This document shows, piece by piece, positions 1-51,232 of a DNA stretch of 51,232 nt. Below the pieces are notes generated by a model. The model ran no database searches. It was given only the letters and a program-made list of their open reading frames with translations, and was not told the DNA's origin. Both the position numbers and the translations under genes were made by a program. Source of the stretch: Chromatiaceae bacterium (lineage in GTDB: Bacteria; Pseudomonadota; Gammaproteobacteria; Chromatiales; Chromatiaceae); NCBI GenBank assembly GCA_007693535.1, contig REDK01000176.1, positions 1-51,232 of the forward strand, written 5' to 3'. Every line of letters starts with the position of its first letter. Position 1 is the stretch's first letter.

Positions 1-71
1 CGAGCCCCGGCCGAGTTCGGCGCGCACCGCGAGCACGGTCGGCGTTCGACCGCGAGCGGCCAGCGCCGAGG
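1..71 (-). pseudogene. KfrA-like N-terminal fragment, first copy
   Basis: Read on the minus strand this encodes a peptide containing RGRTPTVLAVRAELGRGS, the N-terminal helix-turn-helix signature of KfrA-type plasmid DNA-binding proteins. It is nearly identical to bases 2332-2402, with about two mismatches in 71. It runs off the left edge of the window. On its other side it joins, in the same reading frame, the end of an IS21 transposase fragment, so a recombination joint lies near base 71. Only a piece of the gene is visible, and whether it continues outside the window is unknown. Confidence 0.6.
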
Positions 72-492
72 TGGCCGGCCCGATCGCAGCAGCCCAATCG
101 AGCGCGCGTTGCGGCGACCATTGGTAGTGCTCGCGGTGCGCCTTGGGCATGTGCTCGGGCCGGGTGCAGTCCTGCCCGGCGCTGCCGCGCGGGTGCACGG
201 CCACGCGCTTGCCGCGCGCGAAGACCTCGAGGCCGGTGCCGCTCAGGCGCACATCCAGCAGCTGCCCCGCCAGCGCGTGCGGGACGCTGTAGGCGCAATC
301 GCGGACCTGGATGTGGTAGTCCAGGCCGGCGCGGCAGCGCCGCCACTCGGCAAGCTCGTAGGGGGCCTCGGGCAGCGTCTTGAGCACCGGGCGCTCCAGC
401 CGCTCGAACAGGCTGCGGCGCGAGCCAGGGAGTTTTTGAAATGCGCGCTCGTTGAGCGCGATGAGCAGCTCGGCAATGGCCGCGTTGAGCGC
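71..492 (-). pseudogene. istA: IS21-family transposase IstA, C-terminal remnant
   Basis: The minus-strand frame is open for about 140 codons and carries IstA C-terminal hallmarks: the stretch FQKLPGSRRSLFERL, then YELAEWRRCRAGLDYHIQV, a Y-S-V-P-H motif, and HPRGSAGQD followed by EHMPKAHREHYQW. This part follows the DDE catalytic domain in IS21 transposases; the catalytic domain, the start codon and the partner istB are absent. The reading frame does not continue upstream: beyond about base 492 another gene remnant begins in a different frame. At its 3' end it fuses to the KfrA-like fragment. It is therefore a dead fragment. The identification is from recognised family motifs, not a search. 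Confidence 0.8.
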
Positions 493-998
493 CGCCAACG
501 AGGTGGTAGTCCCGTCCGCGTACCGCGAACTTGACCAGGGCGTCGAGTACGGACCGGAACAGCAGTCCGGATTCCTCCCGGACCTTGCCATAGACCCCGG
601 CCATCCAGCGCTTATCCGCGTCCAGCTCCAGGACGGGGTCGGGCTCGACCAAGAGGGCTTCGACGATCTCGAAGAAGCGGTCGAACTCCGCAGCCGTGAT
701 CCGGTCCGCGAAGACATCGAGCAGCTCCAGCGGCGCCTTGGCGGGCCAGACCTTACCGATGGAGATCACCGGGGCATCGTCGACCCAGGAGAGCTTGCGG
801 AGCTTTCGCTCGACGGTTTCGTAGGGTTCTCCGGTTCTGACCGTCCCACCCCGATCGACTCACGAACTCGCCTGCAGGAAAGGCAATCGCGGTAACGGTA
901 CCTGCTTGCACGGCCAGTCGCCGAATCAACCGCGGCAATTCGCCCTGGGCCGCGCGGGTCTCCGCCCAACGCTCGATGTCCTTGGCGGAGATCTTCAA
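493..998 (-). pseudogene. Remnant of a large uncharacterised (possibly NTPase) protein, internally deleted
   Basis: Two pieces of one apparent gene lie head to tail. The N-terminus begins at a TTG at 998, which overlaps the toxin stop codon as TTGA, and reads LKISAKDIERWAETRAAQG through SGWDG. Near base 835 the frame changes, and a second open stretch reads ETVERKLRKLSWVDDAP, then GKVWPAKAPLELLDVF and ESGLLFRSVLDALVKFA down to about base 495. From memory, similar segments sit at the start and deep inside very large (over 1000 residue) uncharacterised bacterial proteins, some apparently NTPases. I cannot confirm the family or a defence role. The middle is deleted and the 3' end is truncated at the IstA fragment. 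Confidence 0.5.
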
Positions 999-1273
999 CG
1001 GTAGACCTCGTCGTGAGTGCCGATGTCGAGCAGGACGATCTCCTGTTCGCTCACCCTCACCAGCAGGGCGACTCGGTATGAGTAGGTCAGGCTAACAGCC
1101 TGAACTCCGCCCAGATTGCCGGAGAGCAGATGTAGCTTGAGCTTCGGTTGGAAGGGATCTCGGCTGAGATCGTCGAGGGTATCCCGCAGGGCTTGGCGAA
1201 GATCGGGATGCTTGCGCAGGAACTTGCGTGCGCGACGCTCGAAATGCTGGGTCGTGACCAGCGCGAAGCTCAT
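995..1273 (-). CDS. RelE/ParE-superfamily toxin of a type II toxin-antitoxin pair
   Basis: A 92-residue basic protein. It shows the RelE/ParE fold pattern: an N-terminal segment F-x-R-x-A-R-K-F-L-R-K-H, a helix LRQALRDTLDDL, the motif PFQPKLKLHLLSG, and strands SYRVALLVRV and IVLLDIGTHDEVY. The family members cleave mRNA at the ribosome or inhibit gyrase; this sequence most resembles the YafQ/RelE-type mRNA interferases, but the exact subtype is uncertain. The start codon at 1273 overlaps the antitoxin stop by 4 bp, so the two are translationally coupled. The final D-E-V-Y is typical of active toxins, so it looks intact. Confidence 0.85.
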   Translation of the reverse strand: MSFALVTTQHFERRARKFLRKHPDLRQALRDTLDDLSRDPFQPKLKLHLLSGNLGGVQAVSLTYSYRVALLVRVSEQEIVLLDIGTHDEVYR

Positions 1274-1539
1274 GATTCGTCGGCGTCGAGGGCCTTCATC
1301 AAGTCATCGGCGTTCTCGTAGCGGCTCGTTCGACCGATCTCCAAGTCATTCAGCGACTCCCGCAAACGTGCCCTGGCCGCATCGTGGGAGCTTTCCAAGA
1401 GTTCTGCATAGGCCGCTTCCGTGAGCACGACATAGCTCGGACGGTTGTTCTTGATGACATGAACCGGGCCGTCGCGAAGCGCCTCATCAACGGCGGAGAT
1501 CCCCCGGCGCTTGATGTCTTGGGCTGGAATGCTGTTCAT
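1270..1539 (-). CDS. Phd/YefM-type antitoxin
   Basis: An 89-residue protein upstream of the toxin, beginning MNSIPAQDIKRRGISAVDEAL. The N-terminal half matches the Phd/YefM DNA-binding fold (I-K-R-R-G, then VHVIKNNRPSYVVLTEAAYAELLE). The acidic C-terminus (YENADDLMKALDADES) would wrap the toxin. Antitoxins of this family neutralise the toxin and, with it, repress their own promoter. The start is set by a strong GGAGGAG ribosome site seven to nine bases upstream. The pair is complete and is the only clearly intact gene set inside the decayed patch, consistent with addiction-driven retention. Confidence 0.87.
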   Translation of the reverse strand: MNSIPAQDIKRRGISAVDEALRDGPVHVIKNNRPSYVVLTEAAYAELLESSHDAARARLRESLNDLEIGRTSRYENADDLMKALDADES

Positions 1540-1596
1540 GGCTCCTCCGGTACTTTATTTCGCACTCAGTGGAGCACGCAATAGGGTCTCTGTCAA
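1540..1596 (-). promoter_or_regulatory. Ribosome site and possible promoter of the toxin-antitoxin operon
   Basis: On the minus strand a GGAGGAG Shine-Dalgarno lies directly ahead of the antitoxin ATG. Farther upstream a perfect TTGACA occurs (1591-1596 on the plus strand as tgtcaa), but no good -10 hexamer is found 16-18 bases from it; an AATAAA lies at a different spacing. The ribosome site is firm, the promoter only possible. Confidence 0.4.
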
Positions 1597-1599
1597 TGT

Positions 1600-1944
1600 T
1601 GGTGCTCCCCAGACTCGGGTCTCGAAGCCGCACTCCAATCACCATCCACCATGTTTCGATTTCTGCCGTGCCGGGGCTTAACGTTGCTTGCATGGGAACG
1701 CCTTATACTTTGGCAGTCGCAGGCGACCAGCGGCTGGTCTGGGGGGATCTGGTGGTCTCGTCGCCGGGATTGAGCATGACAGCTATGCGTCCTTTGCGGC
1801 CCCTCAACCGGCGAGTCTCAGTGGCAGCAATGGGTCGCCAGCCGACAGTCACCGAGCACCGTCCCGATCACCTCCCCAGCCAACACGACCAGCCAGCCAG
1901 CCGGCCGTTTCCTCACAAACCAACCGGGCAACTCCCGCTTCGGC
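1600..1944. other. Intergenic stretch with no recognisable gene
   Basis: I see open frames here but none with recognisable protein motifs. They look like chance open frames in GC-rich DNA. Short CCAG repeats occur near 1893-1905. No RNA gene or clear regulatory site is visible. Confidence 0.4.
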
Positions 1945-2480
1945 TCACGGTGGTCGCCCCGCCGGTCCGCCGTCCGTCCTCTTGGATAGGGTGCGGGAAC
2001 GCTCGGCATCGGTCCGCGAACGCCCGGGCAGGCCGCCTGCCTCCGGCTTGACCGGTTCGTGGTGCCGGGTCATCGTCGCGCGCGCCTCGACCAGCGCCGC
2101 CGCCAACGACGCCCTGGCCCGTCGCTCGGCGACAAGCTCGGCACGCACCTGATCGAGCCTGTCGGCAGGCTGCGCGCGCTCGGCGACGAACTGGTCCTCG
2201 GCCGCGCGGTAGGCGGCCGCCCAGATCTCCTTCACCAATACCTCGACCAGGGCGGGCACGGGGGGAAGCGGCTCTTCGGTGGGGTGCCGCTCGGCCCACC
2301 AGGCGGCGAGGACCGGGGCGATCGTGTTCGGCGAGCCCCGGCCGAGTTCGGCGCGCACCGCGAGCACGGTCGGCGTTCGACCGCGATCGGCCAGCGTCGA
2401 GGCCGCGGCGCGGATCTGTTCCGGGGTGATGCCGGTGCGGGGCTTGGGCTCGCTCCAGCAAGCCGGGCACGGGGTGGCGC
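1945..2480 (-). pseudogene. KfrA-like DNA-binding protein, second copy, probably degraded
   Basis: The minus-strand frame contains GITPEQIRAAASTLADRG followed by RTPTVLAVRAELGRGSPNTI and LAAWWAERH, the N-terminal DNA-binding module of KfrA-type proteins. An alanine- and arginine-rich helix follows (QVRAELVAERRARASLAAAL), as in their coiled-coil tails. KfrA proteins act as plasmid transcription and partition accessory factors. No ATG, GTG or TTG occurs in frame ahead of the conserved module; the first usable start is a GTG at 2367 inside it. The C-terminus ends after about 140 residues in an unrelated tail. I therefore call it a remnant, though a short functional protein is possible. It diverges from the XRE gene at 2568. 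Confidence 0.5.
2332..2402. repeat. 71-bp direct repeat partner of bases 1-71
   Basis: Bases 2332-2386 match bases 1-55 exactly and similarity continues with about two mismatches to 2402. The repeat lies in the KfrA-like coding region and brackets the IS21, toxin-antitoxin and decayed-gene patch as a direct repeat. Confidence 0.85.
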
Positions 2481-2567
2481 CGGCGCGATGGGCCAGCGCG
2501 ACCGTTCTGCGCGCGATTCTCCGTTTGTCGTCGAGTGCCGCGAAAGGGCCTCGCGGACGATCGCGGC

Positions 2568-2897
2568 ATGCCGCGTTCGTCTCCGTCGCCGATCCGGTTC
2601 AGCCGTCGCCTGCGCCAGGCGCGTCAAGCTGTCGGGATCCCGCCGGATCGCCTCGGTGTGCTGATCGAGCTCGACGAGGCCACCAGCAGCGCGCGGATCA
2701 GTCGCTACGAGACCGGGGTCCACGAGCCGCCGCTGGAGATCGCCGCGAAGCTGGCCGGCGTGCTCGGCGTGCCAATGGCCGACGTCTACTGCGAGGACGA
2801 TCTGTTGGCCGAGCTGATCCTGCGCTACGGGGCGCTCGATGAGGAGGGGCGGGCGCGGGTTCGGGCGTTGGTCGCCGGGTTGGACTTGCCGGCTTGA
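2568..2897 (+). CDS. XRE-family (Cro/C1-type) transcriptional regulator
   Basis: A 109-residue protein with one helix-turn-helix domain: FSRRLRQARQAVGIPPDRLG, then SSARISRYETGVHEPPLEI and AAKLAGVLGVPMADVY, the classic XRE arrangement in which the recognition helix carries S-x-R-I-S-R-Y-E. The C-terminal part (LAELILRYGALDEEGRARVRALV) is a short helical tail. The start at 2568 is preferred because translation from the upstream ATG at 2535 would add residues unlike the family. It is divergent from the KfrA-like remnant. It probably controls a neighbouring accessory gene or itself; the target cannot be told. Confidence 0.85.
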   Translation: MPRSSPSPIRFSRRLRQARQAVGIPPDRLGVLIELDEATSSARISRYETGVHEPPLEIAAKLAGVLGVPMADVYCEDDLLAELILRYGALDEEGRARVRALVAGLDLPA

Positions 2898-3520
2898 GAC
2901 GGATGGCGCCGCCGCGACGGAACCCCGGTCAGGGCCGCGCTGGCCAAGGGGCCTTTCGCTCGCCTCGGCTAGTCCCGGCCACGATCGCCGTGATCCGGCG
3001 ACAGCCCCGTCGTCTCGAAGTCGATGACCACGCCGGGTTCCACAGGATGCCCTCCAGGGTTCGAGCCAAGGGTGCGTCCCCCATGGCGACAGCGCGCGGT
3101 GGGGAGCGCGTGACCCGGCCGCGATTTCGCGCACGGGGACCGGGTTCGTTAGACTGGGGCGCAGGCAGGATAGCGCGTCCGCAGGCCCTCGTCCCTCGGT
3201 TCCGTCCCATGGAGACCGGGCAGGTATTTGGCGCGGCGCCGACGATATCGCCCGAATGCAGCGAAGCGGCATCCAGGGCCTGGCGTCAGCCGATCGCTTT
3301 GCGTTGGCCTTGATTGCATTTGCGGAGCCCGCTGGCGCTCTACCAGGGGCGCACGGTGGGGCCGCACGGGCGGGCTGCACGGCCACTGGCTCGAATCCTT
3401 GCCCGGTTCCATCCGCGCGGACAGTTGCACCAGGCCGCGCCAGCGCGCTCGCCCTGCCCCTGTGGTAGACACCCTCCGTTACACTGCCCAGTGTCCGCCG
3501 CTGCACCATCGGACCATTGC
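2898..3520. other. Gene-free stretch upstream of cobI
   Basis: No frame here carries recognisable motifs. It contains a piece (around 3256-3285, beginning atgcagcgaagcggcatcc) of a kind that, from memory, recurs between genes in Chromatiales genomes; I cannot verify that here. No convincing cobalamin riboswitch was found despite the downstream cobalamin genes. Confidence 0.4.
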
Positions 3521-4351
3521 ATGTCAGGCACCCAACTCGCAGCCGCGACCGCGGCTGAACTCATCGCCACCCAACCCGGTCGCCTCATCGGCGTCTCCCT
3601 CGGTCCCGGTGATCCCGATCTGATCACCCGCCGGGCCTTCGCCCGGTTGACCTCGTCGGCACGCTGGGCCTATCCGGTCACCGGACCCGGCGCCCGTTCG
3701 CATGCCCTGGAGATCGCCTGCCGGGCCGGGCTGGCGGTGCCGGCAGACGCCCTGGCCCTGCACTTTCCGATGACCCGCGACCGCGTCGCACTGACAGCCG
3801 CCTGGCAGCAGGCCGCCGCGCATTGCCTGACGGCGCTGGCCGGCGGGCGCGATCTGGCCTTTCTGGTGGAGGGCGATGCGTCGACCTATTCCACCTTCGG
3901 CCATCTGGCCGCGACCCTGCGTGACCTGGCCCCCGGTCTGGCGATCGAGGTGATCCCCGGCGTGACCTCCTTCGCGGCTGCCGCCGCCCGCCTGGCCGAG
4001 CCGCTGGTCAGCGATGCCGGCGTCCTGGCGGTGATCCCGGCCGCCTATGGCATCGAGGTCATCGACCGGCTGCTGGATCAATGCGACACCCTGGTCCTGC
4101 TCAAGGTCAACCCGCTGCTGGATCAGGTGCTGGCCCTGCTGGAGCGGCGTGGCCTCAGCGGCCACGCCCGCTATCTGGAACGTCTAGGCACCGCAGCGGA
4201 GCGGGTGCTGCTAGGGCTGGATGGCCTACACGGCAGCCGGGTGCCCTATCTGTCACTGCTACTGGTCAAGAATCCCGGGCGCCACGCCACCCCGCCGGCC
4301 CCCATGGCGAGCAGCCCCCTGCCCGATCCCCCAACTGGGTCCCCGCGATGA
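3521..4351 (+). CDS. cobI: Precorrin-2/cobalt-factor-II C20-methyltransferase
   Basis: A 276-residue SAM-dependent tetrapyrrole methylase that methylates C20 of the corrin precursor during cobalamin synthesis. The N-terminal G-V-S-L-G-P-G-D-P-D-L-I-T motif is the SAM-binding loop of the family. LAFLVEGDASTYSTF and IEVIPGVTSFAAAAARL are the next two signature blocks, and VLLKVNPLLDQVLALL is typical of CobI/CbiL. Length and block order fit a complete enzyme, with a short proline-rich tail. The start at 3521 places the family N-terminus correctly; an in-frame ATG at 3314 would add unrelated residues. The stop overlaps the next start as ATGA, so cobI and cbiG are coupled. CobI versus CbiL cannot be separated by eye; the cbiG neighbour favours the cobalt-early (anaerobic) route. 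Confidence 0.92.
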   Translation: MSGTQLAAATAAELIATQPGRLIGVSLGPGDPDLITRRAFARLTSSARWAYPVTGPGARSHALEIACRAGLAVPADALALHFPMTRDRVALTAAWQQAAAHCLTALAGGRDLAFLVEGDASTYSTFGHLAATLRDLAPGLAIEVIPGVTSFAAAAARLAEPLVSDAGVLAVIPAAYGIEVIDRLLDQCDTLVLLKVNPLLDQVLALLERRGLSGHARYLERLGTAAERVLLGLDGLHGSRVPYLSLLLVKNPGRHATPPAPMASSPLPDPPTGSPR

Positions 4352-5307
4352 CGGCGGGCACCGCCGCGCAGTCGACCGCCGATGCTGCAGCGGGCGCCAC
4401 GCCGCGCATCGCGATCCTGACCTTGACCCGAGGCGGCCTGTGGCTGGCCCGCACGCGCCTGCAGCCGCTGCTGCCGACGGCCCGGCTGTGGGCACCGCGG
4501 CGGCTGCATATCACCGAATCGGCGGTCGCAGCGGGGATGGGACCCACCCCTGGGTCCATGCCCGAGGCGGCCAGCGGGGCCGCGAGCGGACCGGTCGTCG
4601 ATTGGTTCGATGGCCGCCTCGCCGATCTCGTGGCACGCCTGTTCCCGCATCTGGACGCCCTGATCGGCGTCTGCGCGCTGGGCATCCTGGTGCGCGTCAT
4701 CGCCCCGTTACTGCGCGACAAGCGCCGCGATCCAGCCGTGCTCGCGCTGGACGAGGCCGGACAATTCGTGGTGCCGGTGGTCGGCGGCCATCTGCGCGGG
4801 GCCAATGCCCTGGCCCGGCAGTTGGCCGCCGGACTCGGCACCGCGGCGGACGGCCGCGCTGCCATCGCCGTCATCAGCACCGCCTCGGACGTGCAGGGCA
4901 ACCTGGCCCTGGATCTGCTTGGGCAAGAACTGGGCTGGCAATTGCGTGCCAGCCCGAGCGCCCTGCTGCGAGCCAGCGCCGCGCTGGTCAATGGGGCAGC
5001 GGTCGCCTTGGTGCAGCGCGATGGCAGCCGCGACTGGTGGCACCACCATGCCGGCGGCCGCAGCGGCCCCTTGCCGGCCAACCTGCATTGCCTGGATGAT
5101 CCCGCGGGATTCGTCCCTGGCCGCTATCAGGCGCTGCTCTGGATCGCGCACGAACCCCCGCCGGCCGAACTGGCCGCGCGGCCACCGACAGCCCGCAGCG
5201 GCAGCGCTGATGCCCCCGGCGGCGGCGCTGCCGTGGTGCCCGAGCGCGCACCAACCGGCGCCCCCGCGGCCGGGGTCGCGGTGATCTGGTATCGACCGCC
5301 AGCCTGA
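4348..5307 (+). CDS. cbiG: Cobalt-precorrin-5A hydrolase, lacking the usual C-terminal domain
   Basis: A 319-residue protein. CbiG opens the delta-lactone ring of cobalt-precorrin-5A and releases acetaldehyde. The N-terminal domain block is present: LIGVCALGILVRVIAPLL, then KRRDPAVLALDEAGQFVVP and VVGGHLRGANALARQLA. The middle-domain start (ISTASDVQGNLALDLLGQ) follows. The last part (about residues 200-319) is low in motifs, ends in an alanine- and proline-rich tail and lacks the C-terminal CbiG_C/CobE-like domain. In some genomes that domain is a separate protein or is fused to a methyltransferase. The start is fixed by the ATGA overlap with cobI. A functional enzyme is likely, with the missing domain elsewhere. 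Confidence 0.88.
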   Translation: MTAGTAAQSTADAAAGATPRIAILTLTRGGLWLARTRLQPLLPTARLWAPRRLHITESAVAAGMGPTPGSMPEAASGAASGPVVDWFDGRLADLVARLFPHLDALIGVCALGILVRVIAPLLRDKRRDPAVLALDEAGQFVVPVVGGHLRGANALARQLAAGLGTAADGRAAIAVISTASDVQGNLALDLLGQELGWQLRASPSALLRASAALVNGAAVALVQRDGSRDWWHHHAGGRSGPLPANLHCLDDPAGFVPGRYQALLWIAHEPPPAELAARPPTARSGSADAPGGGAAVVPERAPTGAPAAGVAVIWYRPPA

Positions 5308-5337
5308 ACAGGTCCGTCTCCGCGCTTGACCGCCCCG

Positions 5338-5373
5338 GTGGCCACCCCAGTGACCACCCCAGTAACCACCCCG
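5338..5373. repeat. Three tandem copies of a 12-bp unit
   Basis: Three imperfect copies of a 12-bp unit of the form GTRRCCACCCCA lie just downstream of cbiG. No function is apparent. Confidence 0.5.
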
Positions 5374-5384
5374 CCCTAGCCGCA

Positions 5385-5407
5385 CTGCAGATCTAGCGAT
5401 CTGGCAG
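5385..5407. terminator. Hairpin between convergent genes
   Basis: CTGCAGATC-TAGC-GATCTGGCAG forms a nine-pair stem with one bulged G and a four-base loop. It lies between the ends of cbiG and the minus-strand channel gene. There is no U tract, so termination is inferred from position. Confidence 0.4.
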
Positions 5408-5421
5408 ACGGCCGGACTTGC

Positions 5422-6516
5422 TCAGGGCAGCCCCGGAAAGCTGCCGTCGCGCCCCAGGTAGCCCTCGACCATCCGCGCCCACTCTGGCGTATGGATGATC
5501 TCCAGGATGCGCACGTTGATCTCTTCGCGGCGGGCGGTCCGCCGCGGCAGGGCGATCCCATAGTCCTGGCGCGTGAGCAGGAAGGGCAGCACGCGCAGCC
5601 GGCCGCGATGCTGCTCTTGCACCAGGTAGCGCAGGATGGGGGCATCGTGGACCACCGCATCGGCCTGCCCGGTGGCCAGCAGCGCCAGCGCGGCGCCGGC
5701 ATCGTCCACGGTGCGATGGCGGATCAGTTTCTCGGTGAGGAAGCTGGCGCTGGTGCTGCCGGCGACCGCAGCGACCCGCGTGCCGTAGAGGTCTTCGATC
5801 TTGTCGATGCTGTCGTCGAGGGCGCCGATAGTCAGTGCGCTGGCGATGGCCGCGGTGAAGCCGGAGATCACGATGATGCTGGTGAACATCCACACCAGCG
5901 CAATCAGCCGCCCAGCCAGCGTGACCGGGGCCTTGTCGCCATAGCCAACGGTGGTCATGGTCACCGCCGACCACCAGAGTCCGGCGCCGATGCCGCGCAC
6001 CGGCGGGGCCGGAAACTGGTCGTTGCGGCGACGCTCGGCCAGCCACACCAGGGCGCCGAGGAGCGTCAGCAGGCCAAGCAGCGCGGCGAGCGAGGTCAGG
6101 AAGGGCGCCGAGACCACCCGCCGCAGCGCGGTGATCCAGGTCATCGCCGCGCGCGCCGGCACCGCCACCCCGATCCCGGCGGTGAAGAACGGGTGCGTGA
6201 AATCGACCTGCCGCTCGCGTTCCGCGGTGATGGTGAGCGCGGCGGCCGCCGCGTCCACCTCGCCAGCGGCCACCGCCTCCAGCATCTCGGTCAGCCCCAT
6301 CTCGACGAAGCGATAGCTGAAGCCCAGCTCTGCACCCAGACGCTGGATCAGCGCGACGGTAATCCCGGTGAAATCCTCGCCGCTGCGAATCACGAACGGC
6401 GGCGCATGGCGGGTGGCGATGCTGAGCGGCTCCCCCTCGTCGGGAAAGGTCGCGGCGGCAATGACGGGCAGGACCGCCAAGGGGATGGCCAACACGGCAG
6501 GCAACAGGCGTCTCAC
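5422..6516 (-). CDS. Glutamate-receptor-like ligand-gated ion channel (GluR0 type)
   Basis: A 364-residue protein with a signal peptide (about 1-21). Its periplasmic-binding-protein domain is split by a channel core, the architecture of prokaryotic ionotropic glutamate receptors. The first lobe (about 25-128) contains RQVDFTHPFF, typical of amino-acid binding proteins. TM1 is about 138-160, and the pore loop at 189-194 reads TVGYGD, the potassium-selectivity signature. TM2 is about 203-228. The second lobe (235-360) contains GQADAVVHDAPILRYL. Members conduct potassium when a periplasmic amino acid binds. The ligand cannot be predicted from the sequence. The gene stands alone, convergent with cbiG, with no ABC transporter genes beside it. 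Confidence 0.88.
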   Translation of the reverse strand: MRRLLPAVLAIPLAVLPVIAAATFPDEGEPLSIATRHAPPFVIRSGEDFTGITVALIQRLGAELGFSYRFVEMGLTEMLEAVAAGEVDAAAAALTITAERERQVDFTHPFFTAGIGVAVPARAAMTWITALRRVVSAPFLTSLAALLGLLTLLGALVWLAERRRNDQFPAPPVRGIGAGLWWSAVTMTTVGYGDKAPVTLAGRLIALVWMFTSIIVISGFTAAIASALTIGALDDSIDKIEDLYGTRVAAVAGSTSASFLTEKLIRHRTVDDAGAALALLATGQADAVVHDAPILRYLVQEQHRGRLRVLPFLLTRQDYGIALPRRTARREEINVRILEIIHTPEWARMVEGYLGRDGSFPGLP

Positions 6517-7057
6517 GATACGGGGCCTTGATCTAAGGGGCCTTGATCCAACAAAGCGCAGTTGACCGCTGCAGCGCGCTTGGTTGAATGCCGTGGACCG
6601 GATGCGCGCGCAGGCGGGCGCGGATGCAGCCCGGCTGAGATTGGTGGCATCAACAGCTTGCGCGCGCTGACCGCTGCGATGCTGGCAGCGTCGCGGGCAA
6701 GTGTCTGCCCGTCAGGTTTAGCACGCTGGTGCGCTCAGGGACAACCCGGGCCGTGCCGGCCCGGTCACGGTCCAGATGCTGGCTGACTGGGCGCACCACC
6801 CTGAAGCATACCCAACTGCCCGAGCAGTTGCCGCTCAGCGTCGGTCAACTGGTCCGGCGCCAGCCGAGGCAGGATCGAGCAACAAGGCGGCGGCGCCGCG
6901 CTGCAACCGGCGCACCGGGGGCGGTCGCGTGCGGCTCGGCGCGGCCGAGCACAAGACCGCTGCACGATTTATCGGTAACATGCGCACGATTCATCGGGTC
7001 CGAACAAGGTCGGCGCCGGTGGTTGGGAATCCCCACGCAGCGATCACGAGTCTGTCC
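6517..7057. other. Gene-free stretch between the channel and transglycosylase genes
   Basis: This divergent interval carries no recognisable gene. It must hold the promoters of both flanking genes, but I see no convincing -35/-10 pairs. It contains a weak relative of the MITE end at 6548-6570. Confidence 0.4.
6548..6570. repeat. Possible degenerate MITE end
   Basis: The sequence CCAACAAAGCGCAGTTGACC resembles the terminal repeat CCTAGAAACGGCAGTTGACC of the elements at 34584 and 38807, sharing the core GCAGTTGACCGCT. No second end was found nearby, so it may be a relic or coincidence. Confidence 0.35.
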
Positions 7058-8257
7058 ATGATCTATCCGCTCCGGCGCCACCTCTGGTACCTGCCCCTGC
7101 TCGCCCTCGGTCTGTTGCACGGTTGTGCCAGCGGCCCCGCCGACTACCAGCCCCGCCCATCACAATTCGAGCAATCGGCAGAGTTTCCGCTGCCCGAGGG
7201 GCTGGAGGATGCCGTCGGCTTCTGGCGCAATGTGTTTGCCATCTGGAGCCGTGGCCAGGTCGCCATCCACGACAACCGCCACCTGGGTCTGGTCTACGAG
7301 GTGGCCAACCTCCCCGGCCCGATCGAGGAGAGCTACACCGAGTTACAGCGCGATTTTGTCCGCGCCCGCCGGGAACTCTGGAGCGCGCGGCTGCGGACGC
7401 TGGAACAGAAGTCGCTGCGCAACCAACCGCTCGACCGCAACGAGCGGGAATTGCGGGAGAAGATCAGCGCGCAGGCCGGGCCGACCGCCTTCATCGGCGC
7501 GGCTGAGCGGGTGCGCAGCCAACGCGGGGTGCGCGAGCGCTTCCTGCGCGGCCTCATCGTCAGCGGCCGTTATGACGCCAAGTTTCGCGAGATCTTCCGC
7601 CGCCACGGCCTGCCCGAGGATCTCGCCTTCCTGCCGCACGTGGAGTCCTCGTTTCAGCTCAATGCCCGCTCCAGTGTCGGTGCCTCCGGGGTCTGGCAGT
7701 TCATGCGCGCCACCGCCCGCGACTTCATGCGCGTGGATGGCGTGATCGACGAGCGCCTGGACCCGGTCGTCGCCGCCGATGGCGCCGCCCGTTATCTGAA
7801 GAGCGCCTATGCACGCTTGGGCTCCTGGCCGCTGGCGATCACCAGTTACAACCATGGCGTCGGCGGGATGCAGCGGGCCAGGGCCGCCTATGGGAACGAC
7901 TTCATGCGTATCGTGCGCCATTGGGACGGGCGCCATTTCGGCTTCGCCTCGCGCAACTTCTATGCCGAGTTTGTCGCTGTGCGGCATATCGTGCGCAATG
8001 CCAACCGCTATTTCCCCGGCGTGCGGCTCGACCCGCCGCTCGACGATGTGCCAGTGGTCTTGCGCAGCGACACGATGGCAGCCGACATCGCCCGGCAGTA
8101 CCGGGTCGCGTTGCCGGAGCTGTTTGCCCGCAACCTGGCCTGGCTGGCCCCGATCCGCACCGGGCGGGCACCGGTCCCGGCCGGGACCACGGTCTGGTTG
8201 CCGCGCGGGGCGGCCGGCCAGGATCCATCGGGGCTGCCGCGGGCACGACCGATCTAG
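7058..8257 (+). CDS. mltD: Membrane-bound lytic murein transglycosylase, MltD-like lipoprotein
   Basis: A 399-residue protein with a lipoprotein signal (LALGLLHGC, lipidated Cys near residue 23), so it is probably anchored in the outer membrane. It cuts peptidoglycan glycan strands with formation of anhydromuropeptides. The SLT domain spans about 180-310: the catalytic Glu is in LPHVESSFQLNARS (about residue 196), followed by VGASGVWQFM and, later, AITSYNHGVGGM with NFYAEFVAVRHI. The C-terminal part (about 330-385) resembles a degenerate LysM region (VPAGTTVWLPRG). The start at 7058 gives a normal signal peptide; an upstream ATG at 6979 would add a non-signal extension. It is about 120 bp ahead of dcd but probably unrelated to it. 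Confidence 0.88.
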   Translation: MIYPLRRHLWYLPLLALGLLHGCASGPADYQPRPSQFEQSAEFPLPEGLEDAVGFWRNVFAIWSRGQVAIHDNRHLGLVYEVANLPGPIEESYTELQRDFVRARRELWSARLRTLEQKSLRNQPLDRNERELREKISAQAGPTAFIGAAERVRSQRGVRERFLRGLIVSGRYDAKFREIFRRHGLPEDLAFLPHVESSFQLNARSSVGASGVWQFMRATARDFMRVDGVIDERLDPVVAADGAARYLKSAYARLGSWPLAITSYNHGVGGMQRARAAYGNDFMRIVRHWDGRHFGFASRNFYAEFVAVRHIVRNANRYFPGVRLDPPLDDVPVVLRSDTMAADIARQYRVALPELFARNLAWLAPIRTGRAPVPAGTTVWLPRGAAGQDPSGLPRARPI

Positions 8258-8380
8258 CCCCGCGCGGGCACGCATTGGCGACCGGACCGGCGCCCGCCCC
8301 AGCACCTGTTCCAGCGCCGGGCGGGCGGCACGCGCGCCGGCGCCTTCCTCATCCACTATTGCGTTGCTGCAGGCCTGCCC

Positions 8381-8950
8381 TTGTCCATCAAGTCCGACCG
8401 CTGGATCCGCCGCATGGCCCTGGAACAGCGCATGATCGAGCCCTTCGAGCCCGCGCAGATACGCGCCTCCGCGACCGGCGAGCGGATCATCTCCTACGGC
8501 ACCTCTAGTTACGGCTACGACATCCGCTGTGCCGACGAATTCAAGATCTTCACCAATATCAACTCGGCGGTGGTCGACCCCAAGCGCTTCGACTCCTCCA
8601 GCTTCGTGGACCTGCGCGCCGCCGTCTGCATCATCCCGCCCAATTCCTTTGCCCTCGCCCGCACCATCGAATACTTCCGCATCCCACGCGACGTCCTGAC
8701 CATCTGCCTCGGCAAATCCACCTATGCCCGCTGCGGCATCATCGTCAATGTCACCCCGCTGGAACCCGAATGGGAAGGACATGTGACCCTGGAGTTCTCC
8801 AATACCACGCCGCTGCCGGCCAAGGTCTATGCCAACGAGGGGGTGGCGCAGATCCTGTTTCTGCAGTCCGACGAGACCTGCGAGACCTCTTACCGCGATC
8901 GCGACGGCAAGTATCAGGGGCAGACCGGCGTCACCCTGCCCAAGCCCTGA
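8381..8950 (+). CDS. dcd: dCTP deaminase
   Basis: A 189-residue enzyme that deaminates dCTP to dUTP, feeding dTMP synthesis. Family blocks in order: the N-terminus [20 protein letters not shown], then [42 protein letters not shown], and [18 protein letters not shown] with the catalytic Glu in this block. The C-terminus [15 protein letters not shown] closes over the nucleotide. The start is a TTG at 8381; it is chosen because homologues begin at exactly this residue (M-S-I-K-S-D) and no ATG lies there. Length equals the family norm. It is convergent with the telA gene. Confidence 0.95.
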
Positions 8951-8979
8951 CGCCGAATCGCCCCCTGGCGCGCATCGGG

Positions 8980-10137
8980 TCAGTCCGCAGCTGCCCGCGC
9001 GCCTGACGGGCTGGTCGGGGTGGCGCTGGCGGCGCTCAGGGTGCGGCGCAGATCGGCCTCCAGTTGCCTGAGTTCGGCATCCGCTGTCGCCCGGGCGCGT
9101 TTGCCCTCGTCGGCAATCCGCAGCCCCTCTTCGATGGTCTCGATCAGGGTCTGATTGGCTTCGCGGACTGCCTCGATGTCGAACACCCCACGCTCGATCT
9201 GCGCCCGCGCCTCGGCATTGGCGGTCTTGAGGTTCTCGGCGTTGCTGCGCAGCAGTTGGTTGGTGAGATCGGTGGCGGCGCGCACACTCTCGGCGGCGCG
9301 CCCCGAGCGGTAGATAGTCACCGCCTGGGCCAATTGCTGGCGCCACAGCGGAACGGTATTGACCAGGGTGGAGCTGATCTTATTGATCAAACCCTTGTCG
9401 TTCTCCTGCACCAGCCGGATACCGGGCAGCGCCTGCATCGCCACCTGACGGGTCAGGCGGAGATCGTGGAGGCGCCGCTCCAGGTCATCGCGGGCGGCAC
9501 GCAGGTCGCGCAGGCCCTGCGTCTGTACCATGTCGGTCCCAACTGCTACCTGCGCCGCCAGGGCCGGGATGCTGGTCTGATCCAGTTCCGCCAGTTTGGC
9601 CTCACCAGCGGCAATATAGCGCTCCAATTCGCGGAAATAGTCGAGATTGGCGGCATAGAGCCGATCGAGCGCGGTCACATCGGTGAGCAACCTGGTCTTG
9701 TGACGCTCCAGATCCAGCGTGATCCGGTCGATATGGTCACGTACCGCCTCGTATTGTTGGAGAAAACGGGCGATGGGGCGGCCGGCACCAAACAGCCGGC
9801 CGAGCAGGCCACGCCGGGCATTGGGGTCCAGTCCAGCGAGATCGAAGCCACGCAGGGTGCCGACCATCTCGCTCAGGGCCTGACCGGCAGCGCCGCTGTC
9901 TTTGGTGCGCACGCCTTCGAGCATCTGCTCCGAGACCGCAGTCAACTGCTGCTGGGCACGGACACCGAAGTGCAGAATGGACTGGCTGTCAGCGAGGTTC
10001 AGCTCCGCCAGCAGGTCGGCAACCGCGGCGGGGTCGGGCGGCTTGGTCGGCGCATCGGTTGGCCGCGGGACCGACGGGGACGCGCTCAGCGCCCGAGCAC
10101 CGGTGGGCGGCATGGGGACGGACTCGGAATCACTCAT
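8980..10137 (-). CDS. telA: Toxic-anion-resistance (TelA/KlaA family) protein
   Basis: A 385-residue, largely helical soluble protein of the TelA family (PF05816), first linked to tellurite resistance but of unclear biochemical role. Family blocks: SILHFGVRAQQQL with LSEMVGTLRGFDLAGLDP near the N-terminus, RFLQQYEAVRDHIDRI, ELERYIAAGEAKL, VQTQGLRDLRAARDDLERR, and the hallmark SSTLVNTVPLWRQQLAQAV about residues 270-290. A charged coiled coil ends the protein. The start at 10137 is preferred over 10146 for its better ribosome-site spacing. It follows the XpaC-like gene by 84 bp; telA and xpaC homologues are commonly paired, so they probably act together at the envelope. Confidence 0.9.
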   Translation of the reverse strand: MSDSESVPMPPTGARALSASPSVPRPTDAPTKPPDPAAVADLLAELNLADSQSILHFGVRAQQQLTAVSEQMLEGVRTKDSGAAGQALSEMVGTLRGFDLAGLDPNARRGLLGRLFGAGRPIARFLQQYEAVRDHIDRITLDLERHKTRLLTDVTALDRLYAANLDYFRELERYIAAGEAKLAELDQTSIPALAAQVAVGTDMVQTQGLRDLRAARDDLERRLHDLRLTRQVAMQALPGIRLVQENDKGLINKISSTLVNTVPLWRQQLAQAVTIYRSGRAAESVRAATDLTNQLLRSNAENLKTANAEARAQIERGVFDIEAVREANQTLIETIEEGLRIADEGKRARATADAELRQLEADLRRTLSAASATPTSPSGARAAAD

Positions 10138-10221
10138 GCTGGGCATCTCGTTGGCAAGCGCGGTGCCGGTCGGCGGTTGGAGAATCGCTGCCGGTACCGG
10201 CCAGGGCCCGTGCAGGTTGGA

Positions 10222-11157
10222 TCAGCGGATCCCCTCCTGCTCCAATTGCTTTTGCAAGACCTCGATCTGGACATCGAGATCGAGCACATCCGCCGCGCGC
10301 AGGCGTTCGCGCTGCCGGATGAATTGCTCCTCGATACTGACCAGCACCGTGCGAAAGTTCTGTTCCAGTTCCGGCGCGTCGACATGGCGATGGGTGCGCA
10401 CATAGCCGTCGCTGACCTGCTCCGCCCCCTCCAGAAACACCGTCAGGAAGCGCCGCGCCCGCCGCAGGTCGGTCGGTCGCGCGGCGATCTGCTCCAACAT
10501 TCCGCGGCCTTGGGCGGCAATACGCGCCAGGCGCAGGCGCAGTTCGGCATTGTCGATGGCAGCGGCGGCGCGTTCGATGTTGATCAGTCGTCTCTCGGCC
10601 TCGGCCAGGGCGCTGGCCACCTGGCGGGCCTGTTTGTCGTTGCCCGGTAGGCGCTGCCCGGTGAGCATCGGCGCCAGCCCCCAGGTGAGATGGTAACCGA
10701 GCACCGCGAGCAGGCCGAAGACCAGTCCCACCGCGGCCGGCTGCCCGGCACCGAACACTGCCGCAGTCGTGGTGCCGAGACCCAGCGCCAGCGCGGCCAG
10801 ATTGCGTAACGGCACGCGCAACTGGCGCGAGAAGCGCCGCACGCCCCCGCTGCCCCAGTGACCACCTCGGACCTCGCCCGCAGCGGTTCGATCCTGGCGG
10901 GTCAGCCAGGCAGCGCAAGCGATCAGCCCCCACCCTAGGGCATCGCCGAGAAAACCCACCAGGTGGCCCGCGGCCAGCGCGAACAGGGCCGCCGGCACCA
11001 GCGGGGCCGACAGCACCCACAGCAGCAGCATCCGCGGCGGCCGCGGCGGCGTCTCCGGCAGCGGATCGAGGCGCAAATCGCGGCCGCGCAGCCGCGCCAG
11101 CAGGGTCGCCAGGTCGGTGCGCGTCGCGCGCTCCGCAGGACGCTGCAGGCCGGTCAT
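10222..11157 (-). CDS. xpaC: XpaC/YceG-like membrane protein (5-bromo-4-chloroindolyl phosphate hydrolysis family)
   Basis: A 311-residue protein with two hydrophobic segments near the N-terminus (MLLLWVLSAPLVPAALFAL and a second around HLVGFLGDALGWGLI) and a third hydrophobic pair at about residues 130-160. The C-terminal half is helical and soluble, containing RRARRFLTVFLEGAEQV and the block APELEQNFRTVLVSIEEQF, which are XpaC family features. The name is historical; no phosphatase motif is visible. Its ATG overlaps the stop of a 59-residue membrane protein as ATGA, so translation is coupled. With telA it forms a three-gene minus-strand operon. Confidence 0.8.
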   Translation of the reverse strand: MTGLQRPAERATRTDLATLLARLRGRDLRLDPLPETPPRPPRMLLLWVLSAPLVPAALFALAAGHLVGFLGDALGWGLIACAAWLTRQDRTAAGEVRGGHWGSGGVRRFSRQLRVPLRNLAALALGLGTTTAAVFGAGQPAAVGLVFGLLAVLGYHLTWGLAPMLTGQRLPGNDKQARQVASALAEAERRLINIERAAAAIDNAELRLRLARIAAQGRGMLEQIAARPTDLRRARRFLTVFLEGAEQVSDGYVRTHRHVDAPELEQNFRTVLVSIEEQFIRQRERLRAADVLDLDVQIEVLQKQLEQEGIR

Positions 11158-11333
11158 AGCACGAACAGCGACTGGCAGGAGACCAGGCCCACACTGCCGA
11201 CCAGCAGGGCCCAGCCAAGGAAGCGGACACCCAAGCTGCGCCGCACGCGAGCGGGCAGACCGGGGTGATCCGGTGGCACGGCTGGCTGGCCCCGATCGGG
11301 GCCATTCGGGGGGCCGGTTTGCACTGACGACAT
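11154..11333 (-). CDS. Small single-span membrane protein heading the xpaC-telA operon
   Basis: A 59-residue protein starting at 11333 with a GAGG ribosome site about seven bases upstream. The first 30 residues are proline- and glycine-rich (TGPPNGPDRGQPAVPP). A basic stretch RVRRSLGVRF then precedes one transmembrane helix, LGWALLVGSVGLVSC, which contains a cysteine near its end. The basic N-terminal side suggests the N-terminus stays in the cytoplasm. Its stop codon overlaps the start of the XpaC-like gene (ATGA), which supports it as a real coding sequence. I do not recognise a family. It could be a partner of the XpaC/TelA proteins. Confidence 0.7.
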   Translation of the reverse strand: MSSVQTGPPNGPDRGQPAVPPDHPGLPARVRRSLGVRFLGWALLVGSVGLVSCQSLFVL

Positions 11334-11577
11334 GACTGACCTCGGGTCCCTGGGGGATTGGTCGCAACCGGTCGGGACAGGCTGCTGCTAGCCTGTCGAT
11401 ATTAACATCGCGATCGCACTGACAGCGGTTGGTAACTGTCCGACAATGCGCCGGCCCGGGCCGACCGGCACCAGCGCCGCCGGGCCGCACACGCCAGGCG
11501 CAACCGCTTGGCCTGCAAATCACACATCACACTTGCCGCCGGGCACCATCGTCAACCGCTTTCTCGCCACGCCATCC

Positions 11578-14500
11578 ATGCCCGCTCTCGTTCGCTTCAC
11601 CTTGCGTCAGCAGGTGCTGTTCAACCTCGTCTTCGTGCTGTTGATGGTGATCGGTGGCTTTCTCGTCAGCGATATCGCGGTCGAGCGCTATCCGGACGTG
11701 AACTTTGGCCGGGCACTGATTGAGACTTTCTATCCGGGCGCCTCGCCCGAGGATGTCGAGGCCTTAGTCACGCGCAAGCTGGAAGACGCGCTGGAAGGCT
11801 TGCAAGACGTGGAGTTCGTGCAGGCGAGTTCCGTGCGCGAGCGCTCCAGCATCCAGGTGAAATTCATCGATGACAGCGATTACGACCGCCGCTTCGATGA
11901 ACTGCGTTTCCGCATCCTGGGCGCCCTTGGGGAATTGCCAGAGCAGGTCGAACCGCCCACCTTCACGCTGATCGATACCAGCTTCTGGCTGCCGGTGGTC
12001 TCGGTGAATCTGGTCGGCGAGCGGTCCAACCGTGCCCTGCACCTGATCGCCGAAGAGCTGCAACTGGCCCTGCTCGGCATTCATGGGGTGGATCAGGCGA
12101 ATATCGTTGGCACCCAGACCCGCGAATTCCATGTCACCCTCGACCCGGACCGGCTGACCAGCCACGGGGTCACCTTCGATGCCGTCGCTGCCGCCCTGCA
12201 GGACGCCAATCGGGTGATCCCGGCCGGGACCTGGAGCGATGCCTCTGGGGAATTCGTGGTGCGCGTCGATGAGCGCTTTCGCACCCGCGAACAGGTGCTC
12301 GCGACGATCGTCCGCCGGGATGCCGATGGCTCCTTCGTGACCGTTGCCGATCTGCTCGGCAGCGCCATGCTGACCTATCGCGATCCATTCGTGATCAACA
12401 GCGTCGATGGCCGGGACACGGTGGCCATCCAGTTAATCAAGGGCGAGCGCGGCAATGCCCTGGACATTATCGATGCCGCCAACGCGATCATCGCCGAGCG
12501 CGCCGCCATGCTGGCGCGCGAGGGCATCGCGGTGACCCTGATCCAGGACTCCAGCGTTTACATCGCCGATGCCATGGCCACCCTCGGCTGGAACATGATC
12601 CTCGGCATCCTGCTGGTCGGCCTGATCCTGTGGTATTTCCTGGGGCCGCGCAATGCCGGGCTGGTCAGCATCGGCATCCCGTTCGCCTTTCTGACCACCG
12701 CGAGCATGCTGTGGCTGAGCGGCAATTCGCTGAACGAGATTACGCTGTTCGCGTTCGTGCTGGTCTCCGGCATCCTGGTCGACGACGCGATCGTCGTCAC
12801 CGAGAACATCTACCGCCACGTGCAGGCCGGCGAGCCACTGGAAACGGCCATCGTCAACGGGACCAGCGAGGTGATGCTGCCGGTGGTGGCGGCGACTGCG
12901 ACCACCGTGGTCGCGTTCTTGCCGATGCTGATGATGACCGGCGCCACCGGCGAGTTCTTCGCCCTGGTGCCGAAGACGGTCAGCTTCGCGATCATCGCCT
13001 CGTTGTTCGAATGCCTACTGATCCTGCCGCTGCATTACCTGGACTTCGGCCCGCGCCACGCCGCAGCTGACACCCAGCCGCGGCGCGAGCCGCTGGTGCT
13101 GCGTGGGCTGCGGCGCCTGGTGGACTGGGGCCTGACCTATACGCTGCGCTGGCGCTGGACCAGCCTGCTGCTGGTCTGTCTGAGCTTCGCCAGCGCGGTG
13201 GCCATCCTGCTGCTGTCGATCACCGGCAGTCTGCCGTTGATCCGCATCCAATTCTTCCCGGCCGATTACAACCTTTACTATGTCGCCATCGCCGGCCCCC
13301 CGGATACACCGCTGGCAACGATCGACGACAAGGTCCGCAGTATTGCCCGCCGCATCATGGCGGACGGCCCGGGTTATGCGCGCTCGGCCGCGGGCTATGC
13401 CGGCTTCATCGTCACCGAAGATCACGAACGCGAGTATGGTCGCCACCTGGGCAACGTCCTGGTGGCCTTGCCGGTGAAGGCTGAGCGCGCCTTCACTGAT
13501 CCTGCCGCCCATCTCCAACAGATGCGCGAGCGCATGATCGCGGAGTTCGGCCAGGACGAGTTCCAAATCGAGGTACGCGCTGAACACGATGGCCCGCCGG
13601 CGGGCAAGGATGTCAATATCCGCGTGATCGGCAATGACGATACCGCGGTGGCCGGTCTCGCAGATGCGCTGGCCACCGGGCTGCGCGCGCACCCCGGGTT
13701 CGGCGCGGATCTCATGGCGTTCGACGACGGCCGCACGGCGCCTGCCCGGGTGCTGCGACTGGCGGTGGACGCCCGGCGCGCACAGGAGTTGGGGCTGACC
13801 CAGGGCCGGGCAGCGGCGATGGCCGCGGCTGCCCTGGACGGACGTTATATCGGCAACTACCGGGCCAGCGAAGGCGAGGTCGATCTGAAGCTGCGCATCG
13901 ATCCGGCCTGGCTCGCCGACGCCGAGCGCGCCCTCGACCTGCCGGTGCTGGAACATGCCCGCGGACCGGTCCGCCTGGGCGACATCGTCCGCCTGGTGCC
14001 AACGGAGCAACCGAGCGAACTGCACCGCTATCGCGGTCAGCGCAGCCGCACCATCACTGCCAATATCCGCCCCGGCGCGACCACCTCGCCAGCCACCGTA
14101 GTCGCCTGGGCGCGCGCCGAGGCACAGACCCTGGGAGACCGCTATGCCGGCGCCAGCCTGGTCTTCGGCGGCGAGTTCGAGACCACCCAGCGCTCATTCA
14201 ATAGCCTGCTGCAGGCCTTTGGGCTGGCAGTGATGCTGATCTACCTGATCCTGGCCGCCCAGTTTCGCTCCTATGTGCAGCCATTGATCGTGCTCTCGTC
14301 GGTACTCTTTGCCGTGATCGGGGTGGTCTTCGGCAAGCTGTTGACCCAGGCGGTGTTCACCGTCAACAGCTTTGTCGCCGTGGTCGGCGTGACTGGGGTG
14401 GTGGTCAATGGCGCCCTGGTCTTGCTGGACTTCATCAATCGTGCCTATGCCGCGGGTCGCGATCGCCACACCGCGATCCGCCAGGGCTTGGCATTGCGCC

Positions 14501-14766
14501 TGCGGCCGATCTTTCTCACCACCCTGACCACCACGCTGGGGCTGCTCCCGATGGCGCTCGGCATCCCCAGCTATTCCGTCGTCTGGGGCAGCATGGCGAC
14601 CACCTTCGTCACCGGGCTGGCGACCGCCTCGCTGCTGACCCTGTTCGTTGTGCCGGTCGGCTGGGACCTGCTCACCGAGTGGCAGGAGCGGCGCGCTGCC
14701 CGGCGGGTCGCGCCGGTTATTCCCGCCCCCCAGGAGACCAACCACGGCGACCAGCAGCGGCCATGA
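11578..14766 (+). CDS. RND-family inner-membrane efflux pump (AcrB/HAE1 type)
   Basis: A 1062-residue protein with the RND layout: TM1 at the N-terminus (LFNLVFVLLMVIGGFLVS), a periplasmic loop with the Y-P-G-A-S-P-E-D-V-E signature, and TM2-6 around residues 340-510. TM4 carries VSGILVDDAIVVTENIYRH, with the paired aspartates that relay protons. A second large loop and TM8-12 follow (VMLIYLILAAQFRSYVQPL and TTLGLLPMALG). This predicts proton-driven transport, complete in length. The start at 11578 matches the family N-terminus; the upstream in-frame start would add 44 unrelated residues. No membrane-fusion or outer-membrane partner is adjacent, so it must pair with genes elsewhere or work alone. 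Substrate unknown. Confidence 0.9.
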   Translation: MPALVRFTLRQQVLFNLVFVLLMVIGGFLVSDIAVERYPDVNFGRALIETFYPGASPEDVEALVTRKLEDALEGLQDVEFVQASSVRERSSIQVKFIDDSDYDRRFDELRFRILGALGELPEQVEPPTFTLIDTSFWLPVVSVNLVGERSNRALHLIAEELQLALLGIHGVDQANIVGTQTREFHVTLDPDRLTSHGVTFDAVAAALQDANRVIPAGTWSDASGEFVVRVDERFRTREQVLATIVRRDADGSFVTVADLLGSAMLTYRDPFVINSVDGRDTVAIQLIKGERGNALDIIDAANAIIAERAAMLAREGIAVTLIQDSSVYIADAMATLGWNMILGILLVGLILWYFLGPRNAGLVSIGIPFAFLTTASMLWLSGNSLNEITLFAFVLVSGILVDDAIVVTENIYRHVQAGEPLETAIVNGTSEVMLPVVAATATTVVAFLPMLMMTGATGEFFALVPKTVSFAIIASLFECLLILPLHYLDFGPRHAAADTQPRREPLVLRGLRRLVDWGLTYTLRWRWTSLLLVCLSFASAVAILLLSITGSLPLIRIQFFPADYNLYYVAIAGPPDTPLATIDDKVRSIARRIMADGPGYARSAAGYAGFIVTEDHEREYGRHLGNVLVALPVKAERAFTDPAAHLQQMRERMIAEFGQDEFQIEVRAEHDGPPAGKDVNIRVIGNDDTAVAGLADALATGLRAHPGFGADLMAFDDGRTAPARVLRLAVDARRAQELGLTQGRAAAMAAAALDGRYIGNYRASEGEVDLKLRIDPAWLADAERALDLPVLEHARGPVRLGDIVRLVPTEQPSELHRYRGQRSRTITANIRPGATTSPATVVAWARAEAQTLGDRYAGASLVFGGEFETTQRSFNSLLQAFGLAVMLIYLILAAQFRSYVQPLIVLSSVLFAVIGVVFGKLLTQAVFTVNSFVAVVGVTGVVVNGALVLLDFINRAYAAGRDRHTAIRQGLALRLRPIFLTTLTTTLGLLPMALGIPSYSVVWGSMATTFVTGLATASLLTLFVVPVGWDLLTEWQERRAARRVAPVIPAPQETNHGDQQRP

Positions 14767-15295
14767 GCAGTCCCGCCGCCCGCATCAGCCGGCTCCGATG
14801 CAACACCCGAGCGGCGGCGCCTGGCACGCCGATGCGTCGGGGACAGTGCCCATGCCCATGCCCATGACCGCGCGACCGACCTGCCCGAGGTCACAGCGCT
14901 GGTCACAGCAATGGTCAGCGGGCCTGGACGATGGCGGTCCCCCGATGACAGCTCATCCGACGCACTCGCAGTGGTATCCGGCGCCGTCTTGTAAAGGTTT
15001 GACGACGCAAGCTACCATGCTTGGCTTACAGGCAAAGTACCAGTGATCATCTCGGCGCCGGTCAGCGCCGGTCAGCGCGGGCGCAGCACCAGGTAGTCGC
15101 GCGGCACCCCTGCACCGAGCCGCTGCGACCAGGCAGCAGCCGGTCGCCAGGCGGCGACCTCCGGGCACTGCTTCTGAGAACTGGTTCTGAGAACTGGTTG
15201 CAACCGCGCCAATACCAGCCCTGCCTGCCCCAGCCCTGTCGTTGGGTTAGTCCCAAGCCACCTTCCACACAGCATCCACGCGGAGTCGCAACGGC
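14767..15295. other. Gene-free stretch ahead of dapA
   Basis: About 530 bp with no recognisable protein or RNA gene. It contains a perfect 13-bp tandem duplication at 15172-15197 and a repeated GCCCAT triplet near 14849. The dapA promoter should lie here, but no clear consensus is seen. Confidence 0.4.
15172..15197. repeat. Perfect 13-bp tandem duplication
   Basis: TTCTGAGAACTGG occurs twice without a gap. It lies about 100 bp upstream of dapA. Function unknown; it may be a simple slippage duplication. Confidence 0.7.
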
Positions 15296-16171
15296 ATGAT
15301 TCGAGGCAGCATCGTCGCATTGGTCACCCCGATGGACCCGACCGGCGCGGTGGATGACCAGGCGCTGGCGCGACTGGTGGAATGGCACATCGAGGCTGGC
15401 ACCACGGCCATCGTCGCGGTCGGCACCACCGGCGAATCGGCCACCCTCGATGAGGCCGAGCACTGCGCCGTCATTGCCCGCATCGTTGAACTGGTGGCCG
15501 GGCGCATCCCGGTGATCGGCGGCACTGGCGCCAACTCTACTACCGAGGCGATCCGCCTGACCCGCTGTGCCGCCGATGCTGGCGCCGACGCGGCATTGCT
15601 GGTCACCCCCTACTACAACAAGCCGACCCAGGCCGGTCTGATCGCCCATCACAGCGCGGTCGCCGCCGCGGTGGCAATCCCGCAGATCCTCTACAATGTC
15701 CCTGGACGCACCGCCTGCGACATGCGCCCGGAGACGGTCGCCGAACTGGCCCGAGTCGACAACATCGTCGGCGTCAAGGAGGCCACCGGCGACCTGGCAC
15801 GGGTCGAGCAAATGCGCACCCTGTGTGGCGCCGACTTTGCGCTCTACAGCGGCGACGATGCGACCGGCTGCGAATTCATGCTGCGCGGCGGCGATGGGGT
15901 GATCTCAGTCACGGCCAATGTGGCGCCGCACGCCATGGCGGCCCTGTGCCGGGCGGCCCTGGCCGGAGAGCAGAGTGTGGCAACCGACCTTGATGCGCGC
16001 CTGGCGCACCTACATCGCCACCTGTTCGCCGAATCTAATCCGATCCCGGTCAAATGGGCGCTGGCCGAGATGGGTCTGATGCAGACCGGCATCCGCCTCC
16101 CCCTGACCTGGCTAGCGCCGGACTGCCACGCCCGCGTGCGGCAGGCCTTGGTGGATGCCGGCGTGCTGTAA
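15296..16171 (+). CDS. dapA: 4-hydroxy-tetrahydrodipicolinate synthase
   Basis: A 291-residue class I aldolase that condenses pyruvate with aspartate semialdehyde, the first committed step to diaminopimelate and lysine. Diagnostic blocks: [10 protein letters not shown] at the N-terminus, [13 protein letters not shown] with the catalytic threonines, the signature [25 protein letters not shown] with the catalytic tyrosine, [10 protein letters not shown] with the arginine that binds substrate, and [10 protein letters not shown] with the Schiff-base lysine (about residue 161). Full length. The stop overlaps an ATG of the downstream bamC frame (TAATG), so dapA-bamC is an operon, the usual gammaproteobacterial arrangement. 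Confidence 0.97.
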
Positions 16172-16203
16172 TGCCGCCATTACCGGTGGCGGGAAATCTT
16201 AAA

Positions 16204-17400
16204 ATGATGCGCAATCGATCAATGATCCGATCCTGGGCGCTGGCACTGCTGGCCGGCCTACTGGCCAGCCTGCTGACCAGTCTGCTCAGCGGCTGCGGTG
16301 CCGGCCGTGCCATCGACCGCATGCTGCCGGACGAGCGGCTGGTCTACCGACAGGCACGCGAGGCGCCGGAGAACCTGGAACTCCCCCCAGACTTGGCCAG
16401 CGCCCGCTTCGACGATGCGCTGGACATCCCGCCTGCCAGCGGTTCCATGACCCTCTCCAGCTACACCGGTGAGCAGACCGCCCGCACCCGCATCGCCGGC
16501 AGCGGCAACGTCCTGCCGGACGTCGCCGGGGTCTCCCTGCGGCGCGCTGACGAGCGCCGCTGGCTGGAAGTGGATGCCAGCCCCAACGCGGTCTGGCCGC
16601 AGGTGGTCGGGTTCTGGCGGCAACAGGGCATCCTGCTGCAGGAGCAGGACCCGGCCGTCGGCGTGATGCAGACCGACTGGATCGAGAACCGCGCCGAGAT
16701 CCGGACTGACTTCATTACCCGGCAATTGCGCCGAGTGGTGGATGGCCTGTACGCCACCTCCACCCGCGACCGCTATCGGGTGCGCATCGACACCGGCGCC
16801 ACCGCCGGCACCACCGAGATCCATCTCACCCACGCCGCGATGCATGAGCGGCTGGTGCGCAACACCGCTGGCGAGGGCACGCAGACGGTCTGGGAGCCGG
16901 CCGCCAGCGATCCCGGCAAGGAGGCGGCGATGCTGCGGCGGCTGATGCTGCATCTAGGGATCAGCGATCGCGACGCCGACCGCATGCTGGCCCAGGGCGG
17001 GCGCGCCGAGACCGGCATCGCGCCGGCGCCCCGGGTGCAGCTGGTGCCAGGAGAAACCGGCGCCACCCTGATCCTGCCGGAGGACTTCCGGCGCGCCTGG
17101 CGGTCGGTTGGCCTGGCGCTTGACCGCAGCGGCTTCGCGGTGGAGGACCGCGACCGCAGCAATGGGGTCTTCTACGTCCGCTACGGCGACACCGACCAGC
17201 GTCGGGAACGCCCTGGACTGGTCGGCCGACTGGCCTTCTGGCGCGGCGATGGTGATCGCGATACGGTGAGCCAGTATCAGATACGACTCAGCGATGGCGG
17301 TAGCGAGACCCGGGTCAATGTTCACGACGAGGCCGGACGCCCGGACGCCTCCGAGAGCGCCCAGCGCATCCTCAGCCTGTTGCAAGAGGACTTGCGCTAA
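16204..17400 (+). CDS. bamC: Outer-membrane assembly lipoprotein BamC
   Basis: A 398-residue lipoprotein with a signal sequence ending LLSGCG (lipidation Cys about residue 31). BamC is a subunit of the BAM complex that folds outer-membrane proteins. The N-terminal segment has DRMLPDERLVYRQAREAP and LELPPDL, which bind BamD in the family. It is followed by two BamC helix-grip domains: WLEVDASPNAVWPQVVGFW to YRVRIDTGA, and a second one starting LPEDFRRAWRSVGLALD and ending near SESAQRILSLL. An earlier ATG at 16171 overlaps the dapA stop and would add 11 residues; I chose 16204 for its normal signal peptide, but either is possible. Its position after dapA supports the assignment. Confidence 0.85.
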   Translation: MMRNRSMIRSWALALLAGLLASLLTSLLSGCGAGRAIDRMLPDERLVYRQAREAPENLELPPDLASARFDDALDIPPASGSMTLSSYTGEQTARTRIAGSGNVLPDVAGVSLRRADERRWLEVDASPNAVWPQVVGFWRQQGILLQEQDPAVGVMQTDWIENRAEIRTDFITRQLRRVVDGLYATSTRDRYRVRIDTGATAGTTEIHLTHAAMHERLVRNTAGEGTQTVWEPAASDPGKEAAMLRRLMLHLGISDRDADRMLAQGGRAETGIAPAPRVQLVPGETGATLILPEDFRRAWRSVGLALDRSGFAVEDRDRSNGVFYVRYGDTDQRRERPGLVGRLAFWRGDGDRDTVSQYQIRLSDGGSETRVNVHDEAGRPDASESAQRILSLLQEDLR

Positions 17401-17604
17401 GGCGATTTCTGTCGACTTTCATACCATTTGACTGGTCTTGACGCCCGCCTTCGGCGTCGCACTGGCGGTCACAACGCTTGCGATGCTCCCGCCAGCCGTC
17501 CTTGAAGGCGAGCGGAGGGCGAACCTTGATCCCGCGTCATCTGGCATAACAGTCTCCGGCAATCGCCGAAACGCTTGAGAGATGGATCGTTTGCAGCGAC
17601 TGAC

Positions 17605-17634
17605 GCCCTTGGTCGCCCCGCCCTTGGTCGCCCC
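17605..17634. repeat. Perfect 15-bp tandem duplication
   Basis: GCCCTTGGTCGCCCC occurs twice in a row in the interval between bamC and trmJ. The rest of the roughly 295-bp interval shows no gene. Confidence 0.7.
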
Positions 17635-17695
17635 AATAGATTCCGGCGCCACCACCAGGCGCCGCTCACCAAGACGCTGACGAGCACATCCTCAG

Positions 17696-18490
17696 ATGCA
17701 CAGCGATCTGCGCGACCAGGCCGATGATCCGCGCCCAGGGCGCATCCGTTTCGTACTGGTCGAACCCAGCCTGAGCGCCAATATCGGCGCCACCGCGCGG
17801 GCGATGAAGACGATGGGGCTGACCCGCCTGGCCCTGGTGCAACCGCGGCAACGGCCCGACGCCGAGGCCATCGCCTGCGCCTCCGGGGCCGATGACCTGC
17901 TCGCCACCGCGGCCATCCACGATGATCTGGTCGGGGCCCTGGCCGGCTGCCGGCTGGTGATCGGCTCCAGCGCCCGCCCGCGCTCGGTGCAATGGCCACA
18001 GGTGGACCCGCGCGCCTGTGCCCGGCTGCTCTGTGACGAGGCGCGTCAGGGCGACGTGGCCCTGCTGCTCGGGCGCGAACGGTCAGGGCTCAGCAACGAG
18101 GAGCTGGCGCGCTGTCACTACCTGGTGCAGATCCCCGCCAACCCGGCCTTCAGTTCGCTGAATGTCGCCGCCGCCGCCCAGGTCTTCGCCTACGAGGTGC
18201 GCCAGGCCCTGCTGGCCCCGGTAGAACCCGCCGAGGCTGCCGGCGGAACGATCAGCGAAGTCTACGAGTCCCCGCTGGCCACCGCCGAGGAGATGGAGGG
18301 CTTTTTCACCCATCTAGCCGCGGTGCTAGTGAACATCGGCTATGCTGACCCGGTACAGTCGCGGCGCCTGCAGCGGCGCCTGCGACGCCTGTTCAACCGG
18401 GCCCGCCCGGACCGCACCGAGATCAATATCCTACGCGGCATTCTGCGTGCCGCCGCCGATCACCGGCCGCAGCGCACGCCGACGGCCTGA
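17696..18490 (+). CDS. trmJ: tRNA (cytidine/uridine-2'-O-)-methyltransferase TrmJ
   Basis: A 264-residue SPOUT-class enzyme that 2'-O-methylates nucleotide 32 of the tRNA anticodon loop. The N-terminal RIRFVLVEPSLSANIGAT and ARAMKTMGLTRLALV form motif 1. GDVALLLGRERSGLSNEEL and the block YLVQIPANPAFSSLNVAAA form motifs 2 and 3, which make the knotted SAM site. The C-terminal extension (about 175-255) with RRLQRRLRRLF and RTEINILRGILR is characteristic of TrmJ over shorter SpoU relatives. Complete. It is not tightly linked to bamC and is convergent with the next gene. Confidence 0.94.
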   Translation: MHSDLRDQADDPRPGRIRFVLVEPSLSANIGATARAMKTMGLTRLALVQPRQRPDAEAIACASGADDLLATAAIHDDLVGALAGCRLVIGSSARPRSVQWPQVDPRACARLLCDEARQGDVALLLGRERSGLSNEELARCHYLVQIPANPAFSSLNVAAAAQVFAYEVRQALLAPVEPAEAAGGTISEVYESPLATAEEMEGFFTHLAAVLVNIGYADPVQSRRLQRRLRRLFNRARPDRTEINILRGILRAAADHRPQRTPTA

Positions 18491-18511
18491 GAGCGGCACC
18501 CGGGCGCACGC

Positions 18512-18925
18512 TCAGGGGCGGGGCTGGCGCGGGGTGAATTGGATTGGATACTGGCGGACATAGTCGGTCGCGAAGTCCAGTTCGATGCGCAGCTCCGCGC
18601 CGCCTTCCGCAGCCCCCCCAGCCACACCGGAGCTGATCTTGACCTGCCTGAGATCGGGCAGTCGCAATGCCAGCCAACTGGTCAGGGCCGCCGCCTGGGA
18701 CGGCTGATCGGTCCTGATCGCGTGGGCCAGAGTGGCCGCGACGAAACGCGCCTTCTGGGCCAGATCCGGCTGCGCGATCGCCTCGCCATCGAGGCTGATC
18801 CCGGCCGTTTCCATACGCTGGTCCAACCGCTGGAGATAGGCCGCCTGCTGCGCCGGTAGCGCGCGCTCGCGGTCGTATTCGAGTTGGGCAATGCCGTCGA
18901 GCAGGACGGCCATCAGGCGTGCCAT
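18512..18925 (-). CDS. Conserved protein of unknown function
   Basis: A 137-residue soluble protein beginning MARLMAVLLDGIAQLEYDR. It has a helical N-terminal half with LPAQQAAYLQRLDQRME, a middle ARFVAATLAHAIRT, and a C-terminal part with RLPDLRQVKISSG and the strand YVRQYPIQFTPR. From memory, proteins of this pattern recur in Chromatiales and related sulfur oxidisers with no assigned function. No enzyme motif is visible and there are no cysteines. The start at 18925 is chosen because an upstream ATG at 18991 would add residues unlike the rest. It is 110 bp downstream of the RuBisCO-like gene on the same strand, so co-transcription is possible. Confidence 0.72.
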   Translation of the reverse strand: MARLMAVLLDGIAQLEYDRERALPAQQAAYLQRLDQRMETAGISLDGEAIAQPDLAQKARFVAATLAHAIRTDQPSQAAALTSWLALRLPDLRQVKISSGVAGGAAEGGAELRIELDFATDYVRQYPIQFTPRQPRP

Positions 18926-19035
18926 GGTCTCCCCCGCCACTGGTTTTGCATGGATTGGATGCCGCTGGCCTGGCTGCGCCAGGGGTGCCATGTCAGCAGT
19001 CCGGCCCGGTGTTGCGAACCACCGGGCACCGCGGC

Positions 19036-20367
19036 TCAGGTCGCCGCTGCCGGGGCCTGGTCCGGCCCCCCCGCCACCCCGAAAGCGGCGAGTGCCGCGG
19101 CCAACTCCGGATGGGTCCGGGCCTGTTCGGCCAGCGGGGTCCCGGCGGCGATCGCGGCCCAGGCCTGACGCAGGCTGGCAGCACCAGCGCGCGGCCCCTG
19201 GGGATGCCCGAACACCCCGCGCCCGGGGACAAAGCCGAAGTCGCGATGGCCGACCGCGCTGGTCACCGCGGCCAGGGTCGCTGCCGAATCGCTGCCGCCG
19301 GGCACCGGCAGACAGGGCCGCAACTGGCCCATCGGCTCCAGGCAGGCGCTGATGTTTTCGCGCACCTCGACGGCACTGGTCATCATGCGTGCACCGAAGC
19401 CGGGCATGATGACGACATCGAAGCCAGCCAGCCGCTGCAGGCGCGTGAACACCCGGCTGTGGACGCCGAATCCGGGGATCCGGGTGCAGGCGGCGATCAG
19501 CGGGAAATGCGCCACCAGCGGCACCCGGGCATGCCGGTGCAACAGGCGCACCCCGCTCAGCCCCACCGGCAGGGCATTGACCATCACCGCGTTGGCACCG
19601 TTGCGCACGACGAGGTCATGCAGCGGCACCAGCCGCTCGACCTCGTCGGTGATATTGGCCAGATAGACCTTGGGCACGCCGGTCTCCTGCTCGGCGCGGC
19701 GCCGTGCCGCTCCCAGCAGGGCCGAGCGCTCGGCCAACGGCGACCACTCCGGGTCGGCCAGCATCTCGTCATCCTTCGCGATATCGAGCCCCCCCAGCCA
19801 GCCCTGATAGCCGAGTTCGGCAAATGGCCCTGGGGCAAGCCCGATGTTGGGCTTGATCACCCCGAAGAAGAACGGCCGGTCATGCACCCCGAAGAGATCA
19901 CGCAGACCGGCGACCCCGAAGCGGGGGCCGGCGAAGGCGGCCAGATAGCCGTCCGGGAACTGGATATCCTGCAACTTAACGATCGGGATGCCAGGCGCGA
20001 AAAAGGCCCCCTCGCCCAGCACCGCGCTCAGCAGGTTGGGCAGGCGCGGTCCGAAATTGCGATGCGGGTGGGCGATACGTACCCGACAGACATGCACCGG
20101 CCCGGCCAGCGGCGGATCGAGCGGCAGCGAAGGGGCCGCCCGCTCTCCTAGCACCTCTAGCCCGATCACCTTCGCGGCGAAGCGCGGACGATAGTCCTCG
20201 TCCACCCCGGGTCGGCACCATTGCGCGGTGGACTGCTCGCTGGCCAGATGGGCAGCGGCCGGCTCCGGGGCGCCGCTGCATTCGATGTCGTAGTCGAGCA
20301 GCAGGTAGTCATCCGGCTCCAGCGTTGCGGGATCGGCGAAAAAACCAGCGATATCGATGGCCCGCAT
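19036..20367 (-). CDS. RuBisCO-like protein (form IV)
   Basis: A 443-residue homologue of the RuBisCO large subunit that should not fix CO2. Retained: the Lys of the IKP motif (K172) and the carbamylation triad in [10 protein letters not shown] (K198, D200, E201). Replaced: the second Lys of KPK is Asn (N174), the HR pair is HF (H287-F288), the HIH segment is VVI near residue 320, and the mobile loop-6 lysine is gone (PGFGARMM). The Ser-Gly-Gly phosphate site reads P-G-G. The C-terminal G-R-G-V-F-G-H-P block is conserved. Related proteins act in sulfur or methylthio-sugar metabolism, for example as enolases or isomerases. It starts three bases after the yjbQ stop, so the two form an operon. 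Subtype (IV-photo or other) is uncertain. Confidence 0.9.
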
Positions 20368-20370
20368 GGC

Positions 20371-20877
20371 TCAGCCCTCCCCGCCCGCCGGTCCGGCGGG
20401 CGTCTGGTTCGGGGTCGGTGCCAGGATCGAATCCGGGGCCGCATCTGGAGCTGGCTGGCCGATGAACTGCAGGGTGACGCTGCGCTCCGGGCGCGGCCCA
20501 TCCAGCTCCACGAAGAAGATCGACTGCCAGGCACCGAGCAGCAGTTCGCCGTCGGCGATCGGAATGGTCTCTGAGGCGTTCATGAACAGGCCAAGCAGGT
20601 GGGAATGGGCGTTGTCGCGATCGTCCACCGGTGCCAGGTTATGCAGATAGTCGCCGTCCCTGGGCACCAGGCGCTTCAGATAGGTCAGCATATCCTGCTG
20701 TAGTTGGGGCTCGCGCTCGTTGAGATTGATGTAGGCCGTGGTATGGCGCGAGATCAGGGTGACCAGGCCGTCGCGGATACCGCTGGCAGCGCAGCAGGCG
20801 CGCACCTGGTCGGTGATGTCCAGCAGTTGGATAGGGGCGGTACTAGCCAGACGGATGCAGTCGAGGCGGGTGCGCAT
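20371..20877 (-). CDS. yjbQ: YjbQ/UPF0047 family protein
   Basis: A 168-residue protein of the YjbQ (UPF0047) family, a trimeric fold with weak thiamin-phosphate-synthase activity reported for some members. Blocks: LDITDQVRACCAASGI, then GLVTLISRHTTAYINLNE with the conserved H-T-T-A, HNLAPVDDRDNAHSHLLGL with conserved Asp and His residues at the putative metal site, and GELLLGAWQSIFFVELDGPR. The C-terminal tail (about 30 residues, proline- and alanine-rich) is longer than usual. The start at 20877 fits the family N-terminus. It lies immediately upstream of the RuBisCO-like gene with a three-base gap, implying a shared job, which is unknown. Confidence 0.88.
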   Translation of the reverse strand: MRTRLDCIRLASTAPIQLLDITDQVRACCAASGIRDGLVTLISRHTTAYINLNEREPQLQQDMLTYLKRLVPRDGDYLHNLAPVDDRDNAHSHLLGLFMNASETIPIADGELLLGAWQSIFFVELDGPRPERSVTLQFIGQPAPDAAPDSILAPTPNQTPAGPAGGEG

Positions 20878-21291
20878 GGGAGCTGGCAGGGGCGGTGGCA
20901 GGCGTGGCAGTTTTACAGGTCCGGGCGTGACGGCTCGGGTCGGCATTATCCTACGAAACCGCAGTTGAACGCTTCGCGCATGACACAGGGTTGGCTGAAA
21001 AAGGCCGCAAGCGATGCGGAGAGGTTCGCCAACAGCCGTGCGAGCCCAGCAACCTGTTGGCGTCATCAGTAGGGGAAGGCCCTGATCGGCCCGCGCCATG
21101 TCGGCAAGATCAAACGGGCACGTGCGGGTTCTCACTCTCGTCAGTCGGCATCACCCCTCCGGCGGGTGGACCCGCGGGTGGCTCCAGTCCGGCCGCCGCC
21201 CGGCGATGCCCCGACGGCCGCGGGTGACCACCGCGCCGACGGGGGCGTGCTACACTTCGAGGCTTTGTCGCGCCTCACAATGATACGGAAC
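20878..21291. other. Divergent intergenic region between yjbQ and gcvR, with a MITE end
   Basis: This 414-bp interval holds a relative of the MITE left end at 20950-20988 and no recognisable gene. The promoters of yjbQ and gcvR must lie here, but no clear consensus is visible. Confidence 0.4.
20950..20988. repeat. Solitary MITE left end
   Basis: CCTACGAAACCGCAGTTGA and the following CGCTTCGCGCATGACACA closely parallel the first 39 bases of the element at 38807 (CCTAGAAACGGCAGTTGA, CGCTTCGTGCATCACACA). No matching right end was found within several hundred bases, so this is a truncated copy. Confidence 0.6.
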
Positions 21292-21831
21292 ATGGCCACG
21301 CAGAAGACCTACCTCGTGATCTCCGCCCTTGGGACCGACCATCCGGGACTGGTCAACGACCTGTCGCGGGCGATCCTCGAGCATGGCTGCAACATTGAGG
21401 ATAGCCGCATGGCCGTGCTCGGCGGGGAGTTCGCTGCGATGCTGCTGGTGCAGGGCAAGTGGAATACCCTGGCTAAGGTCGAAAACGCCCTGCCGGAACT
21501 CGAGCGCACCCTGGGCATGACCATCATCAGCAAGCGCACCGGCGAGCGCGCCCGCAACGAGAACAAGCTGCCCTACGTGGTGGACGTGATCGCCATGGAT
21601 CATCCCGGGATCGTCAACAAGCTGGCCGGGTTCTTCGCCGAACGCAACATCAACATCGAGGATATGGCCACCCACACCTATGCCGCGGCCCATACCGGTA
21701 CGCCCATGTTCGCGGTGCACATCACCGTTGGCATCCCCGCCGACACCCATATCGCCACGCTGCGCGAGGAATTCATGGACTACTGCGACGGGCTCAACCT
21801 GGATGCGGTACTGGAGCCGCTGAAGGCCTGA
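21292..21831 (+). CDS. gcvR: Glycine cleavage system transcriptional repressor-like protein, two ACT domains
   Basis: A 179-residue protein made of two ACT domains. The first is about 5-85 (LVISALGTDHPGLVNDLSRA, then HGCNIEDSRMAVLGGEF); the second is about 95-175 (YVVDVIAMDHPGIVNKLAGF, then RNINIEDMATHTY). This is the GcvR arrangement; in enterobacteria GcvR binds glycine and antagonises the activator GcvA. The ACT glycine-binding turns (D-H-P-G) are intact in both. The start at 21292 gives the family N-terminus (MATQKTYLV); an ATG 12 bases upstream is possible. No gcv genes are adjacent. It precedes bcp, a frequent gcvR neighbour in gammaproteobacteria. Confidence 0.9.
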   Translation: MATQKTYLVISALGTDHPGLVNDLSRAILEHGCNIEDSRMAVLGGEFAAMLLVQGKWNTLAKVENALPELERTLGMTIISKRTGERARNENKLPYVVDVIAMDHPGIVNKLAGFFAERNINIEDMATHTYAAAHTGTPMFAVHITVGIPADTHIATLREEFMDYCDGLNLDAVLEPLKA

Positions 21832-21840
21832 CCTCCCCCT

Positions 21841-21858
21841 GCAGCGGCACCCCGCTGC
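21841..21858 (+). terminator. Possible terminator hairpin after gcvR
   Basis: GCAGCGG-CACC-CCGCTGC folds into a seven-pair GC stem with a four-base loop, ten bases past the gcvR stop. There is no U tract, so the call rests on position and stem quality. Confidence 0.35.
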
Positions 21859-22107
21859 CACAGCGGCCACGCCACCACTGACCACACGGCACCGCGGCAG
21901 GCGGTCAGTGGCAACGCTGGCAACCGCGGCTACCGCAATCGCCCAACCCGGGGGCACGGCGACGCCAATATCCGAACCTGCTCCCGGCCCTGCCAGTCCT
22001 GGGTTGCAACCCCAGCCCGCGGCCTCCATCCGAAGGCTGGCCCGGGGGCGTTTGCTGCCACCGTGCGCCATCCGACCTGCAACCGCTTTCGACCCACGGA
22101 GTGCCTC

Positions 22108-22584
22108 ATGTCCATAGCCATCGGCGAGCCGATTCCCGACCTGGAACTTCCAGCCACCGGCGACAAGACCGTCAAGCTGTCGGATTTCCGAGGACAGCAC
22201 CTCGTCCTGTATTTTTACCCGAAGGCAAGCACCCCCGGCTGTACTCAGGAGGGGCTCGACTTCAGTGCCGCCGCGGCCGACTTCACTGCCCTGAATACGG
22301 CGATCCTCGGCGCCTCCCGGGATGGCCTCAAGGCGCAGGAGAACTTCAAAACCAAGCAAGGCTTCAGCTTCGATTTGTTGGCCGACAAGGACGAGGCCCT
22401 ATGCCGCGCCTTCGATGTCATCAAGCTGAAGAAGATGTACGGCAAGGAGTCGCTGGGCGTCGAGCGCAGTACCTTCCTGATCGACGCCGACGGGGTGCTG
22501 CGCCGGGAATGGCGCGGCGTAAAGGTGCCGGGCCACGTCGAGGCGGTGCTGGCAGCGGTGCGGGAACTCGCCGAGGCTGGCTGA
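22108..22584 (+). CDS. bcp: Thioredoxin-dependent thiol peroxidase (Bcp/PrxQ family)
   Basis: A 158-residue peroxiredoxin that reduces hydroperoxides in the cytoplasm. The peroxidatic cysteine lies in KASTPGCTQEG (about residue 46), preceded by the family segment VLYFYPKAS. The usual resolving cysteine five residues later is absent (the motif reads C-T-Q-E-G-L). A second Cys occurs at about residue 100 in DEALCRAF, matching a conserved but normally non-resolving position. It may therefore be a 1-Cys enzyme or use an alternative partner. The C-terminal RSTFLIDADGVLRREWRGVK is typical. The start at 22108 follows a GGAG-like site. Full length. Confidence 0.93.
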   Translation: MSIAIGEPIPDLELPATGDKTVKLSDFRGQHLVLYFYPKASTPGCTQEGLDFSAAAADFTALNTAILGASRDGLKAQENFKTKQGFSFDLLADKDEALCRAFDVIKLKKMYGKESLGVERSTFLIDADGVLRREWRGVKVPGHVEAVLAAVRELAEAG

Positions 22585-22889
22585 CACGGGCGCTGGCACC
22601 AGGATGCCGGCCTGTCGCCGACCCGGCATCCGAGGTCGGCACCCGACTGGCGATCGCATGCGCCCGGCCCCGGCGCTAACCTCCACCTGCTGCCGTGCCA
22701 GCGTTTCCCACAGCCGCCGCGCTGGCCCTCTGGCCGCCCGGCGCCCCGGGTCGCCCGCCCACCTGATGGCAACCAGCGCGGTCGGGGCAAATGCCGGAAC
22801 GCTAGCCTGCCGAGCAGGCCAGCCCGTTCGCCCCTGTGCCCCTAGCCGCTTGCCGCCCGCGGGCCACTCTCTCCCTTGCGCTCGACCCC
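22585..22889. other. Gene-free stretch between bcp and phoH
   Basis: About 305 bp without a recognisable gene or repeat. No clear promoter or terminator is seen. Confidence 0.4.
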
Positions 22890-24308
22890 ATGATCAAACG
22901 CAACGACGACAAGCCCTGCCTGTTCGTGCTCGACACCAATGTCCTGATGCACGACCCCACCGCGATCTTCCGCTTCAAGGAGCACGACGTCTTCCTACCC
23001 ATGGTGGTGCTGGAAGAACTCGACGCTGGCAAGAAGGGCATGTCCGAGGTGGCCCGCAATGTGCGTCAGGTCAGCCGCTTTCTCGATGATCTGATGCGCG
23101 ATGCGGACAAGTCGGAGATCGACGCCGGGCTGCGCATCCATCCTCAGGCCGAGCCCGGCCGCGGCCTGACCGAGAGTCCCAGCGGCCGGCTGTTCTTCCA
23201 GACCGAGCCGCTGGCGCCAGAGACCGCCCTGCGCTTGCCCGGCACCACGGCTGACAACGACATCCTCGGCACCGCGCAGGTGCTGCAGGAACGCCGCAGC
23301 GGGCGGACCGTGGTCATCGTCTCCAAGGACATCAACCTGCGCATCAAGGCAGCCGTGCTCGGCATCCCAGCCGAGGACTACTCCAATGACCAGGTGCTCG
23401 ACGACGCCAACCTGCTCTACACCGGGATGTCGGCCTTAGACGAGGCCTTCTGGGAACATCACGCCAAGGAACTGGATGCCTGGCGCGAGGAGGGGCGGAC
23501 CTTTTACCGCATCAGCGGACCAGACGTCAGCGACTGGTACGACAGCCAGTGTCTGTATCTGGAAGGCGACGACAGCTTCGAGGCGATCGTGCGCGAGAAG
23601 CGCGGTGCAACCGAGGCGGTGATCGAGCTGGTCGAGGACTATCGCCTGCCGCGGCACAACGTCTGGGGCATCAACGCCCGCAACCGCGAGCAGAACTTCG
23701 CCCTGAACATGCTGATGGACCCAGAGCTGGATTTCGTCACCCTGCTCGGCACCGCTGGGACCGGCAAGACCCTGCTGGCCCTGGCCGCCGGTCTCGCCCA
23801 GGTGCTCGACCGCGGCCTTTACCGGGAGATCATCATGACGCGTGTGACCGTGCCGGTCGGCGAGGACATCGGCTTCTTGCCCGGCACCGAGGAGGAAAAG
23901 ATGACCCCCTGGATGGGCGCCCTGATGGACAACCTGGAGGTGCTGACCCAGACTGAGGGCGGCGACTGGGGCCGGGCCGCGACCAACGATCTGCTGCGCA
24001 ACCGCATTCGTATCTCCTCGCTCAACTTCATGCGCGGGCGCACCTTTCTGCACAAGTACATCATTCTGGACGAGGCGCAGAATCTCACCGCCAAGCAGAT
24101 GAAGACCCTGATCACCCGCGCCGGTCCCGGCACCAAGATCGTCTGCCTCGGTAACATCGCCCAGATCGACACCCCCTATCTGACCGAGACCACCTCGGGG
24201 CTGACCTACGTCGTGGACCGCTTCAAGGGCTGGCACCACAGCGGCCATGTCACCTTGCTGCGTGGCGAACGCTCGCGCCTCGCCGACTATGCCTCGGAAA
24301 CCCTATGA
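22890..24308 (+). CDS. phoH2: PIN-domain fused to PhoH-family ATPase
   Basis: A 472-residue two-domain protein. The N-terminal PIN domain (about 8-190) has the acidic nuclease residues in VLDTNVLMHD and LEELDAGKK, and a later aspartate in TADNDILGTA. The C-terminal PhoH domain (about 250-465) has a Walker A at about residues 286-293 (GTAGTGKT), a Walker B YIILDEAQNLT, and the motif VGEDIGFLPGTEEEKM. This PhoH2-like fusion is thought to act as an RNA helicase and ribonuclease; family members are linked to stress and phosphate starvation. The start at 22890 fits homologues. The chain looks complete and in frame. Its next neighbours are unrelated metabolic genes. Confidence 0.93.
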   Translation: MIKRNDDKPCLFVLDTNVLMHDPTAIFRFKEHDVFLPMVVLEELDAGKKGMSEVARNVRQVSRFLDDLMRDADKSEIDAGLRIHPQAEPGRGLTESPSGRLFFQTEPLAPETALRLPGTTADNDILGTAQVLQERRSGRTVVIVSKDINLRIKAAVLGIPAEDYSNDQVLDDANLLYTGMSALDEAFWEHHAKELDAWREEGRTFYRISGPDVSDWYDSQCLYLEGDDSFEAIVREKRGATEAVIELVEDYRLPRHNVWGINARNREQNFALNMLMDPELDFVTLLGTAGTGKTLLALAAGLAQVLDRGLYREIIMTRVTVPVGEDIGFLPGTEEEKMTPWMGALMDNLEVLTQTEGGDWGRAATNDLLRNRIRISSLNFMRGRTFLHKYIILDEAQNLTAKQMKTLITRAGPGTKIVCLGNIAQIDTPYLTETTSGLTYVVDRFKGWHHSGHVTLLRGERSRLADYASETL

Positions 24309-24347
24309 GCCAGCGCGGATAGCACAGCACCCCTGGAGGCTTCCACC

Positions 24348-24815
24348 ATGCACCCATCGCCACCCACCGACTCGCCACCGCGGCGCCCGCTGCACCTGCT
24401 GGCCGGCCTGCTGCTGCTCGTCGCCACCCTGGGATCAATCCAATCCGTGGCCCTGGCCGGCGAGCGGCTGCAGGTCGTCTATCATGTCGCCGATGAAAAC
24501 AAGGTCGTGTTCGCACTGAACAATATCGCCAACCACATCGAAGGGGCCGGCGGTGCCGATCAGGTCGAGATCGTCCTCGTCACCCATGGCGATGCCGTCA
24601 AGCGCTTCATCGACATCGAGGCCGTGGACCGGGTGCGCCGCGCGGTCGCCGAGCTGCAGCAGCAGGGGGTCACCTTCGAGGCCTGCGCCAAGACCCTGGA
24701 ATTACTGCGCTTCGGGCGCGACGAGCTGCTCGACGGCTTCATCGTGGCCGAGCAGGGCGGGGTGACCCGCATCGCCGAATTGCAGTCGCAGGGCTATGTC
24801 TATCTACGCCCCTGA
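24348..24815 (+). CDS. Exported DsrE/DsrF-like protein
   Basis: A 155-residue protein with an N-terminal hydrophobic segment (HLLAGLLLLVATLGSIQSVALA, a signal peptide cleaved near residue 37), so periplasmic rather than cytoplasmic. The body is a DsrE-like fold: VVYHVADENKVVFALNNIANH, VLVTHGDAVKRFI, LQQQGVTFEACAKTLELL with one cysteine (about residue 113) at the place of the reactive Cys of DsrE relatives, and a C-terminal strand QSQGYVYLRP. Related proteins handle persulfide sulfur. It lies 39 bp after phoH and its stop overlaps the next gene by 20 bp. A periplasmic role in sulfur metabolism is an inference. Confidence 0.82.
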   Translation: MHPSPPTDSPPRRPLHLLAGLLLLVATLGSIQSVALAGERLQVVYHVADENKVVFALNNIANHIEGAGGADQVEIVLVTHGDAVKRFIDIEAVDRVRRAVAELQQQGVTFEACAKTLELLRFGRDELLDGFIVAEQGGVTRIAELQSQGYVYLRP

Positions 24816-25314
24816 AGCCACCACTGAGGCCGGCCCTGAAGCCGAACGGGCGCGCGCTGTTGGACCGATACAATCGCCTCCGGCGCCCGGCGCGGATGCG
24901 CTACCCTCAGCGGCGACGGTCGCCACCTTCGTGCGCGAGACCCTCGGCTGCGGCTGCCCCGAGGCGCTGTTCGCACGCATCGCGGCCTGCCGCCCGCAGC
25001 CCGGGCTGCTGGAACTGCGCATCGGCGGACGCCTGCTAGTGCACGTTCGGCCAGCCTCCGCTGGCGCCGAACTCGCCGGCGCGGTCCAGCATTGGACCCG
25101 CCGCGGGCTCGCCGTGCGCGACCGGCGCGGCTACCATCGCTTCCGCCTGGTACTGACCGGCCATGATCCGGCAGCCCTGGCCCAGGCCGCCGGCCCGGCC
25201 TTCGCCGCTGCCAGCACCGGCGATCAGTGCGCTCATCTGCATTGCCTGCCCGATACCGCCCTGCACGCCCTGACGCCAGCGGGCGACGGCGCCGCAATCC
25301 GGCCGGCCCCTTGA
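24796..25314 (+). CDS. Small cysteine-containing protein of unknown function
   Basis: A 172-residue protein that overlaps the DsrE-like gene by 20 bp. It has an unstructured N-terminus of about 40 residues, then a compact domain: VATFVRETLGCGCPEALFARI with a C-G-C-P motif near residue 51, LLELRIGGRLLVHVRPAS, and a C-terminal DQCAHLHCLPDTALHAL with two more cysteines and a histidine. The paired cysteines suggest metal binding or redox chemistry. I do not recognise a named family, but the FVRETLGCGCP-like start looks conserved. The true start could be later than 24796. The overlap with the exported DsrE-like gene implies co-expression. Confidence 0.68.
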   Translation: MSIYAPEATTEAGPEAERARAVGPIQSPPAPGADALPSAATVATFVRETLGCGCPEALFARIAACRPQPGLLELRIGGRLLVHVRPASAGAELAGAVQHWTRRGLAVRDRRGYHRFRLVLTGHDPAALAQAAGPAFAAASTGDQCAHLHCLPDTALHALTPAGDGAAIRPAP

Positions 25315-25351
25315 CCACCGCACCGCCATCTGCCCCACCGTAAGGCCCCCC

Positions 25352-26671
25352 ATGTCCGACGCCACGCTGTATCGAATCGGTCCGGTCGTCCTCGCGCCCG
25401 GCGTGCGCCGGCTCCACGGCTACACCTTTCTGCTCTCGGCCTTCCTGTCCATTGGCGCGATGACCTTCATCACCGCTGGCCAGACCTACATCCTCAACGC
25501 TCATCTGGGCGTCCCCCAATCGGCCCAGGGCACCATCACCGGCGACCTGGTCTTCTTCACCGAGATCGTCACCCTGCTGCTGTTCATGCCGGCCGGCATC
25601 CTGATCGATCGGATCAGCCGGCGCGGGGTCTTCGCCGTTGGCTTCCTGATGCTCGGGGTGACCTATGTGCTCTATCCACTGGCATCCGGGGTGGACTGGC
25701 TGTTCGCCTATCGGGTCTTCTACGGGATCGGCGTGGTGGCGGTGGCCGGGGCGCTCTCCACCGTCCTGGTGGACTACCCCATCGAACGCTGCCGCGGCAA
25801 GTTGGTGGCTATGGTCGGGGTACTGAGCGGCCTGGGCGTGGTGGTGATGAACCAGGGCTTCGGCTCGCTGCCGGAGGTCCTCACGCTACGCGGATTCGGC
25901 CCCCTTGAGGCTGGCCTGCTGACCCATTTGGGCGTCGCCGGGCTGTGCGTGCTCGGCGCCCTGGCGGTCCGCTTCGGGCTGCAGGCAGGGGTGCCGGTGC
26001 ATCGCGAGGAGCGCCCGTCGGTCAGTGCCCTATTCCTGAGCGGCTTCGCCCAGGCCCGCAACCCGCGCGTCCTGCTCGCCTACGCCGCCGCCTTCATTGC
26101 TCGCGGCGATCAATCCGTTAACGCCGCCTTCTTGATCCTCTGGGGCACGCTGGCCGGGCGCGCCGCAGGCATGACCGACGCCGAGGCGGTGATGAACGGC
26201 ACCCTCATCTTCGTCATCGCGCAGATCTCGGCGCTGGCCTGGGCGCCCGTGATGGGGCCGCTCCTCGATCGCATGGACCGGGTGACCGGGCTGGCCATCT
26301 GCATGGTCCTGGCCGCCATCGGTAACCTCGCCCTGGTGCTGCTCGACGACCCCTATGGCGATTATCGGCTGATCTTCTTCATCCTCCAGGGAATCGGGCA
26401 GATCAGCGTGTTCCTCGCCGCCCAATCCCTGATCGGCCAGGAGGCCCCCAGAAACCAACGTGGTTCGGTGCTCAGCGCCTTCAACATCTCCGGTGCCTTC
26501 GGCATTCTGATCATCACCGCGGTGGGCGGGCGGCTGTTCGATAGCGTCGATCCACGCGCACCCTTCGTCGTCGTCGGCGCGGTCAATCTCCTGCTGTTCC
26601 TGGCCAGCCTGCTGGTACGCCTGACCGGGCCGGCCAAACAACCGGAGGGGCGGCCACTAGCAAGCGGCTGA
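25352..26671 (+). CDS. Major facilitator superfamily transporter
   Basis: A 439-residue integral membrane protein with about twelve predicted helices, beginning FLLSAFLSIGAMTFITAGQT. An MFS signature loop lies between helices 2 and 3 (PAGILIDRISRRGVFAVGF), where the D-R-I-S-R-R-G matches the family's D-R-x-G-R-R pattern. The second half repeats the theme (GPLLDRMDRVTGLAICMVL). The substrate cannot be predicted; the loop motifs fit a drug- or metabolite-type facilitator. A ribosome-like site GTAAGG lies about 10 bp ahead of the start. It sits 37 bp after the small cysteine protein, so it may be part of the same transcription unit. Confidence 0.88.
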   Translation: MSDATLYRIGPVVLAPGVRRLHGYTFLLSAFLSIGAMTFITAGQTYILNAHLGVPQSAQGTITGDLVFFTEIVTLLLFMPAGILIDRISRRGVFAVGFLMLGVTYVLYPLASGVDWLFAYRVFYGIGVVAVAGALSTVLVDYPIERCRGKLVAMVGVLSGLGVVVMNQGFGSLPEVLTLRGFGPLEAGLLTHLGVAGLCVLGALAVRFGLQAGVPVHREERPSVSALFLSGFAQARNPRVLLAYAAAFIARGDQSVNAAFLILWGTLAGRAAGMTDAEAVMNGTLIFVIAQISALAWAPVMGPLLDRMDRVTGLAICMVLAAIGNLALVLLDDPYGDYRLIFFILQGIGQISVFLAAQSLIGQEAPRNQRGSVLSAFNISGAFGILIITAVGGRLFDSVDPRAPFVVVGAVNLLLFLASLLVRLTGPAKQPEGRPLASG

Positions 26672-26964
26672 GCGGAGCACGCCAGGGCCCGCCGCAGACG
26701 GCCGCGGCCGCGCCCACGGGGGGTGGAACAGGGTGATGGCCGAGCACCGACCGACCGGGGAACCGCGCGCGCAGACAATCGTCTCGTCTCGGCGCTATAC
26801 TCCCTTGGCAGGGCGTCGCTGTCATGTTTCGGCCGATGCAATGATTTGGGCCAGGCGCCGGTCTGCGAGGGCAACCAACTGATGACGCGCGGTGGCAGCG
26901 ACCGATCAACCCGGCATCATCAGCGACAACCATGACCGTCCCACAACCGTCCGAGGGGCCGACG

Positions 26965-27999
26965 ATGGCTGTTATCGACGTGCAAGCCCTGCTCCAGCCG
27001 GTCGCGGAGGATCAGCCCGCCGGACCTGACCTGGAGGATGATGCCGACTTCCACGCCTTGGAGCTGGCTGCCGCTGGCAGTCCCGAGCGGCGCATGGGGG
27101 ACAGCATCGTCCCCGCCGAGGAACCAGACTGGCGCGCGGCCCTGAAGCTGGCCAGCGAGTTACTTGCGCGCTCGAAGAACCTGCGCATCGCCGTCACCCT
27201 GACCCGCAGCCTGCTCGCCACCCGCGGGCTGCCAGGCCTGGCCGCTGGCCTCGAGGTTCTCGCCGGCCTGATCGATGACTTCTGGGACGACCTCTATCCC
27301 GCCCTCGACCCCGAGGATGACAACGACCCCACCGAGCGGATCAACGTCCTGCTGGCGCTAACCGACCGCGACGGCCTGCTGGCGCAGGCACGCGCTTGCC
27401 CCCTGGTGCGGTCGCGGGTCTTCGGGGTGGTTGCCTATCGGGACATCGAGATCGCCGAGAGCCGCGCCAGCCCGGCGGCAGGGGTTGCGCCGATGGAGGC
27501 CGCCGCCATCGGCGGTGCCTTCCAGGATGGCGACCTGGACGAACTGAACGCGACCAGCACGGCCGCTACCGCAGCGCTTGCCGCGCTGCGCGCCCTCAAC
27601 GACAGCCTCACCAATCGGGTCGGGACCGCGCAGACGCCGGACTTCTCCCCGCTGACCGAATTGCTCACCCACATCGGCGGCCTCCTCCAGCGTCATCTCG
27701 GCGAGCGCCAGCCAGGCACCGCCGCCCCCGCGGCGGCCGATGTGCCCGCCCTGGCAGCGGCACAACCTACGCCTTCGGTCGGAAATCAGGGACCGATCGC
27801 CTCCCGCGAGGAGGTGGTCCGCACCCTCGACCGCCTTTGTGACTACTATGCTGTGCATGAGCCATCCAGCCCGGTGCCGCTCCTGCTGCAACGCGCACGG
27901 CGCCTCGTCACTGGCAATTTTGTCGATATCGTTCGCGACCTGGCGCCGGATGCCCTGCGCGAGGTCGAACGGGTGTGCGGCCTGGAATCCTCTTCCTGA
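26965..27999 (+). CDS. tssA: Type VI secretion protein TssA (ImpA N-terminal domain)
   Basis: A 344-residue protein. The ImpA-type N-terminal domain carries IDVQALLQPVAEDQPAGPDL and PERRMGDSIVPAEEPDWR, then the helical VTLTRSLLATRGLPGLAAGL and GLIDDFWDDLYPALDPEDDNDP, which mark TssA. The C-terminal part (about 290-340) with REEVVRTLDRLCDYY and the block EPSSPVPLLLQRARRLV is the family's end segment. TssA starts and caps sheath and tube assembly at the baseplate. An ATG 11 codons upstream at 26932 is in frame; 26965 has the better ribosome site (GAGGGG). First gene of the type VI block. Confidence 0.9.
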   Translation: MAVIDVQALLQPVAEDQPAGPDLEDDADFHALELAAAGSPERRMGDSIVPAEEPDWRAALKLASELLARSKNLRIAVTLTRSLLATRGLPGLAAGLEVLAGLIDDFWDDLYPALDPEDDNDPTERINVLLALTDRDGLLAQARACPLVRSRVFGVVAYRDIEIAESRASPAAGVAPMEAAAIGGAFQDGDLDELNATSTAATAALAALRALNDSLTNRVGTAQTPDFSPLTELLTHIGGLLQRHLGERQPGTAAPAAADVPALAAAQPTPSVGNQGPIASREEVVRTLDRLCDYYAVHEPSSPVPLLLQRARRLVTGNFVDIVRDLAPDALREVERVCGLESSS

Positions 28000-28156
28000 G
28001 CTGGCCCAGCCCACCGAGCACACCGGCAACGGCGCGGTGAAACGCGCGACCACCGGCAGCCGCCCGCGGTCGGTTCCGCCGGTGTCTGCGCTGCCCTCGG
28101 TGTCCGGCATGCCTGCTGAAATTGTTCCTTTGAGATAAAGCCGGAGGAGAACCCCA

Positions 28157-28699
28157 GTGGCGAAAGAGAGCAGCCAGAAATTTATCGCCCGCAATCGTGC
28201 GCCGCGGGTCCAGATCGAGTACGACGTTGAACTCTACGGGGCCGAGAAGGCAATCCAGTTACCCTTCGTGATGGGCGTGCTTGCCGATCTGTCCGGCAAA
28301 CCGGCGGAGCCGCTGCCGCCGGTGGCCGAACGCAAACTGCTCGAGATCGACGTCGACAACTTCGACGACCGCCTGAAGGCGATGAAGCCACGGGTCGCCT
28401 TTCAGGTGCCCAACACCCTCACCGGCGAGGGCAACCTGAACGTCGAGCTGAGCTTCGAGAGCATGGACGATTTCTCGCCGGCGGCAGTGGCTCGCAAGGT
28501 GGATTCGCTGAATAAGCTGTTGCAGGCGCGCACTCAATTGTCCAACCTGCTGACCTATATGGACGGCAAGAGCGGGGCGGAAGAACTCATCGCCCGGGTC
28601 TTGCAGGACCCGACCCTGCTGCAGACCCTAGCGGCGGCGCCGAAGCCGGACGATGCGCCGGCGGCGGATACCGCGGCCGCAGCGACGGAGGAGAAGTAA
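28157..28699 (+). CDS. tssB: Type VI secretion contractile sheath small subunit TssB
   Basis: A 180-residue protein that pairs with TssC to form the contractile sheath. Family blocks: SQKFIARNRAPRVQIEYDVE, then LPFVMGVLADLSGKP, LEIDVDNFDDRLKAMKPRVAF, and DFSPAAVARKVDSLNKLLQAR. The start is a GTG at 28157 with an excellent GGAGGAGA site upstream; no ATG is available at the family start. It ends with an alanine-rich tail. It precedes tssC by one base, as usual for the pair. The interval of about 160 bp between tssA and tssB has no gene. Confidence 0.96.
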   Translation: MAKESSQKFIARNRAPRVQIEYDVELYGAEKAIQLPFVMGVLADLSGKPAEPLPPVAERKLLEIDVDNFDDRLKAMKPRVAFQVPNTLTGEGNLNVELSFESMDDFSPAAVARKVDSLNKLLQARTQLSNLLTYMDGKSGAEELIARVLQDPTLLQTLAAAPKPDDAPAADTAAAATEEK

Positions 28700-28700
28700 G

Positions 28701-30215
28701 ATGGCCGAGCCGCAACCGCAAACCGAGGCCCAGGGCGAGGCCCAGGGCGAGGCGCAGGTCGCCACTGCCGAGGCCGGCGGCTTCGCCGCACTGCTGCAGC
28801 AGGAGTTCAAGCCGCGGACCGACCGCGCCCGCGAGGCGGTGGAGACCGCAGTCCAGACCCTGGCCTCCCAGGCCCTCGAACAGAGCGCGCTGATCTCCGA
28901 TGACGCCATTCGCACCATCGAGGCGATCATCGCTCAGATCGACTACAAACTCACCGAGCAGGTCAATCACATCCTGCATCATGCCGACTTCCAGCAACTG
29001 GAGGGGAGTTGGCGTGGCCTGCACTATCTCGTCAACAATACCGAGACCGACGAGATGCTCAAGATCCGGGTCATGAACATCTCCAAGAAGGAGCTGCACA
29101 AGAGCCTCAAGAAGTTCAAGGGCACGGCCTGGGATCAGAGCCCGCTGTTCCGTAAGATCTATACCGATGAATACAGCATGTTCGGCGGCGAGCCGTTCGG
29201 CTGCGTCGTCGGCGACTATTACTTCGATCACAGCCCATCCGACGTCGATCTGCTCAGTCAAATGGCGCAGATCTCGGCTGCCGCCCATACCCCGTTCATC
29301 GCTGCGGCCGATCCCGGCGTGATGGGGATGGAGTCCTGGCAGGAACTGAGCAACCCGCGCGACCTGACCAAGATCTTCCAGACCCCAGAGTACGCCGCCT
29401 GGAAGTCCCTGCGCGAGTCGGAGGACGCGCGCTACCTTGGCTTGGCCATGCCGCGCTTCCTCGCCCGCCTGCCCTATGGGGCCAAGACCGATCCGGTCGA
29501 GGAATTCGACTTCGAGGAAGAGACCGGGCGCGGCGACCACAGCCGCTACACCTGGGCCAATTCCGCCTATGCGATGGCGGTCAACATCAACCGCGCCTTC
29601 AAGCTGTATGGCTGGTGCTCGCGTATCCGCGGGGTGGAGTCGGGAGGCGCAGTTGAGGGTTTACCGGTGCACACCTTCCCCACCGACGACGGCGGGGTGG
29701 ACATGAAGTGCCCGACCGAGATCGCCATCGACGACCGCCGCGAGGCAGAACTCGCCAAGAACGGCTTCATGCCACTGATGCACAAGAAGAACACCGACTT
29801 TGCGGCATTCATCGGGGCACAGTCGCTGCAGAAGCCGTTCGAGTACGATGATCCCGACGCCACCGCCAACGCCAACCTCGCCGCACGCCTGCCGTACCTG
29901 TTCGCGGTGTGCCGCTTCGCCCACTATCTGAAGTCGATCGTGCGCGACAAGATCGGCTCCTTCAAGGAGCGCGAGGACATGGAGCGGTGGCTCAACAACT
30001 GGATCAACAAGTACGTCGAGCCCAACCCCGCCAACGCCTCCGAGGACGACAAGGCCCGCAAGCCGCTGGCCGCCGCCCAGGTCGAGGTCAATGAGGTCGA
30101 GGGTAATCCCGGTTATTACAGCTCCACCTTCTACCTACGGCCACATTACCAACTGGAGGGTCTGAGCGTGTCCCTGCGGCTGGTCTCGAAACTGCCATCA
30201 CAGAAGGGCGGGTGA
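28701..30215 (+). CDS. tssC: Type VI secretion contractile sheath large subunit TssC
   Basis: A 504-residue protein of the EvpB/ImpC family, partner of TssB in the sheath. Family features: QLEGSWRGLHYLVNNTETDE with IRVMNISKKEL, VVGDYYFDHSPSDVDLL, and later RYLGLAMPRFLARLPYGAKT. The C-terminus has the block REDMERWLNNWINKYV and NPGYYSSTFYLRPHYQLEGL, with the SVSLRLVSKLP end. The N-terminus has three short QGEAQ-like repeats, an unusual low-complexity start. The start at 28701 is preceded by GGAGAAGTAAG. The TssB-TssC intergenic is one base, so the stoichiometric subunits are co-translated. Confidence 0.96.
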   Translation: MAEPQPQTEAQGEAQGEAQVATAEAGGFAALLQQEFKPRTDRAREAVETAVQTLASQALEQSALISDDAIRTIEAIIAQIDYKLTEQVNHILHHADFQQLEGSWRGLHYLVNNTETDEMLKIRVMNISKKELHKSLKKFKGTAWDQSPLFRKIYTDEYSMFGGEPFGCVVGDYYFDHSPSDVDLLSQMAQISAAAHTPFIAAADPGVMGMESWQELSNPRDLTKIFQTPEYAAWKSLRESEDARYLGLAMPRFLARLPYGAKTDPVEEFDFEEETGRGDHSRYTWANSAYAMAVNINRAFKLYGWCSRIRGVESGGAVEGLPVHTFPTDDGGVDMKCPTEIAIDDRREAELAKNGFMPLMHKKNTDFAAFIGAQSLQKPFEYDDPDATANANLAARLPYLFAVCRFAHYLKSIVRDKIGSFKEREDMERWLNNWINKYVEPNPANASEDDKARKPLAAAQVEVNEVEGNPGYYSSTFYLRPHYQLEGLSVSLRLVSKLPSQKGG

Positions 30216-30370
30216 ATCAACTGTGCGGCACCGGCGGTGGTGGCGCGGCCGCCGGGGTACTCTGATCAGGGCGCGCCAGTGGCTAAGCCGCATCCGAGCG
30301 GCAACAAGGTGCGAACCACGACCTGGTCCGCGTGTTGAACAAGTCTCCGATTGAACCGAGGTGACAGAGC

Positions 30371-30859
30371 ATGTCTGTTGACATTTTCCTCAAGATCGAA
30401 GGAATCGACGGTGAGAGCACCGACGACAAGCACCAGAAATGGATCGAGGTGCTGAGCTTCTCGCACGGGGTCTCGCAGCCGGTCTCCGGTGCCAGTGCCA
30501 GCGGTGGTCGTACCGGCGGGCGCGCGGACTTCACCGACGCCTCCCTAGTCAAGACCGTGGACAACGCAAGCCCGGACCTGAACATCTATTGTGCCAAGGG
30601 CCAGCACATCCCGAAGATCGAGGTGGAGTTCTGCCTCGCCACCGGCGACAAGCACAACTTCCTGAAGTACACCATGGAGAACTGCATCATCAGTTCGGTC
30701 GGCGTCAGCGGCTCCGCCGGCGGCGAGATCAAGCCCTCGGAGAGCCTGACGTTCGCCTACGGCAAGATCAAATGGGAGTACACCCCAATCGATCACACCG
30801 GCAAGGCCGGCTCGGCCACCGCCCGCTCCTGGGATCTGGAGGCCAACAAGCAGACCTGA
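30371..30859 (+). CDS. hcp: Type VI secretion tube protein Hcp
   Basis: A 162-residue Hcp1-family protein that stacks as hexameric rings to form the inner tube. Blocks: SVDIFLKIEGIDGESTDDKH, then IEVLSFSHGVSQPVSG, GRADFTDASLVKTVDNASP, IYCAKGQHIPKIEVEFC, and SLTFAYGKIKWEYTP. It starts at 30371 with a GAGGTGA ribosome site. The 155-bp gap after tssC holds a GC-rich hairpin at 30231-30255, so hcp may have its own expression level, as often seen. Full length, no VgrG adjacent. Confidence 0.96.
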   Translation: MSVDIFLKIEGIDGESTDDKHQKWIEVLSFSHGVSQPVSGASASGGRTGGRADFTDASLVKTVDNASPDLNIYCAKGQHIPKIEVEFCLATGDKHNFLKYTMENCIISSVGVSGSAGGEIKPSESLTFAYGKIKWEYTPIDHTGKAGSATARSWDLEANKQT

Positions 30860-30942
30860 GCGGTCGGCACCTTCTGACTCGCTATCAACCGCGGCACCGG
30901 GCGCCCTGGCACCCGGCCATCCGCCTCCCCGGGAGGTTGTCC

Positions 30943-31800
30943 ATGACCGCCGAAGAGGCCCTCAAAGCAGGCGATCCGGACGCGGCCCTGGCCGACCTGA
31001 CCGCCCGGGTCCGACGCGCGCCGGCCGATCCCCGGCTGCGCGTCTTTCTCTTTCAACTCCTGGCCGTGCTCGGGCAATGGGAGCGGGCACTAGCCCAGCT
31101 CAACGTGGCCGGCGAACTGGATGCCGGCAGCCTCGGCATGGTCAATACCTATCGCGACGCACTGCGCTGCGAGGCATTGCGAGAGGCGGTCTTCACCGGT
31201 GCGCGCGAACCCTTGTTGATGGGTGAGCCGGCCGACTGGATGGCTTGGCTGCTGCAGGCCCTCAAGCTCGACGCCCAGGGCGCCCCGGAGCAGGCCCAGG
31301 GCCTGCGCGAACGTGCCCTGGAGGCCGCCCCAGCCACCCCGGGGCGTATCGACGGCACCGACTTCGCCTGGATCGGCGATGCCGACACGCGCTTGGGGCC
31401 AATGCTCGAGGCGATCATTCAGGGCCGCTACTTCTGGGTTCCATTCCATTTGATCCGGGCGCTGCAGCTGGAGGCCCCCAGCGATCTGCGCGATCTGGTC
31501 TGGGCACCAGCCTATCTGACCTGGGCCAATGGCGGCGAGACCGTGGCCCTGTTGCCGGCCCGTTACCCCGGGACCACCGCGAGCAGCGACGGGCGGTTGC
31601 GCCTGGCGCGGCTGACCGACTGGGTCGAGCGCGACGCCGGCCTGTTCACTGGCCTGGGCCAGCGCCTGCTGGTCACCGATGTGGACGAGTATCCGCTGCT
31701 CGGCATCCGCGCACTCGAACTCACGGTCCCTGCAGCAGAAGCGGCCGCCGCTGCCACCTCCGGGGAGGCCGCGGACACTGACAACCCGATCGACCCCTGA
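30943..31800 (+). CDS. tagJ: Type VI accessory protein TagJ (ImpE family)
   Basis: A 285-residue ImpE-family protein. The N-terminal TPR-like region (about 1-60) has EALKAGDPDAALADLTARVR, then PADPRLRVFLFQLLAVLGQW, and the ImpE domain has DFAWIGDADTRLGPMLEAII with GRYFWVPFHLIRALQL. TagJ/ImpE binds the sheath and can help ClpV recycle it. The gene lies between hcp and tssE, as in several type VI clusters that carry it. The start at 30943 has a GGGAGG ribosome site about eight bases upstream. The C-terminal 30 residues are alanine-rich and variable. Confidence 0.92.
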   Translation: MTAEEALKAGDPDAALADLTARVRRAPADPRLRVFLFQLLAVLGQWERALAQLNVAGELDAGSLGMVNTYRDALRCEALREAVFTGAREPLLMGEPADWMAWLLQALKLDAQGAPEQAQGLRERALEAAPATPGRIDGTDFAWIGDADTRLGPMLEAIIQGRYFWVPFHLIRALQLEAPSDLRDLVWAPAYLTWANGGETVALLPARYPGTTASSDGRLRLARLTDWVERDAGLFTGLGQRLLVTDVDEYPLLGIRALELTVPAAEAAAAATSGEAADTDNPIDP

Positions 31801-31898
31801 GACCGCACCCGCCCACCGGCAGCCCCGCCCACAGGCAGCTCCGCCAAGCGCCATGCGGACTGCCCGCCCAGGCCGACACATCGCCGAGCAGCTTCATC

Positions 31899-32405
31899 AT
31901 GGCTGAATTGACCCCCAGGGAGCGGCTGCAGCCGTCCCTGCTCGATCGTCTCACCGATCAGCATCCGCAGCGTCAGGAGGAGTCCCGCGACGAGCGGGTC
32001 CTCTCGCCCCGGCAGCTCAAGGCCAGCGTGATCCGCGACCTGCAATGGCTGTTCAACTGTTGCGATCTGGACTCGGTGCAGCCGCTGGCCGCCTATCCGG
32101 AGGTGCTCTCCTCGGTGGTCAATTACGGGCTGCCCGACCTCGCCGGGCGGAACCTCTCCGGAATCGATCTACTGACCCTCGAGCGCGAACTGCGCCAGGC
32201 GATCCTGCGCTACGAGCCGCGCATCCTGCGCCAAGGCCTGCAGATCCGGGTATTGTTGGACGATTCGCAGATGAGCACCAACGCGATCCGCTTCGACATC
32301 GAGGGCGAACTCTGGGGCAATCCGATGCCTCAACGGCTCTATCTGCGCACCAGCCTAGATCTGGAAAACGGCGAGGTCCGGGTGAACGATGCCGCGGGCC
32401 GCTGA
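31899..32405 (+). CDS. tssE: Type VI secretion baseplate protein TssE
   Basis: A 168-residue gp25-like protein that links the baseplate to the sheath. The N-terminus has LTPRERLQPSLLDRLTD, then SPRQLKASVIRDLQWLFNC. The GpW/Gp25 domain follows: YPEVLSSVVNYGLPDLAGRN and LLTLERELRQAILRYEPRI, with LWGNPMPQRLYLRTSLDLE at the end. The pattern Y-G-L-P-D with the E-P-R-I segment is diagnostic for TssE. It is followed by tssF after 55 bp. Confidence 0.94.
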   Translation: MAELTPRERLQPSLLDRLTDQHPQRQEESRDERVLSPRQLKASVIRDLQWLFNCCDLDSVQPLAAYPEVLSSVVNYGLPDLAGRNLSGIDLLTLERELRQAILRYEPRILRQGLQIRVLLDDSQMSTNAIRFDIEGELWGNPMPQRLYLRTSLDLENGEVRVNDAAGR

Positions 32406-32460
32406 AGCCGCGTCGCTGTCCACTCCGTGGCTGGCCCGCTATTCACCCGCGTGACCCGAG

Positions 32461-34410
32461 ATGGACCCACGTCTACTCAGCTACTACAACCGCGAACTGG
32501 CCCATCTGCGCGAGGTGGGCGGCGAGTTTGCGGCCGAATTTCCTAAGGTTGCCGCCCGCCTCGGGCTGACCGCTTTCGAATGCGCCGATCCCTATGTCGA
32601 GCGCCTGCTGGAAGGCTTCGCCTTCCTCGCCGCCCGCGTCCAGCTCAAGATCGATGCCGAATTCCCGACCTTCACCCAGCACATGCTGGAGCTGGTCTAT
32701 CCCCATTATCTGGCCCCCACCCCGTCGATGACCGTGGTGGCCCTGCAACCGAACCTGAGCGAGGGCGCCCTCGCCGCCGGCTTTCCGGTACCGCGCGGCA
32801 CCGCGCTGCGGGGCAACCTGGGCAAGGACGACCAGACCCCATGCGAATACCGCACCGCGCATGAGGTCCGCCTATGGCCACTGGAATTGACCCAGGCCGA
32901 ATACTTTCGGCACACCGGACCGGTGGCCAAGACCGATCTCGCGGTCTTGGCCCGCAGTCAGGCCGGTATCCGCCTGCGCCTGCGGGCCAGCGCCGGGCTG
33001 CGGCTGAATCAGATCGCCCTCGACGAACTGGTCCTGTTCCTGCAGGGGGCCGATCAACTCCCCTTTCACCTCTACGAGGCGCTGCTGGCCAATCCGGTGG
33101 CGCTGCTGGTGCAGCCGACCACCCGTCCGCTGCCCTGGCTCGAGGTCCTGCCCGGCAGCGCCCTGCGCCCGCTCGGCTTCGACGATCACGAGGCGCTGCT
33201 GCCCTATGCCCCGAACTCCTTTCAGGGCTATCGTAATCTGCATGAATACTTCGCGTTTCCGCAGCGGTTTCTATTCCTGTCCCTCGGCGGGCTGGCGCCG
33301 GCTCTGCGGCGGGTGGACAGCCCCGAGGTGGATCTGATCATCCTGTTACCACGGCCTGCCCCGGCCCTCGACGGCGTGCTGCGCACCGATCATTTCGCGC
33401 TGCATTGCACCCCGGCCATCAACCTGTTTCCTCGTCGCTTCGACCGCATCCATCTCAATGACGGCGGCCCCGACTATCACGTGGTCCCGGACCGCACGCG
33501 ACCACTGGACTTCGAGGTCTATCGCCTCGACAGCGTCACCGGTATCGGCGCCGCGAGCACCGAAACGCGCGAGTTCCATCCCTTCTACAAGGCCATCGGC
33601 CAGTATGCCCAGGGCAACCGCGAGGGCCTGCCGAGCTATTTCAGCGTCCACCGCGTCCCGCGCCAGCTCTCCAGCAAGCAGCGTCGTCGTGGCCATCGCT
33701 CCAGCTATCTCGGCAGCGAGGTCTTCGTGAACCTAGTCGATGCGGCCGATGCGCCCTGGTCACAATCACTGCGCCAGCTCTCCCTGACCGGGTTGTGTAC
33801 CAATCGCGATCTGCCCCTGGCCCTGCCGGTGGGAATCGGGGCCAGCGACTTCTCGGTCGATTGCGGTGCACCGATCGCCGCGGTACGGGTCTGCGCCGGC
33901 CCCACCCGCCCGCTGCCGTCGCATGCCCAGGGCGACACCGCCTGGCGCCTGTTGAGCCATCTGTCGCTGAATTACCTGTCGATCGCCGACAGCGATGGTG
34001 CGGGCGGTGCCGCTTTGCGGGCCGCGCGTGGCGCCGACACCGACAGCGAGACCCTGGCCAGCGCCCATACCGGTGCCGGCGCCCTGCGCGAACTGCTGGC
34101 CCTTTACACCGATCTCACCTCGCCCGAGCTGCGCCGCCAGCTAGAGGGCATCCGCGCCGTGACTTCCGAGTCCATCACCCGACGCCTGCCCGGGGTACGT
34201 CCGGTCACCTATGCGCGTGGACTGGCGATCACGCTCGACTGCGACGAGGCCGCCTTCGAGGGCACTGGCAGCTTCCTGCTCGGCGCCGTGCTGGCCCGCT
34301 TCTTTGCCCGTTATTGCTCGATCAACAGCTTTACCGAGACCCACCTGCGCACCGATCGCGGGGAGATCATGCGCTGGCCGGCCCAGCTCGGTCGCCGTCC
34401 AGTGCTCTGA
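32461..34410 (+). CDS. tssF: Type VI secretion baseplate protein TssF
   Basis: A 649-residue VasA/ImpG-family protein that forms the baseplate wedge with TssG. The start DPRLLSYYNRELAHLREVGG is the classic TssF N-terminus. It continues with EFPKVAARLGLTAFECADPY, VERLLEGFAFLAARVQLKID, and HMLELVYPHYLAPTPSM. Later blocks include FDRIHLNDGGPDYHVVPDRT and ALPVGIGASDFSVDCGAP. It ends near TETHLRTDRGEIMRWP. Length and order fit a complete protein. In other clusters tssG follows immediately; here a 440-bp gap with a mobile element intervenes. Confidence 0.95.
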   Translation: MDPRLLSYYNRELAHLREVGGEFAAEFPKVAARLGLTAFECADPYVERLLEGFAFLAARVQLKIDAEFPTFTQHMLELVYPHYLAPTPSMTVVALQPNLSEGALAAGFPVPRGTALRGNLGKDDQTPCEYRTAHEVRLWPLELTQAEYFRHTGPVAKTDLAVLARSQAGIRLRLRASAGLRLNQIALDELVLFLQGADQLPFHLYEALLANPVALLVQPTTRPLPWLEVLPGSALRPLGFDDHEALLPYAPNSFQGYRNLHEYFAFPQRFLFLSLGGLAPALRRVDSPEVDLIILLPRPAPALDGVLRTDHFALHCTPAINLFPRRFDRIHLNDGGPDYHVVPDRTRPLDFEVYRLDSVTGIGAASTETREFHPFYKAIGQYAQGNREGLPSYFSVHRVPRQLSSKQRRRGHRSSYLGSEVFVNLVDAADAPWSQSLRQLSLTGLCTNRDLPLALPVGIGASDFSVDCGAPIAAVRVCAGPTRPLPSHAQGDTAWRLLSHLSLNYLSIADSDGAGGAALRAARGADTDSETLASAHTGAGALRELLALYTDLTSPELRRQLEGIRAVTSESITRRLPGVRPVTYARGLAITLDCDEAAFEGTGSFLLGAVLARFFARYCSINSFTETHLRTDRGEIMRWPAQLGRRPVL

Positions 34411-34583
34411 GGGCACCGCGCCCGGTGACCGCGGGCCACGGCAGAGGGGCCGGACGCAGCGGCCCAGACCGGCGCAACCAGGGCTGCCGGACCAGACCAG
34501 TAGCGCCCAGCCAGCGCCGGACCGTTCTGGCGCGGTCGCCAACCGATCAGGCTGTCTTCGTCAACTCCCTCCCCGCCCTTAAA

Positions 34584-34819
34584 CCTAGAAACGGCAGTTG
34601 ACCGCTTCATGTGTTACGTAGCGAATTGGTTTTTCGATGATTGCGCGTTAAGGCCGGCTCACCCGCTGGGTGCGGTACGCTACGACCCCCAGGGCACGCC
34701 CCGCGCGGCGCCCGGCTGCGTGACAACTCGTTGGAATAGTGCGGCTATTCCGCCTCGTTGTGCCTTGCCGGACACCGCGCGGGACGCACCCTGGGGGCCG
34801 TTCAACTGCCGTTTCTAGG
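34584..34819. mobile_element. MITE-like element with 5-bp target duplication, copy A
   Basis: A 236-bp non-coding element. The left end CCTAGAAACGGCAGTTGA is matched perfectly in inverted form by the right end TCAACTGCCGTTTCTAGG. It is flanked on both sides by TTAAA (34579-34583 and 34820-34824), a five-base target-site duplication. Inside, 34686-34739 and 34745-34797 form an imperfect inverted repeat with arms of about 53 bases closing on GGAATAG-tgcgg-CTATTCC. There is no transposase gene, so it would be moved in trans. It sits between tssF and tssG, 31 bp before tssG. Family assignment is not possible by eye. Confidence 0.85.
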
Positions 34820-34850
34820 TTAAACGGCGGGGTTTGTCGCGAGGAATTCG

Positions 34851-35924
34851 ATGAGCGAATCCGGACCGGACCCCGAAGCTGCCCTGCTGTTCGCCGCATT
34901 GCGCGCGGCGCCCTGGCGCTTCGGGTTATTTCATACCCTGCGCCGGCTCGACTGCCTGCATCCGCACCAGCCGCGTCTGGGCTGTTCGCCACGTGCAGCG
35001 GACGACCCGGTCCGCCTGGCCCAGCTCCCCGCGACCATCTTCGCCCCTGCCGAGCTGGCCGCCTGCGAGCCGGGCCTGGCCAGCCGCCCGCCGCGGCTGC
35101 TGGTCTATTCGCTGGGGTTGCTTGGACCCAACGGCCCGCTACCGCTGCATCTCACCGAATATGTCCGCGAGCGCCAGCGCCATGCCGGCGACCACACCCT
35201 GGCCCGCTTTCTGGACATCTTTCACCATCGCATGCTGTCGCTGTTCTATCGCGCCTGGGCGCAAGCGCAGCCGGCGGTGGGCTTCGACCGGCCCGCCGCG
35301 GACCGCTTCGGCACCTATGTAGGCACGCTGACCGGCCATGGCCTGCCGGCCTGGCAGCAACGCGATGCGATGCCAGATCTGGCCAAGCGCCACTTCGCCG
35401 GATTGCTCGCGGTTCAGACCCGTCACGCCGAGGGGCTGGGGGCGATCCTCGCTAGCCTGCTCGGGCTGCCAGTGCGCATCCGCCAGTTCATCGGCCATTG
35501 GCTGCAGCTGCCTGCCGACTGTCAACTGCGCCTGGGGGAGAGTGCCGAAACCGGCAGCCTGGGTCAGACCACGACCCTGGGCGGGCGGATTTGGGACCAT
35601 CAAAACCGCTTCCGCATCGAGATCGGCCCGTTGCCCCTGGCCGACTATCAGCGCTGCCTGCCGGGTGCACCGCTGCTGACGCTGGTGCAGGCGGTCGTGC
35701 GCAACTGGTGCGGCGATGCCCTGGACTGGGAACTCAATCCGATCCTGGCGGAACCGCAAGTGCCGCCCTTGCGCCTGGGAGCGGGCGCCCGCCTGGGTTG
35801 GACCACCTGGGCCCACAACGGCCGGCTCGGCCGCGACGGCGATGACCTGAAGCTGGAACCGAAGCGGGTCACCATCGCGGCTGGCCCACCCCCGAATCCC
35901 GTCACCCCTGGAGCGCACCCATGA
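34851..35924 (+). CDS. tssG: Type VI secretion baseplate protein TssG
   Basis: A 357-residue VasB/ImpH-family protein, partner of TssF. Blocks: FAALRAAPWRFGLFHTLRRL near the N-terminus, RPPRLLVYSLGLLGPNGPL, LHLTEYVRERQRHAGDHTLA with RFLDIFHHRMLSLFYRAWAQ, and a C-terminal VPPLRLGAGARLGWTTW. A GAGGAATTCG ribosome site precedes the start. The gene remains intact despite the nearby element, which lies upstream of this site. Its stop overlaps tssH as ATGA, so the two are translationally coupled. Confidence 0.94.
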   Translation: MSESGPDPEAALLFAALRAAPWRFGLFHTLRRLDCLHPHQPRLGCSPRAADDPVRLAQLPATIFAPAELAACEPGLASRPPRLLVYSLGLLGPNGPLPLHLTEYVRERQRHAGDHTLARFLDIFHHRMLSLFYRAWAQAQPAVGFDRPAADRFGTYVGTLTGHGLPAWQQRDAMPDLAKRHFAGLLAVQTRHAEGLGAILASLLGLPVRIRQFIGHWLQLPADCQLRLGESAETGSLGQTTTLGGRIWDHQNRFRIEIGPLPLADYQRCLPGAPLLTLVQAVVRNWCGDALDWELNPILAEPQVPPLRLGAGARLGWTTWAHNGRLGRDGDDLKLEPKRVTIAAGPPPNPVTPGAHP

Positions 35925-38728
35925 CCGAGATCAGCCGCACCGCCCTGTTCGGCAAGCTCAATCCGCTCGCCTACCGGGCCATCGAGAGCGCCACCGTGTT
36001 CTGCAAGATGCGGGGCAATCCCTATGTGGAACTGGTGCACTGGTTCCATCAAATCCTGCAGGGGCAGGACTCCGACCTACACCGGATCATCCGCCGCTTC
36101 GAGCTGGACGCGGCCGGCCTGGCGCGGGACTTCACCGAGGCCCTGGACCGGCTGCCGCGCGGCTCGCGCTCCATCTCCGACCTCTCCGCGGATGTTGAGG
36201 AGGCGACCGAGCGCGCCTGGACCTATGCCACGCTGATGTTCGGCGAATCCCAGGTGCGCAGCGGTTATCTCATGGTCGGCATCCTCAAGACCCGCGGCCT
36301 GCGCACCGCCCTACTCGCCATCTCGCGCCAGTTCGATCGCATCCAGATCGACAACCTCACCGAGCAGTTCCGTGCCGTCTGCGAGGGCTCGCCAGAGGAG
36401 CGCATGGGGCCCAGCGACGGCTTCCAGGCCGCCGCACCGGGCGAGGCCAGCGCCGCGATGGCGCCGGCGCAGATGGGCAAGCAGGAGGCCCTGCGGCAGT
36501 TCTCGGTCGATCTCACCGAGCGCGCCCGCAACGGCGAGTTGGACCCCATCGTCGGCCGCGACGAGGAGATCCGCCAGATGATCGACATCCTGATGCGCCG
36601 CCGGCAGAACAACCCGATCCTCACCGGCGAGGCCGGGGTGGGCAAGACCGCGGTGGTCGAGGGCTTCGCCCTGCGCCTGGCCGCGGGCGACGTGCCGCCA
36701 CCCCTCCAAGAGGTCAGCCTGCGCACCCTGGATGTCGGCCTGCTGCAGGCCGGGGCCAGCATGAAGGGCGAGTTCGAAAACCGCCTGCGCCAGATCATCG
36801 AGGAGGTGCAGGCCTCGCCTAAGCCGATCATCCTGTTCATCGACGAGGCGCATACCCTGATCGGGGCCGGCGGCAGCGCCGGCACCGGCGATGCGGCCAA
36901 CCTGCTCAAGCCAGCCCTGGCCCGTGGCACCCTGCGCACGGTCGCCGCAACCACCTGGAGCGAATACAAGAAATACATCGAAAAGGACCCAGCCCTGACC
37001 CGCCGCTTCCAGGTGGTGCAGGTGGACGAGCCGAGCGAAGACAAGGCGATCCTGATGGCGCGTGGCATCGCCAGCACCCTGGAGCAGCATCATCGGGTCC
37101 AGCTACTCGACGAGGGCCTAGAGGCGGCGGTGCGCCTGTCACATCGTTACATCCCGGCCCGCCAGTTGCCGGACAAGGCGGTGAGCCTGCTGGATACCGC
37201 GTGCGCCCGGGTCGCAATCAGCCAGGCTGCCGAGCCCGCGGAGGTGGAGGACTGCCGCCGTCGCATCGAGGCGCTGGAGACCGAGTTGGCCATCATCGGC
37301 CGCGAGACCGCAGTCGGCGTCCTCACCGCCGAGCGCGATCAGCTCGCCCGCGAGCGTCTGGCCGCCGAGCAGACGCGCCTGGCTGAACTCACCGCCCGCT
37401 GGAAGGCCGAGCGCGGCCTGGTCGAGCAAATCCTTGCCCTGCGCGCCCGCCTGCGCGGCGATCAAGCCCCGGTCGAAGGCACCGGCAGCGCACTGGAACA
37501 GGCCGCCGGTGCTGCCGTCCTGGACACCGCTGCCGCAGAGACCCCGGCCCATGGCGGCGGCGCCAGCGACGCTGGTCACCCCACGGGGGCGCTACCTGCG
37601 GCCACCGGCAGCACCACGGCGGCGCTGGACGAGGTCAGCCGCGCCGAGGCCCTGGCCCAGTTGCAGGCCCTGCAGAGCGAACTCCATGGGCTGCAGGGGG
37701 AGCGCCCGCTCATTCTGCCCAGCGTGGACGGTCAGGCAGTGGCCGCGGTGGTCGCCGACTGGACCGGCATCCCGGTCGGCCGTATGGTCAAGGACGAGGT
37801 GCAGGCAGTGCTGGACCTGGCCGAGACCCTGAACCGCCGCGTCATCGGCCAACGGCATGCCCTGGAGATGATCGCCGCACGCATCCAGACCTCCCGCGCC
37901 CGCCTGGACAACCCCAACAAGCCAATCGGCGTGTTCATGCTCGCCGGCCCCTCTGGCGTCGGCAAGACCGAGACCGGCCTGGCCCTGGCCGAGGCCCTCT
38001 ATGGCGGCGAGCAGAACATTATCACCATCAACATGAGCGAGTTCCAGGAGGCGCACACGGTCTCCACCCTCAAGGGGGCCCCACCCGGCTATGTTGGCTA
38101 TGGCGAGGGCGGCATCCTCACCGAGGCGGTTCGGCGCAAGCCTTACAGCGTGGTCCTGCTCGACGAGGTGGAGAAGGCGCATCCCGACGTGCACGAGATC
38201 TTCTTCCAGGTCTTCGACAAGGGCTGGATGGAGGACGCCGAGGGCCGCTATATCGATTTTCGCAACACCCTGATCCTGCTCACCACCAACGTGGGCACCG
38301 ATCTCATCATGGGCATGTGCAAGGACCCGGAATTGCTGCCCGATGTCGAGGGCCTGAGCCAGGCCCTGCGCGCCCCGCTGCTCAAGACCTTTCCGCCGGC
38401 GCTGCTCGGGCGCATCGTGACCATCCCCTACTATCCGCTCAGCGACGAGATCCTCGGCGCCATCATCCGACTGCAACTCGAGCGCATCGTCCGGCGCATC
38501 GCCGAGAACCATCGCGCGGTGCTGACCTACGACGACACGGTCCTGCGGCTGATCGCTGAGCGCTGCGCCGAGGTCGAGAGCGGCGCACGCGTCGTCGATG
38601 CCATCCTCACCAACACGGTGCTGCCGGCCATCAGCCGGGAATTCCTCAATCGCACCATCGCCGGTCAGCCCATCGGCAATGTCGCCATCGGTGCCGACGC
38701 CAGCGCCTTCACCTACCGCTTCGATTGA
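35921..38728 (+). CDS. tssH: Type VI secretion sheath-disassembly ATPase ClpV
   Basis: A 935-residue AAA+ unfoldase that recycles contracted TssB/TssC sheaths. An N-terminal Clp_N-like domain (about 1-150) is followed by AAA domain 1, with Walker A GEAGVGKT near residue 235 and Walker B ILFIDEAHTLIGAGG. A coiled-coil middle region spans about 410-520. AAA domain 2 has Walker A GPSGVGKTETG near residue 675 and VVLLDEVEKAHPDV. The N-terminus YRAIESATVFCKMRGNPYVE is typical of ClpV rather than ClpB. The middle region carries an alanine-, glycine- and threonine-rich insertion (about 520-565). Last gene of the type VI block. Confidence 0.95.
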   Translation: MTEISRTALFGKLNPLAYRAIESATVFCKMRGNPYVELVHWFHQILQGQDSDLHRIIRRFELDAAGLARDFTEALDRLPRGSRSISDLSADVEEATERAWTYATLMFGESQVRSGYLMVGILKTRGLRTALLAISRQFDRIQIDNLTEQFRAVCEGSPEERMGPSDGFQAAAPGEASAAMAPAQMGKQEALRQFSVDLTERARNGELDPIVGRDEEIRQMIDILMRRRQNNPILTGEAGVGKTAVVEGFALRLAAGDVPPPLQEVSLRTLDVGLLQAGASMKGEFENRLRQIIEEVQASPKPIILFIDEAHTLIGAGGSAGTGDAANLLKPALARGTLRTVAATTWSEYKKYIEKDPALTRRFQVVQVDEPSEDKAILMARGIASTLEQHHRVQLLDEGLEAAVRLSHRYIPARQLPDKAVSLLDTACARVAISQAAEPAEVEDCRRRIEALETELAIIGRETAVGVLTAERDQLARERLAAEQTRLAELTARWKAERGLVEQILALRARLRGDQAPVEGTGSALEQAAGAAVLDTAAAETPAHGGGASDAGHPTGALPAATGSTTAALDEVSRAEALAQLQALQSELHGLQGERPLILPSVDGQAVAAVVADWTGIPVGRMVKDEVQAVLDLAETLNRRVIGQRHALEMIAARIQTSRARLDNPNKPIGVFMLAGPSGVGKTETGLALAEALYGGEQNIITINMSEFQEAHTVSTLKGAPPGYVGYGEGGILTEAVRRKPYSVVLLDEVEKAHPDVHEIFFQVFDKGWMEDAEGRYIDFRNTLILLTTNVGTDLIMGMCKDPELLPDVEGLSQALRAPLLKTFPPALLGRIVTIPYYPLSDEILGAIIRLQLERIVRRIAENHRAVLTYDDTVLRLIAERCAEVESGARVVDAILTNTVLPAISREFLNRTIAGQPIGNVAIGADASAFTYRFD

Positions 38729-38806
38729 CGCGGACACCCGACCAACCCTGCCACCGCGGGTTGGCAGCGTTGCACCGCCCGGCCCGGCCATCGCCGGGCC
38801 GATGAT

Positions 38807-39051
38807 CCTAGAAACGGCAGTTGACCGCTTCGTGCATCACACAAGTGATCGACTGGTCGGGGATTCTGCGCTCGCCTCGAGATCACCTTTCCGGTGCGGG
38901 TCGCGACGGCCCCCTGATCCCAACCAGGGGGCACGCCCCGCGCGGTGCCCGTCTGCGTGACAACGGGTTGGAATAGATCACTCTTCCGCCTCGTTGTGCC
39001 TTGCCGGACGGCGGGACGCACCCTGGGGGCCGTTCAACAGCCGCTTCTAGG
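38807..39051. mobile_element. MITE-like element with 5-bp target duplication, copy B
   Basis: A 245-bp relative of the element at 34584. The left end CCTAGAAACGGCAGTTGACC is identical to copy A, and the right end CCGCTTCTAGG is slightly diverged. ATGAT flanks it on both sides (38802-38806 and 39052-39056) as the target duplication. An internal inverted repeat of about 50-base arms (about 38924-38976 and 38983-39030) closes on GGAATAG...CTTCC. It is clearly related to copy A in the hairpin region but diverged elsewhere. It lies 78 bp after tssH and carries no gene. Confidence 0.83.
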
Positions 39052-39233
39052 ATGATGAGCTGGTCCAGTCGCCGCGCCTGGCGTTCCGGATTGCACCGCG
39101 TCACCCGCCGGCTAGTCAGCCCGCTGGCATCGCGCGGCAGTTCATAGAGCATGGTCTTCGGATCGGCGATGCCCCGGACGATGGATGTCCGGCATCGTCA
39201 ACGGCATCCGGAAAAGCGGAGTCCTGGTAACTC

Positions 39234-39953
39234 TCAGTCGGCCCCAGCCAAGCGTAGGCCCACCCAGGCGCTCACCGCCGGCAACCGTTGCCGCGCCACC
39301 GCGCACAGCACGTCCGGGTGCGCGCGGACATGCCCCACCAGCAGCCCCGGCAGATCCGGTTCACGATGGCGCGACAGCCCCCGTCCATCGGCCTTGACCC
39401 GGGCTTCCAGCGTCGTCCAGGCCACATGGTACGCCAGCCATCGATCCGCGCCGGTACGCTGGGTCAGCGCCTGCACCGTCGCCGCGTCGAACATCCGCCG
39501 CGCCACCGCCAGCGACCGCGGGCGCAGCCATTCGCAATCTACCCCCAGTGGCAGTCCCGCGCTGACCCCGAGCACCGAGAGATTGCCGCTATTGCTGAGA
39601 TTGAATGCCAGCCCAGACCGGCCGGCCGAGCCGGCTAGTGCCGGTTTGCCCCAGGGTCCGGCCGCGAAGCGCAGCACAGCCGGATCGGCACCCAGATAGC
39701 CGCCCAGGATGCGCCGGCAGGCGACACGTGCCTGCACCCAGCAGGCGCGCCGCTGCGGGTGGCGCAGGGCGGCCGCCCGCGTCCGCTCTGCACTCGACAA
39801 TAGCTGCCCGTCGGCAATCGATGGTGCCGGCAACAGGTCCGGCGCTGTCAGCAACCACAGATGCAGGTCAGCATCGGCAAGCGACGGCGGCGCCATGACT
39901 GGCTGCCAGCGCAGCAAGGGCGGCAGCGGAAGCGGGGCTATCGGTGCGGCCAT
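39234..39953 (-). CDS. 4'-phosphopantetheinyl transferase, Sfp type
   Basis: A 239-residue enzyme that loads phosphopantetheine from CoA onto carrier proteins. Motifs: [10 protein letters not shown], then [17 protein letters not shown], the metal-binding [10 protein letters not shown] (family form GVDIE, with Asp and Glu kept), and [16 protein letters not shown], in which the catalytic Glu and the downstream Lys remain but the usual K-E-A reads L-E-A. N-L-S-N replaces N-L-S-H. Sfp-type enzymes serve polyketide, peptide or lipid synthesis. No synthase is nearby. The start at 39953 is preferred over 40025, which lies in MITE-derived sequence. The gene is flanked by two MITE pieces. Confidence 0.85.
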
Positions 39954-40017
39954 GTGCGAGCGAGGGGTCTGAACGGCGATCTGGGGTGGGCAGTGATCGA
40001 TGGCTGCAACGAAGGGG

Positions 40018-40047
40018 TCGTTCAACTGCCGTTTTCAGGATCATCGG
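40018..40047. repeat. Relic of a third MITE, opposite orientation
   Basis: The sequence GTTCAACTGCCGTTTTCAGG followed by ATCATCGGG matches, in reverse complement, the left end of copy B including part of its flank (CCGATGAT then CCTAGAAACGG). The other end of this copy is not evident on the PPTase side, so it is truncated. Confidence 0.5.
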
Positions 40048-40121
40048 GATGGTCGCGGCCAGCGCTAATCCTTAGAATAGTGCTCCGATTCATCCGCCAT
40101 CATCGTCACGTCATCAAACAG

Positions 40122-42476
<2,355 letters not shown>

Positions 42477-42627
42477 GGCGCGGGCGCCGGCGCCCGCATG
42501 GCAGAGGCGCGGTAGGCTGCAGACAACCCTTGACCAGCACCCGCACCAGGGACCGCCCGATTCCGTCCGCGGCCAGCCTCCGCACGCCGCCTCGTCATCA
42601 GCCCCCTGACCATTCGAGGATCTCGCG

Positions 42628-42918
42628 ATGACCGACGATCAGAGCACGAACCGGATCTGTCTGCTGTGCCACGTGGCCGGCCGGGTGCAGGGGGTGTTCT
42701 TCCGCGCCTCGGCCCGCGAAGAGGCGCAACGCCGCGGCATCACCGGTTATGCCCGCAACCTGCCCGATGGCCGCGTCGAGGTGTTGGCCTGCGGGCCGGC
42801 CGACACGGTGGCAGAGTTGCGCGAATGGCTGCGCCGCGGTCCGCCCGGCGCCGAGGTCACCGGGGTTGCCTGCGAAGTGGAAAGCTACCGGAGCATCACC
42901 GGCTTCAGCACGCACTGA
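42628..42918 (+). CDS. acyP: Acylphosphatase
   Basis: A 96-residue acylphosphatase. It hydrolyses acyl phosphates such as carbamoyl phosphate. Signature blocks: CHVAGRVQGVFFRASAREEA with the catalytic arginine in G-V-F-F-R, then GITGYARNLPDGRVEVLACG with the catalytic asparagine in R-N-L-P-D-G. Later blocks include VAELREWLRRGPPGAEV. Complete and of usual size. It is a lone gene between tex and the cytochrome operon. Confidence 0.93.
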   Translation: MTDDQSTNRICLLCHVAGRVQGVFFRASAREEAQRRGITGYARNLPDGRVEVLACGPADTVAELREWLRRGPPGAEVTGVACEVESYRSITGFSTH

Positions 42919-43118
42919 GTCCCGATCGTGACAGCCCGGATCGCTCCCGTTGAGATCGATCCGGCTGAATCTGGATCTGGTCGGGACCTGGCAGGCCCGG
43001 CGGCATGCTGCATTGATCTGGAGCGGGTGACCGATCGTTGCCGGCGCGCGGTGGCAATCAGACATTGCGCTAGAATGAATGGCGTGGTTGCTGTGATCTG
43101 CTTGCGTCCCGCCGTGCC

Positions 43119-46034
43119 ATGACGTATCGCGCCGAGGCCCCCTATCCGCCGATTGCCGCTGCGGTGACCGCGCCAGGCAGGACCCCGGCCAGCGTTCCTG
43201 CAGGCCGCGGCAATCTCCCGGTGCTGACCCCGGGGCTGCGCCGGCTGCTCGCGCTGGTACTGCTGCTGACCGGCCTGCTGACGATCGACTCGCTGTATCT
43301 GCTCGCCATCAGCCTGGGGGAGCGGGCCACCGGCCGCACGCTGGAAAACCTCTTCTATCTCGACCTGTTCCTGGCCCATCTAGGGCTCGGGCTGCTGCTC
43401 GCAACACTCACCCTGTGGTTCGCTGCCGGCCATTTCCGCCGCGCCCGGTGGCGGCCTAACCGCTACGCCATCGCCGCCGGGCTGCTGCTCTATCTGGCCC
43501 TGCTCGCCCTGTTCGGCTCTGGGCTGCTGCTGACCCGCTTCGGCTTCCTGGAGGTCAATGATGCCCAGGTGCGCGCGACTGCCTACTGGGTGCATGTGCT
43601 GAGCCCGCTGGCGGTGGCCTGGCTCTTCGTGCTGCATCGCCTGGCCGGACCGCGGCTGCGCTGGCGGGCCGGGCTGCGCTGGGCGGGCGCGGCCGTGGTG
43701 CTAGCCCTGCTCGCCCTCGGGGTGCATCTCGCCAGCCCCGGGCCGCCAGCCTTGGTGCCGGCCTGGACGCCGGCGCTGACCCTGGTGCCCGCCGCCGGCC
43801 CGATCCCGGCTGCCCATCTGCAGGACGATGCCACCTGCGGCGAATGCCATGCCGAGATCGCTGCCCGCCATGCCGGCAGCATGCACCGCTTCAGCTCCTT
43901 CAATAACCCGGCCTATCGCTTCGCGGTGGACGAGGCGCGGGCGCGGCTGCTCGCGCGCGATGGCACGGTCACCGCGGCGCGCCTGTGTGCCGCCTGCCAC
44001 GACCCGGTGCCGCTGTTCTCCGGGCGCTTCGATGCACCCGACTACGACCCCGCGGCCGACCCGGCTGGCAGCGCTGGCATCACCTGTCTGGTCTGCCATG
44101 CCATCAGCGCCGTCAACGGCCCGCGCGGCAACGGCGATTACAGCATCGTCGATCCGCCGCGCTATCCGTTTGCCGAGCGCCAGCATCCGCTGCTGCGCTA
44201 TCTCAATCGCCAGCTCATCAAGGCCAAACCGGCCTTCCACCGCCAGACCATGCTCAAACCGCTGCACCGCGAGCCCGAGTTCTGCAGCACCTGCCACAAG
44301 GTTCATCTGCCGACGGCCTTGAACGATTACCGCTGGCTGCGCGGGCAGAACCATTACGACAGCTTCCTGCTGAGCGGGGTCTCCGGGCATCGGGTCGATA
44401 GCTTCGACTACCCGCCCCGGGCTAGCACCGGCTGCAACGATTGCCATATGCCGGCCTATCCGGCTGCCGATCCAGCCGCCCGGCTGCGCACCGCCGACGG
44501 CGCGCGGGCGATCCACGATCACCTGTTTGCGGCCGCCAACACCGGCGTTGCCGCGATGCTCGGCCGCCCTGCCGCCGAGAACGCCGAGCGGGTAGCCATG
44601 CTCGCGCGCGCTGCCAGTGTGGACCTGTTCGGGCTGGTCGAGGATGGCCATATCGAAGGCCGCCTGCTGGCACCGCTGCGCCCACAACTGCCGCTGCTGG
44701 AACCCGGACGCGCCTATCTACTGGAGGTCGTGGTGCGCACCCGTGACATCGGCCATGAGCTGACCCAGGGCACCGCCGACTCGAACGAGGTCTGGCTGGA
44801 GCTGACCGTCAGCGCCGGCGGCCGCCTGCTCGGACGCTCCGGCGCCCGCGATGCCACCGGCGCGGTGGATGACTGGGCCTGGTTCGGCAATGCCTATCTG
44901 CTCGATCGCGCCGGCGAACGCATCGAACGGCGCAATGCCCAGGACATCTTCGTTGCCCTCTACGATCACCAGATCCCGCCCGGCGCGGCGGCCGTCGTGC
45001 ACTATGCCCTGACCCTGCCAGAGGACCTCGCCGCGCCGGTGGAGATCGAGGCCGCGCTGCGCTACCGAAAGTTCGACACCCGTTTCTACCGCCATCTGCG
45101 TGGCTCCGCGTTCAGCGGCAATCCGCTGCCGATCACCACGCTGGCCGAGGATCGTCTTGTATTGCCGGTGGCCGGCATGGCGGACGGGCCGCCCACTGCC
45201 GACCCGAATGGCAGTGATCCGCGCACCGCCGATCACGACCCTCCGCATCCCACCTGGGAACGCTGGAACGACTATGGGATCGGCCTGTTCCGGCAGGGAC
45301 CGCGCGGGCAATCGCGCCAGGCCGAGGCCGCCTTCCGCCAGGTCGAGGCCCTGGCCGCTGGCACGCCACACCCGGCTGGTGCCCAGGGCGCGCTGAACCT
45401 GGCACGGGTGCTGCATCGGGAAGGCCGGCTGGACGCGGCCGCCGCCGCCCTGCAACGGGCCGCCGACCAGGCCGCCCCGCCCTGGGTGCTGGCCTGGCTC
45501 ACCGCGCTGATCGCCCGCGATCAGGGCGACCTGGACCGCGCCATCGACGCCCTCGAGGCCCTGGCCGAGACCCGCTTCCAGGCCGCCCGCGCGCGCGGCT
45601 TCGATTTCAGCCGCGACTATCGCCTGCTCACCGAACTCGGCCGCACCCTCTATGAGCGCGCCCGCCAGGCCCGGGGAGAGACCGAACAGGCGACGCGGAC
45701 AGACTATCTGACCCGTGCCCGCGATCGCCTCCAGCAGGCCCTGGCGCTCGATCCCGAGCACGCTGCCGCCCATCACAACCTCGGCCTGGTGCTGGCCGAC
45801 CTGGGCGATGCCGAAGGCGCCGCCCGCCAGCGCGCGCTGCACGAGCATTACCGCACCGACGACAATGCCGTCGAGCAGGCGGTCACCCGCCATCGCGCCC
45901 GCAACCCGGCTGCTAACCATGCCGCCGAGGTGGTCGCGATCTATCCGTTGCGACCGGACCCGGCAGCCCCGGCGAAGCCGCCCCCGGACCCCGACCGCAC
46001 CGCCACTGCAGAGACCCATCCCAACGCGTCATGA
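43119..46034 (+). CDS. Membrane-anchored pentahaem c-type cytochrome with C-terminal TPR region
   Basis: A 971-residue protein. Five hydrophobic segments (about 40-65, 78-104, 115-139, 154-176, 186-205) carry histidines inside or near helices (H87, H159, H173, H203), so bound haem b is possible but unproven. The periplasmic part has five CXXCH haem c sites at about 240 (CGECH), 290 (CAACH), 323 (CLVCH), 389 (CSTCH) and 439 (CNDCH), with the block LRGQNHYDSFLLSGVSGH between the last two. A beta-rich region follows (500-660), then an alanine-rich TPR-like region (690-920) containing LDPEHAAAHHNLGLVLADLG. It overlaps the CRTAC1-like gene by 4 bp. I do not recognise an assigned function; electron transfer at the membrane is inferred. 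Confidence 0.8.
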   Translation: MTYRAEAPYPPIAAAVTAPGRTPASVPAGRGNLPVLTPGLRRLLALVLLLTGLLTIDSLYLLAISLGERATGRTLENLFYLDLFLAHLGLGLLLATLTLWFAAGHFRRARWRPNRYAIAAGLLLYLALLALFGSGLLLTRFGFLEVNDAQVRATAYWVHVLSPLAVAWLFVLHRLAGPRLRWRAGLRWAGAAVVLALLALGVHLASPGPPALVPAWTPALTLVPAAGPIPAAHLQDDATCGECHAEIAARHAGSMHRFSSFNNPAYRFAVDEARARLLARDGTVTAARLCAACHDPVPLFSGRFDAPDYDPAADPAGSAGITCLVCHAISAVNGPRGNGDYSIVDPPRYPFAERQHPLLRYLNRQLIKAKPAFHRQTMLKPLHREPEFCSTCHKVHLPTALNDYRWLRGQNHYDSFLLSGVSGHRVDSFDYPPRASTGCNDCHMPAYPAADPAARLRTADGARAIHDHLFAAANTGVAAMLGRPAAENAERVAMLARAASVDLFGLVEDGHIEGRLLAPLRPQLPLLEPGRAYLLEVVVRTRDIGHELTQGTADSNEVWLELTVSAGGRLLGRSGARDATGAVDDWAWFGNAYLLDRAGERIERRNAQDIFVALYDHQIPPGAAAVVHYALTLPEDLAAPVEIEAALRYRKFDTRFYRHLRGSAFSGNPLPITTLAEDRLVLPVAGMADGPPTADPNGSDPRTADHDPPHPTWERWNDYGIGLFRQGPRGQSRQAEAAFRQVEALAAGTPHPAGAQGALNLARVLHREGRLDAAAAALQRAADQAAPPWVLAWLTALIARDQGDLDRAIDALEALAETRFQAARARGFDFSRDYRLLTELGRTLYERARQARGETEQATRTDYLTRARDRLQQALALDPEHAAAHHNLGLVLADLGDAEGAARQRALHEHYRTDDNAVEQAVTRHRARNPAANHAAEVVAIYPLRPDPAAPAKPPPDPDRTATAETHPNAS

Positions 46035-47866
46035 TGACCTCAGCCGATCCCCGCCGCGGCGAGACCCGCATCCGCCGAGCCCTGCTTGCCTCGCTCCTGG
46101 GCCTGGTCGCCCTCGCCCTGCTCGTGACCGGTGCCCGCTGGCTGCTGCGCCCAGCGGAGCAGATCCCGGTGCTCGAGGAGGCCGCCATCGCGCCGCTGCT
46201 GCCGGCACCCACCGCAGCCGACCAGCCGCCGCCAGTGGGCTTTACCGACATCACGGTTGCGGCCGGGATCGACTTCGTGCATACCAACGGGGCCTATGGC
46301 GAGCGTCTGATGCCGGAGACCATCGGTAGCGGTGCCGCCTTCTTCGATTACGACCGCGATGGCGACATGGACCTGTTCCTGGTCAACGCGCAGGAATGGG
46401 CCGGACACGAGACCCTGCCGACGCCACCGGTGCAGGCCCTCTATCGCAACGACGGCAGTGGCCGGTTCGAGGACGTCACCGCCGCTGCCGGACTGGACCT
46501 GACCGCCTACGGCATGGGCGTGGCGATCGGCGATTACGACGGCGACGGCTGGGATGATCTGTTCCTGACCACGCTGCACGGCAACCGGCTGTTTCGCAAT
46601 CGCGCCGGTCGCTTCGAAGAGGTCACCGCGGCCGCCGGCGTCGGTGGCGGCGACACCTGGTCGGCCAGCGCGGTCTTCTTCGATTACGACAACGATGGCG
46701 ATCTCGACCTGTTCGTGGTCAATTACGTGCAATGGTCGCGCGCTATCGATCTGGAGATCGACTTCCGCCTGACCGGGCTGGGCCGCGCCTATGGCGCACC
46801 GCTGAACTTCGTCGGCACCCACAACACACTCTGGCGCAATGAGGGCGATGGGCGCTTCACCGATGTCACGGCGACGGCCGGCATCCAGGTCTTCGATCCA
46901 GTCAGCGGCCATCCGGTCGGCAAGGGGCTCGGCGTCATCGCCCTCGATTACGACCACGACGGCTGGCAGGATCTGCTGATCGCCAACGATACGGTGCGCA
47001 ATTTTCTATTCCGCAATCAGGGCAACGGCACCTTCACCGAGACCGCTATCCTCGACGGCATCGCCTACGACCGCAACGGCAAGGCCACCTCGGCCATGGG
47101 CATCGATGCCGCCTGGTTCCGTGACGACGACGAACTGGGCATCGCCGTCGGCAACTTCGCCAATGAGATGGCCTCGCTGTTCGTCACCAGCGGCGGCCGG
47201 CCGCCCTTCGCCGACGAGGCGGTGCTGGAGGGGATGGGACCGGCCTCGCGCATCCCGCTGACGTTCGGCCTGCTGTTCTTCGACTATGATCTGGATGGGC
47301 GCGAGGATCTGCTGCTGGCGAACGGCCATCTGGAGCATGAGATCCATCGCGTCCAGCAGAGCCAGCAGTATGCCCAGCCGCCGCTGCTGTTCTGGAACTG
47401 CGGCAGTGCCTGCCGCGGGCGGTTCATGCCGGTCGCCGAGGGCGGCGATCTGACCCGGCCCCTGGTCGGGCGCGGCGTTGCCTATGCTGACATCGACAGC
47501 GACGGCGACCTCGACCTGCTGATCACCCAGACCGGGCGCCGCCCCGCCCTGCTGCGCAACGATCAACAAACCGGGCATCACTGGTTGCGGGTCGAACTGA
47601 TCGGTCGCGCCCCCAACACCGGCGCCATCGGCGCCCGGCTGACCCTGACCGGCCCTGGCATCCGCCGCATCCGCGAGGTACGCCCAACCCGCGGCTATCT
47701 GTCACAGGTGGAGCGGCCGGTCACCTTCGGCCTCGGGTCGCTGGCGGACCCCGCCGCCCTGCAACTGCACATCCGCTGGCCCGACGGCAGCGAACAGATC
47801 GTGCAGCCAGAGGCGCTGGACCGCCTGCTGCAGATCAGTCAACCCAGTCAGCCCGACCCCGGCTAA
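46031..47866 (+). CDS. FG-GAP/ASPIC-UnbV (CRTAC1-like) membrane-anchored protein
   Basis: A 611-residue protein with an N-terminal transmembrane or signal anchor (about 13-35). Six calcium-binding FG-GAP-type units follow, with FDYDRDGDMDLFLVN, GDYDGDGWDDLFLTT, FDYDNDGDLDLFVVN, LDYDHDGWQDLLIAN, FDYDLDGREDLLLAN and ADIDSDGDLDLLITQ. This is a beta-propeller of the CRTAC1 kind. It ends in an ASPIC/UnbV domain (VRPTRGYLSQVERPVTFGLG then LHIRWPDGSEQIV). The fold predicts an exported, calcium-stabilised, protein-binding scaffold. It overlaps the cytochrome gene by 4 bp. The biochemical role of this family in bacteria is not established to my knowledge. Confidence 0.86.
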   Translation: MMTSADPRRGETRIRRALLASLLGLVALALLVTGARWLLRPAEQIPVLEEAAIAPLLPAPTAADQPPPVGFTDITVAAGIDFVHTNGAYGERLMPETIGSGAAFFDYDRDGDMDLFLVNAQEWAGHETLPTPPVQALYRNDGSGRFEDVTAAAGLDLTAYGMGVAIGDYDGDGWDDLFLTTLHGNRLFRNRAGRFEEVTAAAGVGGGDTWSASAVFFDYDNDGDLDLFVVNYVQWSRAIDLEIDFRLTGLGRAYGAPLNFVGTHNTLWRNEGDGRFTDVTATAGIQVFDPVSGHPVGKGLGVIALDYDHDGWQDLLIANDTVRNFLFRNQGNGTFTETAILDGIAYDRNGKATSAMGIDAAWFRDDDELGIAVGNFANEMASLFVTSGGRPPFADEAVLEGMGPASRIPLTFGLLFFDYDLDGREDLLLANGHLEHEIHRVQQSQQYAQPPLLFWNCGSACRGRFMPVAEGGDLTRPLVGRGVAYADIDSDGDLDLLITQTGRRPALLRNDQQTGHHWLRVELIGRAPNTGAIGARLTLTGPGIRRIREVRPTRGYLSQVERPVTFGLGSLADPAALQLHIRWPDGSEQIVQPEALDRLLQISQPSQPDPG

Positions 47867-47953
47867 GCCGCTTACCCCAGAGACATCCTCCAGCCATCCT
47901 CCAACCCTCGCCCCGGCCATTGCCTTAGCCATCAACCGCGCAGGCCCACTCGC

Positions 47954-49666
47954 ATGACGTTTCGCCGTATCCTTCGTCCTGCCCTCCCCGGCATCGCCCT
48001 CGCCACAGCGCTGGGGGCCGGGCTGACTCTGGACCTCTGGCCGGTCCAGGCGCCCCGCGCCGACAGCCTCGCACAACTGCCGGAGACCTGGCAGACCGCG
48101 CTGGTGCCGATCCCGGAAGTCGATATCAGCGGTGCCGAGCCGCTGATGCAGGAGGCCCTGCGCCAGGCCCGCGCCGAAGTCGCCAAACAACTGGTGGCAC
48201 CGACGCGCGACCCCGCCGCCCTGGCCACCGCCTATGGCCGCCTTGGCGCCTTGTTTCTGCTGCTGGAGGTCGAGGCCCCGGCCGATGCCGCCCTGCGCAA
48301 CGCCACCGCCTTGCAACCGCAAGAGTTCCGCTGGCCCTATTACGCCGGCTATCTCGCCATGCTGGCTGGCAACCTGGACGAGGCAATCGCCTATCTGGAA
48401 CGGGCACGCGCGATCGATCCCAACTATCCAGCGCTCTATATCCGCCTGGGCAAGGTGCGCCTGGATCGCGGCGATCTGGCTACCGCCCGCATCGCCCTGG
48501 AGCGGGTCCGGGACGTCCCCGAGATCCGCGCACCGGCGCATTACTACCTGGGGCAGGTCGCGCTGCTGGAACGCGACTTCGAAGGGGCCATCGCCCTGCT
48601 GCAGGAAGCCCTGAAGGCCAATCCGCAGGCCCGCGAGGTGCACTATCCGCTGGCCCAGGCCTATCGGGCGCTCGGCGACAGCGAGCGCGCCAAGGAGCAT
48701 CTGGCGCGCTTCGAATTGCGCGCCCCGGAGGTGCACGATCCGCTGCTCGATGACCTGCAGCACGCCACCGCTCGCTCGCAGCCGGCCTTCCAGCGCGGGC
48801 TGCATGCGGTACGCAACGGCCACTATGGTCGGGCAGTGGAGGAGTTCGCTGCCGGCTTGGCGGTCGACCCGGACAATGCCGCCGCCCGCGTCAGCTACGC
48901 CCGTGCACTGTTCCTCAATGACCAGTGCGACGCCGCCGAGGCGGCCCTGGCCACGGCCATGGCCACCGATCCGAACTCGGCCCTGGCGCCGTTCCTCCAT
49001 GGCGTGCTGCTCCAGGCCCGGGGCGACCTGCAGGGCGCTGCCGTTGCCTATCGCGACAGCTTGGCGCAGGACCCGCAACACCCCGGCGCCCTGTTCTATC
49101 TGGCCAACCTGGATTTCGCCGCCGGGCGCTTTGCCCTCGCCGCGGTGGGCTACGAGGCGACCCTGCTGGCAGCCCCCGAGACGGCCCCGGCGCGGGTCCT
49201 GGCGCAGGTCGCCGCGCTGCACGCGGGGGTGCCCGAGGCGCGCGTGGCCGAGCGCCTGGAGGCGCGCGTGGCCGAACACCCGGATGATCGTCAGTTACGC
49301 TATGCCCTGGCGCGGTTGCTGGCGGCTGCCGCGACGCCCGAGATGCGCGACCCGGCGCAGGCAATGCGCCTGGCCGCGGGGCTGCTGGTGGAACAGCCGA
49401 TCCCCCCCCACAAACGGGCAGTGGCCCTGGCCGATGCCGCCAACGGCCGCTATCAGGAAGCCACCGCGGCCCTGGAGGCGCTGCTCGCCGGCGCTGGCTG
49501 GCTGGTGCCGCCGGCGGAACGCACGCTGATGGAGCAGGAACTCGCCGCCTATCGCGCGGGACGCCTGCCGCAGCCGGCCTGGCCGCTGGACGATCCCCTG
49601 CTGGCCCCGCCGCCGTTCGATCCCCAGCGCCCGTTTCGCGATTATCCCGCGGCCAATCCCTACTGA
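47954..49666 (+). CDS. Exported tetratricopeptide-repeat protein
   Basis: A 570-residue protein with an N-terminal hydrophobic stretch (about 9-27, PALPGIALATALGAGLTL) that suggests export or a membrane anchor. Multiple TPR units follow from about residue 90 to 450, for example YAGYLAMLAGNLDEAIAYLE with RARAIDPNYPALYIRLGKV, AHYYLGQVALLERDFEGAIA, and LFYLANLDFAAGRFALAAVG. TPR solenoids bind partner proteins. The C-terminal 60 residues are proline-rich. It follows the CRTAC1-like gene by 87 bp on the same strand and probably assembles with the pentahaem cytochrome, which also ends in TPR-like repeats. I do not recognise a named family. Confidence 0.84.
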   Translation: MTFRRILRPALPGIALATALGAGLTLDLWPVQAPRADSLAQLPETWQTALVPIPEVDISGAEPLMQEALRQARAEVAKQLVAPTRDPAALATAYGRLGALFLLLEVEAPADAALRNATALQPQEFRWPYYAGYLAMLAGNLDEAIAYLERARAIDPNYPALYIRLGKVRLDRGDLATARIALERVRDVPEIRAPAHYYLGQVALLERDFEGAIALLQEALKANPQAREVHYPLAQAYRALGDSERAKEHLARFELRAPEVHDPLLDDLQHATARSQPAFQRGLHAVRNGHYGRAVEEFAAGLAVDPDNAAARVSYARALFLNDQCDAAEAALATAMATDPNSALAPFLHGVLLQARGDLQGAAVAYRDSLAQDPQHPGALFYLANLDFAAGRFALAAVGYEATLLAAPETAPARVLAQVAALHAGVPEARVAERLEARVAEHPDDRQLRYALARLLAAAATPEMRDPAQAMRLAAGLLVEQPIPPHKRAVALADAANGRYQEATAALEALLAGAGWLVPPAERTLMEQELAAYRAGRLPQPAWPLDDPLLAPPPFDPQRPFRDYPAANPY

Positions 49667-49730
49667 GGGCTAACCGGATCGAGGACTAACCGGTGCTGGC
49701 CGTGCAGTCCTTCGCAGCCGACCTTCGTCC

Positions 49731-50660
49731 ATGCCCATGCCGTCCAAGACGCTGAAGAGCGGTTGCGTGCAACTGCGCCACCGCCCCGACGACCCCGGTA
49801 ATCGCCGGCAACTGACCGCCGCCGTCGAACAGGCGGCCCGCCAGGGCTGTCGCCTGGTGCTGCTGCCGGAGCTGCATGCCGGGGCCTATTTCTGCCAGAC
49901 CGAGGATCCAGCCCGCTGCGACCTGGCCGAACCGGTACCCGGCCCCACCACCGACTGGCTCGGCAGCCTGGCCCGGGAACTGGACCTGGTGCTGGTGGGA
50001 TCGGTGTTCGAGCGCCGCGCGGCCGGCATCTACCACAACAGCGCGGTCGTGCTCGATAGCGACGGCCATCTGGCCGGGGTCTATCGCAAGATGCACATCC
50101 CGGATGATCCCGGCTTCTACGAGAAGTTCTATTTCACCCCCGGCGACCTCGGCTTCAGCCCGGTGGATACCGCGGCAGGACGGCTCGGGGTCCTGGTGTG
50201 CTGGGACCAATGGTTTCCCGAGGCAGCGCGCCTGATGGCCCTGGCCGGGGCCGAACTGCTGCTCTATCCCACCGCGATCGGCTGGGACCCGGCCGACGAC
50301 CCGGCCGAACAGGCGCGTCAACTCGACGCCTGGATCACCGTGCAGCGCGGGCACGCAATCGCCAACGGCCTACCGCTGCTCGCCTGCAACCGGGTCGGCC
50401 ATGAGGTGGCCGGTCCCGAGTGCGATCTTGGAACCGGTCCCGAAGCCGACGCGGTTGCCGGCGGCATCGCCTTCTGGGGCAACAGCTTCTGCTGCGGCCC
50501 TCAAGGCGAACTCCTCGCCCGCGCCCCAGCCGACGACGAGACCCTGCTGCTGACCGAGATCGACCTCGGCCGCGCCGAGCAGGTCCGGCGCATCTGGCCC
50601 TTCCTGCGCGACCGGCGCATCGATGCCTATGGTGACCTCTTGCGGCGCTGGCGGGATTGA
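49731..50660 (+). CDS. aguB: Carbon-nitrogen hydrolase, N-carbamoylputrescine amidase-like
   Basis: A 309-residue nitrilase-superfamily enzyme with the catalytic Glu-Lys-Cys triad: LVLLPELHAGAYF (Glu), VYRKMHIPDDPGFYEKFYF (Lys), and LGVLVCWDQWFPEAARLMAL (Cys). The segments YFTPGDLGF and LLLYPTAIGWDP with WITVQRGHAIANGLPLLACN match AguB, which converts N-carbamoylputrescine to putrescine in the agmatine route. AguA is not adjacent. The start could be 49731, 49737 or 49743; all are ATG. It is 64 bp after the TPR gene, so it may be carried on the same transcript, though its chemistry is unrelated. Confidence 0.9.
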   Translation: MPMPSKTLKSGCVQLRHRPDDPGNRRQLTAAVEQAARQGCRLVLLPELHAGAYFCQTEDPARCDLAEPVPGPTTDWLGSLARELDLVLVGSVFERRAAGIYHNSAVVLDSDGHLAGVYRKMHIPDDPGFYEKFYFTPGDLGFSPVDTAAGRLGVLVCWDQWFPEAARLMALAGAELLLYPTAIGWDPADDPAEQARQLDAWITVQRGHAIANGLPLLACNRVGHEVAGPECDLGTGPEADAVAGGIAFWGNSFCCGPQGELLARAPADDETLLLTEIDLGRAEQVRRIWPFLRDRRIDAYGDLLRRWRD

Positions 50661-50975
50661 GCTGGCGGTCGCGACGGCGAGGCCCCGCGTCAGCGCGCCC
50701 CGCACGCCGAATAATCGGCAATGCGCCCCTTAAACACGGCCGCTAGCGCCGCGAACGGATAGGACACCCAAGCCGTTCTGAGGGTCTAGGTTGACGCGCG
50801 ACAGAAGGCTAGCCGGGGTGGAATGCGCCGTCTACACCCAACAGCGGGACTGGCGGAGGTCGGGCGCGGTGCAGGCGCGCGCATTGCGGGGTGCTGGTGC
50901 CTGCATCTGCGGGGCAGCGCGCCACCGGCAGACGAGAGGGGCTGCACCGTCTCGTGCGAGAGAGAGGGGCGGCGA
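50661..50975. other. Gene-free stretch at the right edge
   Basis: No recognisable gene or repeat. The sequence leads into an insertion-sequence remnant. Confidence 0.35.
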
Positions 50976-51232
50976 CCAGGCAACGCGCTGATCGAACTGG
51001 ACGTCGGGCTCGGGCTGGTCGAAGAGGTCCCAGGCGGGCGGTTCGCGCGCGGGCGCGATCGGCGGTGGACGCGGCGGCTCACCGACCTGGGTGAGAATCC
51101 GCTCGACGGGCGCAGTCTCGGTGGTCAAGGCGATGTTCCTAGACTGAAGTTCCAGCCGTTGATCGGACTTAACCGCGCGAATTGCAAGAGCAATTCGAAA
51201 ATTCTCGGTGCAGGCGCCTGGCTACAACCGGA
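50976..51232 (-). pseudogene. C-terminal remnant of an IS91-like transposase
   Basis: The minus-strand frame contains TAPVERILTQVGEPPRPPPI followed by APAREPPAWDLF and QPEPDVQFDQRVAW. This matches, from memory, the C-terminal tail of Y2/IS91-like transposases (…ERILxHxGEPxxPPxIxPARGPPAW…FDQRxxW). The natural stop after the W codon is lost and the upstream codons look scrambled. It continues beyond the right edge of the window. The family call is by memory of the tail pattern only. Confidence 0.5.

Follow-up and report, generated by a model that had tools for sequence, protein, structure and literature searches.

The window, i.e., the whole 51,232-nucleotide stretch analysed, is the entire contig C143 of a 4.16-Mb Chromatiaceae draft genome, and it encodes a membrane-bound penta-haem cytochrome (gene 1) whose homologues are kept, across phyla, directly beside a CRTAC1-type propeller (gene 2). 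This arrangement is real, conserved, and apparently undescribed. Its parts are of known kinds; what is new is the combination of a predicted di-haem b domain, a c552-type penta-haem domain and a TPR region on a single polypeptide with a dedicated propeller. ORF coordinates bore out the layout given by an earlier sequence-only reading, namely three consecutive plus-strand genes, of which gene 1 (43,119-46,034; 971 aa) overlaps gene 2 (46,031-47,866; 611 aa) by 4 bp (ATGA, 46,031-46,034), while gene 3 (47,954-49,666; 570 aa) follows after an 87-bp gap. Since gene 1 has full-length homologues, the trio is not a chance observation. A small plus-strand ORF upstream of gene 1 (42,629-42,919) appeared acylphosphatase-like by eye, and 64 bp past gene 3 starts a plus-strand gene (49,731-50,660) for a carbon-nitrogen hydrolase near N-carbamoylputrescine amidase (281.4 bits against TIGR03381; cut-off, 410.25). 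The hydrolase gene did not recur among clustered neighbourhoods of gene 1 homologues. These neighbourhoods, built with a simple ORF caller that also listed antisense frames, held no convincing conserved neighbour outside the cytochrome, propeller and TPR genes, and no porin or outer-membrane conduit recurred.

The five membrane segments, five CXXCH sites and C-terminal TPR-like region previously read in gene 1 were all recovered by hydrophobicity, modelling, motif search and family matches. The CXXCH sites lie at 43,836-43,850, 43,986-44,000, 44,085-44,099, 44,283-44,297, and 44,433-44,447 (starting at residues 240, 290, 323, 389, and 439), and are followed by an Ig-like beta domain (about residues 491-688; 44,589-45,182) and by the TPR region (about residues 713-945; 45,255-45,953), which matched TPR families. 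In an alignment from which 11 duplicate loci were removed, the C, C, and H columns of all five sites were filled in 83/83 homologues, including five rows (L022, L061, L063, L083, and L084) with only four strict CXXCH strings. What the sequence-only reading overlooked is a structural match: over 334 residues, the haem part together with the following ~200 residues corresponds to the solved structure of Thermochromatium tepidum c552 (5ZE8). T. tepidum c552 is a free-standing exported protein without a membrane domain. Based on sequence and a model (pLDDT 72.8 for the haem/Ig-like part; <50 for residues 393-432), the outer domain of gene 1 is predicted to have the fold of c552 and the PHC family (ExtKL, Gsu2801, and cable-bacterial sPHC and lPHC), with five CXXCH motifs in matching order and, behind the haem domain, an Ig-like domain (PMC11976967), and is thus no orphan. 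However, because of its five-helix N-terminal domain, gene 1 is a domain relative of this family and not a plain member; it also differs in its predicted di-haem b content, its TPR tail, and its pairing with a propeller gene.

Gene 1 also exceeded the cut-off of PF13435 (24.1 versus 20.8 bits), the family of cytochrome c554 (1BVB), to which it is related in profile comparison (E 0.0053); unlike c554, it has five haems rather than four, is membrane-bound, and carries Ig-like and TPR domains. The NrfH model (TIGR03153) was failed by a wide gap (21.7 bits; cut-off, 134.2), and the CXXCK catalytic haem of NrfA is missing, all five motifs ending in His. Four distal-type histidines were conserved: H256 and H374 in 82/83 homologues, and H468 and H546 (the latter within the Ig-like domain) in 83/83. 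Two further ligand candidates of the main clade, H383 and H412, are in the deep clade mostly replaced by F/L/I and E, respectively.

The membrane domain (residues 43-206; 43,245-43,736) contains five hydrophobic segments, modelled as five helices (residues 33-215; pLDDT 88.1). In 77/77 homologues that cover it, the invariant residues of this otherwise variable domain are exactly four buried histidines, a point also missed earlier: His87 (43,377-43,379), His105 (43,431-43,433), His159 (43,593-43,595), and His173 (43,635-43,637). In the model and alignment their pattern is one of two pairs on two helices, placed as if to hold two haems across the membrane, and the domain looks like a di-haem b quinone module and not a plain anchor. 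Sequence searches with the domain gave no match; in a separate comparison of the domain the match rows were headed by cytochrome b6. Locus L016, with its membrane part in a different frame, was left out of alignments A1-A3. A distinct subfamily (L065, L083, and L084) consists of cytochromes of 695-728 aa that lack the TPR tail, keep the four membrane histidines, and have their own propellers.

The sequence-only reading spoke of homologues scattered among other phyla, and this held. A scan of genome contigs returned 23 loci, of which 22 were kept (L024, a weak partial match, was excluded from all counts), spanning Chromatiaceae, Sedimenticola, other Gammaproteobacteria, several Planctomycetota, one Rhodothermales record, and one Bryobacterales record. 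In genome sets that partly overlap with these loci, gene 1 was carried by at least 19/147 genomes of the window's order and at least 3/398 of its phylum (its own genome included in both), and by at least 83/294 genomes of the phylum of Alienimonas; these are lower bounds, as the threshold was E 1e-40 and only few candidates were scored in each genome. Directly upstream of the homologues in the Rhodothermales (L022, 7335-8951) and Pseudomonadales (L009, 7821-8912) records are FAD-dependent oxidoreductases of two different families, which are possible electron donors.

Gene 2 is, as had been read, an anchored FG-GAP/ASPIC-UnbV propeller: FG-GAP_3 (five stretches) and UnbV_ASPIC scored above their cut-offs, and a single N-terminal hydrophobic segment (residues 17-35; 46,079-46,135) forms the membrane anchor. 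It matched CRTAC1 (9ETN) at E 1e-15, differing from it in being bacterial and membrane-anchored. Among 29 compared propellers the conserved columns were mainly Asp, Gly, and Asn in FG-GAP loops and no CXXCH was present, while at several deep loci a lipoprotein-like Cys was seen by eye behind the hydrophobic stretch. Since the propeller is anchored, has such loops, and lacks CXXCH, it probably serves in docking or in substrate binding and does not itself carry electrons. Clusters in which a CRTAC1 family gene adjoins or separates HZS-like genes (PMC12758564) offer a further example of propellers of this type adjoining redox proteins; there the set of redox proteins is different, and the likeness is one of description.

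Rather than lying apart in most genomes, cytochrome and propeller were adjacent nearly throughout. A CRTAC1-type gene directly followed gene 1 in 18/19 scan loci with a long enough contig, the exception being L022; at L018 only the propeller start is on the contig, and the contigs of L008, L015, and L019 stop within about 350 bases. Leaving G000 aside, all 18 carriers of the order had the propeller just downstream on the same contig and strand, and none was detected at E<=1e-30 in six chosen non-carriers, two of them of the same genus; the family genomes G001 and G003, which have weak c552-like matches only, likewise had no propeller of this kind at that threshold. Among the 30 best loci of the Alienimonas phylum, 28 had a propeller inside 1.5 kb downstream (L044 and L062 had none within 1.5 or 6 kb), as did, directly downstream, 12 of 17 hand-picked weaker and deeper loci, with one more upstream (L082) and none seen at L073 (contig end), L078, L079, and L086. 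Full-length gene 1 homologues in G184 (L067) and G247 (L068) had no propeller within about 6 kb.

Ten genomes carry 2-13 propellers each, and the closest match of gene 2 was the copy adjacent to gene 1 in 11/14 genomes; the exceptions are G157, where the contig ends, and G159 and G160. When adjacency to gene 1 was mapped as a label on a tree of 61 propellers, it required four changes, compared with means of about 20.5-20.8 for shuffled labels, none of 500 shuffles being as low; these propellers are thus clustered, yet in more than one clade. In this tree L080 was labelled 'not' through an over-long ORF although it is adjacent, and L023 and L081 were removed by the length filter. A general partnership of CRTAC1 propellers with multihaem cytochromes was rejected, as windows around other copies held a gene 1 homologue in 0/20 cases and a neighbour carrying at least four CXXCH in 2/20 (L100, a di-haem oxidoreductase, and L101). 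Since other propellers are mostly away from haem proteins and those beside gene 1 cluster on the tree, the cytochrome link is specific to this propeller subgroup. The L101 protein (2620-5349, plus strand; 910 aa) has eight CXXCH, c554-type hits, and HEAT and TPR matches, with two CRTAC1 propellers nearby on the opposite strand, and is another multihaem-solenoid design.

Gene 3 encodes the exported TPR protein that had been read, with an N-terminal, export-like hydrophobic segment (residues 10-28) and TPR families above cut-off; a PHROGs search gave four weak matches. Conservation of the trio as a block across phyla stood for the cytochrome-propeller pair alone, and the three-gene block was rejected, gene 3 being lineage-restricted among the loci examined. 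It adjoins the propeller in 15/18 carriers of the order, lies elsewhere in G134, is absent in G022 and G050, and was found in 0/6 non-carriers (genome-wide counts for gene 3 cover the window's order). In the scan it followed the propeller at L002 (cut), L003, L004, L006, L007, L011, and L020, and did not at L005, L009, L010, L013, L014, and L017, each with at least 2 kb beyond. Solenoid parts also occur fused to propellers: L082 (propeller-HEAT) and L083 (propeller-TPR) each adjoin a ~700-aa cytochrome without TPR, and at L023 a TPR-propeller protein overlaps gene 1. Neighbouring genes that exchange parts in this way commonly encode proteins that function jointly. Of the periplasmic redox complex proposed earlier, the periplasm-facing multihaem protein and its propeller partner are upheld; we infer solely from gene order and domain fusions that gene 1, the propeller and possibly a solenoid may physically associate.

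Taken together, gene 1 is probably an inner-membrane electron conduit, whichever way electrons run. Its five-helix domain would hold two b haems, with H87/H159 as the p-side and H105/H173 as the n-side pair, and would trade electrons with the quinone pool. Outside the membrane, five c haems would pack against the Ig-like domain in the c552/PHC fold, followed by the TPR solenoid. Gene 2, with its aspartate-rich, calcium-type FG-GAP loops and no haem motif, would dock as obligate partner, gene 3 would supply further solenoid in the window's lineage, and together propeller and solenoid would bring the penta-haem domain into reach of a substrate or redox partner. Cytochrome c552 is, reportedly from the title of Chen et al., of low potential; if the c haems of gene 1 are likewise, electrons would run from a periplasmic donor through the c haems and b haems to quinone. 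FdnI and HyaC are di-haem b subunits with periplasmic partners and are electrogenic, and by this likeness inward flow would be electrogenic too. We hold the full account, i.e., a quinone-linked b-c conduit with an obligate propeller and inward flow, to be about evenly balanced between right and wrong, and favour its direction only weakly, at little better than a coin toss.

The same conduit could also work in reverse: the b haems would oxidise quinol, and the penta-haem domain would pass the electrons on to an acceptor in the periplasm or outside the cell, as in Geobacter CbcL. CbcL is a b-c fusion that combines quinone-side b haems with periplasmic c haems in one polypeptide, as gene 1 is predicted to do. 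PMC12307469 presents it as an inner-membrane cytochrome of the bc type that oxidises menaquinol. The likeness is one of function; gene 1 has another c-type domain, five c haems, a TPR tail and a propeller partner. The PHC family has also been connected with ExtKL and with AvECN, a nanowire cytochrome of archaea (PMC11976967). However, MenB was over cut-off in 91/147 genomes of the order and in 9/19 gene 1 carriers, and the ten carriers lacking it also lacked MqnC over cut-off, as did G000 and G099, two further carriers that were included. A requirement for menaquinol was therefore rejected, since menaquinone genes over cut-off are missing from about half of the order's carriers; the system appears independent of menaquinone, and hosts without MenB and MqnC over cut-off are likely to use ubiquinone with it. 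Ubiquinol would be a poor donor for low-potential haems, and neither an outer conduit nor any other family recurs in the neighbourhoods, so that reversed flow is the less probable direction.

It is unlikely, though conceivable, that the penta-haem domain is instead an enzyme in which one haem without a distal ligand binds a small substrate, the propeller being its specificity subunit. Only the four distal-type histidines H256, H374, H468, and H546 are invariant against five c haems, H383 and H412 are mostly lost in the deep clade, and haem 2 of the profile relative cytochrome c554 is five-coordinate. Yet the extra histidines conserved in the main clade could ligate the fifth haem, and their stretch (residues 393-432) is the poorly modelled one. 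Very improbable is a haem-free anchor or sensor, which would make gene 1 a signalling or scaffold protein: haem b is predicted and the membrane domain had no match in sequence searches, but the invariance of exactly the four buried histidines argues against it.

Searches of the open-licence PMC literature showed neither the pair nor the trio. The earlier statement that no role is assigned agreed with the papers searched, in which the trio had no role and the penta-haem family was not assigned to any enzyme; PMC11976967 reports no clear role for the c552/PHC family. A bolder proposal, which we regard as rather doubtful, is that the system represents a class of its own among periplasmic oxidoreductases, coupled to quinone. 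A single chain would combine di-haem b with penta-haem c, one of the c haems being free to catalyse; a calcium propeller and interchangeable solenoids would set substrate choice and docking, and the class would be spread between Planctomycetota and sulfur-oxidising Gammaproteobacteria. If the preferred inward-flowing conduit is right, bacterial bioenergetics would gain a quinone-linked b-c conduit with a dedicated non-haem partner, the retention of a CRTAC1-type propeller next to a cytochrome across phyla would be explained, and the penta-haem c552/PHC family (PMC11976967) would acquire a membrane context in which its role may be tested.
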